Source: Sphingomonas sp. LC-1 (GTDB lineage: Bacteria > Pseudomonadota > Alphaproteobacteria > Sphingomonadales > Sphingomonadaceae). From it: a stretch of 64,000 nt of DNA. Where the stretch lies: positions 1 to 64,000 of the forward strand of contig NZ_JANZXB010000014.1 in the NCBI RefSeq assembly GCF_025371035.1, written 5' to 3'. This document shows positions 1 to 64,000 of this stretch, one piece after another. The translations under genes and the position numbers were made by a program. The notes beneath the pieces are model-generated. The model was not told the origin of the DNA. It worked only from the letters and a program-made list of their open reading frames with translations, and did no database searches. The first letter of the stretch is position 1; each line of letters begins with the position of its first letter.

Positions 1-127
1 TTCGGTCGCCTCAAGGACTGGCGCCGCGTCGCAACCCGATACGATCGCTGCCCTACCGCCTTCTTTTCCGCCATCACCCTCGCTGCCACCGTCATCTTCT
101 GGCTGTGATCAACGAGTCCTGACCCTA
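1..127 (+). mobile_element. 3' end of an IS5-family insertion sequence
   Basis: Bases 1-108 are the last 35 codons of a transposase open from the window edge. The translation contains RLKDWRRVATRYDR and ends ATVIFWL, typical of the C-terminus of IS5-group DDE transposases. The motif GAGTCCTGACCCTA at 114-127, six bases past the stop, sits where the right terminal inverted repeat of such elements normally lies. The left end is outside the window, so it cannot be told whether the element is intact. It abuts AT-rich DNA carrying a defence-like gene. Confidence 0.8.
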
Positions 128-132
128 GCAAA

Positions 133-145
133 TTGTAACTTACAA
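133..145. promoter_or_regulatory. Short perfect palindrome upstream of the Lit-like gene
   Basis: TTGTAA-C-TTACAA is a perfect 6-1-6 inverted repeat in AT-rich DNA, 58 bases before the downstream start codon. The arms are partly extended by CCTAG at 124-128 and CTAGG at 146-150. It could be an operator or promoter element for the downstream gene, or part of the insertion junction. No binding protein can be named. Confidence 0.35.
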
Positions 146-203
146 CTAGGTAAAGCGATAAATATTGTAGTAATCTTTTGCACTCGAGTTTATAAGATGA
201 GCC

Positions 204-1345
204 ATGGCATATCATAACTATGCTTCGGACTCGCTTGTGCAAAAGCTGAGTGCCGGAGGCGCTAAGCTTTCCGGCGCTCAATATATCTATAATGAGAATG
301 AAGCGGTCCAGAAATTTGAAGGAATAGTTTCTCAAGTAAATGAGATAATTAACGGACTTTTTACATTCGCAGAAATTCGCGGTAATGTAAAATTTGCTGT
401 TGCTGGCAAAAACTACTCGCCTTTTCAGGTTTCTTGCCTTGGTAATGATGATTTTGTTATTCTTATTGATCACGACGCATTTTGCTATCTTGCGAATTTA
501 TGCGCGCGAGTTCAAACGCTTGAGCCTCTGGCAAAATTCGTAAACGCTGAACAGAAAGTAATTAATCGCGATTATAAGGGGAAGTATCTTCTTGATATTG
601 CGAAAGATATTGCTTTTTATCCTGAAAATATCTCAGAAGTGATATCGGGATATGTTCATATGACCATATTCCAAGCCGCACTTATGCATATCATAGCACA
701 TGAGTATGCTCATATCTTGCATGGCCATTTTGATTTTTTAAACTCTACGGAATTTCTAAAATTTGCAGAGAATGATGAAGACAAGGCGCTGACGAGGCGA
801 GCGTTGGAGATGGACGCTGACAGTTCGGCTGCTTCTGCTGTCTTCGACATGTTCGAATCTTTTATACATGGTAGGATAATTAGAGGTGATTGGATTGACG
901 GTGTCGACGATAAATTGATTAGATCGCATTATCTGACCGGATCATTTCTTTCTGTGATATATCTGGAATGTTTATCGTCAAATCTAAATCCCAAATATCA
1001 TCCAATTGGATTTGCGAGATTTCTTACGATTTCAGACGTTTTGCCGTTCATATCAGTGGGATGTCCTTTGAGCACGTCAAATTAATTGAGGGTGCTCGTA
1101 GTCATATCGCGGAATCTTTTGCAATCTTAAGTGGGGGGCTGGAACATCTCTGGCATCCTATGGCGGCAGATACTATCATTTATGAGGATGGGAAAACGCC
1201 TGTTGCCCTTTATACGGGCATGGGCATTGCGGAGGGGTATTCGCACATTGATCCCTTGCTTCGGCGCTGGTCACGCATAAGACCCGAACTTGCAATCTTT
1301 CAACGTGGCGGAACGCTGGCTCCGGCTCAGGCTGAACCGATTTAG
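204..1345 (+). pseudogene. Lit-like (peptidase U49-type) HEXXH metallopeptidase, apparently frameshifted
   Basis: The upstream frame (204-1085, 293 aa) has HEYAH at residues 166-170, an ExxAD motif (E202, D206), and HPIGFAR at about 266-272. This order, zinc HEXXH then ExxAD then HPxxxxR, is that of phage-exclusion protein Lit, which cleaves EF-Tu during infection. In Lit the HP motif is followed by about 50 more helical residues. Here the frame ends soon after, while a second frame continues from about 1043 to 1345 with SFEHVKLIEGARSHIAESF. Adding one T to the T4 run at 1039-1042 joins the frames into a protein of about 380 aa reading ISDVFAVHISG across the junction. The gene is AT-rich, unlike its neighbours, and follows an IS end, so transfer is likely. 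It could be a pseudogene, a sequencing indel or, less likely, two overlapping genes. Confidence 0.65.
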
Positions 1346-1455
1346 CAACATGCAAAATGTGATCGGAAATACTGCCGGGAAGGATTCGGTGTTTCTATGT
1401 CGACGAACATTTAGACGGGTGTAAAGCGGGACACTCGCTGGGAGCCCCGAATAGA

Positions 1456-1497
1456 AAACGGCCCGTTCTTCCCATCGGAAGAACGAGCCGTTTCTCT
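1456..1497 (-). terminator. Rho-independent terminator
   Basis: AAACGGCCCGTTCTTCC (1456-1472) pairs with GGAAGAACGAGCCGTTT (1477-1493) with one mismatch and a four-base loop. Read on the minus strand it follows the stop of the small exported protein by about 20 bases and ends in a T-rich stretch. It may also stop readthrough from the plus-strand gene. Confidence 0.8.
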
Positions 1498-1513
1498 CAA
1501 GCCGTAAGGCAGA

Positions 1514-1810
1514 TCAGCGAGCGCTGGTCTCGACGCCCGCGCCCAGTGCGCCACGGGCTTCGTCGGTCGTGAAGGCGACCTGGGTGTTGCCGGTCGTGCC
1601 GGTCACGCGGTGGCCCTTCACGACGAAGCGGAACGGCTCGGCGCCGGGATAGCGGCGGCCTTCGATGACGGCATGGCCGTTCTCGGTCGAACGGGTGTAG
1701 ACATAGGTGCTGCCCTCATGGACGAAGCGCTGTTCGCCTTCGGAGGCGATTGCGCCAACGGCGGGGACGGCGGCAACGGCAGCGGCCAGGATCAGGATGG
1801 TCTTGCGCAT
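1514..1810 (-). CDS. Small exported protein, function unknown
   Basis: The 98-residue product has a clear Sec signal peptide: MRKT, then a hydrophobic Ala/Leu/Val core, with likely cleavage after about residue 22 (GAIAS region). The mature part is about 75 residues and rich in Gly, Thr and Val, with no cysteine and no motif I recognise. It stands alone between two plus-strand genes and has its own terminator. The coding call rests on the signal peptide and GC-rich codon use. No function is proposed. Confidence 0.7.
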   Translation of the reverse strand: MRKTILILAAAVAAVPAVGAIASEGEQRFVHEGSTYVYTRSTENGHAVIEGRRYPGAEPFRFVVKGHRVTGTTGNTQVAFTTDEARGALGAGVETSAR

Positions 1811-2042
1811 GATCGAAACTCTCTCGCTATAGGGCGTGGAGCCGGATCAGGTCCTCTCGCGCGTTTTCGCGCTTAACTTTCGTATACCGAATTATTGCAT
1901 CGCAGCATGAGCCGCAACTGCAAAGGGTTTCAGGGCAATTGCATTCGGCGCAATCGCTGCGTGCGGCGGCCAAGGCATGATTTGAAGCGAGGCTCCGATT
2001 TCGCTAGAGCGCAACGCTTTGCTACCCCGATCGGACGATGTG

Positions 2043-3776
2043 ATGACCCTCTACACCCGCTTTGCCGCGCATATTGATGCGGCGCTGGACACGCTGGTCG
2101 CCGCCGGCACGCTGCCCGGCGGGCTGGATCGCCGCAATGTGACGGTCGAGCCGCCGCGCGATGCGTCGCATGGCGATCTCGCCACCAACGCGGCGATGGT
2201 GCTGGCCAAGCCCGCCGGCACGAACCCGCGCGCACTGGCCGAGGCGATCGCCGCCGAACTGGGCAAGCTGGACGAAGTGGACAGCGTGTCGGTCGCGGGG
2301 CCAGGCTTCCTCAACATGCGGCTGACCGATGCGGCATGGCGCGACGAGCTGGCCGCGATCCCGCAGGCTGCGGGCGATTATGGCCGCTCGACGCGCGGGA
2401 ATGGCGTGACGGTCAATATCGAATATGTCTCGGCCAATCCGACGGGCCCGATGCATATGGGCCATTGCCGCGGTGCGGTGGTGGGCGATGCGCTTGCCAC
2501 GTTGCTGGAGTTTGCCGGTCACAAGGTGATCCGCGAATATTATGTCAACGATGCGGGCGGCCAGGTCGACGTGCTCGCCCGCTCGGCGCATCTCCGCTAC
2601 CGCGAGGCGCTGGGTGAGACGATCGAAATTCCCGAAGGCCTGTATCCGGGCGAGTATCTGAAGCCGGTGGGCGCGGCGCTGGCCGCCGAGTTCGGCGACC
2701 GTTACGTGTCGGCGCCTGAGAGCGAATGGCTGATCCTGTTCCGCACCCGCGCGGTGGCGGCGATGATGGCGATGATCCGCGAGGATCTGGCGCTGCTGGG
2801 CATCCATCACGACCTGTTTTCCTCCGAGGCCGAGTTGCAGGCGGCGGGCAAGCCCGAAGCCGCCGAGGCGGAGTTGCGCTCGCGCGGTCTGGTCTATGAC
2901 GGCGTGCTGGAGGCCCCCAAGGGCGAGACGCCCGAGGATTGGGAGCCGGTCGAGTTGCCGCTGTTCCGCTCCAGCCAGTTCGGCGACGATCAGGATCGCC
3001 CGATCAAGAAGTCGAACGGCGCCTGGACCTATTTCGGTGCCGACCTGGCCTATCACTATCAGAAGGCGCAGACCGCCGATCAGCTGATTGACATCTGGGG
3101 CGCCGACCATGCGGGCACCGTCAAGCGGATCGTCGCGGCCGTCGAGGCGCTGACCGGCGGCAAGACCAAGTTCGACGTCAAGTTGGTCCAGATGGTCCGC
3201 CTGCTGCGTGGCGGCGAGCCGGTGAAGATGTCCAAGCGCGCGGGCAATTTCGTGACGCTGGCCGATGTCGTGCGCGAAGTCGGCAAGGATGTGGTGCGCT
3301 TCACCATGCTGACCCGCCGCGCCGACGCGCAGATGGACTTCGACTTCGCCAAGGTGGTCGAGGCGTCGAAGGACAATCCCGTCTTCTACGTGCAATACGC
3401 CCATGCCCGCATCGCCTCGCTCAAGCGCCGCGCGGCCGAGGCGGGGATCAGCCTTGAGAATGGCGGTGCCGCCGATCTGTCGCTGCTCGATGCGGAAGAT
3501 CTGGGTCTGGTGAAGCTGGCGGCGCAATTCCCGCGCATCGTCGAGACGGCGGCGGCGGCGCGCGAACCGCACCGAATCGCCTTTTACCTTTACGACTTGG
3601 CCGCTGCCTTCCACGCGGCGTGGAATGTCGGCAACGATCGCCCCGATCGCCGCTTCCTGATCGCGGAGAATCCCGACGTCACGCGTGCGCGTCTTTTCCT
3701 CAGCGATGGGATCGGGCAAATCATTCGTAACGGTTTGGCGCTCATGGGTGTCGAAGCGGTTTCGGAGATGAAGTGA
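2043..3776 (+). CDS. argS: Arginyl-tRNA synthetase
   Basis: This class I aminoacyl-tRNA synthetase (577 aa, usual family length) charges tRNA-Arg in the cytoplasm. The HIGH signature appears as HMGH in PTGPMHMGHCRGA, and the KMSKS loop as KMSKR. The N-terminal additional domain (about residues 1-110) and the C-terminal anticodon-binding DALR-type domain are both present. An upstream in-frame TTG at 2019 exists, but ATG 2043 gives the usual MTLYTRF start with GGAC just upstream. The stop overlaps the next start (TGATG), so argS and the SPOR gene are probably co-transcribed. Confidence 0.97.
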   Translation: MTLYTRFAAHIDAALDTLVAAGTLPGGLDRRNVTVEPPRDASHGDLATNAAMVLAKPAGTNPRALAEAIAAELGKLDEVDSVSVAGPGFLNMRLTDAAWRDELAAIPQAAGDYGRSTRGNGVTVNIEYVSANPTGPMHMGHCRGAVVGDALATLLEFAGHKVIREYYVNDAGGQVDVLARSAHLRYREALGETIEIPEGLYPGEYLKPVGAALAAEFGDRYVSAPESEWLILFRTRAVAAMMAMIREDLALLGIHHDLFSSEAELQAAGKPEAAEAELRSRGLVYDGVLEAPKGETPEDWEPVELPLFRSSQFGDDQDRPIKKSNGAWTYFGADLAYHYQKAQTADQLIDIWGADHAGTVKRIVAAVEALTGGKTKFDVKLVQMVRLLRGGEPVKMSKRAGNFVTLADVVREVGKDVVRFTMLTRRADAQMDFDFAKVVEASKDNPVFYVQYAHARIASLKRRAAEAGISLENGGAADLSLLDAEDLGLVKLAAQFPRIVETAAAAREPHRIAFYLYDLAAAFHAAWNVGNDRPDRRFLIAENPDVTRARLFLSDGIGQIIRNGLALMGVEAVSEMK

Positions 3777-4516
3777 TGGCGAACGAGATGGACCTGCGCG
3801 GCTATGACCAGGACGAGGATCGTCTTCCCTGGCTGGAAACGGTCGAGCCGGACGAGCCGGAGGGGGTTGCCATCGGCAAGGTCGTGGCGCTGGTCATATT
3901 GGGCCTGGCGTTTCTCGCCGCCATCGGCTTCGGCCTGTACAAGTGGCAGGCCAATCGCGCGGCGGCGGATGGCGGTGGCGCGCTGATCACGGCGCCCGAA
4001 GGCGATTACAAGGTCCGTCCGTCCGATCCGGGCGGTCTGAAGGTCAAGGGCGAGGGCAATACGGCCATCGCCACCAGCGCGGGCAAGCCCGGTGGCAATG
4101 GCGCGATCGATCTGCGCGCGGTGCCCGAAGCGCCGATGAACGGCACGCGCGTCGTCCAGAAGCCTGCCGAGCCCAATGGCGGCCGCAACGCGGTGGCGCA
4201 GGTACCCGAATCGGGCGGCAAGCTGGTCGCTCCCGCGCCCGTCACAGCCGCCCGTGCCCCCGCCGCCACTCCGACCGGCAGCGGCGCGATGGTGCAGCTT
4301 GGCGCCTATCCCAGCGAGTCCTCGGCCAATGCGGCCTGGGATCGCTTCTCCAAGCGCTTTTCCTATGTCGCGGCGCTGGGCAAGGTGGTTCAGCCGGTCG
4401 CGTCGAACGGCAAGACCCTGTACCGCCTGCGCGTGAACGCCGGGTCGGCCAACCAGGCCGCCGACATTTGCGGTCGCCTGCGCGTGGCGGGCGAAAGCTG
4501 CTTCGTCGCGAGCTGA
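3776..4516 (+). CDS. SPOR-domain inner-membrane protein
   Basis: The 246-residue protein has a short acidic cytoplasmic N-terminus, one transmembrane segment (about residues 38-58, VALVILGLAFLAAIGF), a low-complexity Ala/Pro/Gly linker, and a C-terminal SPOR domain beginning GAMVQLGAYPSESSA. SPOR domains bind denuded peptidoglycan strands, typically at the division septum. The start ATG overlaps the argS stop by one base. The adjacent downstream nagZ, a peptidoglycan recycling gene, fits an envelope role. A GTG three bases upstream is an alternative start. Confidence 0.88.
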   Translation: MANEMDLRGYDQDEDRLPWLETVEPDEPEGVAIGKVVALVILGLAFLAAIGFGLYKWQANRAAADGGGALITAPEGDYKVRPSDPGGLKVKGEGNTAIATSAGKPGGNGAIDLRAVPEAPMNGTRVVQKPAEPNGGRNAVAQVPESGGKLVAPAPVTAARAPAATPTGSGAMVQLGAYPSESSANAAWDRFSKRFSYVAALGKVVQPVASNGKTLYRLRVNAGSANQAADICGRLRVAGESCFVAS

Positions 4517-4569
4517 TCGATCACGCCCCCCGGTCCGCATCGGCGGGCGGGGGGCCGGAGTGTGCATCC

Positions 4570-5574
4570 ATGATCCCCGTCATTTTCGGCCTGTCGGGCC
4601 CCGTGCTCACCCCCGACGAGCGCGCCTTTTTCGCGTCGGTCGAACCGGCGGGCTATATCCTGTTCAAGCGCAACATCGTCGATCGCGTGCAGTTGCGGGC
4701 GCTGACCGACGCATTGCGCGCGCTGGCGGGGCGCGACGATCTGGCGATCCTGATTGATCAGGAAGGGGGCCCCGTCGCCCGCATGAAGCCGCCCCACTGG
4801 CCCGCTTTTCCCGCCGGTCCGGTCTTCGCCAGACTGTACGAGGCCGCACCCATGTCGGCGATCCAGGCGATGCGCGCCAATGGACAGGCACTGGGCCTGA
4901 TGCTGCGCGAGGTGGGTATCACCGTCGATTGCGCGCCGCTGCTCGATGTCGCGCAGGCCGATACGACCGAGGCAATCGCCTGTCGGACCTATGGGGCCGA
5001 GCCGATGCAGGTCGCCGCGCTGGGTCGCGCGATGCTGGAGGGGCTGGCGGCGGCGGGTGTGGTCGGGGTGGTCAAGCACATGCCCGGCCATGGACGCGCG
5101 CTGGTCGATTCGCACCATCTCCTCCCCACCGTCACCGCGAGCGAGGCAGAGTTGGAGGTCGATCTCGAACCCTTCCGTACGCTGGCCAGCGCACCGATGG
5201 GCATGACCAGCCATATCGTGTTCGAGGCCTGGGATGCCGATCGTCCCGCGACCCTGTCGCCGGTGGTGATCGATCGCGTCATCCGGGGGCGGATCGGCTT
5301 TGACGGCCTGCTGATGAGCGACGACATCGACATGAAGGCGCTGAGCGGCACGGCGGGCGAAAAGGCGGCGGGAGCGCTGGCGGCCGGGTGCGATGTGGTT
5401 CTCGATTGCTGGGCGCGGATGGACGAGATGGTCGAGATTGCGGGCCGCGTCCCGGCGATCGGCGACGCGGCCCGCATGCGCCTGGACCGCGCCATGGCGA
5501 GCGTCGGCGCGGGCGAGGGGGATTTTGCCGAATTGATCGCCCGTCGCGACGCCCTGCTGGCGCTGGCGGGGTAA
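4570..5574 (+). CDS. nagZ: Beta-N-acetylhexosaminidase (GH3)
   Basis: The 334-residue GH3 enzyme removes GlcNAc from GlcNAc-anhydroMurNAc muropeptides in the cytoplasm during cell-wall recycling. The diagnostic loop KHMPGHG at residues 169-175, followed by DSHH at 180-183, holds the Asp/His general acid-base dyad. MSDDIDM near residue 250 carries the Asp nucleophile region. Length matches single-domain proteobacterial NagZ. No signal peptide is present, as expected. It lies between the SPOR gene and scpA, 53 bases after the former. In some bacteria the product level affects AmpC induction, but no ampR/ampC is seen here. Confidence 0.94.
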   Translation: MIPVIFGLSGPVLTPDERAFFASVEPAGYILFKRNIVDRVQLRALTDALRALAGRDDLAILIDQEGGPVARMKPPHWPAFPAGPVFARLYEAAPMSAIQAMRANGQALGLMLREVGITVDCAPLLDVAQADTTEAIACRTYGAEPMQVAALGRAMLEGLAAAGVVGVVKHMPGHGRALVDSHHLLPTVTASEAELEVDLEPFRTLASAPMGMTSHIVFEAWDADRPATLSPVVIDRVIRGRIGFDGLLMSDDIDMKALSGTAGEKAAGALAAGCDVVLDCWARMDEMVEIAGRVPAIGDAARMRLDRAMASVGAGEGDFAELIARRDALLALAG

Positions 5575-5715
5575 GCCGCCGATCCTTCCGCCGACGCGGG
5601 GGGCGGCGCTCCATCGTCATCGCCTCGCGATGCCACCTTCCAGCGGCGACAGAGGGGATTTTGTCGGTCGCCCCCATCTCGCGTTCCACCCATATCGCCG
5701 CTAGGGTCCCGCATC

Positions 5716-6438
5716 ATGACGGGGGAACAGCTGACGCTCGATCTGGAGGGGTGGGAAGGGCCGCTGGACCTGCTGCTGTCGCTGGCCCGCTCGCAAAAGG
5801 TCGATCTGCGACAGATTTCGATCCTCGCTCTGGTCGAACAATATTTGCGCTTCGTCGATCGGGCGGGGCGGATGCAGTTGGAACTGGCCGCCGATTATCT
5901 CGTAATGGCGGCGTGGCTGGCCTATCTCAAATCCTCGCTGCTGCTTCCGCGCCAGCCGGAGGAAGAGCCTGATCCGGAAGACATGGCGCTGCGCCTGCAA
6001 CTCCGCCTCGAACGGCTGGCGGCGATGCGCGAAGCGGGGGCGCGGCTGATGGCGCGGGACCGGCTGGGCCGCGACGTCTTCCCGCGCGGCGCGCCCGAGG
6101 GGCTGGCGGTACAGCGCAAGGCGATGTGGCAGGCGGAGCTTTATGATCTGATTGCCGCCTATGGCCGGATCAATGCCCGGACGCGCCCGGTGATGCATGT
6201 CGTGGCGGATCGGCAGGTCATGACGCTGGAGGCCGCGCTGGAACGGGTCTCGATGCTGGTCGGCAGCCGGGTGGAGTGGTCCGCGATCGAAACCTTCCTG
6301 CCCGATGGCAGCGAGAGGTTGAGGCGATCCGCGCTCGCCTCCAGCTTCCTCGCGGTGCTCGAACTCGCACGACAGGGCAAAGTCGAGTTGCGCCAGGCCG
6401 CACCCTTTGCCCCGCTGATGATCCGGCAACCGGCATGA
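5716..6438 (+). CDS. scpA: Segregation and condensation protein A
   Basis: ScpA is the kleisin subunit that bridges SMC heads in the SMC-ScpAB condensin, which compacts and segregates the chromosome. The 240-residue sequence opens with the family hallmark EGWEGPLDLLLSLARSQKVDL and contains ADYLVMAAWLAYLKSSLLLP. The C-terminal winged-helix region is present. The stop overlaps the scpB start (ATGA), so the two are translationally coupled. smc itself is not in this window. Confidence 0.95.
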   Translation: MTGEQLTLDLEGWEGPLDLLLSLARSQKVDLRQISILALVEQYLRFVDRAGRMQLELAADYLVMAAWLAYLKSSLLLPRQPEEEPDPEDMALRLQLRLERLAAMREAGARLMARDRLGRDVFPRGAPEGLAVQRKAMWQAELYDLIAAYGRINARTRPVMHVVADRQVMTLEAALERVSMLVGSRVEWSAIETFLPDGSERLRRSALASSFLAVLELARQGKVELRQAAPFAPLMIRQPA

Positions 6439-7055
6439 GCGGGATCGACCCGACCGTTCGGGCGGTGGAGGCGGTGCTGTTCGCCTCGCCCGAGCCGATG
6501 GGGATCGATTCGATCCGCGCGCATGTCGGCGTCGGCCAGCGCGGCGGCGACATACGATCGGCACTCGAGACGCTGGAAGCGCAATATCGCGGGCGCGGCA
6601 TCGTGCTGGTCCGGCGGGCTGATCGCTGGCATTTCCAGACCGCGCCCGATCTGGCGCATCTGCTTCGGCGCGACCGGGAGGAGACGCGTCGCCTGTCGCG
6701 CGCCGCGATCGAGACGCTGGCGATCATCGCCTATCACGAACCGGTCAGCCGCGCGGAGATCGAGGCCATTCGCGGTGTCGCCATTTCCAAGGGGACGTTG
6801 GACGTTCTGATGGAGGCGGGCTGGGTCCGTCCGGCGGGTCGACGCGAGGTGCCGGGGCGGCCGCTCATCTATGCGACGACGCCCGCCTTCCTTCAGCATT
6901 TCGGGCTGACCAGTCGGCGCGACCTGCCGGGGATCGAGGATTTGCGGGCTGCGGGCCTGCTCGATCCTGTCGATCTGGCGCTGGAGCGAATGGGCGACGA
7001 CGACCTGCCCGACAACCCGGCGGAGTCGCAAGGCGAAGCCCGGAAGGCCGATTGA
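6435..7055 (+). CDS. scpB: Segregation and condensation protein B
   Basis: ScpB (206 aa) dimerises and binds the ScpA kleisin in the SMC complex. The two winged-helix domains are recognisable: VRAVEAVLFASPEPM at the N-terminus and ALETLAIIAYHEPVSRAEIE in the second half, the family signature. GRREVPGRPLIYATT near the end is also typical. ATG 6435 overlaps the scpA stop by four bases and is preferred over longer in-frame starts. The acidic C-terminal tail (DDDLPDNPAESQG) is of no known role. Confidence 0.94.
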   Translation: MSGIDPTVRAVEAVLFASPEPMGIDSIRAHVGVGQRGGDIRSALETLEAQYRGRGIVLVRRADRWHFQTAPDLAHLLRRDREETRRLSRAAIETLAIIAYHEPVSRAEIEAIRGVAISKGTLDVLMEAGWVRPAGRREVPGRPLIYATTPAFLQHFGLTSRRDLPGIEDLRAAGLLDPVDLALERMGDDDLPDNPAESQGEARKAD

Positions 7056-7141
7056 TCGCTTTCCTTTGCGTCATGGCCGCGTCACAATGCCTTGCCACGG
7101 CTTTGGCATGTCCGCTGACGGCCGTTCGCATCGCTCAACCA

Positions 7142-7170
7142 TTGCCGCTGGCGATGCCAAGGCCTAGATA
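7142..7170 (+). promoter_or_regulatory. Candidate promoter for tatABC
   Basis: TTGCCG at 7142-7147 and TAGATA at 7165-7170 are separated by 17 bases, an acceptable housekeeping sigma factor arrangement, 26 bases upstream of the tatA start. AGGAG at 7184-7188 serves as ribosome binding site. Seen by eye only. Confidence 0.4.
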
Positions 7171-7196
7171 GACTATAGATTCCTAGGAGACGCGCC

Positions 7197-7433
7197 ATGG
7201 GCAGCTTCAGCCCGATTCACCTTCTCGTCCTCGCGGTCGTCGCGATCCTTCTGCTCGGCGGTGGCCGGTTCTCCAACCTGATGGGCGATGTCGCCAAGGG
7301 TGTGAAGAATTTCAAGAAGGGCATGGCCGAGGAAGACGAGACGCACGCCAAGCCGTCCGCCCGCATCGAGGCGCAGAAGTCGGCTGAGCCCGCCTTCGAC
7401 CGCGATGGCGAGCGCGTGCGCGACGATCGCTGA
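7197..7433 (+). CDS. tatA: Sec-independent protein translocase TatA
   Basis: The 78-residue TatA forms the oligomeric pore-like component of the twin-arginine translocon, which exports folded proteins. An N-terminal transmembrane helix (HLLVLAVVAILLLGGGRF), a hinge and an amphipathic helix (VAKGVKNFKKGM) are followed by a charged tail. The conserved FKKGM motif is intact. It is the first gene of tatABC, with a good Shine-Dalgarno (AGGAG). Spacing to tatB is 29 bases. Confidence 0.96.
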   Translation: MGSFSPIHLLVLAVVAILLLGGGRFSNLMGDVAKGVKNFKKGMAEEDETHAKPSARIEAQKSAEPAFDRDGERVRDDR

Positions 7434-7462
7434 TCCGGTTCGCCTTCTAACACCGGATCTCC

Positions 7463-7888
7463 ATGTTCAACATCGACTCGAGTGAGTTCCTGCTGGTCGC
7501 CATCGTGGCGCTGGTCGTGATCGGTCCCAAGGATTTGCCCAAGGCGATGCGGGTCGTCGGCTATTGGGTGGGCAAGGCGCGTGGCGTCTCGCGGCAGTTC
7601 CGGCAGGGCTTCGACAATATGGTGCGCGAGGCCGAGCTGGAAGAAATGGAAAAGCGCTGGGCGGCGGAAAATGAGCGCATCATGCGTGAACATGCCGCCG
7701 ACGCGCCGCCCACTTCCCCGCTCGTCGACACGCCTTCCGCTTCCGAGGCCACCGTCCAGGACGGGGCAAGGACGGAGCATGGGGACCATAGCGACCAACC
7801 GGTCATGGTCGAAAAGCCCGTGGTCGCCGCTGCGCCGGTCGAGACCGCACCTCATGCCCCGCGTCCCAATGAGGGGGCGGCGTCGTGA
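7463..7888 (+). CDS. tatB: Sec-independent protein translocase TatB
   Basis: TatB (141 aa) partners TatC in recognising twin-arginine signal peptides. The N-terminus MFNIDSSEFLLVAIVALVVIGPKDLP is the TatB hallmark, with the helix-hinge Gly-Pro preserved. A long amphipathic helix follows, then an Ala/Pro/Glu-rich variable tail. It lies between tatA and tatC and overlaps the tatC start by four bases (GTGA). Confidence 0.95.
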   Translation: MFNIDSSEFLLVAIVALVVIGPKDLPKAMRVVGYWVGKARGVSRQFRQGFDNMVREAELEEMEKRWAAENERIMREHAADAPPTSPLVDTPSASEATVQDGARTEHGDHSDQPVMVEKPVVAAAPVETAPHAPRPNEGAAS

Positions 7889-8670
7889 GCGACGATCATG
7901 ACGAGATCGACGCCAGCCGCGCGCCCTTGCTCGACCATCTGATCGAGCTGCGCCGGCGCCTGCTCTATTGCATCGTCGCGATCGCCCTGGGCTTCGGCGT
8001 ATCGATGTATTTCTCGGAGTCCATCTTCGGCTTCCTTGCCAAGCCGCTGCTCGCGGCGGGGCAGGGCAAGCTGGTCTATACCGAGATTTTCGAGGCCTTT
8101 TTCGTTCAGGTGAAGGTGGCGTTCTTCGCCTCGGTGATGATCGCCTTCCCAGTCATCGCCAACCAACTGTGGCAATTCGTCGCGCCGGGGCTGTATCGCA
8201 AGGAAAAGCGGGCCCTGCTGCCCTTCCTGCTGGCGACGCCGGTGCTGTTCCTGATGGGCGCGGCGATGGCCTATTATATTGCCATTCCGATGGCGCTGCA
8301 CTTCCTGCTGGGCTTTGACGGCGTGGTCGGCGGCGTGCGGCGCGAGGCGCTGCCCGCCATCGGCAACTATCTGTCGTTCATCATGCAGTTCCTCTTCGCC
8401 TTCGGTCTGGCGTTCCTGCTGCCGGTGCTGCTGATGCTGCTGGAGCGGGCGGGGATCGTCACGCGCAAGCAGCTGATCGGCGCGCGGCGTTACGCGATCG
8501 TGGCGGCGACGGCGATCGCGGCCGTGTTGACGCCGCCGGACCTGATGTCGCAGGTGCTGCTCGCGGTGCCGCTGATCATCCTGTACGAGCTGGCGATCAT
8601 CGGCATCTGGTTTACCGAGCGCTCGCGGGCAAAGCAGCTGCCGGACGAGGAAGCCGACGCGACGGCTTGA
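7885..8670 (+). CDS. tatC: Sec-independent protein translocase TatC
   Basis: TatC (261 aa, usual length) is the polytopic receptor of the Tat translocon. The family motif LLDHLIELRRRLLYC is at the N-terminus, six hydrophobic segments follow, and SFIMQFLFAFGLAFLLPV is in the fourth helix region. The start is GTG, overlapping the tatB stop. A strong terminator follows at 8689, closing the tatABC operon. Confidence 0.97.
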   Translation: MSDDHDEIDASRAPLLDHLIELRRRLLYCIVAIALGFGVSMYFSESIFGFLAKPLLAAGQGKLVYTEIFEAFFVQVKVAFFASVMIAFPVIANQLWQFVAPGLYRKEKRALLPFLLATPVLFLMGAAMAYYIAIPMALHFLLGFDGVVGGVRREALPAIGNYLSFIMQFLFAFGLAFLLPVLLMLLERAGIVTRKQLIGARRYAIVAATAIAAVLTPPDLMSQVLLAVPLIILYELAIIGIWFTERSRAKQLPDEEADATA

Positions 8671-8688
8671 TCGCCTCGGTTTTTTTTG

Positions 8689-8722
8689 AAAAGGGGCTCG
8701 ACAAACGTCGGGGCCCTTTTTC
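8689..8722 (+). terminator. Terminator of tatABC
   Basis: AAAAGGGGCTCGAC (8689-8702) pairs with GTCGGGGCCCTTTT (8707-8720), one G-G mismatch and one wobble, with loop AAAC. A T-run follows to 8721 and beyond. It lies 19 bases after the tatC stop. Confidence 0.85.
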
Positions 8723-8743
8723 TTTGTGATGAGAGCGGGGCTT

Positions 8744-8827
8744 GGCCTTCGACGTCGCTCGGGCTGAACGACTTTTGGGGGCATGAGCGCTCCGCGTCGC
8801 GCTGTTCCGCCTGAGCGACGTCGAAAG
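8744..8827. repeat. REP-like intergenic inverted repeat, family A (copy 1)
   Basis: Arm GGCCTTCGACGTCGCTCGGG at 8744 faces an inverted copy at about 8805-8827. The unit CTTCGACTTCGCTCAGGCTG recurs in the same inverted-pair form at 25031-25121 and 62553-62657. All copies lie between genes. Confidence 0.75.
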
Positions 8828-8871
8828 ACATGGGAAGAGCCCTCGAACATCGCCCACCCCCGAAGGCTCCC

Positions 8872-8910
8872 GAAAAAGGAAAAGGGCCCCGACGCTGTCC
8901 GTCGAGACCC
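8872..8910 (-). terminator. Terminator of the entericidin-like gene
   Basis: On the minus strand GGGTCTCGACG and CGTCGGGGCCC form an 11-bp stem with two wobble pairs and a five-base loop, followed by TTTTCCTTTTTC. It starts 26 bases past the stop codon at 8936. Confidence 0.8.
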
Positions 8911-8935
8911 TTTGCCGTTCAGCCGGGTGAGTGGC

Positions 8936-9070
8936 TTATTTGGCGTCGTCCGCCGTCTTGGCGACGGTGTTGCCCGCCGAGCTGACGTCGCGGCCCACGC
9001 CCTCTACGGTGTTGCAGGCGCTGACCAACAACGCACCGGCGACGATCGCCAGACCCATGAGCTTACGCAT
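8936..9070 (-). CDS. Entericidin A/B-family small lipoprotein
   Basis: This 44-residue gene encodes MRKLMGLAIVAGALLVSAC followed by NTVEGVGRDVSSAGN and ends DDAK. The lipobox LVSAC places a lipidated cysteine at residue 19, and the CNTVEGVGRDV segment is the entericidin signature. Entericidins are outer-membrane-associated peptides linked to stationary phase and, in enterobacteria, a toxin/antidote pair; only one gene is seen here. AGGAG lies 8 bases before ATG. A GGAAC motif upstream (9124-9128, minus) with ATT 17 bases on hints at EcfG control. Its closeness to the stress-response locus fits that. Confidence 0.85.
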   Translation of the reverse strand: MRKLMGLAIVAGALLVSACNTVEGVGRDVSSAGNTVAKTADDAK

Positions 9071-9171
9071 TCTCTGTCTCCTCTACGAAATCCGTCTCGG
9101 CCCAATGCCTCAACACGGCATTCGTTCCGGTGCTGTCACGGACGACGGAGGCTGTCGCTTAAAAAAGATTA

Positions 9172-9218
9172 AGGCCTGGAAGCGTCACCGGGGGGGGAGG
9201 GTGGACGCTTCCAGGCCT
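9172..9218 (-). terminator. Terminator of the phyP-nepR operon, with a G-rich loop
   Basis: AGGCCTGGAAGCGT (9172-9185) and ACGCTTCCAGGCCT (9205-9218) form a perfect 14-bp stem. On the minus strand it is followed by TTAATCTTTTTT. The 19-base loop has eight consecutive G on the plus strand. It lies about 115 bases past the kinase stop. Confidence 0.75.
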
Positions 9219-9334
9219 ATGGCTTGGACAGCGAGAGCGGGGGGGCATAAGTTCGCTATCCGAAGAGCAGAACCCATCGCCGGGCGGTCGGTTCCCGGCA
9301 TTTTCCCGCAATCGCGAATCTTTTTCGAAAAAAT

Positions 9335-10936
9335 TCAGTCGCGCCCGACGATCGGTACGGCAATCTCATAAGCGCCGGTCAACGGATCGTGATGCAGCGG
9401 TGCGCGAAGCTGCCGAGCCAACCCTTCCATCACCCGGCCATAGCGCTTGCCGATCAGGTGACGAAGCTCGTCGGTTTCCACCAGCGCGCGCGAGACGACC
9501 CGGACGACCGCGCGCCCTTCCTGCTCGGCCGGCTTGATCGCGACGCGGATCTGGGCCGCAGGGTCGCAGTTCATCGCCAGTTCGATCGTCTCGGTCACCA
9601 GAAAGGCGACCGCGACCGCCACGTCCTGATTGACCAGCAAGGGCGCGACGTCGAGCGAGATGCCGATCCCGGCGGCATTCTCCGGCGCGGTGGCGCGAAT
9701 ATTGGCCGCCAGCTCGCCTATCATGGTCCGCAGGTTCAACCCGCGATTTTCCTCCAGTTCGGCAAAGTGATGGCGATGTACCACGGCCAGCGCGTCGACT
9801 CGCCGCTGGATCGAGGAATAGGCGGCCATCGCCTCCGGCCCGGTCGCGCCGCGCGCATGGAAGTTGATCAGGCTGGAGATGACCTGAAGGTTGTTCTTGA
9901 CGCGGTGATGGACCTCGCGTGTCAGCTTGGTCTGGCGGACCAGCCCTTCGGCCAGCCCTGCCTCATGGGTGGCCACGGTCCGGGTGATCGCCTCGAAGGT
10001 ATCGGCCAGATCGCGGATTTCCTGCGCCGGTGCGGCCTCGACCCGGCTGATGTCGAGAACCTCGCCGGGTTGATAGGCGGCGACGATCCCCCGCAACTGG
10101 CGCAACGGGCGGATCAGCAGACGGTCGACGACGAACCACCCGATCAATACTGCCGCCAGCCACATCAGCAGCGGAAGGGCGAGGGCGACGATCAGCGAGG
10201 AGGTGATGGGCGCACTGGGGGCCGATGTGCGCAGGACGAGACCGGCAATGCCCAACTCGGTGCGTATCGACTTCACCCGTTCCAGCGGCCCGCGCTTCTC
10301 GCCCTGTTCCAGCAGCAGCGATTCGCCGTCCAGCTCCAGGGCGGAGACGATCGGGTCGCTGTGATTATTCTGTTCGATCAGCGACTGAAGGAACGGCAAT
10401 GGGAAGAAGGCACGCGCCTGGGCCCGGCCACCCTGATGCGCGACCGACAGGACCAATCCGTTGCCGGGCAAAATGTCGGCGCCGATCGGGGAGCCGTCGA
10501 CAGGCATCGGCACGGCGGAGGGCAGGGGCACGCCGCACAGCGTCCGTCCCGAGCGATCGGTGATCAGGAATCGCGCGCCGGTCAGCGATTGCTGGGCGAA
10601 GACGCCCTGCGCCCGCGCACAACTGGGCATGTCGAGCGGGTCCTGGCCCATGGCGCGCACCGCGACGCGCAGCGCGGTCATGTCGCCCATCAATTCGGCA
10701 GCGATGGCGCGCGCATCCTCATTAGCGGCGATCCGCAACCGGCCGCTGGCCTCGCTATCGGCAAGTCTTGTCGTCTGGAGCGTGGCGAAGACCGCGATGG
10801 CGGCCAGGATCAGCAGGGTGCCGCCGAGCACGAGCACCAGCTTGGCACCCGTCGTCAGGCGGGGCGGGGCGGGGCGGAGGCGTTCGACAGCCTCGGTCTC
10901 TTGGGGAGGGGCACTGGCCATGCGGCCGGACGTCAA
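9335..10936 (-). CDS. phyP: PhyP-type membrane histidine kinase of the general stress response
   Basis: The 533-residue sensor has two transmembrane segments (about residues 32-52 and 247-270) flanking a periplasmic domain of about 190 residues, then a HAMP-like linker (DRLLIRPLRQL). A HisKA_2 H-box, TREVHHRVKNNLQVISSL, lies at about 339-355, with a weak HATPase region at the C-terminus. This HisKA_2 class feeds the PhyR response regulator in alphaproteobacteria, and PhyP next to nepR/phyR in sphingomonads acts mainly as a PhyR phosphatase. The gene overlaps the nepR stop by four bases (minus-strand ATGA). An internal ATG at residue 6 is an alternative start. The periplasmic domain probably senses an unknown signal. 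Confidence 0.85.
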   Translation of the reverse strand: MTSGRMASAPPQETEAVERLRPAPPRLTTGAKLVLVLGGTLLILAAIAVFATLQTTRLADSEASGRLRIAANEDARAIAAELMGDMTALRVAVRAMGQDPLDMPSCARAQGVFAQQSLTGARFLITDRSGRTLCGVPLPSAVPMPVDGSPIGADILPGNGLVLSVAHQGGRAQARAFFPLPFLQSLIEQNNHSDPIVSALELDGESLLLEQGEKRGPLERVKSIRTELGIAGLVLRTSAPSAPITSSLIVALALPLLMWLAAVLIGWFVVDRLLIRPLRQLRGIVAAYQPGEVLDISRVEAAPAQEIRDLADTFEAITRTVATHEAGLAEGLVRQTKLTREVHHRVKNNLQVISSLINFHARGATGPEAMAAYSSIQRRVDALAVVHRHHFAELEENRGLNLRTMIGELAANIRATAPENAAGIGISLDVAPLLVNQDVAVAVAFLVTETIELAMNCDPAAQIRVAIKPAEQEGRAVVRVVSRALVETDELRHLIGKRYGRVMEGLARQLRAPLHHDPLTGAYEIAVPIVGRD

Positions 10937-11130
10937 TCCAGCTTGCTGAGAAGGTCAAGCATCTCGTCAGGAATCTTTTCGTTGACGGTCTTTTGATACG
11001 CCTGGCGAAGTGCCGAGCCCGCATCCTTCTCGCCACCCTTTTGGGGTGCGGATGACGGCGTCTGCTTCGTCTTGTTGCCCAAACTCAAAATATCCCCCTG
11101 AAACGACCCACCAAGCGGGGCAACCGACAT
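10933..11130 (-). CDS. nepR: Anti-sigma factor NepR
   Basis: NepR is a small anti-sigma factor that sequesters EcfG; phosphorylated PhyR binds NepR and frees EcfG (partner switching). The 65-residue product has the core LRQAYQKTVNEKIPDEMLDLLSKL, which contains the conserved helix 1 (AYQxxVxExIP). The N-terminus is Gly/Ser-rich and variable. It is divergent from phyR and upstream of the kinase. A consensus EcfG-type promoter sits 64 bases before the start, giving feedback control. Confidence 0.93.
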   Translation of the reverse strand: MSVAPLGGSFQGDILSLGNKTKQTPSSAPQKGGEKDAGSALRQAYQKTVNEKIPDEMLDLLSKLD

Positions 11131-11193
11131 GTCGACGCAGTATGGCGCCGCCGGTCGGCGTTACGCCAAGAGCCATAGTTGATGTGGCGATGA

Positions 11194-11218
11194 AACCAAA
11201 TTCGATCTTGTTGGTTCC
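11194..11218 (-). promoter_or_regulatory. EcfG (sigma-EcfG) promoter of nepR-phyP
   Basis: On the minus strand GGAAC (11218-11214) is followed after exactly 17 bases by GTT (11196-11194). This is the GGAAC-N16/17-GTT consensus of alphaproteobacterial general-stress promoters. It points to nepR, whose start is 64 bases downstream. Confidence 0.8.
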
Positions 11219-11352
11219 CGATGCGATACGAAAAAACCGACGGCCGGTTCGATCCGGCTCGGCCATAGGGGATTTCGGGAAACGGCATTGAAAACCGGCG
11301 CGGGGGCCAGCACATGAGTCACCGCGAATACCTCAGGGAGTGATTATTACCC

Positions 11353-12153
11353 ATGTCGCTTGGACAGCAGCTTGCGCCCCATCTTCCCTTTCTGCGGCGC
11401 TATGGCCGGGCCCTGACGGGCAGCCAGATGCACGGCGACAAATATGTTCGCGCCACGCTGGAAGCGATCGTCGCGGCCCCCGACCAGTTTCCGCGCGAAG
11501 TCGATCCGCGCCTCGGCCTTTACCGTATGTTCCAGGGCATCTGGTCGTCGGCCAATTATGACGAACTGGACCGAGAAGGCATCGATGCCGAAGGCAATGA
11601 GGGCGTCGCCCGCGCGCGTCTGGCCCGGATGACGCCGCTGTCGCGTCAGGCGCTGCTTCTGACCGCGATGGAAGGCTTCACGCCCGAAGACGCGGCCTAT
11701 CTGATCGATGTCGAGCCGAGCGAGGTCGAGGCGCTGGTGTCCGAGGCGCTGGCCGAGATCGAGAAGCAGACCCGCGCCCGCGTCCTGATCATCGAGGACG
11801 AGCCGATCATCGCGATGGATATCGAGACGATCGTGCGCGATCTGGGTCATGAAGTGACCGGCGTCGCCGTGACCCGCGACGAGGCCGTGGCGCTCGCCAT
11901 GGAAGATCGTCCGGGTCTGGTCCTGGCGGACATCCAGCTCGCCGACGACAGCTCGGGCATCGATGCGGTCAAGGACATTCTGGCCGAGTTCGAGGTGCCG
12001 GTGATCTTCATCACCGCCTTCCCCGAGCGCCTGCTGACCGGCGAGCGGCCCGAGCCGACCTTCCTGATCACCAAGCCGTTCCAGCGTTCGACCGTGAAGG
12101 CGGCGATCAGCCAGGCTCTGTTCTTCGATCAGACCACCATTCCCGCCGAATAA
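11353..12153 (+). CDS. phyR: General stress response regulator PhyR
   Basis: The 266-residue protein joins an N-terminal sigma-like domain (residues 1-135, including LSRQALLLTAMEGFTPEDAAYL) to a C-terminal receiver domain beginning RVLIIEDEPIIAMDIE. The phospho-acceptor is Asp193 in LVLADIQLAD, and the acidic pair is ED at 148-149. On phosphorylation the sigma-like domain mimics EcfG and captures NepR. AGGGAG lies at a good distance before ATG 11353. It is divergent from nepR-phyP and followed by a 45-residue membrane protein gene and ecfG. Confidence 0.96.
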   Translation: MSLGQQLAPHLPFLRRYGRALTGSQMHGDKYVRATLEAIVAAPDQFPREVDPRLGLYRMFQGIWSSANYDELDREGIDAEGNEGVARARLARMTPLSRQALLLTAMEGFTPEDAAYLIDVEPSEVEALVSEALAEIEKQTRARVLIIEDEPIIAMDIETIVRDLGHEVTGVAVTRDEAVALAMEDRPGLVLADIQLADDSSGIDAVKDILAEFEVPVIFITAFPERLLTGERPEPTFLITKPFQRSTVKAAISQALFFDQTTIPAE

Positions 12154-12216
12154 GGTCTCTAACGGCAACGCGTTTCGGTTACGGACCCAAAACGGTTTAC
12201 AGGCGTTGAGGTTGAC

Positions 12217-12354
12217 ATGGCTGATCCCAATGAACCCATTCATGTCGCCAAAGAGGATGCCCGGGCAGGATCGACGCCGCATGTCACGCGGTACATCCTG
12301 CCCATATCGCTGGTCCTCGTGATCGTGATCTTCGCCTTTCTGGTGTTGCGCTGA
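12217..12354 (+). CDS. Small single-pass membrane protein between phyR and ecfG
   Basis: The 45-residue protein starts MADPNEPIHVAKEDARAG and ends in one hydrophobic helix, YILPISLVLVIVIFAFLVLR. Topology is probably N-in/C-out or a tail anchor. The start ATG is preceded by GAGGTTGAC, a modest ribosome binding site. It lies 63 bases after phyR and 106 before ecfG in the same direction. Codon use matches the neighbours. No family is recognised, and a link to stress signalling is inferred only from position. Confidence 0.7.
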   Translation: MADPNEPIHVAKEDARAGSTPHVTRYILPISLVLVIVIFAFLVLR

Positions 12355-12460
12355 CGCGAGGTCGCCCGATCAGGGCTCTGACACGACTGGCTATTTCTGG
12401 GCCGGTACCTTATATTTCGAAGCGGTCGTGTGTTCGGCCGCTTCCGACGATCGGATTTTC

Positions 12461-13099
12461 ATGACGCAGCCACTGACTCGGGACGAAATCGAGGACGACG
12501 CACCCGTCGAACACGTCGCGTTGCCCGACTCCGAATTCAAGGCGGAACTGGCTCGCGTGATTCCGCATCTTCGCGCCTTTGGCCGCTCGCTATCGGGCAG
12601 CCGCGATCTGGCCGACGATCTGGTGCAGGAAACGCTGCTCAAGGCGTGGGCCGCGCGCAAGCGGTTCCAGGCGGGCACCAATATGCGTGCCTGGACCTTC
12701 ATCATCCTGCGCAACCTCTATCTGTCGCAGATGCGCCGCGCGCGCTTCAAGGGCGAGTGGGACGATCTGGTCGCCGACCGCATCCTCGCCGCGCCTGCCA
12801 GCCAGGATCGCCATGTCGAACTGGGCGATATGCAGCGCGCGTTGATGCACTTGCCTCAGCCGCAGCGCGAGGCGCTGATCCTCGTCGGCGCGGGTGGCTT
12901 CGCCTATGAGGAGGCGGCGGAAATCTGCAATGTCGCTGTCGGCACGATCAAGAGCCGCGTCGCGCGGGGCCGCGTCGCGCTGGAGGCGATCCTGACCGAA
13001 GGCTCGTTGCCCTCGCGTCGCGAGCATGAAACCGACAGCAGCAAGACCGCGCTCGACAGCATCATGGGCGATGTCGATCAGTTGAGCGGCGGGCGGTAA
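12461..13099 (+). CDS. ecfG: Extracytoplasmic-function sigma factor EcfG
   Basis: The 212-residue ECF sigma factor directs the general stress regulon. Sigma region 2 includes SGSRDLADDLVQETLLKAW and TNMRAWTFIILRNLY; region 4 includes LPQPQREALILVGAGGFAYEEAAEI and GTIKSRVARGR. This matches the EcfG group that NepR binds. ATG 12461 is preferred, as an upstream GTG (12428) has no good site. A terminator follows at 13122. Confidence 0.94.
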   Translation: MTQPLTRDEIEDDAPVEHVALPDSEFKAELARVIPHLRAFGRSLSGSRDLADDLVQETLLKAWAARKRFQAGTNMRAWTFIILRNLYLSQMRRARFKGEWDDLVADRILAAPASQDRHVELGDMQRALMHLPQPQREALILVGAGGFAYEEAAEICNVAVGTIKSRVARGRVALEAILTEGSLPSRREHETDSSKTALDSIMGDVDQLSGGR

Positions 13100-13121
13100 A
13101 TTCTGCCGGCCATGGTGTTCC

Positions 13122-13156
13122 GACCGCCTCGGCCACCGGGTTGGGGCGGTCTTTTT
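13122..13156 (+). terminator. Terminator of ecfG
   Basis: GACCGCC (13122-13128) pairs with GGCGGTC (13145-13151), followed by TTTTT. It starts 22 bases after the ecfG stop. Confidence 0.8.
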
Positions 13157-13172
13157 GTGTCCGGCCGTGGCG

Positions 13173-13769
13173 ATGAATGATCCGTCCTTCGGTTGGGAAG
13201 GCGCGGCAGGGCGGTTCGCCGCGCTCCGCTCCGATATAGGCCGCAACGTCGTCCTCCACTGGGCGACGCATATCCCAACCGGCGGTGCGATTCTCGATGT
13301 CGGCTGTGGGACCGGCCTTCCGGTCGCACGAGCGCTCAGCGATGCCGGGTTTTCCGTTCATGGCGTCGATCCCTCGCCGACGTTGCTCGCAGCCTTCCGT
13401 CGCAACGTGCCGGGAGCTTTTGCCGCCGAGGAACCGGCCGAGACCAGCCGGTTCTTCGATCGCAAGTTCGAGGGGATCGCCGCGATCGGCCTTCTGTTCC
13501 TTCTACCCGAGGACCGACAAGGCGAAGTGCTGCTGCGGATCGCAAAGGCCATGAAAGCGGGAGGCCATCTGCTGTTCAGCGCACCGGAAATACCCTGCCA
13601 TTGGGATGATAGCCTGACGGGGCGCCGATCTTGTTCGCTGGGCAAAGCAGAATATAGCCGCATACTGACAAATGCGGGCTGTTCGGTTCTAGGCAGCTAT
13701 CGCGATGAGGGCGGCAATCATTATTGCCATGCCACCCGATCCGAGGATCAACCGTTCTCCGGCGAATAG
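13173..13769 (+). CDS. Class I SAM-dependent methyltransferase
   Basis: The 198-residue protein has motif I as ILDVGCGTGLPVARAL (about residues 45-60), the acidic residue of motif II in GFSVHGVDPSP, and motif IV-like FEGIAAIGLLFLLP. This is a Rossmann-fold methyltransferase of the Methyltransf_11/25 type. The substrate cannot be read from the sequence. ATG 13173 is chosen over the longer MCPAVA start at 13155, which overlaps the ecfG terminator region. The 3' end overlaps a possible minus-strand gene by 22 bases. Confidence 0.85.
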   Translation: MNDPSFGWEGAAGRFAALRSDIGRNVVLHWATHIPTGGAILDVGCGTGLPVARALSDAGFSVHGVDPSPTLLAAFRRNVPGAFAAEEPAETSRFFDRKFEGIAAIGLLFLLPEDRQGEVLLRIAKAMKAGGHLLFSAPEIPCHWDDSLTGRRSCSLGKAEYSRILTNAGCSVLGSYRDEGGNHYCHATRSEDQPFSGE

Positions 13770-13939
13770 GCTTTCGCCACGCCGCACACACGATCCAGCC
13801 GTGCGAGCAACCGAACCCAGGGATCGGGCAGCCGCGAAGGCTCCGAAAAGGCGGAGCGCAACGCGAAGCCAATATCGTCCACGCGGCGCGGCGCGGGAAC
13901 GAAGCGGATGTCGCTGGTCCAAGGCTCTGTACTCGTCAT
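13748..13939 (-). CDS. Possible small protein, function unknown
   Basis: This 63-residue reading frame starts MTSTEPWTSDIRFVPAPRR and continues with an Arg/Leu/Pro-rich sequence. It converges with the methyltransferase gene, overlapping by 22 bases. It fills most of the gap before glnE, which is otherwise empty. There is no signal peptide or membrane helix. It may be a real small cytoplasmic protein or a chance frame; composition alone does not decide. Confidence 0.4.
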   Translation of the reverse strand: MTSTEPWTSDIRFVPAPRRVDDIGFALRSAFSEPSRLPDPWVRLLARLDRVCGVAKAYSPENG

Positions 13940-14047
13940 ACGATCATAACGATCTATGGCTTGACAGGTTCAAATTATTATGAAGCGATCTTCGTAATGA
14001 TTTGGAAAGGCTTGGTCCATTCTATGCCGTTGGGATAGACGGTGGGA

Positions 14048-16720
14048 ATGAATATGCCCCCGGTGACCGACCCATTCGCGACCCTGCCCGACGCTGTCGG
14101 TCGTGCCCGACGCCATTCGCCATTCCTCGCCATGCTTCTGGATCGGGAACCCGAAATTGCGCGGCTGGCGGAGCAAGGGCGGTTGCCGACAGCCATTCCC
14201 GTCGACCCGGATCTTCCGGTCGCCACGGCGCTGCGTCGGGAGCGGCGGGCGCTCGCGCTGACGGTGGCGCTGGGCGATCTGGCGGGGTTGTACGACCTGA
14301 CACAGGTCACGCACCGGCTGACCGACTTTGCCGACCGAGCGCTGACCCGCGCGATCCGCGCGGCGATCGAGGAGCGGACGCCGGGCGCGGAGCCGGTTGG
14401 ATTCGCCGCCATCGCGCTTGGCAAGCAGGGCAGTCGGGAACTCAACTATTCCTCCGATATCGATCCGATCCTGATCTTCGACCCCCAGACATTGCCGCGT
14501 CGCGCGCGCGAGGAGCCCGAAGAGGCGGCGGTGCGAATCGGCAAGCGGGTCGTCGAACTGCTCCAGGCGCGCGATGGCGATGGCTATGTGCTTCGCGTCG
14601 ACCTTCGCCTGCGACCTTCGCCGGAGGCGACCCCGATCGCGATCCCGGTCGAGGGCGCGATCGCCTATTATGAAAGCCAAGCGCTGACCTGGGAGCGGGC
14701 TGCGTTCATCCGGGCGCGAGCGGCGGCGGGGGACGTGGCGTTGGGCCAGCGCTTTCTCGACGCGATTCGTCCGTTCGTGTGGCGGCGCGCGCTCGACTTC
14801 GGGGCGGTGGGAGAGATTCGCGATCTTACCCGGCGCATCCGCGATCACCATGCCCAGGGGCAGGCCATGGGGCCCGGCTATGATCTGAAGCGCGGGCGCG
14901 GCGGCATCCGCGAGATCGAGTTTTTCGCGCAAATCCATCAACTGATCCATGGCGGACGCGATCCCGCGCTTCGTGCGCCTGCCACCCGCGATGCGCTGGC
15001 CCGCCTGGCCGAGGCGGGGCGGATCGATGCGGGGGAGGCGGCGGCATTGTCCGACGCCTATGTCCTGCTCCGCACGATCGAACATCGCGTGCAGATGATC
15101 GACGATCGCCAGACGCATCAACTGCCGCTGGGTGATGGTCTGACCCGTGTGGCGCAGCTTCACGGCTTGGCGGATGGGGATGCGCTGGTCGCGATGCTGG
15201 CGCCGGTAACGGCGCAGGTCGGGCGGTTCTACGACGCGCTCGACGCCGATGAGCGACCGCGCTTGCCGCATGATCCGGTGTTGCTCCACGAACGGCTGAT
15301 TGCGGCGGGGCTTCGCGATACGGAGGCAGCGGCGCGGCGGATCGCGGCGTGGCGTGGCGGCGACTATGCCGCGCTGCGCAGTCCGGCCGCTCGCGAAGCG
15401 CTGGACGCCGTGCTGCCGACTCTGGTCGAGGCGCTGGGCGAGGCCCCGGACCCCGACGCGGCGTTGCTGAAGCTCGATTCGCTGTTCGAGCGGATGACGA
15501 GCGCGATCAACATCTTCCGCCTGCTGGAGGCGCGGCCCGGACTCGCCAGCCTGACGGTCGCGATCCTCAGCCATGCGGCCCCCCTGTCCGCCGAGCTGGC
15601 GCGTCGTCCGGCGTTGCTCGACGGATTGATCGACGCCTCCGCCTTCGATCCGGTGCCGGCGGTCCCGTTGCTTGAACGGGCGATGCGCGGGGGTGAGGCG
15701 CGGCAGGACTATCAGGATCGTTTGGACCATGTCCGGCGCGTGGTGGGCGAATTGCGCTTCGCCCTGGGCGCGCAGATCGTGGCGGGCCGCGCCGATCCGC
15801 TGGAGGTCGCGGGCGGCTATGCCCGCGTGGCCGAGGCGGCGGTGGGAGTGCTGACCCAGGCGACGGTGGACGAATTCGTCGCCGCGCATGGCCGGGTGCC
15901 CGACAGCGAACTCGTCATCCTGGCGCTGGGGCGGATGGGGGGAGCGGCGCTGACCCATGCGTCGGACCTGGATCTGGTCTATCTCTTCACTGGCGAGTTT
16001 TCCGCCGAGTCCGACGGGCCCAAGCCATTGGGCGCGACGCTATATTATAACCGGCTGGCGCAGCGGGTGACGGCGGCGTTGTCGGTGCCGACACAGGCGG
16101 GGCCGCTCTATCCGGTGGACACGCGGCTCCGGCCATCGGGAACGCAGGGGCCTTTGGTCGTCTCGGTCGCGAGCTTCGCCGGCTATCAGCGTCGGGATGC
16201 ATGGACCTGGGAGCATATGGCGCTGACCCGCGCCCGGCCCATCTTCGGTTCGGTCGAGGCGCGCCAGGCGGTCGCGGCCGTCATTGCCGATGTGCTGAAC
16301 GGCAACCGACCCGAGCGGGACGTAGTGGCGGAGGCGGGGGAGATGCGGGCCGAAATGGCGCGGCACAAACCGCCGCAGGGGCCGCTCGACGTCAAGCTGG
16401 TGCCGGGCGGACTGGTCGATCTGGAGTTCGCGGTGCACCGCACGCAACTGGCCCATCGGGCCGGGTTCGACCCCGATCTGGGCCGAGCGATCGCGGCGCT
16501 GGTGGGGCAGGGGCTGATGCCGCCGGGCATGGCGCGGGCGCATGACGTGCTGACCCGTGCGCTGGTCGCCTTTCGATTGCTGGTGCCCGATGGCCAGGAA
16601 CCGCCCGAGCCGACCCGCCCGCTGATCGCGCGGGCTATGGGGTTGCCCGATTGGGACGCGGTGGTTGCCACGCTGGAGGCGACGCGGCAGGAGGTCTCGC
16701 AAGTCTGGCAAGGAGGATAG
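14048..16720 (+). CDS. glnE: Bifunctional glutamine synthetase adenylyltransferase/deadenylase
   Basis: GlnE attaches and removes AMP on GlnA in response to PII. The 890-residue product has the expected duplicated nucleotidyltransferase cores: GKQGSRELNYSSDIDPILIF (about residues 125-145) and LGRMGGAALTHASDLDLVYLF (about 625-645). Each carries the G-S/A...DxD catalytic pattern. The helical GlnD-UR_UTase-like domains follow each core. Start codons GTG 14042, ATG 14048 and ATG 14054 are all possible. The peroxiredoxin gene begins four bases after the stop. Confidence 0.95.
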   Translation: MNMPPVTDPFATLPDAVGRARRHSPFLAMLLDREPEIARLAEQGRLPTAIPVDPDLPVATALRRERRALALTVALGDLAGLYDLTQVTHRLTDFADRALTRAIRAAIEERTPGAEPVGFAAIALGKQGSRELNYSSDIDPILIFDPQTLPRRAREEPEEAAVRIGKRVVELLQARDGDGYVLRVDLRLRPSPEATPIAIPVEGAIAYYESQALTWERAAFIRARAAAGDVALGQRFLDAIRPFVWRRALDFGAVGEIRDLTRRIRDHHAQGQAMGPGYDLKRGRGGIREIEFFAQIHQLIHGGRDPALRAPATRDALARLAEAGRIDAGEAAALSDAYVLLRTIEHRVQMIDDRQTHQLPLGDGLTRVAQLHGLADGDALVAMLAPVTAQVGRFYDALDADERPRLPHDPVLLHERLIAAGLRDTEAAARRIAAWRGGDYAALRSPAAREALDAVLPTLVEALGEAPDPDAALLKLDSLFERMTSAINIFRLLEARPGLASLTVAILSHAAPLSAELARRPALLDGLIDASAFDPVPAVPLLERAMRGGEARQDYQDRLDHVRRVVGELRFALGAQIVAGRADPLEVAGGYARVAEAAVGVLTQATVDEFVAAHGRVPDSELVILALGRMGGAALTHASDLDLVYLFTGEFSAESDGPKPLGATLYYNRLAQRVTAALSVPTQAGPLYPVDTRLRPSGTQGPLVVSVASFAGYQRRDAWTWEHMALTRARPIFGSVEARQAVAAVIADVLNGNRPERDVVAEAGEMRAEMARHKPPQGPLDVKLVPGGLVDLEFAVHRTQLAHRAGFDPDLGRAIAALVGQGLMPPGMARAHDVLTRALVAFRLLVPDGQEPPEPTRPLIARAMGLPDWDAVVATLEATRQEVSQVWQGG

Positions 16721-16724
16721 GGCG

Positions 16725-17183
16725 ATGGAACAGGGCGATGCGATCCCGGCGGTGACGGTCACGACGGCGGCGGGTGAGCCATTGGCATTGAGAGAATTGG
16801 CCGGGCCGCTGGTCGTCTATTTCTATCCCAAGGACGACACTAGCGGCTGCACCCGCGAGGCGCAGGACTTCACCGCACTCGCCCCCGCTTTTGCGGATGC
16901 GGGCGTGCGGGTGATCGGCATGTCTAAGGACAGTCCCGCTAAGCACCGCAGATTCGCCGAGAAGCATGCGTTGACCGTCGAACTGGCAAGCGACGAGGAC
17001 GGTGCGGCGTGCGAGGCGTTCGGCGTGTGGGGCGAGAAAATGCTCTACGGCAAGACCTATATGGGGATCGAGCGCGCGACCTTCCTGTTCGGCCGCGATG
17101 GGCGACTGGTGCAAAGCTGGCGCAAGGTGAAGGTACCCGGTCATGCCGAGGCGGTGCTGGAGGCGGCGCGCGCGCTTTCATGA
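16725..17183 (+). CDS. bcp: Peroxiredoxin (Bcp/PrxQ type)
   Basis: This 152-residue thiol peroxidase reduces hydrogen peroxide and organic peroxides. The peroxidatic site is YFYPKDDTSGCTREAQDF, with Cys at about residue 44. The resolving Cys found five residues later in E. coli Bcp is replaced here, so resolution must use another Cys (one lies in DGAACEAFGVW) or an external thiol. KTYMGIERATFLF is the typical distal motif. AAGGAGG precedes the ATG. It is likely co-transcribed with glnE and overlaps the DUF455 gene by four bases. Confidence 0.9.
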   Translation: MEQGDAIPAVTVTTAAGEPLALRELAGPLVVYFYPKDDTSGCTREAQDFTALAPAFADAGVRVIGMSKDSPAKHRRFAEKHALTVELASDEDGAACEAFGVWGEKMLYGKTYMGIERATFLFGRDGRLVQSWRKVKVPGHAEAVLEAARALS

Positions 17184-18007
17184 CGGGATCGATCGCCACG
17201 GCCTGCGCGGCGGTGCTGCGCGAGAGCGATCCGCTCGCCAAGGTCCGGCTGGCGCGTGCGACCGCGCGGGCCTGGCGGCGGGGGGCGCTGGCCCATCGGT
17301 TCGACGCCGCCATGCCCGATTCGCCGGGGCGCCCCGATCGGCCCGAGCTTCTGCCCCCCAACCGCATGCCAAAGCGGGGGCGAGGGGGATCGGAAAAGGG
17401 ACGGATCGCGCTGCTCCATGCGCTGGCGCATATCGAATTTTCGGCGATCGACCTGGCCTTTGACGCCGCGGGGCGGTTCGGCGAACAGTTTCCGCGTAGC
17501 TTCGTCGACGACTGGATTTCGGTGGGCGCGGATGAGGCGATGCACTTCGCGGTTCTCCACCGACGCCTGCGGACCCTGGGGTCGGGCTATGGCGAACTGC
17601 CCGCCCATGCCGGCTTGTGGGAGGCTGCCGAGGAGACCGCGCACGATGCGATGGCGCGGCTGGCCATCGTGCCGATGGTGCTGGAGGCGCGCGGGCTGGA
17701 CGTGACGCCGGAGACGGTGGCCCGCTTTCGCGGCGGTGGCGACGAGGCCTCGGCGCGTATCCTGCACCGCATCTATACCGACGAGATTCGCCATGTCGGT
17801 TTCGGCGCGAAATGGTTCGGCTATCTGGCCGCCGGGCATGATATCGAACCCGCCGCGCATTGGCAGATGCTGGTCCGCCGCCATTTCCGCGGGGCGGTTA
17901 AGCCACCGTTCAACGTTTCGGCGCGCGAGTCAGCCGGTTTGACGCGCGATTTCTACGAACCCCTTGCGGACATGGAACCCGGACAGGCACAAGCTGAGCG
18001 TCTGTAA
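17180..18007 (+). CDS. DUF455 ferritin-like-fold protein
   Basis: The 275-residue protein belongs to the DUF455 family, which has a ferritin-like four-helix core. Likely metal ligands lie in ALAHIEFSAIDLAFDA (His-Ile-Glu), ADEAMHFAVLHRRL (Glu-x-x-His) and YTDEIRHVGFGAKW (Glu-x-x-His). The paired ExxH motifs suggest a di-iron site. The substrate is unknown. The start overlaps the bcp stop (ATGA), so an oxidative-stress link is suggested by context only. Confidence 0.85.
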   Translation: MTGSIATACAAVLRESDPLAKVRLARATARAWRRGALAHRFDAAMPDSPGRPDRPELLPPNRMPKRGRGGSEKGRIALLHALAHIEFSAIDLAFDAAGRFGEQFPRSFVDDWISVGADEAMHFAVLHRRLRTLGSGYGELPAHAGLWEAAEETAHDAMARLAIVPMVLEARGLDVTPETVARFRGGGDEASARILHRIYTDEIRHVGFGAKWFGYLAAGHDIEPAAHWQMLVRRHFRGAVKPPFNVSARESAGLTRDFYEPLADMEPGQAQAERL

Positions 18008-18019
18008 CGCGGTGGGGCT

Positions 18020-18094
18020 GCGAAACAGGATTGGATGGGACAAAGCCGGCAAACCCGACTGCGGGGGCGCTCGGCGTAAGCATGTCGGGGTTCG
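18020..18094 (+). promoter_or_regulatory. Possible structured leader of the M23 peptidase gene
   Basis: AACCCGAC (18052-18059) can pair with GTCGGGGTT (18084-18092), one bulged G, enclosing about 24 bases, directly before the start codon at 18095. No clear AGGAGG site is visible, so the stem would cover the initiation region. The context GGCAAACCC recalls riboswitch cores, but I cannot assign a class. Confidence 0.3.
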
Positions 18095-18841
18095 ATGAAG
18101 CAGCTTCAGTTCTCGGGGAAATCGATTGCCTCGTGCGCCCGATCCGTCCTTGCCACCGCCGCCGTCATCGCGCTGACCGGCAACGCCGCGCTCGCGGCTT
18201 CCTCGGCCCCCATAGGCCCCAAGGCACCGCACCATGCCCCGACCGCTGTCGGCGGTGAGTTCATTCCGGCCAATAGCAGCGAGGCTTCGGCCGACCTTCG
18301 CACCGACCAGCAGTTCCGCACCCTGTTCCAGACCTGGAAGAAGATGGACACGCTGCAAAAGGGCGTGATTGCGATCCCATCGGTCCATCCGGTCGAGAAG
18401 CTTCAGTTCACCAGCAATTTCGGCATCCGTTCGGACCCGTTCCGGGGCACCGCCGCGATGCATGCCGGGGTCGATATTCCCGGCCCGGTCGGCACCCCCA
18501 TCTATGCCACCGCCGACGGCATCGTCGATCATGCGGGCTGGCAGGGCGGCTATGGCAATCTGGTCGAGGTCAATCATGGCAAGGGCATTGCGACCCGCTA
18601 TGGCCATCTCTCCAAAATCCTGGTTGCCGACGGCACGCGGGTGAAGCGCGGCCAATTGATCGCGCTGATGGGCTCGACCGGGCGTTCGACCGGCCCGCAC
18701 CTCCATTATGAAGTCCGTATGGACGGCCATGCGGTCAATCCGGTCCCCTTCCTGACCACTGGCGACTATCTCACCGCGTCGCAGGATCATGCGATCCACC
18801 AAATTCCCGTTTCCACCGATGGCCCCGCCGCGCAGGACTGA
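18095..18841 (+). CDS. M23 (LytM-type) metallopeptidase, exported
   Basis: The 248-residue protein has an N-terminal signal peptide (hydrophobic SVLATAAVIALTGNAALA). It ends in a LytM domain with zinc ligands HAGVD (about residues 128-132) and HLHYE (about 206-210), all conserved. A linker of about 90 residues separates the two. It probably hydrolyses peptidoglycan cross-links or activates amidases in the periplasm. It stands alone, 87 bases after the DUF455 gene, with a candidate structured leader. Confidence 0.92.
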   Translation: MKQLQFSGKSIASCARSVLATAAVIALTGNAALAASSAPIGPKAPHHAPTAVGGEFIPANSSEASADLRTDQQFRTLFQTWKKMDTLQKGVIAIPSVHPVEKLQFTSNFGIRSDPFRGTAAMHAGVDIPGPVGTPIYATADGIVDHAGWQGGYGNLVEVNHGKGIATRYGHLSKILVADGTRVKRGQLIALMGSTGRSTGPHLHYEVRMDGHAVNPVPFLTTGDYLTASQDHAIHQIPVSTDGPAAQD

Positions 18842-18879
18842 CGGATAATTCTCTCCCGAAAGGGGGCAGCGAAGCTTGA

Positions 18880-18933
18880 ATAAGGGGTGTCGATGCTCGC
18901 GAGGGGAAACTCGCGGGCGTTGACACCCCTTAT
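18880..18933. repeat. Intergenic inverted repeat
   Basis: ATAAGGGGTGTC (18880-18891) and GACACCCCTTAT (18922-18933) form a perfect 12-bp stem. Inside lies a second stem, GCGAG...CTCGC. It has no T-run, so termination is uncertain. It shares the GGGGTGTC unit with family B repeats. Confidence 0.65.
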
Positions 18934-19023
18934 CCGTTCAGCGAGGTGCGACTTCCGTCTGGCAAGGGGAGGAATAGTGCGACCGGGATTGCCCCTCTCG
19001 CCACCCGCGCCTATCTGAACCCT

Positions 19024-19362
19024 ATGGCCACCAGCATTTCCGAAATCGCGCTGACCCCGGCCGCCGCGGCGCGCGTCGCGACGATCGCCGAGCGGCAGAA
19101 CAAGCCCGCCATTCTTCGCCTGTCGGTCGAGGGCGGCGGTTGCTCCGGCTTCCAGTATAAATTCGGCCTGGCCGATGCCCCCGCCGATGACGATGCGATC
19201 GCCCGGACCGATGGCGTCACGCTGGTCGTCGACAGCATCAGTCTGGACCTCGTGCGGGGCGCACAGGTCGATTATGTCGAATCGCTCGGCGGCGCGGCGT
19301 TTCAGGTGAAGAACCCCAACGCGGCTTCGGGTTGCGGCTGCGGCACCAGCTTCTCGGTCTGA
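19024..19362 (+). CDS. erpA: A-type iron-sulfur carrier (ErpA/IscA family)
   Basis: The 112-residue HesB-family protein carries Fe-S clusters to apo-targets. The three cluster cysteines are present: GGGCSGF and the C-terminal GCGCGTSF (C-x-C). ALTPAAAARV is the typical N-terminus. The MATSIS start at 19024 is chosen over a longer frame reaching into the repeat. xth follows one base after the stop, a neighbour pair common in alphaproteobacteria. The ErpA versus IscA label is tentative. Confidence 0.9.
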   Translation: MATSISEIALTPAAAARVATIAERQNKPAILRLSVEGGGCSGFQYKFGLADAPADDDAIARTDGVTLVVDSISLDLVRGAQVDYVESLGGAAFQVKNPNAASGCGCGTSFSV

Positions 19363-19363
19363 C

Positions 19364-20140
19364 GTGAAGATCACCACCTATAACGTCAACGGGATCAAGG
19401 CCCGTCTGCCTCGCTTGCTGGAATATCTGGCAGAGGCGGACGCCGATATCGTCTGTCTTCAGGAGTTGAAGGCCAGCGACGAGACCTTTCCCGCCGCCGA
19501 GATCGAGGCGGCAGGCTATGGCGCTGTCTGGCACGGGCAGAAGAGCTGGAACGGCGTCGCCGTTCTGGCGCGCGGCACCCAGCCGGTGGAGCGGCAGCGC
19601 GGTCTGGCGGGCGAGGATGAGGACGAGCATAGCCGTTACCTCGAATGCGAGGTGAACGGGCTGGTCGTCGCCTCGCTCTATCTGCCCAACGGCAACCCGC
19701 AGCCGGGGCCGAAATTCGATTACAAGCTGCGCTGGATGGAGCGGCTGGCCACGCGCGCACGCGAATTGCTGGCGGAGGAAGTGCCCGCCGTGCTCGCGGG
19801 CGACTATAATGTCATTCCCAATGACGACGATACTTTCTCGGTCCCCGCCATGGCCAGCGATGCGCTGATGCAGCCGGAAAGCCGGGCCGCCTATCGCCGC
19901 TTGCTGGCGCAAGGATGGACGGACTCGTTGCGAACGCGCGCGCCCAAGGGCGGTGTGTGGACCTTCTGGGACTATCAGGCCGGATCGTGGCAGCGCGATG
20001 CCGGGTTCCGGATCGACCATCTGCTGCTCAGTCCGCAGGCCGCCGACAGGCTGGTCGATGCCGGTGTCGACAAAAGCTATCGCGGCCGGGAAAAGGCCAG
20101 CGACCATGCCCCGACCTGGGTGAGATTGCGGGACCAATAG
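19364..20140 (+). CDS. xth: Exodeoxyribonuclease III
   Basis: This 258-residue EEP-family nuclease acts as AP endonuclease and 3'-5' exonuclease in base excision repair. Motifs are KITTYNVNGIKAR, DIVCLQELKA (catalytic Glu), GDYNVIP (Asp-Asn) and the terminal ASDHAPTW (Asp-His). The start is GTG, one base after erpA, so co-translation is likely. A family B repeat follows. Confidence 0.95.
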   Translation: MKITTYNVNGIKARLPRLLEYLAEADADIVCLQELKASDETFPAAEIEAAGYGAVWHGQKSWNGVAVLARGTQPVERQRGLAGEDEDEHSRYLECEVNGLVVASLYLPNGNPQPGPKFDYKLRWMERLATRARELLAEEVPAVLAGDYNVIPNDDDTFSVPAMASDALMQPESRAAYRRLLAQGWTDSLRTRAPKGGVWTFWDYQAGSWQRDAGFRIDHLLLSPQAADRLVDAGVDKSYRGREKASDHAPTWVRLRDQ

Positions 20141-20143
20141 TTC

Positions 20144-20266
20144 TTCCCTTGCAAGGGGAGGTGGCAGGCCGGAGGGGTGCCACGGCCGGTGGCGTGATCC
20201 ATCGCAGGCGGTTACATCCCTCCACCACCGCTTCGCGGTAGTTCCCCTTCCCTTGCAGGGAAGGAA
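20144..20266. repeat. Intergenic repeat, family B (copy 1)
   Basis: CCCTTGCAAGGGGAGGTGGC at the left and CCCTTCCCTTGCAGGGAAGG at the right bound an element that also contains GGAGGGGTG and ATCCCTCCACC. Similar elements lie at 29392-29452, 32204-32284 and 57193-57326. Confidence 0.7.
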
Positions 20267-20288
20267 TTTCCCAAATCCGAGAACGCCG

Positions 20289-20705
20289 ATGCGCTGTGCT
20301 GCCGCCCTGATCCTTGTCACCCTAACCCTCACCGGCTGCGGACAACGCAGCCCCGACGCGCGTCTCGCCGATGCCGACGCGCAGGATCGGGCACGCCAGG
20401 AAAAACAGGCGAGGGAAATGGTCGAGCAGACCGAGGATCAGGTGCGGGTCAAGATGCTGGAACAGCGCGTCGCGACATTGGAGGCGCAGGTCGCAGCAAT
20501 GCAGGGCGATCGCAAGCTGCTGGATGCGCAACTGGTCGAGCAGCGGCTCAACCAGATCGAGGCGGGGCGGGTGAGCGCTGTGGATGCGCCGGCTCCGGCA
20601 CCCTCGGCGACGGCGACGCCGTCCGCGACGCGCGGCCGGGCGAAAATGCCGGCTCCGGCCGCTACGCCCGCCGCGCGCAAGCCGCTGGTTCTGGACCTGC
20701 GATAA
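20289..20705 (+). CDS. Lipoprotein with coiled coil, function unknown
   Basis: The 138-residue protein has a signal peptide ending in lipobox LTGC (Cys at about residue 17). A charged coiled coil follows (about residues 30-90, EQRVATLEAQVAAMQ), then an Ala/Pro-rich tail. An envelope-anchored structural role is plausible, but no family is recognised. The coiled coil resembles the N-terminal part of YbgF/CpoB-like proteins, without the TPR part. Confidence 0.7.
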   Translation: MRCAAALILVTLTLTGCGQRSPDARLADADAQDRARQEKQAREMVEQTEDQVRVKMLEQRVATLEAQVAAMQGDRKLLDAQLVEQRLNQIEAGRVSAVDAPAPAPSATATPSATRGRAKMPAPAATPAARKPLVLDLR

Positions 20706-20759
20706 CGGCGCGGCGGGCAAAGGCGCCCCGGTGCGAACGACCGAGGCGTCTGCTAAGGC

Positions 20760-21020
20760 TTACTTCTTCAGATGCGCCGAGATGAACTTGTTCATCTCGA
20801 ACATGGTGCACTTGTCCTTGCCGAACACCTTCTTCAGCTTGTCGTCGGCCAGGATCTCGCGCTTGTTCTCCGGGTTCTGCAGGTTGTTGGACTTGATGTA
20901 ATCCCACACCTTGCTGATGACCTGGCTGCGCGGCAGCTTGTCGTTGCCGACGATCGCGCCGAGTTCCTCGGACGGCTGAACCGGCGCGTGGATGCCGGTG
21001 CCCGTGGTTGCGGTGGCCAT
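20760..21020 (-). CDS. SWIB/MDM2-domain protein
   Basis: The 86-residue protein is nearly all SWIB domain: LPRSQVISKVWDYIKSNNLQ, NPENKREILADDKLKKVFG and MFEMNKFISAHL match the eukaryotic SWI/SNF-associated fold. Bacterial SWIB proteins occur in Chlamydia and some alphaproteobacteria; in Chlamydia a fusion to topoisomerase I is known. A DNA- or nucleoid-associated role is inferred. ATG 21020 is preferred over upstream starts. It follows the Tudor-like gene on the same strand. Confidence 0.92.
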   Translation of the reverse strand: MATATTGTGIHAPVQPSEELGAIVGNDKLPRSQVISKVWDYIKSNNLQNPENKREILADDKLKKVFGKDKCTMFEMNKFISAHLKK

Positions 21021-21076
21021 GTGTTTCCTTCCCTTAATCCTTCTGCGGCCCAGCCGTCGGGCGGGCCGCGCGTGAA

Positions 21077-21280
21077 TCACGCCTTTTTGAGCGCGTCCGC
21101 CTTGTGCGCCGCCTTTCCGCCATTGTCACTCTCTACTATGTATTGCGGCTCATCCTTGGAAGCGCGGACGGTGTGGCCCTTGATCTGCGTGTCGCTGGTC
21201 TGCTTTTTCAGGACCTTGCCCTCGGCGGTGCCGCCATGGCTGTTCCAAGTGACGCGATCGTCCTTTTTAAATTCGGTCAT
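21077..21280 (-). CDS. DUF2945 (HVA1-type Tudor-like) small protein
   Basis: The 67-residue product matches the DUF2945/HVA1 family: [23 protein letters not shown], then [29 protein letters not shown]. The fold is a small beta barrel related to Tudor/SH3. The biochemical role is unknown. It lies 56 bases upstream of the SWIB gene on the same strand and divergent from frmA. Such pairs of small basic proteins often belong to stress-induced sets, but no EcfG promoter was found. Confidence 0.88.
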
Positions 21281-21387
21281 CTCTGCTCTCCCATCGGGCT
21301 GATGCGTATCAATCCACCGGGGCTTTCGTTGGTTGCACGCGAGCCCATGACACGGCATCAGGACGCCATCCAAGGAGACAGGAATTC

Positions 21388-22500
21388 ATGAAGACCCGCG
21401 CCGCCGTCGCCTTCGAAGCGAAGAAGCCGCTCGAAATCGTCGAACTCGATCTGGAAGGACCCAAGGCCGGAGAGGTCCTGGTCGAGATCATGGCGACCGG
21501 CATCTGCCATACCGACGCCTATACGCTGGACGGCCTGGACAGCGAAGGCATCTTCCCCAGCGTGCTCGGCCATGAAGGCTGCGGCATCGTGCGTGAGGTG
21601 GGTGCGGGCGTGACCAGCGTCGTGCCCGGCGACCATGTCATCCCGCTCTACACGCCCGAATGCCGCCAGTGTAAGTCGTGCCTGTCGGGCAAGACCAACC
21701 TGTGCACCGCGATCCGCGCGACGCAAGGCAAGGGCCTGATGCCCGACGGCACGACCCGGTTCAGCTACAAGGGCCAGCCGATCTTCCATTATATGGGCTG
21801 CTCGACCTTCTCGAACTTCACCGTCCTGCCCGAAATCGCGGCCGCCAAGATCCGCGAGGACGCGCCGTTCGACACCAGCTGCTATATCGGGTGCGGCGTG
21901 ACGACGGGCGTGGGCGCGGTGGTCAACACCGCCAAGGTCCAGCCGGGCGAGAATATCGTCGTCTTCGGCCTGGGCGGCATCGGCCTGAACGTCATCCAGG
22001 GCGCCAAGCTGGCGGGTGCGGGCCGGATCATCGGCGTCGACCTCAACCCCGACCGTGAGGAATGGGGCCGCCGCTTCGGCATGACCCACTTCCTCAATTC
22101 CAAGGGCCTGTCGCGCGAGGAGACGATCGCGAAGATCCTCGAGCTGACCGATGGCGGCGCGGACTATAGCTTCGACGCGACCGGCAATACCGAGGTGATG
22201 CGCACCGCGCTGGAGGCGTGCCATCGCGGCTGGGGCACCTCGATCATCATCGGCGTGGCCGAGGCGGGCAAGGAGATCAGCACGCGGCCGTTCCAGCTGG
22301 TCACGGGCCGCAACTGGCGCGGCACCGCATTCGGCGGCGCGCGCGGGCGGACCGACACGCCCAAGATCGTCGACTGGTATATGAACGGCAAGATCGAGAT
22401 CGATCCGATGATCACCCACCGGCTGACGCTGGAGGAGATCAACAAGGGCTTCGACCTGATGCACAAGGGCGAAAGCATCCGCAGCGTGGTGATCTTCTGA
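21388..22500 (+). CDS. frmA: S-(hydroxymethyl)glutathione dehydrogenase (class III alcohol dehydrogenase)
   Basis: This 370-residue zinc enzyme oxidises S-hydroxymethylglutathione, the spontaneous adduct of formaldehyde and glutathione, to S-formylglutathione with [15 protein letters not shown] holds the catalytic-zinc His/Glu, the structural zinc cysteines are in [17 protein letters not shown], and the NAD fold is in [20 protein letters not shown] precedes the ATG. It is the first gene of an operon with two VOC genes, purU and fghA. Confidence 0.97.
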
Positions 22501-22886
22501 TGTTCAGCCATGTCGTGCTGGGCGCGAACGATATCGCGGAGGCCAAGCGCTTCTACGACGCGATCCTGGGCGTGCTCGGCGCGCCCGAGGGGGTGATCGA
22601 TCCCTGGGGGCGGCTGGTCTATAGCCATGAAGGCTCGCGCTTCCTGCTCACCCGGCCGCTGAACGGCGAGCCTGCGACCCATGCCAATGGCGGGACGCTG
22701 GGCTTCGCGGCGACGTCGATCGAGCAGGCGGACGCTTGGCATGCCGCCGGGCTGGCGCATGGCGGCACCGCGATCGAGGACCCGCCCGGCTATCGCTATC
22801 CGCCGGTCGGCAAGATCTATCTGGCGTATTTGCGCGATCCGACCGGCAACAAGCTGTGCGCGCGCTATCTGGTGCCCGCCGCCTGA
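22500..22886 (+). CDS. VOC-superfamily (glyoxalase-like) protein 1
   Basis: The 128-residue vicinal-oxygen-chelate protein has two beta-alpha-beta-beta-beta halves. It starts [23 protein letters not shown] and ends YLAYLRDPTGNKLCARY. Putative metal ligands include the His of FSHV and later acidic residues. It is paralogous to the next gene (shared ATHANGGT, AHGGTAIE and YLRDP-GNKLC). Start overlaps frmA by one base. A role in aldehyde or glutathione-adduct handling is inferred from position. Confidence 0.88.
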   Translation: MFSHVVLGANDIAEAKRFYDAILGVLGAPEGVIDPWGRLVYSHEGSRFLLTRPLNGEPATHANGGTLGFAATSIEQADAWHAAGLAHGGTAIEDPPGYRYPPVGKIYLAYLRDPTGNKLCARYLVPAA

Positions 22887-22902
22887 CGGTTCCAAGGGGG
22901 GA

Positions 22903-23298
22903 ATGGACATGTACACCCATATCATGGTCGGATCGAACGACATCGCGCGGTCCAAGGCTTTTTATGACGGGCTGTTCGCCGCGCTGGGCGGCAAGCCCGG
23001 CATGCAGGACCCGAAGGTCGAGCGTGTCCTGTATCTGCACCATGGTGCGGTGTTCATCGTGACCCGGCCGATCGATGGCCAGCCCGCCACCCACGCCAAT
23101 GGCGGCACGATCGGGCTGGGCGCGGTCGATCCGGCGCAGGTCGATGCGGCACATGCCGCCGGGATCGCCCATGGCGGCACCGCGATCGAGGGGCCGCTCG
23201 GCGAGCGGGACACCGGGCTGGGCAAGGCCTATCTCGGCTATTTGCGCGATCCGGACGGCAACAAGCTCTGTCTCGGCTGCCGCCTGCCCACCGCATGA
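22903..23298 (+). CDS. VOC-superfamily (glyoxalase-like) protein 2
   Basis: The 131-residue paralogue of the preceding gene starts MDMYTHIMVGSNDIARSKAFYD and ends YLGYLRDPDGNKLCLG. The shared blocks show a tandem duplication that has since diverged. AAGGGGGG precedes the start, so it is translated independently, while its stop overlaps purU. It may form a heterodimer with its neighbour; this is inference. Confidence 0.88.
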   Translation: MDMYTHIMVGSNDIARSKAFYDGLFAALGGKPGMQDPKVERVLYLHHGAVFIVTRPIDGQPATHANGGTIGLGAVDPAQVDAAHAAGIAHGGTAIEGPLGERDTGLGKAYLGYLRDPDGNKLCLGCRLPTA

Positions 23299-24158
23299 GC
23301 GAGGCTGACTATATCCTGACCCTGGCGTGCCAGGACCGGGTCGGCATCGTCGCCGCCGTGTCGGGCACGCTGGCGGGGATTGACGGGTTCATCCTCGACA
23401 GCCAGCAATATGCCGATTTGGAGACGGGGCGCTTCTTCCTGCGCATCGTCTTCACCGGCCAGGGGGCGCGTTTTCCCGCCTCGGTCGAGGGGGTGAGGGA
23501 CGCGCTGAACGAACCGGCGGCGCGGTTCGGCTTCGACTGGCATGTCGCGCCCGCCAGCGAACGCCCCCGGATGCTGATCGCGGTGTCGAAGGGCTCGCAC
23601 TGCCTGAACGACCTGCTCCATCGCTGGCGGACCAACACGCTGCCGGTCGAGATCGCCGGCGTGGTGTCCAACCATGACAGCCTTCGCCCGCTGGTCGAGT
23701 GGCATGGCCTGCCCTGGCATCACCTGCCCGTCAGCGACGCCAATCGCGCAGAGCAGGAGGCGGCGATGCTCGCCCTGATGGACGAAAGCCGGGCCGATTA
23801 CCTCGTCCTCGCCCGCTATATGCAGGTGCTGGGCGAGCGGCTGGTCGCGGCGCTGCCGGGGCGGTGCATCAATATCCATCACAGCTTCCTGCCCGGCTTC
23901 AAGGGTGCGCAGCCCTATCACCGGGCGCATGCGCGCGGCGTGAAGCTGATCGGCGCGACCGCGCATTTCGTGACCGCGGACCTCGACGAAGGGCCGATCA
24001 TCGAACAGGCGGTCGAACGCGTCGATCACCGTGCCAGCGTCGACGACCTGATCCGCATCGGCCGCGATATCGAGGCGCAGGTGCTGGCCCGCGCGGTGGC
24101 CTGGGTGGGCGAGCGGCGCGTTTTCCTCAATGACAACCGGACGGTGGTGTTCCGATGA
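23295..24158 (+). CDS. purU: Formyltetrahydrofolate deformylase
   Basis: PurU hydrolyses 10-formyl-THF to formate and THF. The 287-residue product has an N-terminal ACT domain (LTLACQDRVGIVAAVSGTLA) and a C-terminal formyltransferase-like domain with INIHHSFLPGFKGAQPYHRAH (catalytic His) and the Asp of TADLDEGPII. Its place between the VOC genes and fghA, with ATGA overlaps on both sides, ties folate-bound one-carbon units to formaldehyde oxidation, both ending in formate. Confidence 0.96.
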   Translation: MSEADYILTLACQDRVGIVAAVSGTLAGIDGFILDSQQYADLETGRFFLRIVFTGQGARFPASVEGVRDALNEPAARFGFDWHVAPASERPRMLIAVSKGSHCLNDLLHRWRTNTLPVEIAGVVSNHDSLRPLVEWHGLPWHHLPVSDANRAEQEAAMLALMDESRADYLVLARYMQVLGERLVAALPGRCINIHHSFLPGFKGAQPYHRAHARGVKLIGATAHFVTADLDEGPIIEQAVERVDHRASVDDLIRIGRDIEAQVLARAVAWVGERRVFLNDNRTVVFR

Positions 24159-24997
24159 CGATCGAGACGATTTCGACCTCCAAAGCCCATGGCGGCATTC
24201 AGGGCGTCTATGCCCATGACAGCGCGGTAACGGGGACGCGGATGACCTTCTCGGTCTTCGTACCCGCGCATGAGGAAGGGGAGAAACTTCCCGTCCTTTG
24301 GTATCTGTCGGGCCTGACCTGCACCCATGCCAATGTCACCGACAAGGGCGAGTTCCGGGGGCCATGCGCCGAGCACCGGGTGATCTTCATCGCGCCCGAC
24401 ACCTCGCCGCGCGGCGAAGGCGTGGCGAATGACGACGCCTATGACATGGGGCAGGGCGCGGGGTTCTATGTCGACGCGACGCAGGAGCCCTGGGCAAAGC
24501 ACTTCAAGATGCGGAGCTATATCGAACAGGAACTGCCCGCGCTGATCGCCGCGCATTTCCCGGTTGCCGACATGGAGGCGCAAGCCATTACCGGCCATTC
24601 GATGGGCGGCCACGGCGCGCTGACCATCGGCCTGCGCAATCCGGATCGGTTCCGCAGCGTGTCGGCCTTCGCGCCGATCGCTGCGCCGGGCCAGGTGCCA
24701 TGGGGCGAGAAGGCGCTCGGCGGTTATCTGGGCCCCGATCGTGCGGCATGGCGACAGGCTGACGCGGTCGCGTTGATCGAGGACGGTGCGCGGCTGCCCG
24801 ACCTGCTGGTCGATCAAGGCGATGCGGACCAGTTCCTGACCGAGCAGCTTCGCCCCGAATTGCTGGCCGAAGCGTGCGAGAAGGCCGGGATCGCCCTGAC
24901 GCTGCGGATGCAGCCGGGATACGATCACAGCTATAACTTCATCTCGACCTTCATGGCCGACCATGTCGCCTGGGCGGCGGAGCGACTGCGCGGCTAA
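24155..24997 (+). CDS. fghA: S-formylglutathione hydrolase
   Basis: This 280-residue esterase-D-family serine hydrolase splits S-formylglutathione into formate and glutathione, the step after frmA. The nucleophile elbow is GHSMGGHGAL (about residues 147-156), the acid lies in DQGDADQFL, and the catalytic His in GYDHSYNF. Length and motifs match the family. It is the last gene of the operon; an intergenic REP-like repeat follows. Confidence 0.96.
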   Translation: MTIETISTSKAHGGIQGVYAHDSAVTGTRMTFSVFVPAHEEGEKLPVLWYLSGLTCTHANVTDKGEFRGPCAEHRVIFIAPDTSPRGEGVANDDAYDMGQGAGFYVDATQEPWAKHFKMRSYIEQELPALIAAHFPVADMEAQAITGHSMGGHGALTIGLRNPDRFRSVSAFAPIAAPGQVPWGEKALGGYLGPDRAAWRQADAVALIEDGARLPDLLVDQGDADQFLTEQLRPELLAEACEKAGIALTLRMQPGYDHSYNFISTFMADHVAWAAERLRG

Positions 24998-25030
24998 ATT
25001 CCTGCCCGCTGAGCCAAGCATCCCTCCCTC

Positions 25031-25121
25031 CCTTCAGCCCGAGCATAGTCGAAGGCCAGGCTGTAACGCCTGAACCCTGGGCGGATACCCTTGGCCTTCG
25101 GCTTCGCTCAGGCTGAACGGG
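25031..25121. repeat. REP-like inverted repeat, family A (copy 2)
   Basis: Arm CCTTCAGCCCGAGCATAGTC at 25031 and the inverted arm GGCCTTCGGCTTCGCTCAGG at 25093 flank about 35 bases. It lies between the formaldehyde operon and folE. Confidence 0.75.
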
Positions 25122-25197
25122 CGTGGGGATCAACAGGCAATTTTGCACCGCCGCAATCGATGCGCTATCGCACCGGCTTTGGTATGAAGGACGTGAT

Positions 25198-25824
25198 ATG
25201 AGCTGCGCCCATGGCGACCCGGAGGATGGCGACCTGATCGGCGAGGACGGCAAGATCGCCGTGCCGCCCCAAGTCGCCGACGCCATCCGCACGCTAATCG
25301 CCTGGGCGGGCGACGATCCCACGCGCGAGGGGCTGGTCGATACCCCCAAGCGGGTCGCGCGGGCGTGGCGCGAATATTGCGCAGGCTATGGCGACGATCC
25401 GGCCGTCCACCTGTCGCGCGTGTTCGAGGAGGTCGGCGGCTATGACGAGATCGTGCTGCTGAAGGACATCCCCTTCCAGTCGCATTGCGAGCATCACATG
25501 GCCCCGATCATCGGCCGCGCGCATATCGCCTATCTGCCGCGCAATCATGTCGTCGGCATTTCCAAGCTCGCCCGCGTCCTGCACGGCTTCGCACGGCGCT
25601 TGCAGGTGCAGGAGCGGCTGACGGCGGAAGTCGCCGATTGTATCTGGCAAAACCTGAAGCCGCTGGGTGTCGCGGTGGTGATTGAGGCGACCCATGCCTG
25701 CATGACCGCGCGTGGGGTGCGCACGCCCGGTGTGGCGATGGTGACCAGCCGGATGATGGGCGTGTTCCGCGACGACGACCGTAGCCGCAAGGAAGTGCTG
25801 TCGTTGATGGGCCTGGGCGGATGA
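25198..25824 (+). CDS. folE: GTP cyclohydrolase I
   Basis: FolE (208 aa) opens GTP to dihydroneopterin triphosphate, the first step of tetrahydrofolate synthesis. The zinc and active-site motifs are intact: FQSHCEHHMAPIIGRAHIAYLP (Cys, His) and ATHACM (Cys). VVGISKLARVLHGFARRLQVQERLT is the family core. ATG 25198 has AAGGA upstream and is preferred over GTG 25123, which lies in the repeat region. It overlaps the SDR gene. Confidence 0.96.
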   Translation: MSCAHGDPEDGDLIGEDGKIAVPPQVADAIRTLIAWAGDDPTREGLVDTPKRVARAWREYCAGYGDDPAVHLSRVFEEVGGYDEIVLLKDIPFQSHCEHHMAPIIGRAHIAYLPRNHVVGISKLARVLHGFARRLQVQERLTAEVADCIWQNLKPLGVAVVIEATHACMTARGVRTPGVAMVTSRMMGVFRDDDRSRKEVLSLMGLGG

Positions 25825-26567
25825 CGATCCGCACCGTTCTGGTGACCGGAGCGGCCAAGCGGCTGGGCGCGGTGATCGCGCGCCGGCTGGCGGCGGACGG
25901 GCACAGGGCGGTGCTCCATTATCACGGTTCGCAGGACGAGGCGGAAGCGCTTGCCGAGGAACTGGATGCGCCGACGGTGCAGGGGGACCTCGCCGATCTT
26001 GATGGCATTGACGCGCTCTTCGCCCGTGCGCGCGACGCGGCGGGCGGGCCGATCGATGGGCTGGTCAACAGTGCATCGGCCTTTGTCTTCGACCGTCCGC
26101 CACAGGTGGATGCGGCACTGATGGCAAGGCTCCACGCGATCAATGCCGCCGCGCCTGCGCTGCTGACCTCGGCATTGGCTCGGCAGGACGAGGTGACAGA
26201 CGGGGCGGTGGTCGATCTCCTCGACCAAAAGCTCGCCAATCCCAACCCCGATTTCTTCGCCTATAGCTGTGCCAAGTTTGCGCTCGCGGGGGCGAACATG
26301 ATGCTGGCCCAGGCGCTGGGGCCGCGTATCGCGGTCAATGCGATCGCGCCCGGCCTGACCCTGCAAAGCGGCGACCAGTCGGATGCGGAATTCGCCACGG
26401 CCTCGGTCAAGAACCTGCTTGGCCGCCCGATCGGTGCGGCGGCGGTGGCGGAGGCCGTGTCCTTCCTGTTGACCGCGCGTGGAATCAGAGGACAGGTCCT
26501 CCATGTCGATTGCGGACAGCGCTTCTGCCGCCGCGACGGCGATGTGATGTTCGAGGGGCGGGGATGA
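25821..26567 (+). CDS. SDR-family reductase, FolM-like
   Basis: The 248-residue short-chain dehydrogenase has the nucleotide motif TGAAKRLGAVIA (TGxxxRxG), and catalytic Tyr/Lys in YSCAKFAL. The TGAAKRLG form with an NADPH-type Arg resembles pteridine reductases and FolM dihydromonapterin reductase. Its place between folE and folB, with four-base overlaps on both sides, supports a pterin substrate. The catalytic Ser is not clear: LLDQKLANPNPDFF occupies that stretch, as in FolM-like enzymes. Confidence 0.88.
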   Translation: MTIRTVLVTGAAKRLGAVIARRLAADGHRAVLHYHGSQDEAEALAEELDAPTVQGDLADLDGIDALFARARDAAGGPIDGLVNSASAFVFDRPPQVDAALMARLHAINAAAPALLTSALARQDEVTDGAVVDLLDQKLANPNPDFFAYSCAKFALAGANMMLAQALGPRIAVNAIAPGLTLQSGDQSDAEFATASVKNLLGRPIGAAAVAEAVSFLLTARGIRGQVLHVDCGQRFCRRDGDVMFEGRG

Positions 26568-26917
26568 GCGCGACCTACACCATCCTGCTCGACGAACTCC
26601 GCGTCGCGATGCGCCTGGGCATCCACCCGCACGAGATCGAGCCGCAGCCGGTCACCCTGTCGGTCGCGATGACCGTCGCCTATCCCGCCCCGCCCAGCGC
26701 CGACCGGATCGAGGAGGTGCTCGACTATGATTTCCTGCGCCAGGGCATCGTGGCAATGGCGCAGGGCCCCGGTTTCGCCTTGCAGGAAAGCTTGTGCGAA
26801 GCGGTCGCGGCGCTCTGCCTGGCCGATCCTCGCGTGGTCGCGGTCCGGGTGCGATCGATGAAGACGGGCATCTATCCCGATGCGCAGGTGGGGTGCGAGA
26901 TCGAACGGACGCGGTGA
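26564..26917 (+). CDS. folB: Dihydroneopterin aldolase-family protein
   Basis: The 117-residue protein has the tunnelling fold seen in FolB and FolX: MRLGIHPHEIEPQPVTLSV (Gly-x-His-Glu-type) and LQESLCEAVAALCL. It would cleave or epimerise dihydroneopterin. It ends the folE-SDR-FolB set. FolB versus FolX cannot be settled by eye, but the aldolase is the usual assignment in sphingomonads. Confidence 0.85.
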   Translation: MSATYTILLDELRVAMRLGIHPHEIEPQPVTLSVAMTVAYPAPPSADRIEEVLDYDFLRQGIVAMAQGPGFALQESLCEAVAALCLADPRVVAVRVRSMKTGIYPDAQVGCEIERTR

Positions 26918-26928
26918 CGGCGCGTCGT

Positions 26929-26972
26929 TGTCACGAAAATATCACCGGACTGTCATCAATCTGTTGCGAACG
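26929..26972 (+). promoter_or_regulatory. Tandem Pho boxes upstream of the porin
   Basis: Four half-sites repeat every 11 bases: TGTCAC at 26929, TATCAC at 26940, TGTCAT at 26951 and TGTTGC at 26962. CTGTCATCAATCTGTTGC at 26950-26967 matches the 18-bp PhoB box closely. The last site ends about 50 bases before the porin start, in the usual activator position. Confidence 0.75.
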
Positions 26973-27019
26973 GGGCTGGAGCAGGCCTAAGCCGCCGCCG
27001 GAAACAGGGCGGAACGAGC

Positions 27020-28471
27020 ATGGCGATCAAGGCAAAACCTCTCCCGGCGCGCTACCGGGTTGTCGCTGCCATGCTGCTGGCAACCTGCCCGGTTCCTGCG
27101 GCAGCGCAGACGGTGCAGGAACTACAGCGTCAGATCGATGAACTGAAGGCGCAGATCAAGGCGCTGACCGACGCGCAGAAAGGGGCGACGGCAGCGGCGC
27201 CGCCGCCGACCGCCGCCGCGCCCGCACCCACACCCGCGCCGCAACTGGCGGCATCCACCCCCGCGACTCCCAGCCCGAGCCCACGCGTCGTCGCGGTCGC
27301 CAAGCCGCCATCGGCCCGCGCCCCGTGGTATGAGCGGATGCGGCTGCGCGGCTATACGCAGCTTCGTTATAATGCGGTGCTGGACGACGACGAGCCACTG
27401 TCCGCCACGGGCTCGCGGCTTCGCTCGGTCCACGACACGTCGATCAACGACGATGGCGGCTTCCTGCTTCGTCGCGTGCGGTTGGTGCTTCAGGGCGACA
27501 TTACCGACCGGCTGCAACTCTATTTCCAGCATGACTTTGGTGCGGCGGTGAACAACCAGTCGAGCACCGAGCGGCGCGAGAATTTCGGGCAGCTGCGCGA
27601 CGTCTATGTCGACTGGTTCCTGGATCCCGAACGCCGTCTGCGGTTGCGCTTCGGCCAGTCCAAGGTGCCGTTCGGTTGGGAGAATCTTCAATCCTCATCC
27701 AACCGGGTGCCGCTCGACCGATCGGACGCGATCAACAGCGGAGTGCCGGGCGAGCGCGACGTCGGCGTCAATGCCTATTATACCCCCGATGCCGTCCAGG
27801 CGATCTGGGACCGGTTGACCAAGAACAAGCAGAAGCTGTTCGGCAATTACGGCGCGTTCGGCGTGGCGCTGTACAACGGGCAGGGGACCAACCGGACCGA
27901 GCGCAACGGCAGTTTGATGAAGGTCGCGATGGCGACCTGGCCCTTTGCGCTCGATGGGCTGGGTTCGCTGTTCCAGGGACAGGTGCTGGAACTGGGGGGC
28001 TCGGCGATGTTCAACCGCTTCCGCCCGGAGATTCGCAGCGGCGGCGTCAGCCCGATCGACTATCGCGACGACCGGGTGGCGTTCCACGCCATCCTCTATC
28101 CGCAGCCCTTCGGCATCCAGACCGAATGGACGACCGGCTGGGCCCCCCAATATGACGGGGATCTGCGGACGATCCGGTCCAGCCGGGCGGGCGGCGGCTA
28201 TGTCCAGCTGATGGCGGATATGGGGCGGACCCCGCTTGGCCGGATGATCCCCTATGCGCGCTGGCAACGCTATCGCGGCGGTTGGAAGGCCAATGTCGAT
28301 GCGCCCCGCATGGAAACCGATGAATGGGAACTCGGCACCGAAATCCAGTTGATCGATGCGCTGGAGCTGACGCTGGCCTATGCCCGGATGGAACGGCGAG
28401 AGGCGGATGCCCGGCGGACCGGCCGTGCGACGGGCGACCTGATCCGCACGCAGTTGCAGTTCACCTACTGA
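27020..28471 (+). CDS. Phosphate-selective porin (OprO/OprP family)
   Basis: The 483-residue outer-membrane protein has a signal peptide cleaved near VPAAAQ, a short coiled coil (VQELQRQIDELKAQIKALTD), an Ala/Pro linker of about 50 residues and a beta-barrel domain beginning MRLRGYTQLRYNAV. LLRRVRLVLQGDITDRLQLYFQHDFG is typical of porin O/P. The last residues form an aromatic-ending strand (LQFTY). The Pho boxes upstream support phosphate-starvation control and a phosphate or polyphosphate uptake role. Confidence 0.92.
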   Translation: MAIKAKPLPARYRVVAAMLLATCPVPAAAQTVQELQRQIDELKAQIKALTDAQKGATAAAPPPTAAAPAPTPAPQLAASTPATPSPSPRVVAVAKPPSARAPWYERMRLRGYTQLRYNAVLDDDEPLSATGSRLRSVHDTSINDDGGFLLRRVRLVLQGDITDRLQLYFQHDFGAAVNNQSSTERRENFGQLRDVYVDWFLDPERRLRLRFGQSKVPFGWENLQSSSNRVPLDRSDAINSGVPGERDVGVNAYYTPDAVQAIWDRLTKNKQKLFGNYGAFGVALYNGQGTNRTERNGSLMKVAMATWPFALDGLGSLFQGQVLELGGSAMFNRFRPEIRSGGVSPIDYRDDRVAFHAILYPQPFGIQTEWTTGWAPQYDGDLRTIRSSRAGGGYVQLMADMGRTPLGRMIPYARWQRYRGGWKANVDAPRMETDEWELGTEIQLIDALELTLAYARMERREADARRTGRATGDLIRTQLQFTY

Positions 28472-28537
28472 GGCGCACGGCACGATCACCATCCGTCGCC
28501 GGATAGCTACTTTTGCTGGGGTAGAGCGTGAACGGCC

Positions 28538-29371
28538 TCAGTCACCGCCCTTGGTGGTGAAGTCGATGCGGATGCGCACCCATTCGCCGACCATCTCCTT
28601 GCCGTTGATGCGGGGCGCGCGAACGCGGAATTGCCAGGCGGCCTCGCGCATCGCTCGCGCCAGCCCCGATCCGACGGGGGATTCGTCCAGCATCCGGCAA
28701 TTCTCGACCCGATAGTCCGGGACGGTCTGGCACGCGATCAGCGCCCAGCCGCCCGGTGGTGGCGGGCTGCGCAGATAGCCGTTGAGTTCGGCATTGGTCG
28801 GACGGCGGGGGAACCATTCGGCATTGTAGAGCCGCTTGCCGCCCGGCCCTTCGCCGGGACCATAGGCCGAGGCGCTGTCCTCGCCGCGATCGTCGCCCTT
28901 GCTCGACCCGACACCCTTGCCCTCGCCCTTGGGCAGGGCGCCGATGTCACCCGCCGCGAACAGCGACTTGTCCCCCCATTGCCACGGCGTCGGCGCGGAG
29001 GTGTCGGCCTGTTTCTCTGCGGGCGGCGTGGGGGTGTCGGGCTGTTTGGGCGGGGCGGGGGCCTTGGATCCCCCCGCCGCCGCTGGCTTGCGGGTGACGG
29101 TCCGCGTCTTCGGCACCGGCGCACCGGCATCCTGATCGGAAGGCGACACCGAAAAGGTGCTGAGCGACGAGGGTGTTTCCGGGTCGATCAGCTTGGGCGC
29201 GATATGGAAGAGCAGCCATGCGAGCAGCAGATGCGCCAGCACAGTCAGCGTGATCGATGCCCCCCGCTCCCGCAGCGTCTCGCGATAGCGTTCGGGAATG
29301 AACGCCCATTTGTCTCTGGCGGCGGGGGAGGGCGGCGATCCGATGGATGGTGGAGGGGAATCGCCGCTCAT
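28538..29371 (-). CDS. TonB-like energy transducer
   Basis: The 277-residue protein has a cytoplasmic N-terminus, one transmembrane anchor (ITLTVLAHLLLAWLLF, about residues 40-56), a long Pro/Lys/Thr-rich periplasmic spacer and a C-terminal domain of about 80 residues (WFPRRPTNAELNGYL..., VENCRMLDESPVGSGLARAMREAAWQFRVR) of the TonB type. exbB/exbD are not adjacent. It may serve a TonB-dependent receptor, or be a TonB-family relative with another envelope role. Confidence 0.75.
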   Translation of the reverse strand: MSGDSPPPSIGSPPSPAARDKWAFIPERYRETLRERGASITLTVLAHLLLAWLLFHIAPKLIDPETPSSLSTFSVSPSDQDAGAPVPKTRTVTRKPAAAGGSKAPAPPKQPDTPTPPAEKQADTSAPTPWQWGDKSLFAAGDIGALPKGEGKGVGSSKGDDRGEDSASAYGPGEGPGGKRLYNAEWFPRRPTNAELNGYLRSPPPPGGWALIACQTVPDYRVENCRMLDESPVGSGLARAMREAAWQFRVRAPRINGKEMVGEWVRIRIDFTTKGGD

Positions 29372-29391
29372 GATCGCCTCATCACCAGCCG

Positions 29392-29452
29392 GGATACCCC
29401 TCCGTCAATCCTTCGGCCTGCTACCTCCCCATGCAGGGGAGGGAGAGGCGAC
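29392..29452. repeat. Intergenic repeat, family B (copy 2, inverted orientation)
   Basis: ATACCCCTCCGTC, TTCGGCCTG and CTCCCCATGCAGGGGAGGG occur in reverse order compared with the copies at 32204 and 57193. It lies between the TonB-like gene and leuA. Confidence 0.65.
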
Positions 29453-29508
29453 AGGCCGATCGCGTCCACCGGTCGCCGTCTTAGTCGAGTTGGGCGTGGA
29501 ACACCGGA

Positions 29509-31167
29509 TCAGGCCCGGTTGGCGGCGGACAGGACCGCCCGGACGCTGGCGGTGGCGATGTCGGTGTCGAGGCCGACACCGAACACGATCCGGCCATCGG
29601 CGGTTCGCGCCTCGACATAGGCTGCGGCCTGCGCATCGGCACCATGGCCGATGGCATGTTCGTTATAGTCGATCACTTCCAGGTTCGGCCCGGTCGTGTC
29701 GGCCAGTGCCGCGATCACGCTGGAGATCAGGCCGTTGCCGCGCCCCGAAATCGACTTTTCCTCGCCATCCACCTGGACGCGACCGATAAAGGTCCGCTGG
29801 CCCGTGGAGCCGCTTTCCTCATAATCGCGCAGGACGAAGCGGTCGCCTTCGCGCGGCAGATAGGTCGCCTCAAACCCGCCCCAAATGTCGGCGGCGTTGA
29901 GTTCGCGGCTGGTCGCATCGGCCATCGCCTGGACATGGCGGCTGAAATCGGCCTGGAGCCGCTTGGGCAGCTTCAGGCCCTTGTCCTGCTCGATCACCCA
30001 GGCGACACCGCCCTTGCCCGATTGCGAATTGACGCGGATGACCGCTTCGTAGCTGCGGCCGAGATCGGCGGGGTCGATGGGGAGGTAGGGGACTTCCCAC
30101 AGATCGTCGTTGCGCGCCGATTGCGCCGCGAAGCCCTTCTTGATCGCGTCCTGATGGCTGCCCGAAAAGGCGGTGAAGACCAGGTCGCCCGCATAGGGTG
30201 TGCGTGGATGGACGGGCAGGTTGGTGCAGTACTGCACCGTGTTCACCACCTCGTCGATGTCGGACAGGTTCAGGCCCGGATCGACCCCTTGGGTGTACAT
30301 GTTGAGCGCGACGGTCACGAGGTCGCAATTGCCGGTCCGCTCGCCATTGCCCAGCAGACAGCCCTCGACCCGGTCGGCCCCCGCCATCACGCCCAGCTCG
30401 GCGGCGGCGACGCCGGTACCGCGGTCGTTATGGGTGTGGAGCGAGATGACTACCGAATCGCGGTTGGGGATGTTGCGCCCGAACCATTCGATCTGGTCGG
30501 CATAGACATTGGGCGTCGCACACTCGACGGTGGCGGGCAGGTTCAGGATCAGCGGATGGTCGGGCGTGGGCTTCAGCACGTCCATGACGGCGGCGCAGAC
30601 CTCGACCGAGAAATCCAGCTCGGCGGTCGAGAAGGTTTCGGGGCTGTATTCGAAGAACCAGTCGGTGTTTGGACGCTTGGCCGCCTCGTCGCGCAGGATC
30701 TTGGCGCCCTCGACGGCGATCTGGCGGACCTCGTCGCGGGTCATGCCGAACACGATCTTGCGCCACGCCGGGCTGACCGCGTTGTAGAGATGGACGATCG
30801 CGGTGCGCGCGCCATCCAGGCTTTCGAAGCTGCGCTCGATCAGGTCGCGGCGCGACTGGGTCAGCACTTGGATCGTCACATCCTCGGGGATGCGGTCGTT
30901 CTTGATCAGGCCGGAGATGAAGTCGAACTCGGTCGCGCCCGCGCTGGGGAAGCCGACCTCGATCTCCTTCAGCCCGACCTTGACCAGCAGGTCGAACATC
31001 CGCGTCTTCTTCTCGGCGTCCATCGGGTCGATCAGCGCCTGGTTGCCGTCGCGCAGATCGGTCGACAGCCAGCGCGGCGCCTGGGTGATCGTGCGGTTCG
31101 GCCATTGCCGGTCGGGCAGGGCGATTGCGGGGAAGGGGCGGTATTTGGTCGAAGGATCGCGCAACAT
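29509..31167 (-). CDS. leuA: 2-isopropylmalate synthase
   Basis: LeuA (552 aa from ATG 31167) condenses acetyl-CoA with 2-oxoisovalerate, the first committed step of leucine synthesis. The DRE-TIM barrel begins [17 protein letters not shown] (metal Asp, catalytic Arg); [18 protein letters not shown] carries the HxH metal ligands. A C-terminal LeuA regulatory domain (about residues 430-552) suggests leucine feedback inhibition. The alternative start 31185 lacks the GGAAGA site seen before 31167. The leader carries a candidate attenuator (31224-31326). Confidence 0.95.
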
Positions 31168-31223
31168 GATCGGGTCTTCCAGCATTCTCGGCCGCGTCTG
31201 GCCAGAGGCACGGCGGGGACAGG

Positions 31224-31293
31224 CTTATCGGTTCATTCAGCCCTTAGGGAAGTCGCGCATGGCCACGCCGATCCTCCCCTAAGGGCGGATAAG
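31224..31293 (-). promoter_or_regulatory. Candidate leuA attenuator hairpin
   Basis: On the transcript, CTTATC and GCCCTTAGGG (31293-31277) pair with CCCTAAGGGC and GATAAG (31249-31224), giving a long imperfect stem. The 5' arm contains the last Leu codons of the leader peptide. A T-run after it is not seen, so the mechanism could be translational. The remaining bases of the 300-base gap upstream of leuA hold the yceI terminator. Confidence 0.45.
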
Positions 31294-31326
31294 TCGAAGC
31301 GAACGAAGCGGCAGCACGGCGATCAT
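31279..31326 (-). CDS. Candidate leucine-rich leader peptide of leuA
   Basis: A 15-codon frame reads MIAVLPLRSLRLIRP. It has four Leu codons in eleven residues and lies 112 bases before leuA in the same direction. Stalling at these codons would change pairing of the hairpin at 31224-31293, as in amino-acid attenuators. An in-frame ATG at 31365 would give 28 residues. No strong ribosome binding site is evident, so this remains a hypothesis. Confidence 0.45.
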   Translation of the reverse strand: MIAVLPLRSLRLIRP

Positions 31327-31413
31327 GATGGCGGGGTCATGCCGTGTCGCCGCGCACTTGTCCATATCGAGAATGATGACGGCCGCCTGACGCCGATCAT
31401 CATCGGACATGAA

Positions 31414-31449
31414 AAAGGCGAGGCCGCCGGGGAATGCGACCTCGCCTTT
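31414..31449 (-). terminator. Terminator of the yceI gene
   Basis: AAAGGCGAGG (31414-31423) and CCTCGCCTTT (31440-31449) form a perfect 10-bp stem. On the minus strand it is followed by TTC after two more T, 18 bases past the yceI stop. Confidence 0.8.
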
Positions 31450-31467
31450 CGGGTGTGAACGGGTGAA

Positions 31468-32082
31468 TTACTGCGCGGTGAAGGCGGCGTTGATCGTCAG
31501 GTCGACCGTGTCGCCGACGACCGGCACATAGGCGCCAACGCCGAAGTCCGAACGCTTGATCTTGCCGGTCGCGCGGAAGCCGATGTTCAGCTTCTTCGAC
31601 ATCGGGTTCGTCCCAGCACCGAAGAAGGTCGCGTTCAGCGTGACCGGCTTGGTCTGGTCCTTGATGGTCAGGTTGCCGGTGATGACTGCCTTGTTGCCCA
31701 TCACCTTAACGCCCGTCGAGACGAAGCGCGCGGTCGGATAGGTTGCGGCGTCGAAGAAATCCTTCGACTTCAGGTGATTGGCGAACGGGGCGGCGGTGAC
31801 CGACAGATCATCGATCTTGAAGGTGACATCGACCTTGGCGGCCTGCGGACGGGCCGGGTCGAGGGTCAGCGTGCCTTCGGACGCGCCGAACTGCCCCTCC
31901 AGCATCGAGAAGCCCATATGGTTCAGCGACCAGGTGACCTGGGTATGGGCAGGATCGACCGCATAGGTGCCCGCGACGACGCGCGAGGCAACCGGCGCGC
32001 CCGGCGTACCCGTCGGCGCGGTCTGGGCAATGGCGGGGGCAGCGAAGGCGAGCGCCAGGGCGGCGGGAAGGACGAAACGCAT
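31468..32082 (-). CDS. YceI-family periplasmic protein
   Basis: The 204-residue protein has a signal peptide (MRFVLPAALALAFAAPAIAQ) and a YceI lipocalin-like barrel: YAVDPAHTQVTWSLNHMGFSM, LKSKDFFDAATYPTARFVS and IGFRATGKIKRSDFGV. Family members bind polyisoprenoid lipids; the ligand here is unknown. ATG 32082 is chosen because it begins the signal peptide. It has its own terminator. Confidence 0.92.
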   Translation of the reverse strand: MRFVLPAALALAFAAPAIAQTAPTGTPGAPVASRVVAGTYAVDPAHTQVTWSLNHMGFSMLEGQFGASEGTLTLDPARPQAAKVDVTFKIDDLSVTAAPFANHLKSKDFFDAATYPTARFVSTGVKVMGNKAVITGNLTIKDQTKPVTLNATFFGAGTNPMSKKLNIGFRATGKIKRSDFGVGAYVPVVGDTVDLTINAAFTAQ

Positions 32083-32203
32083 GGGTAAACTCCCTGTTGG
32101 ACCGTGACTGTGTGGCCGGTGCGCATAACGCACGTCAAAGGCCAAGGTCGCAACGATGCGTTTCCGTTGGGGTCAGATCCGAGAGGCTCTGACGCCTTCA
32201 TTT

Positions 32204-32284
32204 CCTCCCCTGCAAGGGGAGGTGTCAGGCCGAAGGCCTGACGGAGGGGTGTCGCCCTCTCGAGAGCGGGACACCCCTCCACCA
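32204..32284. repeat. Intergenic repeat, family B (copy 3)
   Basis: CCTCCCCTGCAAGGGGAGG is followed by GTCAGGCCGAAGGCCTGAC and GGAGGGGTGTCG...GGGACACCCCTCC. These are three nested or adjacent palindromes between yceI and ilvC. Confidence 0.75.
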
Positions 32285-32295
32285 TGCGGGACGAC

Positions 32296-33421
<1,126 letters not shown>

Positions 33422-33441
33422 ATAGTGGTTGTGATGATATT

Positions 33442-33957
33442 TTAGGCCGCGTCCTTGCCCCGCGAAATGGCGGCGATGCCGGTGCGGGCGACCTCGACCA
33501 GGCCGACTTCGCCCATCAGCTCGACGAACTTGTCGATCTTGCTGATCGTGCCGGTCACCTCGAATACGAAGCTGGAGATGGTCGCATCGACCACGCGGGC
33601 GCGGTAAACTTCGGCGAGGCGCAGCGCTTCGATCCGGCGTTCGCCGGTGCCCGCCACCTTCACCAGCGCCAATTCGCGCTCGACATGGTCGCCCTGCACG
33701 GTCAGGTCGGTGACCTTGTGGACGGGGACCAGCCGGTCGAGCTGTGCCAGGATCTGCTCCATCACCGGCGGCGAGGCGCTGGTGACGATGGTGATGCGGC
33801 TGACCGCCTTGTCGGCGGTGATCTCCGACACGGTCAGGCTTTCGATATTATAGCCGCGCGCGGTGAACAGACCCGCGATCCGCGCCAGGATGCCCGGTTC
33901 GTTGTCGACGATCACCGCCAGCGTGTGGCGTTCCACCTTCTCGGTCTTGATGTGCAT
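33442..33957 (-). CDS. ilvN: Acetolactate synthase small (regulatory) subunit
   Basis: The 171-residue subunit activates IlvB and confers valine feedback inhibition. The N-terminal ACT domain reads TLAVIVDNEPGILARIAGLF with GYNIESLTVSEI; the C-terminal domain has VDATISSFVFEVTG. A GTG two codons upstream (33963) is an alternative start. It follows ilvB by 72 bases. Confidence 0.95.
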   Translation of the reverse strand: MHIKTEKVERHTLAVIVDNEPGILARIAGLFTARGYNIESLTVSEITADKAVSRITIVTSASPPVMEQILAQLDRLVPVHKVTDLTVQGDHVERELALVKVAGTGERRIEALRLAEVYRARVVDATISSFVFEVTGTISKIDKFVELMGEVGLVEVARTGIAAISRGKDAA

Positions 33958-33967
33958 TTCCACCCTG

Positions 33968-33990
33968 TCACCCCGGCCAAGGCCGGGGTC
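33968..33990. repeat. Intergenic repeat, family C (copy 2)
   Basis: CACCCCGGCCAAGGCCGGGGT is one palindrome of the family C type between ilvB and ilvN. Confidence 0.5.
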
Positions 33991-34029
33991 TTCCCTATCA
34001 TGCTGTTCAGGCTATCGGCGAATGCCGGA

Positions 34030-35775
34030 TCAGACGAGCGCCTTGGCCTCGTCGTCCATGGTGCCCGATACCTCATTGGCCTGCAGGATCATGTCGGTAT
34101 GGGCCGCGCCGCTCGGGATCATCGGGAAGCAGTTGGCGAGCTTGGCGACGCGGCAGTCGACGACCACCGGCCCGTCATGGTCCAGCATCGCGGCGATGCC
34201 GTCCTCTAGCTGGTCGCGATGCTCGATGAGGATGCCCTTCCAGCCATAGGCCTCGCCCAGCTTCACGAAGTCGGGCAGCGAGTCCGAATAGCTTTCGGCA
34301 TAGCGGCTCTCATAGGTCAGCTCCTGCCACTGGCGGACCATGCCCATATATTCGTTGTTCAGGATGAAGATCTTGACCGGCAGGCGATATTGCGTCGCCG
34401 TCGCCAGTTCCTGAATGTTCATCTGGATCGAGGCTTCGCCGGCGATGTCGATGACGAGCGCACCCGGATTACCGAGCTGCGCCCCGATCGCGGCGGGCAG
34501 GCCGTAACCCATGGTGCCCAGACCGCCCGAGGTGAGCCACTTATTGGGCTTTTCGAAGCCGAAATGCTGCGCGGCCCACATCTGGTGCTGGCCGACCTCG
34601 GTGGTGATGATCGGCTGGCGGGCCTGGGTCGCTTCGTACAGCGCACGGATCGCCCGCTGCGGCATGATCGCGTCGCCATTCTCCGGGAAGGAGAGGCACC
34701 CGACCGCACGCCAGCCCGCGATGCGGCGCTGCCATTCGGTGGTGTCGGGCTTGGGATGCTGGCGCGACTTCCAGATGCGCACCGCATCCTCCAGCGCATG
34801 GCCGACATCGGCGATGATGGCCAGGTCGACGCGGACATTCTTGTTCACACTCGACCGGTCGATATCGACATGGACCTTGCGGCTGTTCGGGCTGAACGCG
34901 TCGAGACGACCCGTCACGCGGTCGTCGAACCGGCTGCCCAGCGCGACCACCAGATCGGCCTGGTTCATCGCCATATTGGCTTCATAGGTGCCGTGCATGC
35001 CCAGCATGCCCAGCCATTGCGGGTCGCTCGCCGGGAAGGCCCCCAGACCCATCAGGGTCGAGGTGACGGGCGCGCCGGTGATGCGGGCCAGTTCGCGCAG
35101 CAACTGCGACGCGGCCGGACCCGAATTGATGATGCCGCCGCCGGTATAGAGGATCGGACGCTCGGCCGCCGCCAGCATGTCGACCAGCTGCTCGACTTGG
35201 GCTTGGTCGGCCTTCACCTGCGGGCGATAGGTCTTGTGACGGATCGGACCCGGCTTCTGATAGCGGGCGGTGGCGACCTGCACGTCCTTGGGGATGTCGA
35301 TCACGACCGGGCCGGGGCGGCCCGAGGTCGCGATGTGGAATGCCTCATGCACCACCTCGCCCAGACGCGCGGGGTCCTTCACCAGATAATTGTGCTTGGA
35401 GCAGTGGCGCGTGATGCCGACGGTGTCGGCTTCCTGGAACGCGTCGGTGCCGATCAGCGCGGTCGGCACCTGGCCGGTGATGACCACCATCGGGATCGAA
35501 TCGAGCAGCGCGTCGGTGATGCCGGTGACCGCATTGGTCGCGCCGGGGCCGGAGGTGACGAGCACCACGCCGGGCTTGCCGGTCGAGCGGGCATAGCCCT
35601 CCGCCGCGTGAGTCGCCGCCTGTTCGTGGCGGACCAGAATGTGGCGGATGCGCTTCGATCGGAACATGGCGTCATAGATCGGCAGCACCGCACCACCCGG
35701 ATAGCCGAAGACGACCTCCACGCCGAGATCGCACAGCGCCTCGACCAGGATATCGGCTCCGCTTTTCTCGGTCAT
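34030..35775 (-). CDS. ilvB: Acetolactate synthase large (catalytic) subunit
   Basis: IlvB (581 aa) is the ThDP enzyme joining two pyruvates (or pyruvate and 2-oxobutyrate) for valine/isoleucine synthesis. The N-terminal Glu is in RHEQAATHAAEGYA, and the middle FAD-like domain is present. The ThDP metal motif appears as IAGEASIQMN, the alphaproteobacterial variant of GDG..N. It is the promoter-proximal gene of ilvB-ilvN-ilvC. Confidence 0.97.
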   Translation of the reverse strand: MTEKSGADILVEALCDLGVEVVFGYPGGAVLPIYDAMFRSKRIRHILVRHEQAATHAAEGYARSTGKPGVVLVTSGPGATNAVTGITDALLDSIPMVVITGQVPTALIGTDAFQEADTVGITRHCSKHNYLVKDPARLGEVVHEAFHIATSGRPGPVVIDIPKDVQVATARYQKPGPIRHKTYRPQVKADQAQVEQLVDMLAAAERPILYTGGGIINSGPAASQLLRELARITGAPVTSTLMGLGAFPASDPQWLGMLGMHGTYEANMAMNQADLVVALGSRFDDRVTGRLDAFSPNSRKVHVDIDRSSVNKNVRVDLAIIADVGHALEDAVRIWKSRQHPKPDTTEWQRRIAGWRAVGCLSFPENGDAIMPQRAIRALYEATQARQPIITTEVGQHQMWAAQHFGFEKPNKWLTSGGLGTMGYGLPAAIGAQLGNPGALVIDIAGEASIQMNIQELATATQYRLPVKIFILNNEYMGMVRQWQELTYESRYAESYSDSLPDFVKLGEAYGWKGILIEHRDQLEDGIAAMLDHDGPVVVDCRVAKLANCFPMIPSGAAHTDMILQANEVSGTMDDEAKALV

Positions 35776-35836
35776 CGTCTTCGTCCTTCTGCGTCCGTGC
35801 CCACTGACGGGGCTTGTCGGGAAAGGCGCGGCTACA

Positions 35837-35864
35837 AGTTTAAAAAGTGCGCGTCAACCGTCAA
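35837..35864 (-). promoter_or_regulatory. Candidate ilvB promoter
   Basis: On the minus strand TTGACG (35864-35859) is followed after 16 bases by TAAACT (35842-35837), 62 bases before the ilvB start. A second TTGACG lies seven bases nearer. The -35 overlaps the miaA stop. No leader peptide is seen in this short gap. Confidence 0.5.
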
Positions 35865-36793
35865 CGGCGCAATAAAGTTTCTATTATGTTGCGACGCACA
35901 TCGGTGTCCGGGTCCGGAATCACGGTCCAGTCGGGCCCGGGCTGGTGGCGGAACCAGGTAAATTGCCTTTTGGCATAACGCCTTGTCGCCAGCGCGCCGG
36001 CCGCCTCCGCCTCGGCACGGGTCATGCGGCCTTCGAGGAGCGCGGCGGCCTCCGGCACGCCGATCGCGCGCCGGATCGGGGCGTCGGCGGGCAGGTCGGG
36101 ACGGGCGAGCAGCGCGGCGGCCTCGTCCAGCCCCTCGTCCAGCATTTCCCCGAAGCGTCGGTCGATGCGGGCGTTCAGCCAGTCGCGGTCGGGCAGCAGG
36201 ATGACGGCGGACAGCGCGATGCGATCGCCGATCCCGCCTTCCTTATGCGCCTGCCATGCGTGCAGCGGACGCCCGGTCGCGCGCACCACCTCCAGCGCGC
36301 GGGCGACGCGGGTGGTGTCTGCCGCATTGAGCCGGGCGGCGGCGGTCGGGTCCTCGCGGGACAGGGCGGCATGGGCGTCGGCGACGGGCAGCGCCCGGAC
36401 CTCGGCGCGGATGGCGGGATCGATCTCGGGCACCGGCGCGATGCCGTCGAGCAGCGTGCGCATATAAAGGCCGGTGCCGCCGACCAGGATCGGCAGCGAA
36501 CCCGCCGCCACGCAATCTTCGATCGCCCCACGCGCCTCCGCCGCCCAGCGTGCCGCCGAATAGCCGGTGTCCGCGCCGTCGACATGGCCGAACAGCCGGT
36601 GCGGCGCCTGCGCCATCTCTTCGGGGGAGGGGCGGGCAGTCAGGACAGAGAGGTCGCGGTACACCTGCGCCGAATCGGCATTGATGATCGTACCGTCGGT
36701 CGCCTTCGCCAGATCGAGCGCCAATGCGGACTTGCCGCTGGCGGTCGGCCCTGCGATGAGCGCGACCCTGGGTCGGTCAGAGGAGTTCGCCAT
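35861..36793 (-). CDS. miaA: tRNA dimethylallyltransferase
   Basis: MiaA (310 aa) isopentenylates A37 of tRNAs reading UNN codons. The P-loop is [14 protein letters not shown], and [13 protein letters not shown] and [14 protein letters not shown] are family hallmarks; the C-terminal [13 protein letters not shown] is the tRNA-binding signature. The chosen ATG at 36793 overlaps the serB start on the other strand within one CATG. Upstream starts at 36799 or 36820 would lie inside serB. No good ribosome binding site is visible for any of them. Confidence 0.94.
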
Positions 36794-37676
36794 GTTCATC
36801 GCCACGCTGATAGCAGCCAAGGGCCAACTGGCCGATCAGGATTTGTCGACCGCGCGGGAGAAACTGGAAGCGGCGGGTTGCACCGTCTCCGCCACCCGCT
36901 GGATCGATGCGGGCGTGGCCGCGGATCTCGACTTCACCGGCGATCCGCTGGCGGCGCGCGAGGCGCTGGAGGGGCGGTTCGATGCGACCGATGTGGTCGT
37001 TCAGCCTGCCGCCAATCGCGAGAAGCGCCTGCTGGTCGCCGACATGGACTCGACCATGATCACCGTCGAGTGCATCGACGAACTCGCCGATTATGCCGGG
37101 ATCAAGGAGCAGGTCGCCGAGGTCACCGAACGCGCGATGCGCGGCGAGCTGGACTTCGCTGCCGCGCTCGACGCGCGGGTCGCGCTGCTGGAGGGCCTGG
37201 ACGAGGCGGTCATCGAACGCTGCCTGGCCGAGCGGGTGACGCTGATGGCCGGGGCCCGGACGCTGATCCGCACGATGAAGGCACGCGGCGGCCATGCCAT
37301 CCTGGTGTCGGGCGGCTTTACCCGTTTCGCCGAGCCGGTCGCCGCCGAGATCGGTTTCGACCGCGCCATCGCCAATTATCTGGAGATCGCGCACGGCAAG
37401 CTGACCGGCACGGTGCGCAAGCCGATCGTCGGGTCGGACACCAAAGAAAAGACGCTGGTCGAGGCGCTGGCCGAACTGGGGCTGGATGCATCGGCCAGCA
37501 TGGCGGTGGGCGATGGCGCCAACGACCTGGCGATGATCCGTCGGGCCGGGCTGGGCATCGCCTATCGCGCCAAGCCGATCGTCGCGGGCGCGGCGGCGGC
37601 GCGGGTCGATTATGGTGACCTGACCGCGCTTCTCTATGCGCAGGGCATCCCCAGCGCCGAGTGGGTTGCCGCCTGA
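36792..37676 (+). CDS. serB: Phosphoserine phosphatase
   Basis: SerB (294 aa) makes the last step to serine. The HAD motif I is [21 protein letters not shown] (nucleophile Asp), motif II is [10 protein letters not shown], and motif III is [20 protein letters not shown]. The N-terminal 80 residues form an ACT-like domain. AGGAG lies seven bases before ATG 36792. It is divergent from miaA with no gap. Confidence 0.96.
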
Positions 37677-37755
37677 TCCGCGTCCGGCGGACGATCAGGG
37701 TGCGCCCGTGTTCCTCCCCTGCGATGGGGAGGATCGGATGGCGGTCGGCCCTGGT

Positions 37756-38874
37756 TTACGGAACGACCACGACGCAGGGCTGGCCCGAACGGCTGCACGC
37801 CGCCTGTGCCTCGCCACGATTGGCATAGCCGCCCGCCTGCAACCGCGTGACCCCGCCCGCCGTGACGTAGAAGGGTTGCGCCCCGCCTAAGCGGGTACGG
37901 ACACGTTGCCACAGGGCATTGGCATTCTCCCGGTCCCGGAACGCGCCGAGTTGGATACGCCATGCGCCCCCGGTCGTGCGGACAGGCGCGGCCTTGGCCG
38001 GAGCCTTGGCGACGACACGCGGGGGCGCGGCGCGCGGGGCGCGTGGGGTGGGGGTCGGTTCGATCGCCTCCAGCCTGTCCGGGCCGCGATCTTCGGTCGC
38101 GGTCTTCACGGACGTACCGGGCGCGGGATAGCTGGCCCCCGACGCGGCGGGGCGGGAGGGGGCGACGGGGACCGGCTGGATCGCCGGGCGGGGGGTGACC
38201 GATGCCGTGGCGGCCATGGCGGTGCCGGTCGAACGCGGGGGCTCGCCACCGACCATGACCCGTGTCGCACTGCCAGCGGGCGGGGCGGGGGGCGCGGCCA
38301 GCCTGGCGCCATATTGCTGGACGAGCGCGGTCCCCTGCTGCCGGTCGGCGGGGGTGATATACTGGTCCATCTGGGCAAGCGTTTCCGACGCGGCCTGCAA
38401 ACCCGCCTGCGATGCCATCGTCATCAGCGCATAGGCGCGCGGATAGTCGCGTGGGACGCCGTCGCCGTTGAACAACATCGTGCCCAATACGAGTTCGGCA
38501 CGCGGTTCGCCCCGCGCCACCGACTTTTCCAGCCAGGGCAAGGCCTCTGCCCGTTTGCCCGCCTGAAACAGCGCGAGCCCATAATTGTCGGCCGCCGGGA
38601 TATGGCCCTGCGTCGCTGCCTTGCGGAACCAACTTTCGGCCAGCGCCGGGTCGAGCGGGACGCCGCGACCCAGCTTATACGCCTGCGCCAGATTGAACTG
38701 CGCATCGGCCTCGCCCGCCACGGCGGGGCCGCGCCATTCGTCCACGGCCTTGCGATAATCGCCGCGCGCCCAGGCATCGACCCCGGCCTTTACATCGGCA
38801 AGGGCGGGGCTGGCGGTGAGGCAGGTGGCGATGGCGACCAAGCCTGCGCCGATGATCGGCAATCTGCGCATCAT
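37756..38874 (-). CDS. Exported Sel1-repeat and SPOR-domain protein
   Basis: The 372-residue protein has a signal peptide (RRLPIIGAGLVAIATCLTASPALA). Three to four Sel1-like repeats follow (AQFNLAQAYKLGRGVPLD, AADNYGLALFQAG, AELVLGTMLFNGDGVPRDY), then a Pro/Ala-rich linker. The C-terminal SPOR domain is WRIQLGAFRDRENANALWQRV. It probably binds septal peptidoglycan. Starts at 38874 or 38871 fit the signal peptide. It is divergent from another SPOR gene. Confidence 0.85.
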   Translation of the reverse strand: MMRRLPIIGAGLVAIATCLTASPALADVKAGVDAWARGDYRKAVDEWRGPAVAGEADAQFNLAQAYKLGRGVPLDPALAESWFRKAATQGHIPAADNYGLALFQAGKRAEALPWLEKSVARGEPRAELVLGTMLFNGDGVPRDYPRAYALMTMASQAGLQAASETLAQMDQYITPADRQQGTALVQQYGARLAAPPAPPAGSATRVMVGGEPPRSTGTAMAATASVTPRPAIQPVPVAPSRPAASGASYPAPGTSVKTATEDRGPDRLEAIEPTPTPRAPRAAPPRVVAKAPAKAAPVRTTGGAWRIQLGAFRDRENANALWQRVRTRLGGAQPFYVTAGGVTRLQAGGYANRGEAQAACSRSGQPCVVVVP

Positions 38875-39008
38875 CCTTCGTCCTTCCCCGAATATGCTGT
38901 CTGTCATCCATGCCCCGGCCCCGGTCGTGGGTAAAGCGGTCGCGACCATTTAACATTTCCTTAGACGGTTAACGGATAGCATCTGCCCAATTTGGGGAGA
39001 TGGGGGTC

Positions 39009-40439
39009 ATGCGCGCTCGGCTTCCTCCTGCCTGCCATTATCGGATGACCATCATGACGACGATCCGCACCCTCATCACCTGCAGCGTCGGCGCGCTGAT
39101 CGTCGGCGGCGGCCTGGTGGGATGTACGGCCAGCGGACCCCGCACCGCGCGTCTGACCGAGGGAACGGGCGGTCCGCGCGCGACCGCTGCGCTGGCGGAC
39201 CGGACCCGGCGCGTGCTGGCGCAGCATGACGGCATCGGTGCGGTGGCGCTGGCCGAGCGACTGGTGGCCGCCGATCCGCATCAGGCCGCCTATCGCGCGC
39301 TGCTGGGGCAAAGCTATCTTCGGGCGGGGCGCTTCGCCTCGGCGCGGCAGGCCTTTACCGATGCGCTGCAACTCGACCCCGCTGATGGCAGGTCGGCGCT
39401 GAACCTGGCGCTGGCGATGATCGCGGGTGGCAATGGCGCGGGGGCGCGGGCCTTGCTGGCGGATCATGCCGCGCACATCCCGGCGGCCGATCTGGGGCTG
39501 GCCATGGCGCTGGCCGGGGCACCGGCGGATGGCGTGCGCATCCTGACCGCCGCCGCGCGCGAGCAGGGGGCGACGGTCAAGACCCGCCAGAATCTGGCGC
39601 TGTCACTGGCGCTGTCGGGCCAGTGGGACATGGCCCGCATGGCGGCGTCCGCCGATATGGCACCGGCCGAAGTCGAGACGCGGATGCAGGAATGGGCGGG
39701 TTTCGCCGCCGCCACCAGTCCGGCGGATCAGGTCGCATCACTATTAGGGATTCAGCGCGCCGCCGATGGCGGCCAGCCGCTGCTGTTGGCGCTGAACGCC
39801 GCGCCTTCCGCTGCCATGGTGCAGGACATGGTTCAGGCCCTGCCGCAGCCGGTTGCAGCCGCCGTCCCGACGGAAGTCACCCGGCAGCCCGATCGGCCCG
39901 CCGCCTCCGATCCGGCGGCGCACATCCTGTTCGCGGCCCGGCAGGAAGTCGTTCAGCCCTTGCCGATGGTTCTCGCGCGGCCGGCTCCTGCATCGGGCTC
40001 CGGCACGGTGCCGTCCCGTCGCGACGCAGGGGCGGAGGAATACGCTGCCCAGGCGGTGCGGGTCGCGCAAATGGCCCCCGGCCTCGTCACCACGCCCGCG
40101 CTGCTGCGACGCGCGGAGCAGCGTCGCGAGTTGGCTCGTCCCAAGGGCGATTGGAATGTCCAGATCGGTGCATTCGGCAAAGAGGATGCCGCGCAAAAGG
40201 CCTGGGCGGAGATCACCCGCCGTTTCACCGGCCTGTCGAACTATGTCCCCCAGTCCGGGACGGTGCAGGGCGAAGGAGGGCATCTCTATCGCCTGTCGGT
40301 CGGCGGCCTGGTACGGGCGGAGGCTGATGCCTTGTGCCACCGCTATCGTGATGCGGGCGGATCGTGCTTCGTGCGGCGGCAGGCGGATGATCGCATGGCG
40401 CATTGGGCGCGGCCGGGCATGGGGCTGGCCGCGCTCTGA
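39009..40439 (+). CDS. TPR and SPOR-domain lipoprotein
   Basis: The 476-residue protein has a lipobox (LVGC) after a hydrophobic segment. TPR-like repeats follow (about residues 70-190, AYRALLGQSYLRAGRFASARQAFTDALQLDP), then a disordered middle. A C-terminal SPOR domain (WNVQIGAFGKEDAAQKAWAEI) completes it. ATG 39009 has GGGGAG nine bases upstream; 39000, 39045 and 39054 are alternatives. It pairs with the divergent Sel1-SPOR gene, suggesting joint envelope or division roles. Confidence 0.85.
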   Translation: MRARLPPACHYRMTIMTTIRTLITCSVGALIVGGGLVGCTASGPRTARLTEGTGGPRATAALADRTRRVLAQHDGIGAVALAERLVAADPHQAAYRALLGQSYLRAGRFASARQAFTDALQLDPADGRSALNLALAMIAGGNGAGARALLADHAAHIPAADLGLAMALAGAPADGVRILTAAAREQGATVKTRQNLALSLALSGQWDMARMAASADMAPAEVETRMQEWAGFAAATSPADQVASLLGIQRAADGGQPLLLALNAAPSAAMVQDMVQALPQPVAAAVPTEVTRQPDRPAASDPAAHILFAARQEVVQPLPMVLARPAPASGSGTVPSRRDAGAEEYAAQAVRVAQMAPGLVTTPALLRRAEQRRELARPKGDWNVQIGAFGKEDAAQKAWAEITRRFTGLSNYVPQSGTVQGEGGHLYRLSVGGLVRAEADALCHRYRDAGGSCFVRRQADDRMAHWARPGMGLAAL

Positions 40440-40443
40440 CCGG

Positions 40444-41631
40444 TCAAACCGCCTCGCCGGCGGTGCGTCCGCTGGCCCAGGCCCATTGGAAATTATAGCC
40501 GCCCAGCCAGCCGGTCACGTCCACCGCCTCGCCGACGAAGTGAAGGCCGGGCACCGCCTTGGCCTCCATGGTGCGCGACGACAGCCCGGCCGTGGAGACG
40601 CCGCCGACCGTCACCTCGGCCTTGGCATAGCCTTCGCTGCCATTGGGATGGAAAGGCCAGTCCGCCAGCCGGGCCTGCGCCGCCACCAGCGCCTTGTCGG
40701 TCGCCGCGCCCAGTTCGGGCGGTAGCGCCAGCCGCTCGGCCAGCGTTTCCGCAAGCCGGTCGGGCAGATGTTGCCCCAAGGCGCGACGCAGCGATGCGCG
40801 CGGCGTCGCGCGCTTCGTCGCGATCAACCAGTCCGCCGCGCAATCGGGCAGGAAGTCGATCCCGATCGCTTCGCCGTGACGCCAATAGGAGGAAATCTGC
40901 AGGATCGCGGGACCTGACAGCCCGCGATGGGTGAACAGCGCCGCCTCGCGAAACCGGGTCTTGCCGGTCCGTGCGACGACCTCCGATGCGACGCCCGACA
41001 GCGAGCGGAACAGCGTCTCTTCGCCGCCCAGGGTCAGGGGAACGAGGGCGGGGCGCGGCTCGATGACCTTCAGCCCGAATTGCCGGGCGAGGTCATAGGC
41101 ATAGCCGGTCGCGCCCATTTTCGGGATGCTGGGGCCGCCCGTCGCGACGATCAGCCTTGGGGCCTCGCCCACCTGTCCGCCATGGGCGACACGAAAGACG
41201 GAGCCGTCATGCGCGACCGCCTCAACGCTCTTTCCGAGCGCGATGTCGACCAGACCGCCGTTGCGAACCGCCTTGTCGCATTCGTCGAGCAGCATCGCGA
41301 CGATCTGCCGCGCCGATCCGTCGCAGAAGAGTTGGCCCAGGGTCTTTTCATGCCAGGCGATACCATGCGCCTCGACCAGCGCGAGGAAGTCGGCCGGGGT
41401 GTAGCGACCAAGTGCCGACTTGGCGAAATGCGGATTGGCCGACAGGAAGCGATCGGGCGCGGTGCCGATATTGGTGAAGTTGCACCGACCGCCGCCCGAG
41501 ATCAGGATCTTCTTGCCCGGCGCGTCGGCATGATCGAGCACCAACACCCGTCGCCCCCGTTGCCCGGCGGTCGCCGCCGCCATCAGGCCCGCCGCGCCCG
41601 CGCCCAGGATGATCACGTCATAATGTTGCAT
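40444..41631 (-). CDS. YhiN/HI0933-family flavoprotein
   Basis: The 395-residue FAD protein starts with the dinucleotide motif VIILGAGAAGLMAA. It contains KKILISGGGRCNFTN, the HI0933 family hallmark, and LIVATGGPSIPKMGATG. It ends GWLGGYNFQWAWASGRTAGEAV. Family members are NAD(P)/FAD-dependent oxidoreductases of unknown substrate. It converges with the TPR-SPOR gene. Confidence 0.92.
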   Translation of the reverse strand: MQHYDVIILGAGAAGLMAAATAGQRGRRVLVLDHADAPGKKILISGGGRCNFTNIGTAPDRFLSANPHFAKSALGRYTPADFLALVEAHGIAWHEKTLGQLFCDGSARQIVAMLLDECDKAVRNGGLVDIALGKSVEAVAHDGSVFRVAHGGQVGEAPRLIVATGGPSIPKMGATGYAYDLARQFGLKVIEPRPALVPLTLGGEETLFRSLSGVASEVVARTGKTRFREAALFTHRGLSGPAILQISSYWRHGEAIGIDFLPDCAADWLIATKRATPRASLRRALGQHLPDRLAETLAERLALPPELGAATDKALVAAQARLADWPFHPNGSEGYAKAEVTVGGVSTAGLSSRTMEAKAVPGLHFVGEAVDVTGWLGGYNFQWAWASGRTAGEAV

Positions 41632-41717
41632 GATCGGGCTTTAGGGCGATTTGGCGAAGGGGGATAGGGCCGATGGTCCGGGCTGCCCTCCTGCGGGCAG
41701 GCCGGGATAGCAGGGGT

Positions 41718-42179
41718 TCAGGAGGTCGCCACGTCCAGGATTTCCACCGCGTCCGCCTTGCCCCCGAATGCCACCGTCTCCCCCGCCATCGCCCCCATCA
41801 GCGCGCGGGCCAGCGGCGCGGCATAGGCGATGCGGTCCTGCGCCGGATCGGCCTCGTCATGGCCGACAATGGTCAGCGATCTCGTCTGGCCGTTGAGACG
41901 GATCGTCACTGTGCTCCCTATCCCCACCTCATCTTCGGCAGGCGCGGGGGCGAGTTCGGCGGTGGCGGCGCGGGTGTTCCAGTATCGCAATTCGCGTTGG
42001 AGACGGGTGCGCTCCTCCTCCGTCGCCGCCGCCACGACGGCGGCCTCGACCTCGGCGACTTTTGCGCGGGTCAGTTCCAATCCGCGCGGCGTGACCAGAT
42101 TGGGGCCGGGCGGGATCGGCAATTCGAACTTGGGTTCGAGATGCTCTTCATCGGATTCGCGGCGAAAGGCGACACTCAT
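41718..42179 (-). CDS. GreA/GreB-family elongation factor-like protein
   Basis: The 153-residue protein has an N-terminal coiled-coil region (RGLELTRAKVAEVEAAVVAAATEEERTRLQRELRYWNTR) and a C-terminal FKBP-like Gre domain (GSTVTIRLNGQTRSLTIVGHDEADPAQDRIAYAAPLARALMGA). The GreB-type core order is clear. It would rescue backtracked RNA polymerase. The acidic tip residues are less evident than in GreA, so activity is uncertain. Confidence 0.85.
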   Translation of the reverse strand: MSVAFRRESDEEHLEPKFELPIPPGPNLVTPRGLELTRAKVAEVEAAVVAAATEEERTRLQRELRYWNTRAATAELAPAPAEDEVGIGSTVTIRLNGQTRSLTIVGHDEADPAQDRIAYAAPLARALMGAMAGETVAFGGKADAVEILDVATS

Positions 42180-42254
42180 CGGGGATCAACGCAGCAGGGC
42201 ATGGCGCGGCTCCATGGCGGCCCCATCGCTTTACCGCAAGCGCGCGATGGCCGG

Positions 42255-42282
42255 TTGAGTTTTCCGTCAATGGGTGTATAGG
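42255..42282 (+). promoter_or_regulatory. Candidate promoter of the DEAD-box helicase
   Basis: TTGAGT (42255-42260) and TATAGG (42277-42282) are 16 bases apart. The transcript would have a leader of about 110 bases before ATG 42398, as is usual for cold-inducible helicases. Nothing else was recognised in this gap. Confidence 0.5.
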
Positions 42283-42397
42283 GTCCCGCTTTCACGGAAC
42301 GCAAACATTCACCCGTGCCGCATGGGTGTATCCGCCAACCGAGTGGGATGGGTCCCTTGGTTCGGCGGTACGCGCTCCTTTTTCTGTTGGAGTCCCC

Positions 42398-44137
42398 ATG
42401 CCTTTCTCTGCTTTGCCGCCGGTATTGTCGGCTGCTCTCTCCGCGCGTGGCTATACCGCGCCCACGCCCGTCCAGGCTGCCGTCATCGAGGCTGACGCCG
42501 CTGGTCGCGACCTGATCGTTTCCGCCCAGACCGGGTCGGGCAAGACCGTCGCCTTCGGCCTGGCCATGGCGAACGACCTGCTGGTCGATGGCGAGAATTT
42601 GCCCCATGCCGGTGCGCCGATGGCGCTGGTCATCGCGCCGACCCGCGAGCTGGCGCTGCAGGTCAGTCGCGAGCTGGAATGGCTCTATGCCGGTGCACGC
42701 GCGCGCATCGCTACCTGCGTCGGCGGCATGGACGCCTCGCGCGAGCGGCGGGCGCTGAACCACGGCGCCCATATCGTCGTCGGCACCCCCGGCCGTCTGC
42801 GCGACCATCTGGAGCGCGGCGCGCTCGACCTGTCCTCGCTCAAGGCGGTGGTGCTCGACGAGGCCGACGAGATGCTCGACATGGGCTTCCGCGAGGATCT
42901 GGAGCAGATCCTCGACGGCACGCCGTCCGAGCGTCGCACGCTGCTGTTTTCGGCCACCATGCCGCGCCCGATCGTCCAGCTCGCCAAGCGCTATCAGAAC
43001 AACGCCAAGCGGATCGAGACGATCAGCGAGGAAAAGGGCCATAGCGACATCGAATATCAGGCGGTGACGGTCGCGCCCGCCGATATCGAGGCGGCGGTGG
43101 TCAACCTGCTGCGCCTGCATGAGGCCGAGGTCGCGATCCTGTTCTGCGCCACGCGCGACAATGTCCGCCACCTGCATTCCAGCCTGGTCGAGCGCGGTTT
43201 CTCGGCGGTCGCGCTGTCGGGTGAGCATTCGCAGAACGAGCGCAACCATGCGCTCCAGGCGCTGCGCGACGGTCGCGCCCGTGTCTGCGTCGCGACCGAC
43301 GTCGCGGCGCGCGGCATCGACCTTCCCGGCCTGACGCTGGTGATCCATGTCGAGATTCCCCGCGATGCCGAGGCGCTTCAGCACCGTTCGGGCCGCACCG
43401 GCCGCGCGGGCCGCAAGGGCACCGCGATCCTGATCGTCCCCTATCCGCGTCGCCGCCGGGTCGAGGGCATGCTACGCGGTGCGCGGATCGATGCCCAGTG
43501 GCGGCGCGCGCCGACGCTGGAGGAAATCCGGGCGCAGGACCGCGAGCGCCTGCTGACCGCGCTGCTCGCGCCGGTCGAGGTGGATGAGGCCGATCGCGAA
43601 TTGGCGACCCGCCTGCTCGCCGAGAAGTCGGCCGAGGACATCGCCGCCGCGCTGGTCCGCGCGCACCGCGCCGCGCTGCCCCAGGCCGAGGAACTGATCG
43701 AGGGCGATGCGCCCGCCCCGCGCGAGCGTCGCGAAGGCTTTGACGATACCGTCTGGTTCCGGATGAGCGTCGGGCGCAGCCAGAATGCCGATCCGCGCTG
43801 GCTCCTGCCGCTGATCTGCCGTCGCGGGCACATCACCCGCAACGAGATCGGCGCGATCCGCATCCAGCCCAACGAGACGCTGTTCGAGATCCCGGCCGCG
43901 CTGGCGTCGCGCTTCGTCGCCGCGCTGAAGCGGACCGAGGCGGATCATGCCGAAGACGATATCGCGATCGAGCAGGCCGACGGCCCGCCCGCCGGTGGTT
44001 CGGGTCATGGCGGCCCGCGTCGCGGTCCGGGCGGCAACCGTCCGATGGGTGGCCGTCCCGCTGGCGGCCCCGGCGGCCCGCGCCGCTACTCGCCGCGCCC
44101 CACCCAGGGCGGACCGCGCGGTCCCCGTCGCGGCTAA
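42398..44137 (+). CDS. DEAD-box RNA helicase with DbpA-type RNA-binding domain
   Basis: The 579-residue helicase has Q motif (GYTAPTPVQAAVI), motif I (AQTGSGKT), DEAD box as VLDEADEML, SAT (LLFSATMP), and motif VI HRSGRTGRAGRKG. A DbpA/CsdA RNA-binding domain (about residues 450-525, FRMSVGRSQNADPRWLLPLI) and a Gly/Pro/Arg-rich RGG-like tail follow. It probably remodels ribosomal or cold-structured RNA. TTGGAG lies before ATG 42398. Confidence 0.95.
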   Translation: MPFSALPPVLSAALSARGYTAPTPVQAAVIEADAAGRDLIVSAQTGSGKTVAFGLAMANDLLVDGENLPHAGAPMALVIAPTRELALQVSRELEWLYAGARARIATCVGGMDASRERRALNHGAHIVVGTPGRLRDHLERGALDLSSLKAVVLDEADEMLDMGFREDLEQILDGTPSERRTLLFSATMPRPIVQLAKRYQNNAKRIETISEEKGHSDIEYQAVTVAPADIEAAVVNLLRLHEAEVAILFCATRDNVRHLHSSLVERGFSAVALSGEHSQNERNHALQALRDGRARVCVATDVAARGIDLPGLTLVIHVEIPRDAEALQHRSGRTGRAGRKGTAILIVPYPRRRRVEGMLRGARIDAQWRRAPTLEEIRAQDRERLLTALLAPVEVDEADRELATRLLAEKSAEDIAAALVRAHRAALPQAEELIEGDAPAPRERREGFDDTVWFRMSVGRSQNADPRWLLPLICRRGHITRNEIGAIRIQPNETLFEIPAALASRFVAALKRTEADHAEDDIAIEQADGPPAGGSGHGGPRRGPGGNRPMGGRPAGGPGGPRRYSPRPTQGGPRGPRRG

Positions 44138-44156
44138 GCCAGGCACGGTTCAGCAA

Positions 44157-44193
44157 AAAGCCCTCCCCGACACGTCTCGGGGAGGGCTTTTTT
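44157..44193 (+). terminator. Terminator of the helicase gene
   Basis: AAAGCCCTCCCCGA (44157-44170) and TCGGGGAGGGCTTT (44177-44190) form a perfect 14-bp stem with a six-base loop, followed by TTT. It lies 20 bases after the stop. Confidence 0.9.
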
Positions 44194-44200
44194 GTTGGAC

Positions 44201-44279
44201 GTCGCCCCAGCGCAGGCGAGGGCCTTTCTCGGCTCTCCGGAAATATTCGCCAGAGGCCTCAGCCTGCGCTGGGGCGACG
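44201..44279. repeat. Intergenic repeat, family C (copy 3)
   Basis: GTCGCCCCAGCGCAGGCGAG at the left and CAGCCTGCGCTGGGGCGACG at the right are inverted to each other. It lies between the helicase terminator and the pyrC' stop. Confidence 0.65.
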
Positions 44280-44292
44280 GGCCTCGCAAAAG

Positions 44293-45510
44293 TTAAAGGA
44301 TTTCCCGTCCCGCCTTCCATAGCCGCTGCGCGCGGCCCTGGACGGGGAAGCCGTCGAACGGCGTATTGCCCGCCGAGGCGAAGGCATCGCCCGAGATCAT
44401 CCACGGCGTTTCGGCATCGAACAGCATCAGGTCGGCGGGCTTGCCCGGCTCCAGCGTGCCGGTGTCGAGGCCCAGCACCCTGGCCGGATTGGCGGCCAGC
44501 AGCGCGAACAGCCGGGGCAGGGTGATCCGCTCGTCGCGTACCAGCATCAGCGCCAGCGGCAACAGCGTCTCCGCCCCCGCCATGCCTGCCTCGGCATCGA
44601 CGAAGGGCAGGCGCTTTGCCTCGGGGCCATGCGGGTCATGGCCCGATCCGATGACATCGACCGTCCCGTCCGCGACCGCCGCCAGCGCCGTCTGCCGGTC
44701 GCTCTCGTCGCGCAAGGGGGGTGAGAGGCGGGCGAAGGTGCGGAAATCGGTGATTGCGATGTCCGACAGGTGGAGATGCGCCGGGGTGATCCCACACGTC
44801 ACCTTTACGCCCCGCCGCTTGGCCGCGCGGATCAGGTCGAAGCCCGCCGCCGTCGTCACCTGCCGGATATGCAGCTTGGCCCCGGTTTCCTCCGCGAGCA
44901 TCAGGTCGCGCGCGATGGCGAGCGACTCGGCGATGGCGGGGGCGGAGGGCAGGCCCAGGCGGCTCGCCGTCTCGCCCTCGGTCGCGACCGCGTCGGCGGC
45001 CAGGCCACCATCCTCGGCATGGGCGATGACGGTCAGGCCCAGATCGCCGGCATAGGCGAGAACCCGGTGCATCACGCCCGAATCGGCGATCCAGCCGCGC
45101 CCGGTGCCGACGGCCATCGCCCCAGCCGAGACGCACACTGCCATCTCGGCAAGGTCGGTGCCCGCCAGCGAGCGGGTCGCCGCCGCGATGGGGTGGATCC
45201 ACAGGTCCGGCCGCCCGATCAGCGCCGCGCGCTGCACCACGCCCGGGTCATCGAGCACCGGCGACTGGTCGGGCATCAGGCCGATGCGCACGATCCCGCC
45301 CGCGCGGAAGGCGGCATTGTCGACCTTGAACACGCCCAGATCGACGATGCCGGGGGCGAGCATCTTGCCGCCGCAGTCGATCGCGGTCGCGGCCTCCGGC
45401 ACGTTGCCGGTGCCGGTGATGACGCCGTCCTCGACCAGCAGGGTCTGGCCCCTGATCTCGCCGCCGACCGGGCAGACCAGCACGGCGTTGGTGAAGGCGG
45501 TGATGCTCAT
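44293..45510 (-). CDS. Non-catalytic dihydroorotase homologue (PyrC')
   Basis: The 405-residue amidohydrolase-fold protein has lost the metal site: the HxH of the usual PGxIDxHVH appears as [11 protein letters not shown], and the ATDHAPH motif as GSGHDPHG, without the Asp. Such inactive homologues act as structural partners of aspartate carbamoyltransferase. It overlaps the pyrB stop by four bases, which supports that role. An active dihydroorotase must be encoded elsewhere. Confidence 0.88.
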
Positions 45511-46490
45511 GCCCAGCCCTCCAGCTTGCGGGCTCGGCGGGTCAGCACGTCCAGACAGGCCATGCGGACCGCGACGCCCATCGCCACCTGCTCGGTGATC
45601 GCCGATTGCGGGCCGTCCGCCACCTCCGAGTCGATCTCGACGCCCCGGTTCATCGGGCCGGGGTGCATGACCAGCGCACCGGGCTTGGCGCGCTTGAGGC
45701 GTTCAGGCGTAAGGCCGTAGCGCAGGCGATATTCGCGGGTGGAGGGGATATAGCCGCCCGCCATCCGCTCGTTCTGGACGCGCAGCATCATGACCACGTC
45801 CGCATCCTCGATGGCTTCGTCGAAATCGGTGAAGGGGGTGACGAACATGCGCTCGATCCCCTTGGGCATCAGCGTCGAGGGCGCGCAGACCCGCACCTCG
45901 GCCGCCAGCGCGGTCAGCGCGAGGATGTCCGAGCGCGCGACCCGGCTGTGCAATATGTCGCCGCAGATCACGACCTTCTGCCCCGCGACGCCGCCGCGAC
46001 GGCGACGGATGGTCAGCATGTCGAGCAGCGCCTGGGTCGGATGCTCGTGCCGTCCGTCGCCCGCGTTCAGCACCGGGCAGTCGACCTTGTCGGCGATCAG
46101 GCGGACGGCACCGCTCGCCATGTGGCGGATCACGATGACGTCGGCCCGCATCGCATTCAGCGTCATCGCCGTATCGATCAGCGTCTCGCCCTTCTTCACG
46201 CTCGACTGGGCGGCGTGCATGTTGACGACGTCCGCGCCCAGCCGCTTCCCCGCGATCTCGAAGGACAGCAGGGTCCGGGTCGAGTTCTCGAAAAAGGCGT
46301 TGATCTGGGTGAGGCCCGCCAGCCGCGTGTCGGGCGTATCGGTCGCGCCGCGATCGAGCCAATGTTCCGCTTCGTCGAGCAGGAACATGATCTCATGCGG
46401 TTGAAGGCCGTCGATTCCGGTCAGATGCCGGTGCGGGAAAACGGCGCCACCCTGAATGAGCGTGCCGGGGCGATGATCCGAGGTCTGCAT
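45507..46490 (-). CDS. pyrB: Aspartate carbamoyltransferase
   Basis: PyrB (327 aa) makes carbamoyl-aspartate, the second pyrimidine step. Carbamoyl-phosphate motifs are [13 protein letters not shown] and [23 protein letters not shown] and RVQNERM are also conserved. ATG 46490 is chosen, since upstream residues look non-coding. No pyrI regulatory gene is present. The partner is the inactive dihydroorotase downstream. Confidence 0.95.
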
Positions 46491-46540
46491 TAAAGCCGCC
46501 GGGTAGCGAGCGGCGGCGCGATGGGCAAGCGGGCAGTTGG

Positions 46541-46568
46541 CCCCGGCCCCGATAATCCGGGGCCGGGG
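46541..46568 (-). terminator. Strong GC hairpin after the TonB-dependent receptor
   Basis: CCCCGGCCCCG and CGGGGCCGGGG form a perfect 11-bp stem with a six-base loop between the receptor stop and the pyrB start. No T-run is seen, so it may stabilise RNA or terminate inefficiently. Confidence 0.45.
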
Positions 46569-46582
46569 CGGGACCATCGGCG

Positions 46583-48952
46583 TCAGAACGCGCCCGACAG
46601 GGTGATGAAGCCCATGCGCGGCGGCTGGGCATAGCTGTTCCAGGTCTTGGACGCGGCACCCACGACCAGTTCGTAAATGCCCTTGCGGTTGGTCACGTTG
46701 GTGACGTTGACCGACAATTTCAGGTCCTTGACGCCGAACCCGTCGATCTGCGGCAGCGTATAGCTCGCCTGAAGGTTCAGCAGATAGCGCCCGCCGATTC
46801 CCTGATCGTTGGTATAGGTCGCGAAGCGCGGGCCGACATAGTCGCCGATCGCCTGGATCTCGAACGGGCCGTCATTGATCGTGACCACCGTCTTGTTCAG
46901 CCACTTGGCGGTGTTGGGCACATATTTGCCCGCGGTCAGGATGGTGTTGGTCCCGCTGACATAATTGTCGCGATATTTCGAGCTGTTGTACGACAGCGCG
47001 TTGTAGACTGACAGGTGCGGACCGAAGCGCAGCGTGGCGGCGGCGTCGACACCGTTGGTCCGGACCCGACCGACATTCTGCAGGATCGACACGCCGCCGA
47101 TGACCGAGGCGATGACCGGCGTCGCGCTGATCTGAAGCAGGCGATTGTCGAAATCGACATGATAGGCGCTCACCTGACCCTCGATCGCGGTCAGCGGGCC
47201 GAGATCGAGCGCATGGCGCGAGCGCAGGCCCGCTTCATAGGTCCAGGAGGTTTCGGGCGAGGTGTTCGCCTTGATCTGCTCGAACGCCTGCTGGCTGCCC
47301 ACCGCGAAGGGCGACAGGCCCGCCGCGACCGAGGCCTGGAACTGGCGGACATTCTTCTGGATATGGCCGAACAGCTGGTCGTTGGTGGTGATGTCCCAGA
47401 TCGCGCCGATGGCAGGCAGGAACCACTTCCTCGTGTTCAGCCGCCCCTCGGGATAGCCGGTCGAGGTACCGGGCAGCGCGCCGGGCAACGGCTGGGTCGG
47501 TACGCGGCCATCGGCGAATTGCAGGCTGGACTTGAAACCCGCCTCGATCGTCACCGTCGGGGTGACGTGCCAGCGATCCTGGATATGCGTCTGGATCAGG
47601 TCGTACTTCGTGATCGCGGCATATTGGGTCAGGCGGCGCTTGGCGGGATCGGCCCATTCATAGGGCGAGGGCGGGTTGTCGATGGGGGCCGCATACCAGC
47701 GGCGGAAGATGGTGTTGCGGTTATGCTCATACCATCCGCCCAATTCGATCTCGTGATCGCCCGCCCGGATCGCCAGCGTCGAGATCGCGCCCTTGCGGTC
47801 GATGCCATATTCGGTGGTGCGCAGCGCATAGCCCGATCCGCCGAAGACCTGCTTCAGATTCTGTCCGGGATAATAGATGCGGAACAGGCCGGGCAGGCCC
47901 GCCGCGGCGATCGGGCCGGTGATCTGCCCCTGGCCTTCGTCATGATGATAATAGACCTGATTGGTCCATGTCACCGCATCCCCGAAGCGGTGTTCGTACT
48001 TGATATAGCCCAGATAGTCGGTGCGCTGCGCATCGCCGAAATAGTTCATGTAATTGTTGGGATTGTTCGACGGCGGCGCGCCGTTGGCGTCGACATAGGC
48101 GAGCGCGGCCTGCCAGTTCGGATAGAGCAGCGAGCGGTAATAGGGCTCGATCCCGCCCGCATTGTGCGCGACCGAATCCTGATTGGGCTCGGCCTTATCG
48201 GAAATATTGAAATAGCCGGTCAGCGTACCGTTCTCGCCCTTGTGAACGAACTTGGCATTGCCCTGCCACCCGCCCTGCTTGGCATTGAATTCCCAGGCGC
48301 GTGCCTTTTGCCGGACGACCGAGAGGTATCCGCTATTCGTGCCGCCCAGCCCCTCTACCTCGCCGCTGTCGATGCGCAGGAAGGTACGGCTGGCGTCGTA
48401 GCTGCCCAGCGTCTGGGCGAAGCGCACGCCCATGGTCGCGGTCGGATTGCTCGAATAGGTCTCGATCCCGCCGCCCAAATTGCTGGCCGACGCGGTGCCC
48501 AGATCGGCGGCGCCTGCGGTCAGGCGGACGCGCGCGACGTTTTCGGAAATGACCGCGCGCTGCGGGCTCAGGCCGTTGTAATTCCCATAGGACTGGTCGC
48601 CCAGCGGCACGCCATCGAGCGTGAAGCCCAGCTGGTTCTGGTTGAAGCCATGGACGAACAGCGCGATATTCTGTTCGTTATTGCCCCAGGGATCGGCCGT
48701 CTCGAACTGCACGCCGGGCAGCGTCTGGATCGCCTTTACCGGGTTGGCGCCGGGCAGCACCTTCTGGATCTCCGCCGCGCCCAGCTCCACCGAGGAACGG
48801 GTGGTGCGGGTCGCAGTGACGACGATCTGGTCGCCATTGGTCGCAGCGTCGGGCGACGGCGAATCGGACTGCTGCTGCGCCCAGGCGGGCATGGCGATGA
48901 CGGCGGCGCCGATCATCAGCATCGAACGGGAAAGAACGGAAAAACGCTGCAC
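46583..48952 (-). CDS. TonB-dependent outer-membrane receptor
   Basis: The 789-residue receptor has a signal peptide ([15 protein letters not shown]), a TonB-box-like segment (QIVVTATR), a plug domain ([20 protein letters not shown]... [10 protein letters not shown]... [18 protein letters not shown]) and a 22-strand-type barrel ending [10 protein letters not shown] with terminal Phe. GTG 48952 is preceded by a GGGGGG site and gives a clean signal peptide, better than the 49033 frame start. The ligand is unknown; no sugar or siderophore genes adjoin. Confidence 0.92.
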
Positions 48953-49133
48953 GGCTAGGCCCCCCAAAGGCTTCGAAAGAAGCGGCGCAGCTACGGGGCT
49001 CCCGTGACGGGTTAACGACTGCTTAAAGACCAATATATGACATTTTTGCCGAAACTGGTCGTTTTGCGGTCAGCGGTCTGTCCCTTGTTCAGGGGTAATC
49101 TTTCCTCCCCTTCCAGGGGGAAGAAGGCATGGA

Positions 49134-49598
49134 TTACGCCATCACCAGTGCATCGATCGCCGCTTGCAGGATATGCGCGGCGGCGAGGTTGTCGATCCGC
49201 TCGGCGCGCTTGGCGCGGCTCATATCCTGTTCGATCATCGTCCGCTCGACCGCGACCGTCGACCAGCGTTCGTCCCACAGCAGGATGGGGCCAAGGTCGG
49301 CGCAGTTGCGGGCAAAGGCGCGGGTCGATTGCGAGCGTGGACTCTCCGACCCATCGAGGTTCAGTGGCAGGCCGATGACAAGGCCCGTCACTCCCTGTTG
49401 CGCGATCATCGCGATCAGCTGTTCCTTGTCCTTGGTGAACTTGGTCCGGCGGACCAGGGTGGCGGGGCTGGCGAAGCTCCATCCGGCATCGCACAAGGCG
49501 GTTCCGATCGTCTTGGTGCCGACGTCCAGCCCGATCAGCCGCCCGCCCGAGGGGAGGGCGGCACGGAATTCGCTACGGTCGGTGGTGATCAGGCTCAT
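49134..49598 (-). CDS. ruvX: Putative Holliday junction resolvase YqgF (RuvX)
   Basis: The 154-residue RNase H-fold protein has [15 protein letters not shown] (first Asp), [13 protein letters not shown] and [13 protein letters not shown] (Glu/Asp cluster). YqgF processes 16S rRNA ends and may resolve junctions. Its start overlaps the DUF3089 stop by four bases. Confidence 0.95.
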
Positions 49599-50701
49599 CG
49601 AAAGGCTTTCAAACGGCGCTCCGCATCGGCGCGGACATTCGCCCAGAACAGGCTATAGTCATAGACGTGGTAATTGTTGCCCGGCAGCACATAGGGGCCG
49701 ACATTGGGCCCTTCGCCGATGGTCAGGATGCCGCGTCCCTCGCATTTGGCGGGTACACGGCCCGCGATGATGTCGGCGGTCTTGAGGTCGGAGGAGGGGA
49801 AGAGAGTCCCCAGATTCGCGGTGGCGGGAGCCTCCGCGCCCGACGTGCCGGTCAGTGGATTGGTACACAGCATCGCGCTGTCCTTGCGCGGTGCGCCGGT
49901 ATAGCCGTTCGTCCTGTCGAACACGTCGAGGATCAGCGACGGGTCGGCGGGCTGTCCGAAACTCTGCCAGCTCAGGATGCAACCGGTCTGGTCCGCGCGC
50001 TCGCAGGCGGGAAGGCCCATGGCGGGCAGGTCGGCGGTCAGCGAGATCGGCCAGCCCACGACATAGGCTGCGACGATCCGCCGCTTGAGCGCAGGATTCT
50101 GGGCCACCCGGTCGGTCAGCAGGCGCGACAGGTGCAGCGCACCCTGGCTATGTCCTGCCAGGATCAGGGGGCGCTTGGGATCGACCTGCGCCAGAAAGGC
50201 GGTGAAGGCGGCGTCCACGTCCCGGTAAGCGAGGCCGAGCGCGCGTTCGGCATCCTGGACGCTAGTCAGAAACGCCCCGAAGGTCGCCTGTCGATAGCGC
50301 GGGGCCCAGATGTCGCCCGCCGCATTGAACGCGCTGGCCTGTCCACGCAGGAACAGTTCGGCGCGGGCGTTGGTCTCCGGATCGTCGATCGGCGCGTTCC
50401 AGTGCGACTTGTTGATGTAAGACGTGGGGTGGATGAAGAAGATGGCGGCCCCGGTGCCGGGGCGACCGGGCTCATAGCCTGCCGGAACCCAGGATGCGGG
50501 ATTGTTGGCGATGTCGGGCCGCGCCAGCCACAGGACCTTGCGCTCGTACAGATCGGCCGGGGGCGCCGCCTGAGCCTTGAACGATTCGGACGGGACCGTC
50601 GACCAGCGGAGCAGCTGATTGCCGAACAGCCGATAGGCGAAGGCGGCCGCGATCGTCAGCACGATGAGCGCCGCCACGACATAAAGGAATTTCCGCGCCA
50701 A
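49595..50701 (-). CDS. DUF3089 family alpha/beta hydrolase
   Basis: The protein (368 aa) has an N-terminal anchor ([19 protein letters not shown]) and a hydrolase domain with the nucleophile elbow [13 protein letters not shown]. The DUF3089 block [20 protein letters not shown] and the later [16 protein letters not shown] are typical. Substrate unknown. The TTG start at 50701 has GGAG at seven bases; a longer frame from TTG 50746 lacks one. Confidence 0.82.
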
Positions 50702-50839
50702 ATCGTCACTCCGTTGTGCGGTGCAGCAAAACTGGACGGCCTGCAATTGCTATCCATGATGCCCCACTTGTCCCCGTTGCAATCGCCGAGACGGCAAAAG
50801 CGTTGCGCGAAGCCGCGCGGCGATGCTAGCCGCAAGTCC

Positions 50840-51127
50840 ATGTCCGTAGATACCGCAACCGTGAAGAAGATCGCGAGCCTAGCCCGCATCGCGATCACCG
50901 AGGAGGACGCGACGCGCCTCGCCCCCGAGCTTGGGAACATCCTGGGCTGGATCGAGCAACTGGGTGAGGTCGACACCCAAGGGGTCGAGCCGATGACCGC
51001 GGTGATCCCGAACCAGCTTCGCCTGCGCGACGACGTCGTCAATGACGGCGGCATCCGCGACCTCCTCATGCAGAATGCGCCGCAGGCCGAACATGGCTTC
51101 TTCACGGTGCCCAAGGTGATCGAATAA
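50840..51127 (+). CDS. gatC: Aspartyl/glutamyl-tRNA(Asn/Gln) amidotransferase subunit C
   Basis: GatC (95 aa) wraps the GatA-GatB interface in the amidotransferase that converts Glu-tRNA-Gln to Gln-tRNA-Gln. [28 protein letters not shown] and the terminal FFTVPKVIE are the family pattern. ATG 50840 has a weak ribosome site. The stop TAA shares one base with the gatA ATG. Confidence 0.95.
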
Positions 51128-52608
51128 TGACTGATCTCACCACACTCGGCATCGCCGCCATCCGCGACGGCGTGCGTGACGGCCAGTTCAAGGCGCGCGA
51201 AGTCGCCGAGGCTTTCAACGCCAAGGTTGCGGGCGCGCGGGCGCTCAACGCCTTCCTGGTCGAAACCCCCGATCACGCGCTTGCCGCCGCCGATGCGGCC
51301 GATGCGGCGCGCGCGGCAGGCGAGACGCTCAAGCCGCTGGCAGGCGTGCCGATCGGCATGAAGGACCTGTTCGCGACCAAGGGCGTCGCGACCACCGCCG
51401 CCAGCAAGATCCTGGAAGGCTTCGTGCCGCCGTACGAGTCGACGGTTTCGCAGAATCTGTGGAACGCCGGTGCGGGTATGCTCGGCAAGCTGAACCTCGA
51501 CCAGTTCGCCATGGGCTCGTCCAACGAGACCAGCGCGTTCGGCAATGTCGTCTCGCCCTGGCGTCGCCCGAACGACACCGCCGCGCTCGCCCCCGGCGGG
51601 TCGTCGGGCGGGTCGTCGACGGCGGTGTCCGCTGGCCTCGCACCCGGCGCGACCGGCACCGACACCGGCGGATCGATCCGCCAGCCCGCCGCCTTCACCG
51701 GCATTTCGGGCATCAAGCCGACCTATGGCCGCTGCTCGCGCTGGGGCACGATCGCCTTCGCCTCCTCGCTCGACCAGGCGGGCCCCATGGCGCGCGACGT
51801 GCGCGACTGCGCGATCATGCTGGAGGCGATGGCGGGCTTCGACGCCAAGGACGCGACCTCGCTGAAGCTCGACGTGCCGAATTGGGAAGCCGCGCTGTCG
51901 GCGGACCTCAAGGGCAAGAAGGTCGGCGTGCCGAAGGAATATCGCGTCGACGGCATGCCCGCCGAGATCGAGGCGCTGTGGCAGCAGGGCATCGACTGGC
52001 TGCGCGATGCGGGGGCGGAGATCGTCGAGGTCTCGCTGCCGCACACCAAATACGCGCTGCCCGCTTACTATATCATCGCGCCGGCCGAGGCGTCGTCCAA
52101 CCTCGCCCGCTATGACGGCGTGCGCTATGGCCTGCGCGACCTTCCCGAAGGGGCGGGGTTGCAGGACATGTACGCCGCGACCCGCGCCGCCGGTTTCGGC
52201 GACGAGGTCAAGCGCCGCATCCTGATCGGCACCTATGTCCTGTCGGCGGGCTTCTACGATGCCTACTATACGCAGGCGCAGAAGGTGCGCACGCTGATCG
52301 CGCGCGATTTCGAGCGGGCGTTCGAGCAATGCGACGTGCTCCTCACTCCGACCGCGCCGTCCGCGGCGTTCGCGCTGGGCGAAAAGCAGGCCGATCCGCT
52401 GGCCATGTACCTCAACGACGTGTTCACGGTGCCCGCCTCGCTGGCGGGGCTGCCCGCCATGTCGGTGCCGGGCGGTCTGGACAAGGACGGGTTGCCGCTC
52501 GGCCTCCAGATCATCGGCAAGCCGCTGGACGAGCAAGGCGTGCTGAACGCCGGGCTGGCCATCGAACAGCGCGCGGGCTTCACCGCCCGTCCGCAGGCCT
52601 GGTGGTAA
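51127..52608 (+). CDS. gatA: Aspartyl/glutamyl-tRNA(Asn/Gln) amidotransferase subunit A
   Basis: GatA (493 aa) is the amidase that frees ammonia from Gln. The Ser-cisSer-Lys triad is conserved: [14 protein letters not shown] (Lys), and [33 protein letters not shown] (cis-Ser and Ser). It begins on the last base of gatC. A small membrane protein gene overlaps its 3' end. Confidence 0.97.
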
Positions 52609-53018
52609 GCGACCGCGCCTTCACGGCCCGCAACATCGCGGTGTTGCGGGAAGCACAGGGCGCCCTGAACGTCGCGTTCGGGGCGATCCTCAGCGCCTAT
52701 GTTGGCGTGTCGCTGACCAACATCGACAACCACCCCTTCAACCACCACATGCTGGCGCGGTTCTTCCTTGGGGTGGCGGGCTTCATCCTGTGCCTGTGCG
52801 TGGGCAACAGCGTGATCCTGCGCGGTGAGTTTCGGCTGGGCATCGCGTTTTTGATGCTGGGCGCGGGGGCGGCCTATATGGGGTTGATGGAGGCGCGGCA
52901 TCTCGGCTTCGAGACCGCGATCCTGCGCATCCTGTCGACCTGCTGGATCGTCGCCCTGCTGGGCAGCAACGCCGTCCTGACGGCGATCAACTATCTTCAT
53001 CATCGAGATCGAACATGA
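52602..53018 (+). CDS. Four-helix small membrane protein inside the gat operon
   Basis: The 138-residue protein starts at a GTG overlapping the gatA stop. It has about four hydrophobic segments ([65 protein letters not shown]). Its stop overlaps the gatB start by four bases. No conserved family is recognised and no link to tRNA amidation is known. Position between coupled genes implies co-translation. Confidence 0.78.
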
Positions 53019-54496
53019 GCGAATATCGCATCCAGGGCGCGAGCGGAGAATGGGAGGTCGTGATCGGCCTGGAAGTCCATGCCCAGGTCACCTCCAACGC
53101 CAAGCTGTTCTCCGGCGCGGCGACCGCGTTCGGCGCGGAGCCCAATACCCAGGTCTCGCTGGTCGATGCCGCGATGCCCGGCATGCTGCCCGTGCCCAAT
53201 ATGGAGTGCATCCGTCAGGCGGTGCGCACCGGCATGGCGATCGATGCGCAGATCAACAAATGGTCGCGCTTCGACCGGAAGAATTACTTCTACGCCGATC
53301 TGCCGCAGGGCTATCAGATCAGCCAGCTCTACCACCCGCTGGTGGGAGAGGGCGCGATCGAGATCAGCCTGGACGAGAAGAACCCCGACGGCCCGACCAA
53401 GTCGATCGGCGTCGAGCGCATCCATGTCGAGCAGGATGCGGGCAAGCTGATGCACGACCAGCATCCGACGCGCTCCTATGTCGACCTCAACCGCTCGGGC
53501 GTGGCGCTGATGGAGATCGTCAGCCGCCCCGACATGCGTTCGCCCGCCGAAGCAGGGGCATATCTGCGCAAGCTGCGCGCGATCCTGCGGTACGTGGGTA
53601 GCTGCGACGGCAATATGGAAGAGGGCTCGATGCGCGCCGACGTGAACGTGTCGGTCCGCAAAGTGGGCGACGAGTTCGGCACGCGTACCGAGACGAAGAA
53701 CGTCAACTCGGTCCGCTTCGTCATGGCCGCGATCGAATATGAGGCGAAGCGCCAGGTCGCGGTGCTGGAGGATGGCGGTAAGATCGTCCAGGAAACCCGT
53801 CTGTTTAACGTTGAGAGCGGCACGACGCGCTCGATGCGGTCGAAGGAAGATGCGCATGATTACCGCTACTTCCCCGATCCAGACCTGCTGCCGCTGGAGC
53901 TGGCCGACGCGTTCGTCGAGGAATGCCGCGCCAGCCTGCCCGAACTGCCCGACGCCAAGCGTCGCCGTTACGAGGCGCTGGGCCTGACCCCGTATAATGC
54001 GGGCGTGCTGACCGCCGAGGTCGAGACGGCGCGCTGGTTCGACGGGCTGCTGGAGGCGCTGGAAGGCACGAGCGCCAAGCCCGCACAGGCGGCCAACTGG
54101 GTCGCGGCCGAACTATTCGGTGCGCTGAACCGGCTGGGCAAGGACATCACCGAAAGCCCGGTCTCGCCTGCGCAGGCTGCCGAACTGCTGGCGCTGGTCG
54201 CCGACGGTACGCTGTCGGGCAGCCTGTCCAAGCAGGTGTTCGAGATCATGCTGGAGACGGGTGACGGTCCCTCGAAGATCGTTGAGGAGCGGGGCCTCAA
54301 GCAGACCAGCGACACCGGCGCGATCGAGGCGGTGATCGCCGAGGTTCTGGAAAAGAACCCCAACCAGCTGGGTCAGTATCGCGCGGGCAAGGAGGCGCTG
54401 TTCGGCTTCTTCGTCGGTCAGACGATGAAGGCGATGGGCGGCAAGGCCAACCCGGCGGTGGTCAACGACTTGCTGAAGAAGGCGCTGGCGGGGTGA
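53015..54496 (+). CDS. gatB: Aspartyl/glutamyl-tRNA(Asn/Gln) amidotransferase subunit B
   Basis: GatB (493 aa) binds and phosphorylates the misacylated t[23 protein letters not shown], the family opening, and [20 protein letters not shown] are conserved; the C-terminal helical and YqeY-like domains are present. It overlaps the membrane protein stop (ATGA). Family D repeats follow. Confidence 0.97.
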
Positions 54497-54503
54497 TGTA
54501 TTG

Positions 54504-54738
54504 CTCCCCCTCCCGCAAGCGGGAGGGGGCTGGGGGAGGGTTTGGTGTCTCGCAAAGGGCATCGCCTGCGGCTTTCCCTCCCCCATCCCCTCCCGCCTGC
54601 GGGAGGGGCGTGCTTTTGGCGAGCGACATGCGCTGTCGTGAGCTTCGAATCTAGCGAACGGCCTTCGAGAATCTTCTCGCCTTGCCGCAAGCTTCTCCCC
54701 TCCCGCAGGCGGGAGGGGCCGGGGGAGGGCAAGGGTGT
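54504..54738. repeat. Three palindromic units, family D
   Basis: CTCCCGCAAGCGGGAG (near 54510), CTCCCGCCTGCGGGAG (near 54590) and CTCCCGCAGGCGGGAG (near 54700) are GC palindromes, with GGGGGAGGG-type tails, in the 263-base gap after gatB. The middle unit is in the opposite orientation. Confidence 0.7.
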
Positions 54739-54759
54739 CTCACCGAGACTGGCGCCCTG

Positions 54760-55002
54760 CTATTGCGCATCCAAATCCTGGTTCCGCACCACGCCGCCGG
54801 TCCCGCCGACGCCGTCATGCTCGCCGCTGCTGGTAAACGTCACCGGCTCCTCGCCGCCCTCACCACGCTTGACCGCATCGGATCGCGCCTCGACCGCCTG
54901 CTCGATATCGCTCCGCTCGTCCTCGCGCGGCGGGCTGTCAGGGTTGTTCTCCGGCACCTCGGCGGGCGGGCTGTCGGGATGGTTTTCGGGGTTGGTCGCC
55001 AT
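54760..55002 (-). CDS. Small acidic Pro/Asn-rich protein
   Basis: The 80-residue protein starts MATNPENHPDSPPAEVPENN with a repeated (N/H)PDSPP unit, then an acidic helix-prone part (DERSDIEQAVEARSDAVKRGEGG). AGGAAG precedes the ATG. It lies eight bases after a second Pro-rich gene on the same strand. Probably disordered; function unknown. Confidence 0.65.
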   Translation of the reverse strand: MATNPENHPDSPPAEVPENNPDSPPREDERSDIEQAVEARSDAVKRGEGGEEPVTFTSSGEHDGVGGTGGVVRNQDLDAQ

Positions 55003-55010
55003 CGTCTTCC

Positions 55011-55169
55011 TCAAATCTGCGGGGGCTGCTGCGTGCCGGGGTCACCGGGTCCGACGCCGGGGGCGGGCTGGTCGATATCGGGGCCGGGCGGCACGATTTC
55101 GGGCGGGGGCGTATCGGGTTGCGCCGGTTGGGTCGGCTGCGGGCTTTCGGGCGGGGGCTGGGTGGCCAT
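55011..55169 (-). CDS. Very small Pro-rich protein
   Basis: The 52-residue product, MATQPPPESPQPTQPAQPDTP onwards, is over a third Pro and has no hydrophobic core. GGAGAG lies before the ATG. It precedes the acidic Pro-rich gene and shares the MAT(N/Q)P start with it, so the two may be distant duplicates. No function is known. Confidence 0.55.
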   Translation of the reverse strand: MATQPPPESPQPTQPAQPDTPPPEIVPPGPDIDQPAPGVGPGDPGTQQPPQI

Positions 55170-55291
55170 TCTCGCTCTCCAATTCGGACTGGGGAGGGGA
55201 TAAACGCATCGCGACCGCACATGTTGCCTGTTGTCCCTTGCCGAAGCCGCCCATGGTGATATAGACGCGCGCCCATCGGCGGTGTCCTCGT

Positions 55292-55376
55292 GCGGGCGTG
55301 GCGGAACTGGTAGACGCGCTGGATTTAGGTTCCAGTATCGTAAGATGTGGGGGTTCGAGTCCCTTCGCCCGCACCA
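55292..55376 (+). tRNA. tRNA-Leu (anticodon TAG)
   Basis: The acceptor GCGGGCG pairs with CGCCCGC; the anticodon stem CTGGA/TCCAG encloses TTTAGGT with anticodon TAG. The T arm has GGTTCGAGTCC. A long variable arm marks a class II tRNA. CCA is encoded at 55374-55376. It reads CUN-type Leu codons (CUA and wobble). Confidence 0.97.
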
Positions 55377-55435
55377 GTCCCCGGTCAAAACGGGGCGACA
55401 GCCACACGGAATTTCTCCAGATTGAAGGCCTTTAG

Positions 55436-57100
55436 ATGCAGACTGTCGAGACGCTGAACGAGGGGCTGAAGCGCGCCTACACGCTCACCATCACCGCCCA
55501 GGATATCGAGGGCAAGGTCGATGCCGAACTGAAGCGCATCGCTCCGCAGATGAAGATGCCCGGCTTCCGCCCCGGCAAGGTGCCCGCGAATCTCGTTCGC
55601 AAGATGCACGGCCCGGCGCTGCTGCAGGACGCGCTGAACACCGCGCTGCAGGAAGGCGTGCAGTCGCTGATCGCCGAGCAGGGCCTGCGTCCCGCGATGC
55701 AGCCGCAGGTCGAACTGGCCGAGGGTTATGAGCAGGGCCAGGACGCCAAGCTGACCGTCACGCTCGAAGTGCTGCCGCAGGTCCCGACCCCCGCGATCGA
55801 CGCGCTGAAGCTGGAGCGTCTGACCGTTCCGGTCGCCGACGAGGCGGTGGACGAGCAGCTCCAGAAGTTCGCCGATCAGCAGAAGCGCTGGGACGATGCG
55901 GGCGACAAGGCCGCTGAACAGGGCGACCAGGTCACCGTCGATTTCGTCGGCAAGACCGCGGACGGCGTCGCCTTCGAGGGCGGCTCGGGCGAGGACATGG
56001 CCGTCGAGATCGGTGGCGGTCGCCTGATCCCCGGTTTCGAGGACCAGCTGGTCGGCGTGAAGGCCGGTGAAGAGAAGCAGATCTCGGTCACCTTCCCCGA
56101 GGACTATCCCGCCAAGGACCTGGCCGGTCAGCCCGCGATCTTCGACCTGACGATCAAGTCGGTGAAGACCGCTGGCGAAGCCAAGATCGACGACGAGATG
56201 GCGAAGAATCTGGGCCTCGAGAGCCTGGAGCAGCTGCGCGGCCTGCTGAAGGGGCAGATCGAGCAAAAGCATAACGGCCTGACCCGCACCTATATGAAGC
56301 GCAAGCTGCTCGACCAGCTGGCCGATGGTCACGACTTCGAAGTGCCGCCGTCGATGGTCGAGGCCGAATTCTCGCAGATCTGGGCGCAGCTTGAGCATGA
56401 AGCGACCCATGAGGAAGACCCCGAGGCCGCCAAGGCCGAGATGGAGAAGGAGCGCGACGATTATCAGAAGATCGCCGAGCGCCGCGTCCGTCTGGGCCTG
56501 CTCCTCTCGGAGATCGGCCAGGCCAATGGCGTCGAAGTGACCGCGCAGGAAATGAACCGCCTGATCGCGCAGGCCGCGCAGCAGTACGGCCCCGAAGATC
56601 GCCAGCGCTTCATTCAGTATGTCCAGCAGGAGCCGATGGCCGCCGCCCAGCTGCGCGCCCCGCTCTATGAGGACAAGGTCGTCGACTTCCTCTTCAGCAA
56701 GGCCGAGATCACCGACCGCGAGACCACCCGTGAGGAGCTGGAAGCCGCGATCGAGAGCGAGGACGGTTTCGCTTCGGGCACGCATGTCCACAATCACGAT
56801 CACGACCATGGTCATGACCACGGCGCGAAGAAGCCCGCCAAGGCGAAGGCCAAGAAGGCCGACGTGACCGAGGACGCGGCCGGCGAGACGACCGGCGAGG
56901 AAGCGCCGAAGAAGGCGACCCGCGCGAAGAAGGCTCCGGCCGAGGCTGAGGCGGAAGCGCCTGCCGAAGCGACCGAGGAAGCTGCGCCCGCCAAGAAGCC
57001 GCGTGTGAAGAAGGCAGCCGCTCCGGCGGAAGGCGAGGCCGAGGCGGCCGAAGCCCCCGCCAAGAAGCCGCGCGCGAAGAAGGCCGCGCCGACCGAATAA
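55436..57100 (+). CDS. tig: Trigger factor with a His-rich and Lys/Ala-rich C-terminal extension
   Basis: Trigger factor (554 aa, longer than the usual 430-450) is the ribosome-bound chaperone and peptidyl-prolyl isomerase. The ribosome-binding signature reads GFRPGKVP (residues about 43-50); the FKBP domain (about 155-240) and helical arms follow. From about residue 449 a tail starts THVHNHDHDHGHDHG and continues with repeated KKPRAKKA-like units. The tail is lineage-specific; metal binding or nucleic-acid contact is possible. tig lies upstream of clpP-clpX, the usual set. Confidence 0.95.
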   Translation: MQTVETLNEGLKRAYTLTITAQDIEGKVDAELKRIAPQMKMPGFRPGKVPANLVRKMHGPALLQDALNTALQEGVQSLIAEQGLRPAMQPQVELAEGYEQGQDAKLTVTLEVLPQVPTPAIDALKLERLTVPVADEAVDEQLQKFADQQKRWDDAGDKAAEQGDQVTVDFVGKTADGVAFEGGSGEDMAVEIGGGRLIPGFEDQLVGVKAGEEKQISVTFPEDYPAKDLAGQPAIFDLTIKSVKTAGEAKIDDEMAKNLGLESLEQLRGLLKGQIEQKHNGLTRTYMKRKLLDQLADGHDFEVPPSMVEAEFSQIWAQLEHEATHEEDPEAAKAEMEKERDDYQKIAERRVRLGLLLSEIGQANGVEVTAQEMNRLIAQAAQQYGPEDRQRFIQYVQQEPMAAAQLRAPLYEDKVVDFLFSKAEITDRETTREELEAAIESEDGFASGTHVHNHDHDHGHDHGAKKPAKAKAKKADVTEDAAGETTGEEAPKKATRAKKAPAEAEAEAPAEATEEAAPAKKPRVKKAAAPAEGEAEAAEAPAKKPRAKKAAPTE

Positions 57101-57135
57101 TCGCAAGGCGCTGCGGACTTCGGTTCGTGACGAAA

Positions 57136-57172
57136 CAGGGAAGGGCGGTCGCGCGAGCGGTCGCCCTTCCTG
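57136..57172 (+). terminator. Hairpin after tig
   Basis: GGAAGGGCG (57139-57147) and CGCCCTTCC (57162-57170) pair over a 14-base loop, 38 bases past the tig stop. The T-run is weak. The rest of the 307-base gap to the next gene is the family B repeat (57193-57326). Confidence 0.55.
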
Positions 57173-57192
57173 TATCAGGGCGCACCGATCTT

Positions 57193-57326
57193 CCTCCCCT
57201 GCAAGGGGAGGTGGCAGGCCGCAGGCCTGACGGAGGGGTGTCACGCGTGGTGAGGTCGAACCACTTTCGCGACCGGGGACACCCCTCCACCAGCTTCGCT
57301 GGTTCCCCTCCCCTTGCAGGGGAGGA
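57193..57326. repeat. Intergenic repeat, family B (copy 4, longest)
   Basis: CCTCCCCTGCAAGGGGAGG, GGCAGGCCGCAGGCCTGAC, GGAGGGGTGTC, GGGACACCCCTCC and CCCCTCCCCTTGCAGGGGAG follow each other as two facing halves. It lies between tig and the glycosyltransferase gene. Confidence 0.75.
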
Positions 57327-57407
57327 ATGTTATACGAGCATCTCGCCATGTCAGATGGCGCAGAGGGACGGAGGGCGGGATCGCCCGCCTTTTGACGAGG
57401 ACTAGGT

Positions 57408-58340
57408 GTGAACGAGACCCGGATCGCGGTGCTGCTGCCCTGCTATAACGAAGAGGCGGCGATTGCGCAGACCATCGCAGGGTTTCGGGAGGCGCTGCCG
57501 AACGCCGCCATCTATGTCTACGACAATAACAGCAAGGACCGCACGATCGAGGTCGCACGGGCGGCTGGCGCGATCGTCCGGTCGGAACGTATCCAGGGCA
57601 AGGGCGCGGTGGTGCGCCGCATGTTCGCCGATATCGACGCGGACATCTATGTCATGGCCGATGGCGACGCGACCTATGACGCGGCGTCCGCCCCCGATCT
57701 GGTGCGGCGCGTGGTCGAGGAACAGCTCGACATGGTGGTCGGGCAGCGGATCAGCGAGGCCGAGCTGGCCTATCGTCGCGGACACCGGTTCGGCAATGCG
57801 ATGCTGACGGGAATGCTCGCCAAGCTGTTCGGGCGGAGTTTCACCGACATCCTCTCGGGCTACCGCGTCTTTTCGCGTCGCTTCGTCAAAAGCTTCCCCG
57901 TCCTGTCGGTTGGCTTCGAGATCGAGACCGAAATCAGCGTCCATGCGCTCGAACTCAAAATGCCCTGCGCCGAAATCGCGACGCCCTATTATGCGCGGCC
58001 CGAGGGGTCGGCGTCGAAGCTGAGCACCTATTCGGATGGCTGGCGCATCCTGCGTACCATCCTGAAGCTCTATCGGATCGAGCGGCCCATGTGGTTCTTC
58101 GGCGCGATCGCTGCGCTGTTCGCGGGCGTGGCGGTGCTGCTCGCGGTGCCGTTGATCCTGACCTATGTGGAGACGCATCAGGTGCCGCGCTTCCCGACCG
58201 CGATCCTGTCGACCGGGCTGATGCTGCTGGCCGGACTTAACCTGTTCACCGGGCTGATCCTCGATACGGTGGTGCGCGGGCGGCAGGAGGTGCGGCGGCT
58301 GGCCTATCTGGCGCTGCCCGCGCCCGGGATCGCGCGCTAA
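57408..58340 (+). CDS. GT2-family glycosyltransferase with two membrane segments
   Basis: The 310-residue enzyme has a GT-A core: IAVLLPCYNEEAAIAQTI, YVYDNNSKDRT, and the metal motif MADGDATYD. SGYRVFSRRFVKSFP and the dolichol-phosphate-mannose-synthase-like region follow. Two C-terminal membrane helices (IAALFAGVAVLLAVPLIL and STGLMLLAGLNLFTGLIL) suggest a polyprenyl-phosphate acceptor. Start is GTG. It lies between tig and clpP; the sugar is unknown. Confidence 0.88.
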   Translation: MNETRIAVLLPCYNEEAAIAQTIAGFREALPNAAIYVYDNNSKDRTIEVARAAGAIVRSERIQGKGAVVRRMFADIDADIYVMADGDATYDAASAPDLVRRVVEEQLDMVVGQRISEAELAYRRGHRFGNAMLTGMLAKLFGRSFTDILSGYRVFSRRFVKSFPVLSVGFEIETEISVHALELKMPCAEIATPYYARPEGSASKLSTYSDGWRILRTILKLYRIERPMWFFGAIAALFAGVAVLLAVPLILTYVETHQVPRFPTAILSTGLMLLAGLNLFTGLILDTVVRGRQEVRRLAYLALPAPGIAR

Positions 58341-58463
58341 TCCGATTTTCATTCCTGAAAGAGATAATCGCTGCACGGCAACATTGTTGGGGTGTCGCCG
58401 GGGCTTGAATATGCGCGGGCATCACGCGACATAGGGGCTCTTCTGGGCATAAGAGAGATTTCC

Positions 58464-59153
58464 ATGCACAATCCGTTCGAGACCGGCGATTTCGCGAGCC
58501 CGCTGGCGCATGCCGGTGTGGGGCTTCGGCAGACGCAGGCCGGTCTGGTTCCGATCGTCATCGAACAGTCGAACCGCGGCGAACGGTCGTTCGATATTTT
58601 CAGCCGCCTGCTCCGCGAGCGCATCATCTTCGTCACCGGCGGTGTAGAGGACGGCATGGCCTCGCTGATCTGCGCGCAGCTGCTGTTCCTTGAATCGGAA
58701 AATCCGAAGAAGGACATCTATATGTACATCAACTCGCCGGGCGGTGTCGTCACGGCGGGCATGGCGATCCATGACACGATGCAGTATATCCGTCCGCGCG
58801 TCGGCACGCTGTGCATCGGCCAGGCCGCATCGATGGGCAGCTTCCTGCTGGCCGCCGGTGAACCGGGCATGCGCTTTGCGACGACGAACAGCCGCATCAT
58901 GATCCACCAGCCTTCGGGCGGGGCGCAGGGCATGGCGGCCGATATCGAGATCCAGGCGCGCGAAATCCTGCGCATGCGGCATTTCCTGAACACGCTGTAC
59001 GCCAAATATACCGGCAAGCCGCTGGAGGAAATCGAGCGTGCGATGGACCGCGACAAGTTCATGAGCTCCGAGGAAGCCAAGGAGTTCGGCTTGATCGATC
59101 AGGTGTTCGACAAGCGTCCGGTCCCGGCCGACGACGCGTCGGCCGCCGCATAA
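58464..59153 (+). CDS. clpP: ATP-dependent Clp protease proteolytic subunit
   Basis: ClpP (229 aa) forms the tetradecameric serine protease core. The catalytic Ser is in [11 protein letters not shown], the His in [11 protein letters not shown], and the Asp in [26 protein letters not shown] is the family N-terminal block. ATG 58464 follows a GAGAGA site. The N-terminal propeptide is about 25 residues. clpX follows by 112 bases. Confidence 0.97.
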
Positions 59154-59265
59154 GGCGGGCCGTTCACTATGAACGGTTTATTTCGATTGTGACTTTATCG
59201 GGGTGCGGTACGATGCGCACCCCGGCAACGGTAGCGCACCGTTTGATGGGTGCGAGAGGTGATTG

Positions 59266-60537
<1,272 letters not shown>

Positions 60538-60566
60538 TCGCCAGCCGCACGACTGATGGTAGAAAG

Positions 60567-60596
60567 CGGGCGCTTCCGAAAGGAGCGCCCGTTTTT
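60567..60596 (+). terminator. Terminator of clpX
   Basis: CGGGCGCT (60567-60574) and AGCGCCCG (60584-60591) form an 8-bp perfect stem followed by TTTTT. It is 30 bases past the clpX stop. Confidence 0.88.
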
Positions 60597-60611
60597 CCTG
60601 AGGGCGATGCA

Positions 60612-61205
60612 ATGACCGTGATGCGCGATGCGGTGAGTGCGGACCGGGTGGCGGTGGCGCGGATGCTGGGCCGCGCTTTCGCCGACGATCCGGCCATGTC
60701 CTATATCTTTCCAGATCCGACCGACCGGGCAAGGCGCCTGCCGCGCCTGTTTGCGCTGCTGTTCGACAGCGATGCGGTCGGGATGCGGCTGGTGAGCGAA
60801 GAGGCGGATGCGGGAACCTTTTGGCGACCGCCCGGGCGGGCGCATGTGCCGACCATGGCCTTTGTCCGCCGGCTGATCCCCGTGCTGCACGCCCTGGGGC
60901 CATCGCTGCCCCGCGCGATGCGGCTGGGCGATGCGGTCGAAGCGCATTTTCCGGCCGGGCCCTTCTGGTATCTGCACATCGCGGGCGTCGATCCGGCGCA
61001 GCAGGGACGGGGGCTGGGCGGCGCGTCGATCCGCGCAGGGCTCGCCAGATGCGACGCGGACGGCGTGCCCGCCTATCTGGAGACCGCGACCGAGAGCAAT
61101 GTCGGGCTCTACGCGCGGTTGGGGTTCGAGCTGACGGAGCAATGGTCGGTCCCGAAAGGCGGCCCACGCTTCTGGTCGATGATGCGGCCGGTCGGGGGAA
61201 AGTAA
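60612..61205 (+). CDS. GNAT-family N-acetyltransferase
   Basis: The 197-residue protein has an acetyl-CoA-binding motif A, VDPAQQGRGLGGASIRAGL (Q/RxxGxG/A), and the terminal GNAT block LETATESNVGLYARLGFELTEQW. The substrate is unknown. It starts within 21 bases of the clpX terminator, so its promoter may lie in or before that region. Confidence 0.9.
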   Translation: MTVMRDAVSADRVAVARMLGRAFADDPAMSYIFPDPTDRARRLPRLFALLFDSDAVGMRLVSEEADAGTFWRPPGRAHVPTMAFVRRLIPVLHALGPSLPRAMRLGDAVEAHFPAGPFWYLHIAGVDPAQQGRGLGGASIRAGLARCDADGVPAYLETATESNVGLYARLGFELTEQWSVPKGGPRFWSMMRPVGGK

Positions 61206-61363
61206 ATTCGTCTCCGGTAAGCCTGCCTCATCGGGATAAGCTGTGTCATCCCGTTGAGGGCTTTGTTCCCAGGCCGACCTCGAGCGGCGCGACCGGCATT
61301 TGGTTGCGACGTCGCAATGATTTTCGTCCTGATCGGGAGCCAACAGGGCGGTTGGCGCATTGG

Positions 61364-61388
61364 CATGACAGGAATGTCATCATGCCAT
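61364..61388. promoter_or_regulatory. Imperfect palindrome before the antiporter gene
   Basis: GGCATGACA, then GGAA, then TGTCATCATGCC form an inverted repeat with a three-base insertion in one arm, about 20 bases before the start. It could be an operator; no regulator is known. Confidence 0.3.
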
Positions 61389-61409
61389 GACGAGGAGACC
61401 CGACCAGCC

Positions 61410-62537
61410 ATGAGCGAACCCGACGCCATCGTCTCCCCCGGACAAAAGCGCGCATTGCTCCAGCGTCTGTTGATGCCCTGGTGGACCCTGGTGTTCCCGT
61501 TGCTGGGCCTGCTGGCCATCGCCGTGTCGCTCTACAAGATGGGGACGGTGGGGGTGGTCGTCGCGGCGATCATTCTGTTCGGCTGCGTGCTGTCGGCGGT
61601 GCATCAGGCCGAGGTCGTCGCCCACCGGGTCGGCGAGCCGTTCGGCACGCTCGTCCTGGCGGTCGCGGTGACGGTGATCGAGGTATCTCTGATCGTCAGT
61701 CTGATGCTGTCCGATGCCGGCGATGCCTCCAGCCTGGCGCGCGATACCGTGTTCGCGGCGATCATGATCATCCTCAACGGCATTGTCGGCCTCTGCCTGC
61801 TGGCGGGGGGCGTGCAGCATGGCGAGCAGCGCTTCTCGCTGCGGGGCGCCAGTTCGTCGCTGAACGTGCTGACCGCAATGGTCGTGCTGTCGCTGGTCCT
61901 GCCCAATTATGTCTCGTCCGCGCCGGGGCCGACCTATGCCACCTCGCAGCTGGTCTTCGTCGCGATCGTCAGCGTCATCCTCTACGGCACCTTCGTCATG
62001 GTGCAGACGGTGCGGCACCGCGACTATTTCCTGCCCGGGCATGAGGATCTGCCCGCCGACGCCCATGCCGAGCCGCCGACCAATGCGGCCGCCTGGGCGG
62101 CATTGGGGATGCTGCTGGTCGCGTTGGTCGGGGTGGTGCTGCTGGCCAAGGGGCTGTCGGGGATCGTCGAGGCGGCGATCCTGAACGCCGGGCTGCCGCT
62201 CGCCATCGTCGGCGTGGTGATCGCGGCGCTGGTCCTCGCACCCGAAAGCCTGGCGGCCTATCGGGCGGCCAAGCGGAACCGGTTGCAGACCAGCCTCAAC
62301 CTCGCGCTGGGCTCGGCGTTGGCGACGATCGGGCTGACCATTCCGGCGGTGGCGATCGTCTCGCTGATGCTGGGCCTCCCGCTCGCGCTGGGGATCGGGG
62401 CCAAGCAGATGATCCTGCTGGTGCTGTCGTTGTTCACCATCACCCTGACGCTGGGCAATGGCCGGACCACCGTGCTGGGCGGCGCGGTGCATCTGGTGAT
62501 CTTCGCGGCCTATCTGTTCGTGACGGTGGTGCCCTAA
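61410..62537 (+). CDS. ChaA-like Ca2+(Na+)/H+ antiporter
   Basis: The 375-residue protein has about eleven membrane segments in two related halves. The acidic helices AVHQAEVVAHRVGEPFGTLVLAVAVTVIEVSLI and the second-half ALVLAPESLAAYRAA carry the conserved Glu of the CaCA superfamily ChaA branch. It expels calcium or sodium against protons. CGAGGAG precedes ATG 61410. It stands alone with a palindrome upstream. Confidence 0.9.
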   Translation: MSEPDAIVSPGQKRALLQRLLMPWWTLVFPLLGLLAIAVSLYKMGTVGVVVAAIILFGCVLSAVHQAEVVAHRVGEPFGTLVLAVAVTVIEVSLIVSLMLSDAGDASSLARDTVFAAIMIILNGIVGLCLLAGGVQHGEQRFSLRGASSSLNVLTAMVVLSLVLPNYVSSAPGPTYATSQLVFVAIVSVILYGTFVMVQTVRHRDYFLPGHEDLPADAHAEPPTNAAAWAALGMLLVALVGVVLLAKGLSGIVEAAILNAGLPLAIVGVVIAALVLAPESLAAYRAAKRNRLQTSLNLALGSALATIGLTIPAVAIVSLMLGLPLALGIGAKQMILLVLSLFTITLTLGNGRTTVLGGAVHLVIFAAYLFVTVVP

Positions 62538-62552
62538 GTCGGGCCCTCACAT

Positions 62553-62657
62553 CCGTTGGGCCTGGGCGAAGTCGAAGGCCAAGGTAATTTGGTCGGACCG
62601 GGCGCGCCTGGAACTGCATTCGGTCCGTGGCCTTCGACTTCGCTCAGGCTGAACGGA
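62553..62657. repeat. REP-like inverted repeat, family A (copy 3)
   Basis: CTGGGCGAAGTCGAAGGCC (62562-62580) and GGCCTTCGACTTCGCTCAGG (62629-62648) are arms of an inverted pair separated by about 48 bases. It lies between the convergent antiporter and peptidase genes. Confidence 0.75.
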
Positions 62658-62665
62658 GCGGGTGT

Positions 62666-64000
62666 TTAGTTCGACTTTTTCTTGGCCGCCTGTTCCGCCT
62701 TCCACGCGCGGAACTGTTCGATCGCGACCGAGCGTTTCAGAATCTTCGCCCAGGGATCGACCACGACGTGTGCGTCTTCGGGAATGGTCAAGGTGCCCGT
62801 GCCGTCCGTCATCGGCAACGTCTCGACCCTATCGCCCACCTGCACATCGACCGGCATCGGGAAGGGCCCGCCGCCCGGTACCTTCCATGTCAGGGTCAGC
62901 TGATCGCCGCTGCGCGTCTCGACGATCTCGGGCAGCGCCGCCTGGCGCAGATAGACGTTGAAGAACCAGCCATAATCCTTGCCCGTCACCTGCCGGACAA
63001 AGCCCTCATATTCCTTGGTCGAGCCATAGCGCGGCGTGAAATTCCCCGGCTTCGGATCGGTGCGACCATAGACGGCAAGTCGCGTCACATCCCAAAAGGC
63101 CTTGTCGCCGATCAGGTTGCGTAGGGTGTGGAGCATCCACGACCCCTTCATATAGATGTCGAGACCGGGGCCGCCCTTGGCGTCCTCATAGACGTCCTGC
63201 TCGGTCATGCTGCGATCATGGACGATGGGCGACTTGTTCGCGATCTGGCCGCGCTGCGTATCCATCATCACCGCATAGCGCGCCTCGCCCTCGCGCCAGC
63301 GGCCATAGCTGGGCTGCATGTAACTGCCATAGCCCTCGTGCAGCCAGAAATCGTCCCAGTCGACATTGGTCAGCTGGTTGCCGAACCATTCATGGCTGAA
63401 CTCATGCTGGAACAGCCAGTCGAAGCCCTCGGGCGCCTTGGCATATTCATTGCCATAGGCGTTGATCGTCTGGTGCTCCATGCCCTTGTGCGGGGTTTCG
63501 ACCACGCCCAGCTTCTCGTCGCCGAAGGGGAAGGGGCCGACCGTCGATTCGAAGAAATCCAGCGTCGGCGCGAACTCGGCGAACAGGCCTTCGGCCTTCT
63601 GCTTCTCGCCGGGCAGATACCAGTAGAACATCGGGATCGTATTGCCGAAGCGGCTCTTGTACGAACCCTCGACCACCTCATAGGGGCCGACGTTCAGCGC
63701 GATGGCATAGGTGTTGGGATGCTTGGTCCGCCAGTTCCAGCGGGTGCGGCCGTCGGGCAGCGTATCGACGCCCAGCAGCACGCCGTTGGAGGGGGCCTTC
63801 AACCCCTTGGGCACGGTGATGTGGAGCGTGACGACCCCCGGCTCGCCCATCGGATAGTCGAGGCAGGGCCAGAACAGGTCGCAGCCATAACCCTGTGCGG
63901 TCGTCGCGAACCAGGGGCGGCCGTCCGGTGTTTTGGCCCAGACCACGCCCGTGTCCCAGGGCGCGCGCACCGCGACATGCGGAGTGCCGCCATAGGTGAT
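62666..64000 (-). CDS. M1-family metallopeptidase (5' end outside the window)
   Basis: The visible 444 residues are the C-terminal part of an M1 aminopeptidase-type gluzincin: QHEFSHEWFGNQLTN holds HEXXH, and the third ligand Glu is in WLHEGYG 22 residues on. The upstream GMEN motif appears as the variant KGMEHQTINAYG. The last residues AAKKKSN are charged. The frame is open to 64000, so the signal peptide and N-domain are outside. It probably trims peptides in the periplasm or cytoplasm. Confidence 0.92.
   Translation of the reverse strand: MTYGGTPHVAVRAPWDTGVVWAKTPDGRPWFATTAQGYGCDLFWPCLDYPMGEPGVVTLHITVPKGLKAPSNGVLLGVDTLPDGRTRWNWRTKHPNTYAIALNVGPYEVVEGSYKSRFGNTIPMFYWYLPGEKQKAEGLFAEFAPTLDFFESTVGPFPFGDEKLGVVETPHKGMEHQTINAYGNEYAKAPEGFDWLFQHEFSHEWFGNQLTNVDWDDFWLHEGYGSYMQPSYGRWREGEARYAVMMDTQRGQIANKSPIVHDRSMTEQDVYEDAKGGPGLDIYMKGSWMLHTLRNLIGDKAFWDVTRLAVYGRTDPKPGNFTPRYGSTKEYEGFVRQVTGKDYGWFFNVYLRQAALPEIVETRSGDQLTLTWKVPGGGPFPMPVDVQVGDRVETLPMTDGTGTLTIPEDAHVVVDPWAKILKRSVAIEQFRAWKAEQAAKKKSN

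Follow-up and report, generated by a model that had tools for sequence, protein, structure and literature searches.

A metallopeptidase gene split between two frames beside an IS5 end in Sphingomonas sp. LC-1, with intact relatives among prophage genes

Two overlapping open frames near the start of contig NZ_JANZXB010000014.1 (C6) of Sphingomonas sp. LC-1 raise the question of whether they are the pieces of a single metallopeptidase gene and, if so, what the unbroken gene does. The window analyzed here is the whole stretch of 64,000 nucleotides from positions 1 to 64,000 of this contig, whose first base is window position 1; the assembly amounts to 4.15 Mb in 48 contigs. An earlier note, made from the letters of the window alone, had described the locus as an AT-rich, transferred gene for a Lit-like HEXXH metallopeptidase, frameshifted at about position 1043 and lying next to an IS5 end, and had offered decay, regulated frameshifting or a sequencing error as explanations. 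The features discussed below are collected in Table 1.

Table 1. Features of the split gene, its left flank and the small ORFs that follow intact relatives (positions without a locus handle are those of the window)
Feature	Position	Strand	Basis
3′ end of IS5-family element (end of transposase gene and of element), first bases of contig	1..128	+	Plasmid matches, copies at contig ends
Main part of split gene, HExxH metallopeptidase catalytic region, 293 aa	204..1085	+	ORF list, alignment, profile, predicted structure
HEYAH zinc-binding/catalytic motif, residues 166-170, part of HExxHxxxGH	699..713	+	Alignment
E-M-D-A-D acidic motif (E-x-D-A-D), residues 202-206	807..821	+	Alignment
HPxxxxR motif, residues 266-272, last conserved point of first frame	999..1019	+	Alignment
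Interval that must contain the frame break	1020..1085	+	Alignment, profile, ORF limits
Second open frame, C-terminal part of same gene (listed ORF 968-1345)	923..1345	+	Profile, BLAST
Partner ORF, ~60 aa	L016:5535-5726		A8 family
Partner ORF, ~60 aa	L017:6749-6922		A8 family
Partner ORF, ~60 aa	L025:about 7173-7328		A8 family
Partner ORF, ~60 aa	L026:5180-5368		A8 family
Partner ORF, ~60 aa	L027:6966-7157		A8 family
Partner ORF, ~60 aa	L030:6966-7148		A8 family

A profile built on the relatives' C-terminal parts, with the window excluded, was run against the 1337 stop-to-stop ORFs of the window at a limit of E 10, and its sole match was the ORF at 923-1342 (E 7.9e-5), mainly through the last 30 residues; the two frames are therefore one gene, and the C-terminal part does continue in another frame, as the earlier note had read it. 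This profile comprised 12 rows, in one of which (L025) a cut at the wrong HPxxxxR left only a few residues, and it left out a 13th protein, L029, which has no HPxxxxR. With a profile of the whole family, both frames were matched among the same 1337 ORFs (E 3.7e-16 and 1.1e-4), next to four further ORFs at chance level (E 0.3 to 6.2), and pairwise BLAST of the second frame against the relatives agrees (E 4e-5 and 5e-6). The conserved end of the second frame lies at 1241-1333, and no significant alignment to relatives was obtained for about 1086-1240. None of the 12 aligned relatives shows the same two separate ORFs: all are single uninterrupted frames of 351-400 aa (alignment A4), and hence the window copy is split. 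Because the break must follow the conserved R of HPxxxxR and precede the stop, it is bounded to 1020-1085; the split proposed in the earlier note is thus real and its position possible, although it can be placed only within this interval. At most the last 21 residues of the 293-aa protein are out of frame. As far as sequence comparison goes, the window gene is a split copy of a family of intact single ORFs, which bears out the proposal of a decaying gene.

The motifs of the first frame are those of a HExxH metallopeptidase, as had been claimed. Twelve key motif positions are identical to those of the window protein in all 14 relatives compared, and H166, E167, H170, G174, H175, E202, D204, A205, D206, H266, P267 and R272 are invariant in an alignment of 13 proteins, the window's included. 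By analogy with M48 and Lit, the acidic motif is the probable third metal ligand.

Used as a single query, the window protein retrieved no relative from genome contigs, plasmids, phages or viral contigs, and no match among PDB sequences. A search of the genus (201 genomes, own included) identified matches in three other genomes, with ORFs of 389-400 aa, and a search of the class (385 genomes) contributed a further clear relative, the 351-aa L008. The five other class-level matches included L005, of 464 aa with a HExxH, and three that were dropped as unrelated: L007, which has three stops, and, on inspection by eye, L009 (MutL-like) and L006 (a different kind of ORF). When the alignment of relatives was used against IMG/VR, nine loci were obtained, and a second scan gave six, of which L059 and L061 were new and the other four lay on contigs known from before. 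Two Rhizobium plasmid records also carry a family gene. Genome contigs searched with alignment A2 yielded 589 pattern matches, none of them confirmed, and the A2 profile produced a single chance-level match (E 0.74) among PDB sequences. The family was present in 3 of 395 genomes of the order besides the window's genome, and, across the phylum at E ≤ 1e-8, in 2 of another 397 genomes; this rarity and the prophage setting speak against a housekeeping M48 enzyme. The window protein was not placed in a tree of 15 rows, in which its branch is long and weakly supported. Another genome of the same genus has two adjacent HExxH genes of ordinary GC (L019:5586-7896), which are distant relatives of the family.

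Many relatives are embedded among phage genes. A terminase gene occurs in the stretches of L027 and L031 and a head-morphogenesis gene in that of L028; the L017 stretch encodes DUF3164, a domain known from Mu-like phages; the L032 neighbour tested matches a moron-class lipase family; and L024 and L026 have AAA ATPases resembling those of defence systems. In L028 and L032, the gene is opposed to its nearest neighbours and has 46-48% GC in surroundings of 62-64%. In each of the 14 loci compared (13 distinct), the family gene was poorer in GC than the DNA around it, and L019 and L020, outside this comparison, show no such drop. Two tandem peptidase copies lie near a terminase gene on a low-GC phage contig (L031:5815-8079). 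By analogy with Lit, the intact forms are probably anti-phage proteases expressed in lysogens.

The main functional rival accepts the same split gene and holds that the family cuts the prophage's own repressor, as an anti-repressor protease of the ImmA/IrrE type, and so controls induction, not exclusion. HExxH proteases of the ImmA type cleave phage-type repressors whose genes lie next to their own, and a CI-like repressor was identified upstream on the same strand, at 0.2 to 3.1 kb, in four loci (L016, L017, L026, L027); moreover, one of five A2 members matched Peptidase_M78 (IrrE N-terminal-like; E 1.1e-4). However, a profile built from these four repressors, which it then found again, was silent in 11 of 17 scanned loci, and its one other match, a weak one (E 7.6e-5), fell in L015/L024, two handles for a single locus; in L028 and L031, the gene shares its stretch with head or packaging genes. 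Nor did M78 (PF06114) match the window protein at E ≤ 1 or any of seven relatives at E ≤ 0.1, and the fold predicted for an intact relative points to M48. Repressor cutting is considered unlikely.

A ~60-aa ORF of one family directly follows the peptidase gene in L016, L017, L025, L026, L027 and L030, overlapping its end in L016, L027 and L030; no ATG start was seen for the L025 ORF. A profile of this partner detected three strong matches in the 201 genomes of the genus (E < 1e-24), all beside an intact peptidase gene (G114 and G186 being L016 and L017 themselves, and G091 having the L027 pair), while a further match, a weak one (3.8e-4), fell in a 3.2-kb locus that has no peptidase. Because pairs of this kind went into the profile, the co-occurrence only leans towards a link with the peptidase. 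The partner was not found in the window's genome, its best score within the window being at chance level (E 0.38) and far from the split gene, and it gave no convincing score in L015, L018-L021, L023, L024, L028, L029, L031 and L032. It is conceivable, if on balance doubtful, that the intact relatives constitute an undescribed two-gene unit by which temperate phages exclude others; in it, an M48-like metallopeptidase with a C-terminal helical domain of its own and a dedicated ~60-aa partner (a sensor, inhibitor or antidote) would be expressed during lysogeny from the repressor operon of Mu-like prophages, and the window would hold the relic of a deep side branch of this enzyme family. In the open-access literature, no description was found of the peptidase family or of the peptidase with its partner.

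The window copy itself lies between a contig end and chromosomal genes. Among the plasmid matches listed, 19 of 20 records fit window 1 to 127-135 with 82-95% identity, nine of these 19 being annotated as IS5 family transposase, and the remaining record matches window 1491-1898 instead. The same 127-128 bases recur with 100% identity at five other contig ends of the genome, and the other end of the same contig (C6:74290-74422) also carries them (98% over 133), so that this contig has one and the same IS5-family element at both of its ends. As window position 1 is the contig start, nothing to its left is readable; proteins of a relative's stretch (L067), used to seek the left side of the insertion, matched none of six contig-end pieces. 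To the right, the split gene is followed by a 98-aa ORF and then by a long ORF that, read by eye, appears to encode an arginyl-tRNA synthetase. Window 1380-2300 had a match in 33 of the 40 other relatives searched, for the most part owing to the long ORF, and is therefore chromosomal. The GC content of the split gene is 42.4% vs 66.3% for window 1501-64000; within the gene, it is 39.3% at 204-1085 vs 52.7% at 1086-1345, and the GC-richer C-terminal piece may be a sign of a mosaic gene. The low GC, the sporadic and prophage-borne relatives and the adjacent IS5 support a horizontal origin, so the AT-richness, the IS5 end and the transfer in the earlier account all stand. At the far end of the window, an ORF on the minus strand (62669-64000) that runs off the window contains a HEFSH motif and matches the family profile only at chance level (E 2.3).

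Because the second frame runs through 140 codons without a stop and retains conserved end residues, the break must be recent or artificial. An error of sequencing or assembly, with the gene intact in the organism, would account for this openness, and a contig end inside a repeated IS element is some 1 kb away from the site; however, such a repeat is an ordinary cause of a contig stop, and no homopolymer in 1020-1085 is longer than four. This explanation is regarded as quite unlikely.

It is very unlikely that the shortened 293-aa protein is functional in itself. Its conserved catalytic core is kept and its length is about that of Lit (297 aa), but a W and an L of the C-terminal part, near-invariant in alignment A5, are both lost from the main frame, and in its predicted structure the HPxxxxR-bearing helix is shorter than in an intact relative and residues 284-293 have pLDDT < 50. 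In addition, a recent accident is suggested by the fact that the missing part can still be recognised. The window copy, with its core kept and its C-terminal part out of frame, is most likely dead.

Programmed frameshifting, the regulated variant of the earlier note, would join the two frames, both open over 923-1085, into a full protein, but it is extremely improbable, because -1 frameshifting requires a slippery heptamer in a particular phase, the single XXXYYYZ heptamer in 920-1085 (at 990) is out of that phase and precedes HPxxxxR, and none of the 12 aligned relatives uses a shift.

The reading favoured here, with guarded confidence, is that the window carries a frame-broken gene of a prophage-borne family of soluble, M48-like (Lit-like) zinc metallopeptidases, whose intact forms are anti-phage and whose window copy is a pseudogene. 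Intact members would be made in lysogens, either from the repressor operon or as morons, and would stay latent until a competing phage infects, whereupon the protease would cut a host or phage protein and stop the infection, as Lit does with EF-Tu. The window copy may have arrived on a mobile element, then lost its surroundings and, if one existed, its small downstream partner; IS5 would have approached it later, leaving the present pseudogene. Alone, the window copy matters little, being a broken gene at a contig edge and a relic of an ordinary kind. The interesting part is the peptidase family with its small partner, whose functions are putative: a scattered prophage family with an M48-like fold and Lit-like motifs would connect Lit with M48 and be a source of new exclusion systems.

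Lit is among the longest-known phage-exclusion proteases. Like the window family, it is prophage-borne (prophage e14), and in Lit (Peptidase_U49, PF10463) the HExxH, an acidic motif with D and HPxxxxR follow in the same order as in the window gene; the window ORF resembles Lit in length, whereas the 12 aligned relatives are longer and have a conserved C-terminal part. The motif order is not specific to Lit, since M48 peptidases have HPxxxxR too (4 of the 12 M48 loci used for this comparison gave no ORF). PF10463 did not match the window protein at E ≤ 1, and the NCBIfam model PRK09672 (Lit) scored 13.8 bits, second to another weak match and far below its cut-off of 274; a profile-profile comparison of the family with Lit revealed a distant link (75%, E 2.5e-5, 57 columns). 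The label "Lit" is therefore apt for the motif order and for this distant relationship, but not as a family assignment by the HMM searches that the earlier note had proposed. Searching 142 genomes and 14 controls with PF10463 gave zero matches, controls included, and is therefore uninformative; no solved structure of Lit was matched by sequence. Lit is described as cutting EF-Tu between Gly59 and Ile60, with help from the Gol region of T4's capsid protein (PMC3014915; PMC9712102). Lit homologues on Agrobacterium plasmids (L064:765-1628, L065:762-1625) share 4 bases with a hypothetical gene upstream, the L064 Lit region being annotated as two genes.

The M48 model PF01435 gave 13.1 bits for the window protein and 19.6 for the best of seven relatives, all below the cut-off of 20.3. 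The predicted fold of the intact relative L025 is nevertheless the M48 catalytic fold, assigned by re-alignment of Foldseek's own list; the Foldseek search of this model against the PDB returned no match at E ≤ 0.001. In BFVD, the only match at that limit was A0A8S5NTQ9, an uncharacterised protein of Myoviridae sp. cte5Z19 (E 1.3e-10, TM 0.59 on the query, 17% identity). Compared with the M48 enzymes BepA, Ste24/ZMPSTE24 and HtpX, the window family adds a C-terminal helical extension and is prophage cargo. The ImmA/IrrE proteins (M78) are likewise HExxH proteases encoded downstream of a phage-type repressor, the arrangement present in four loci of the family.
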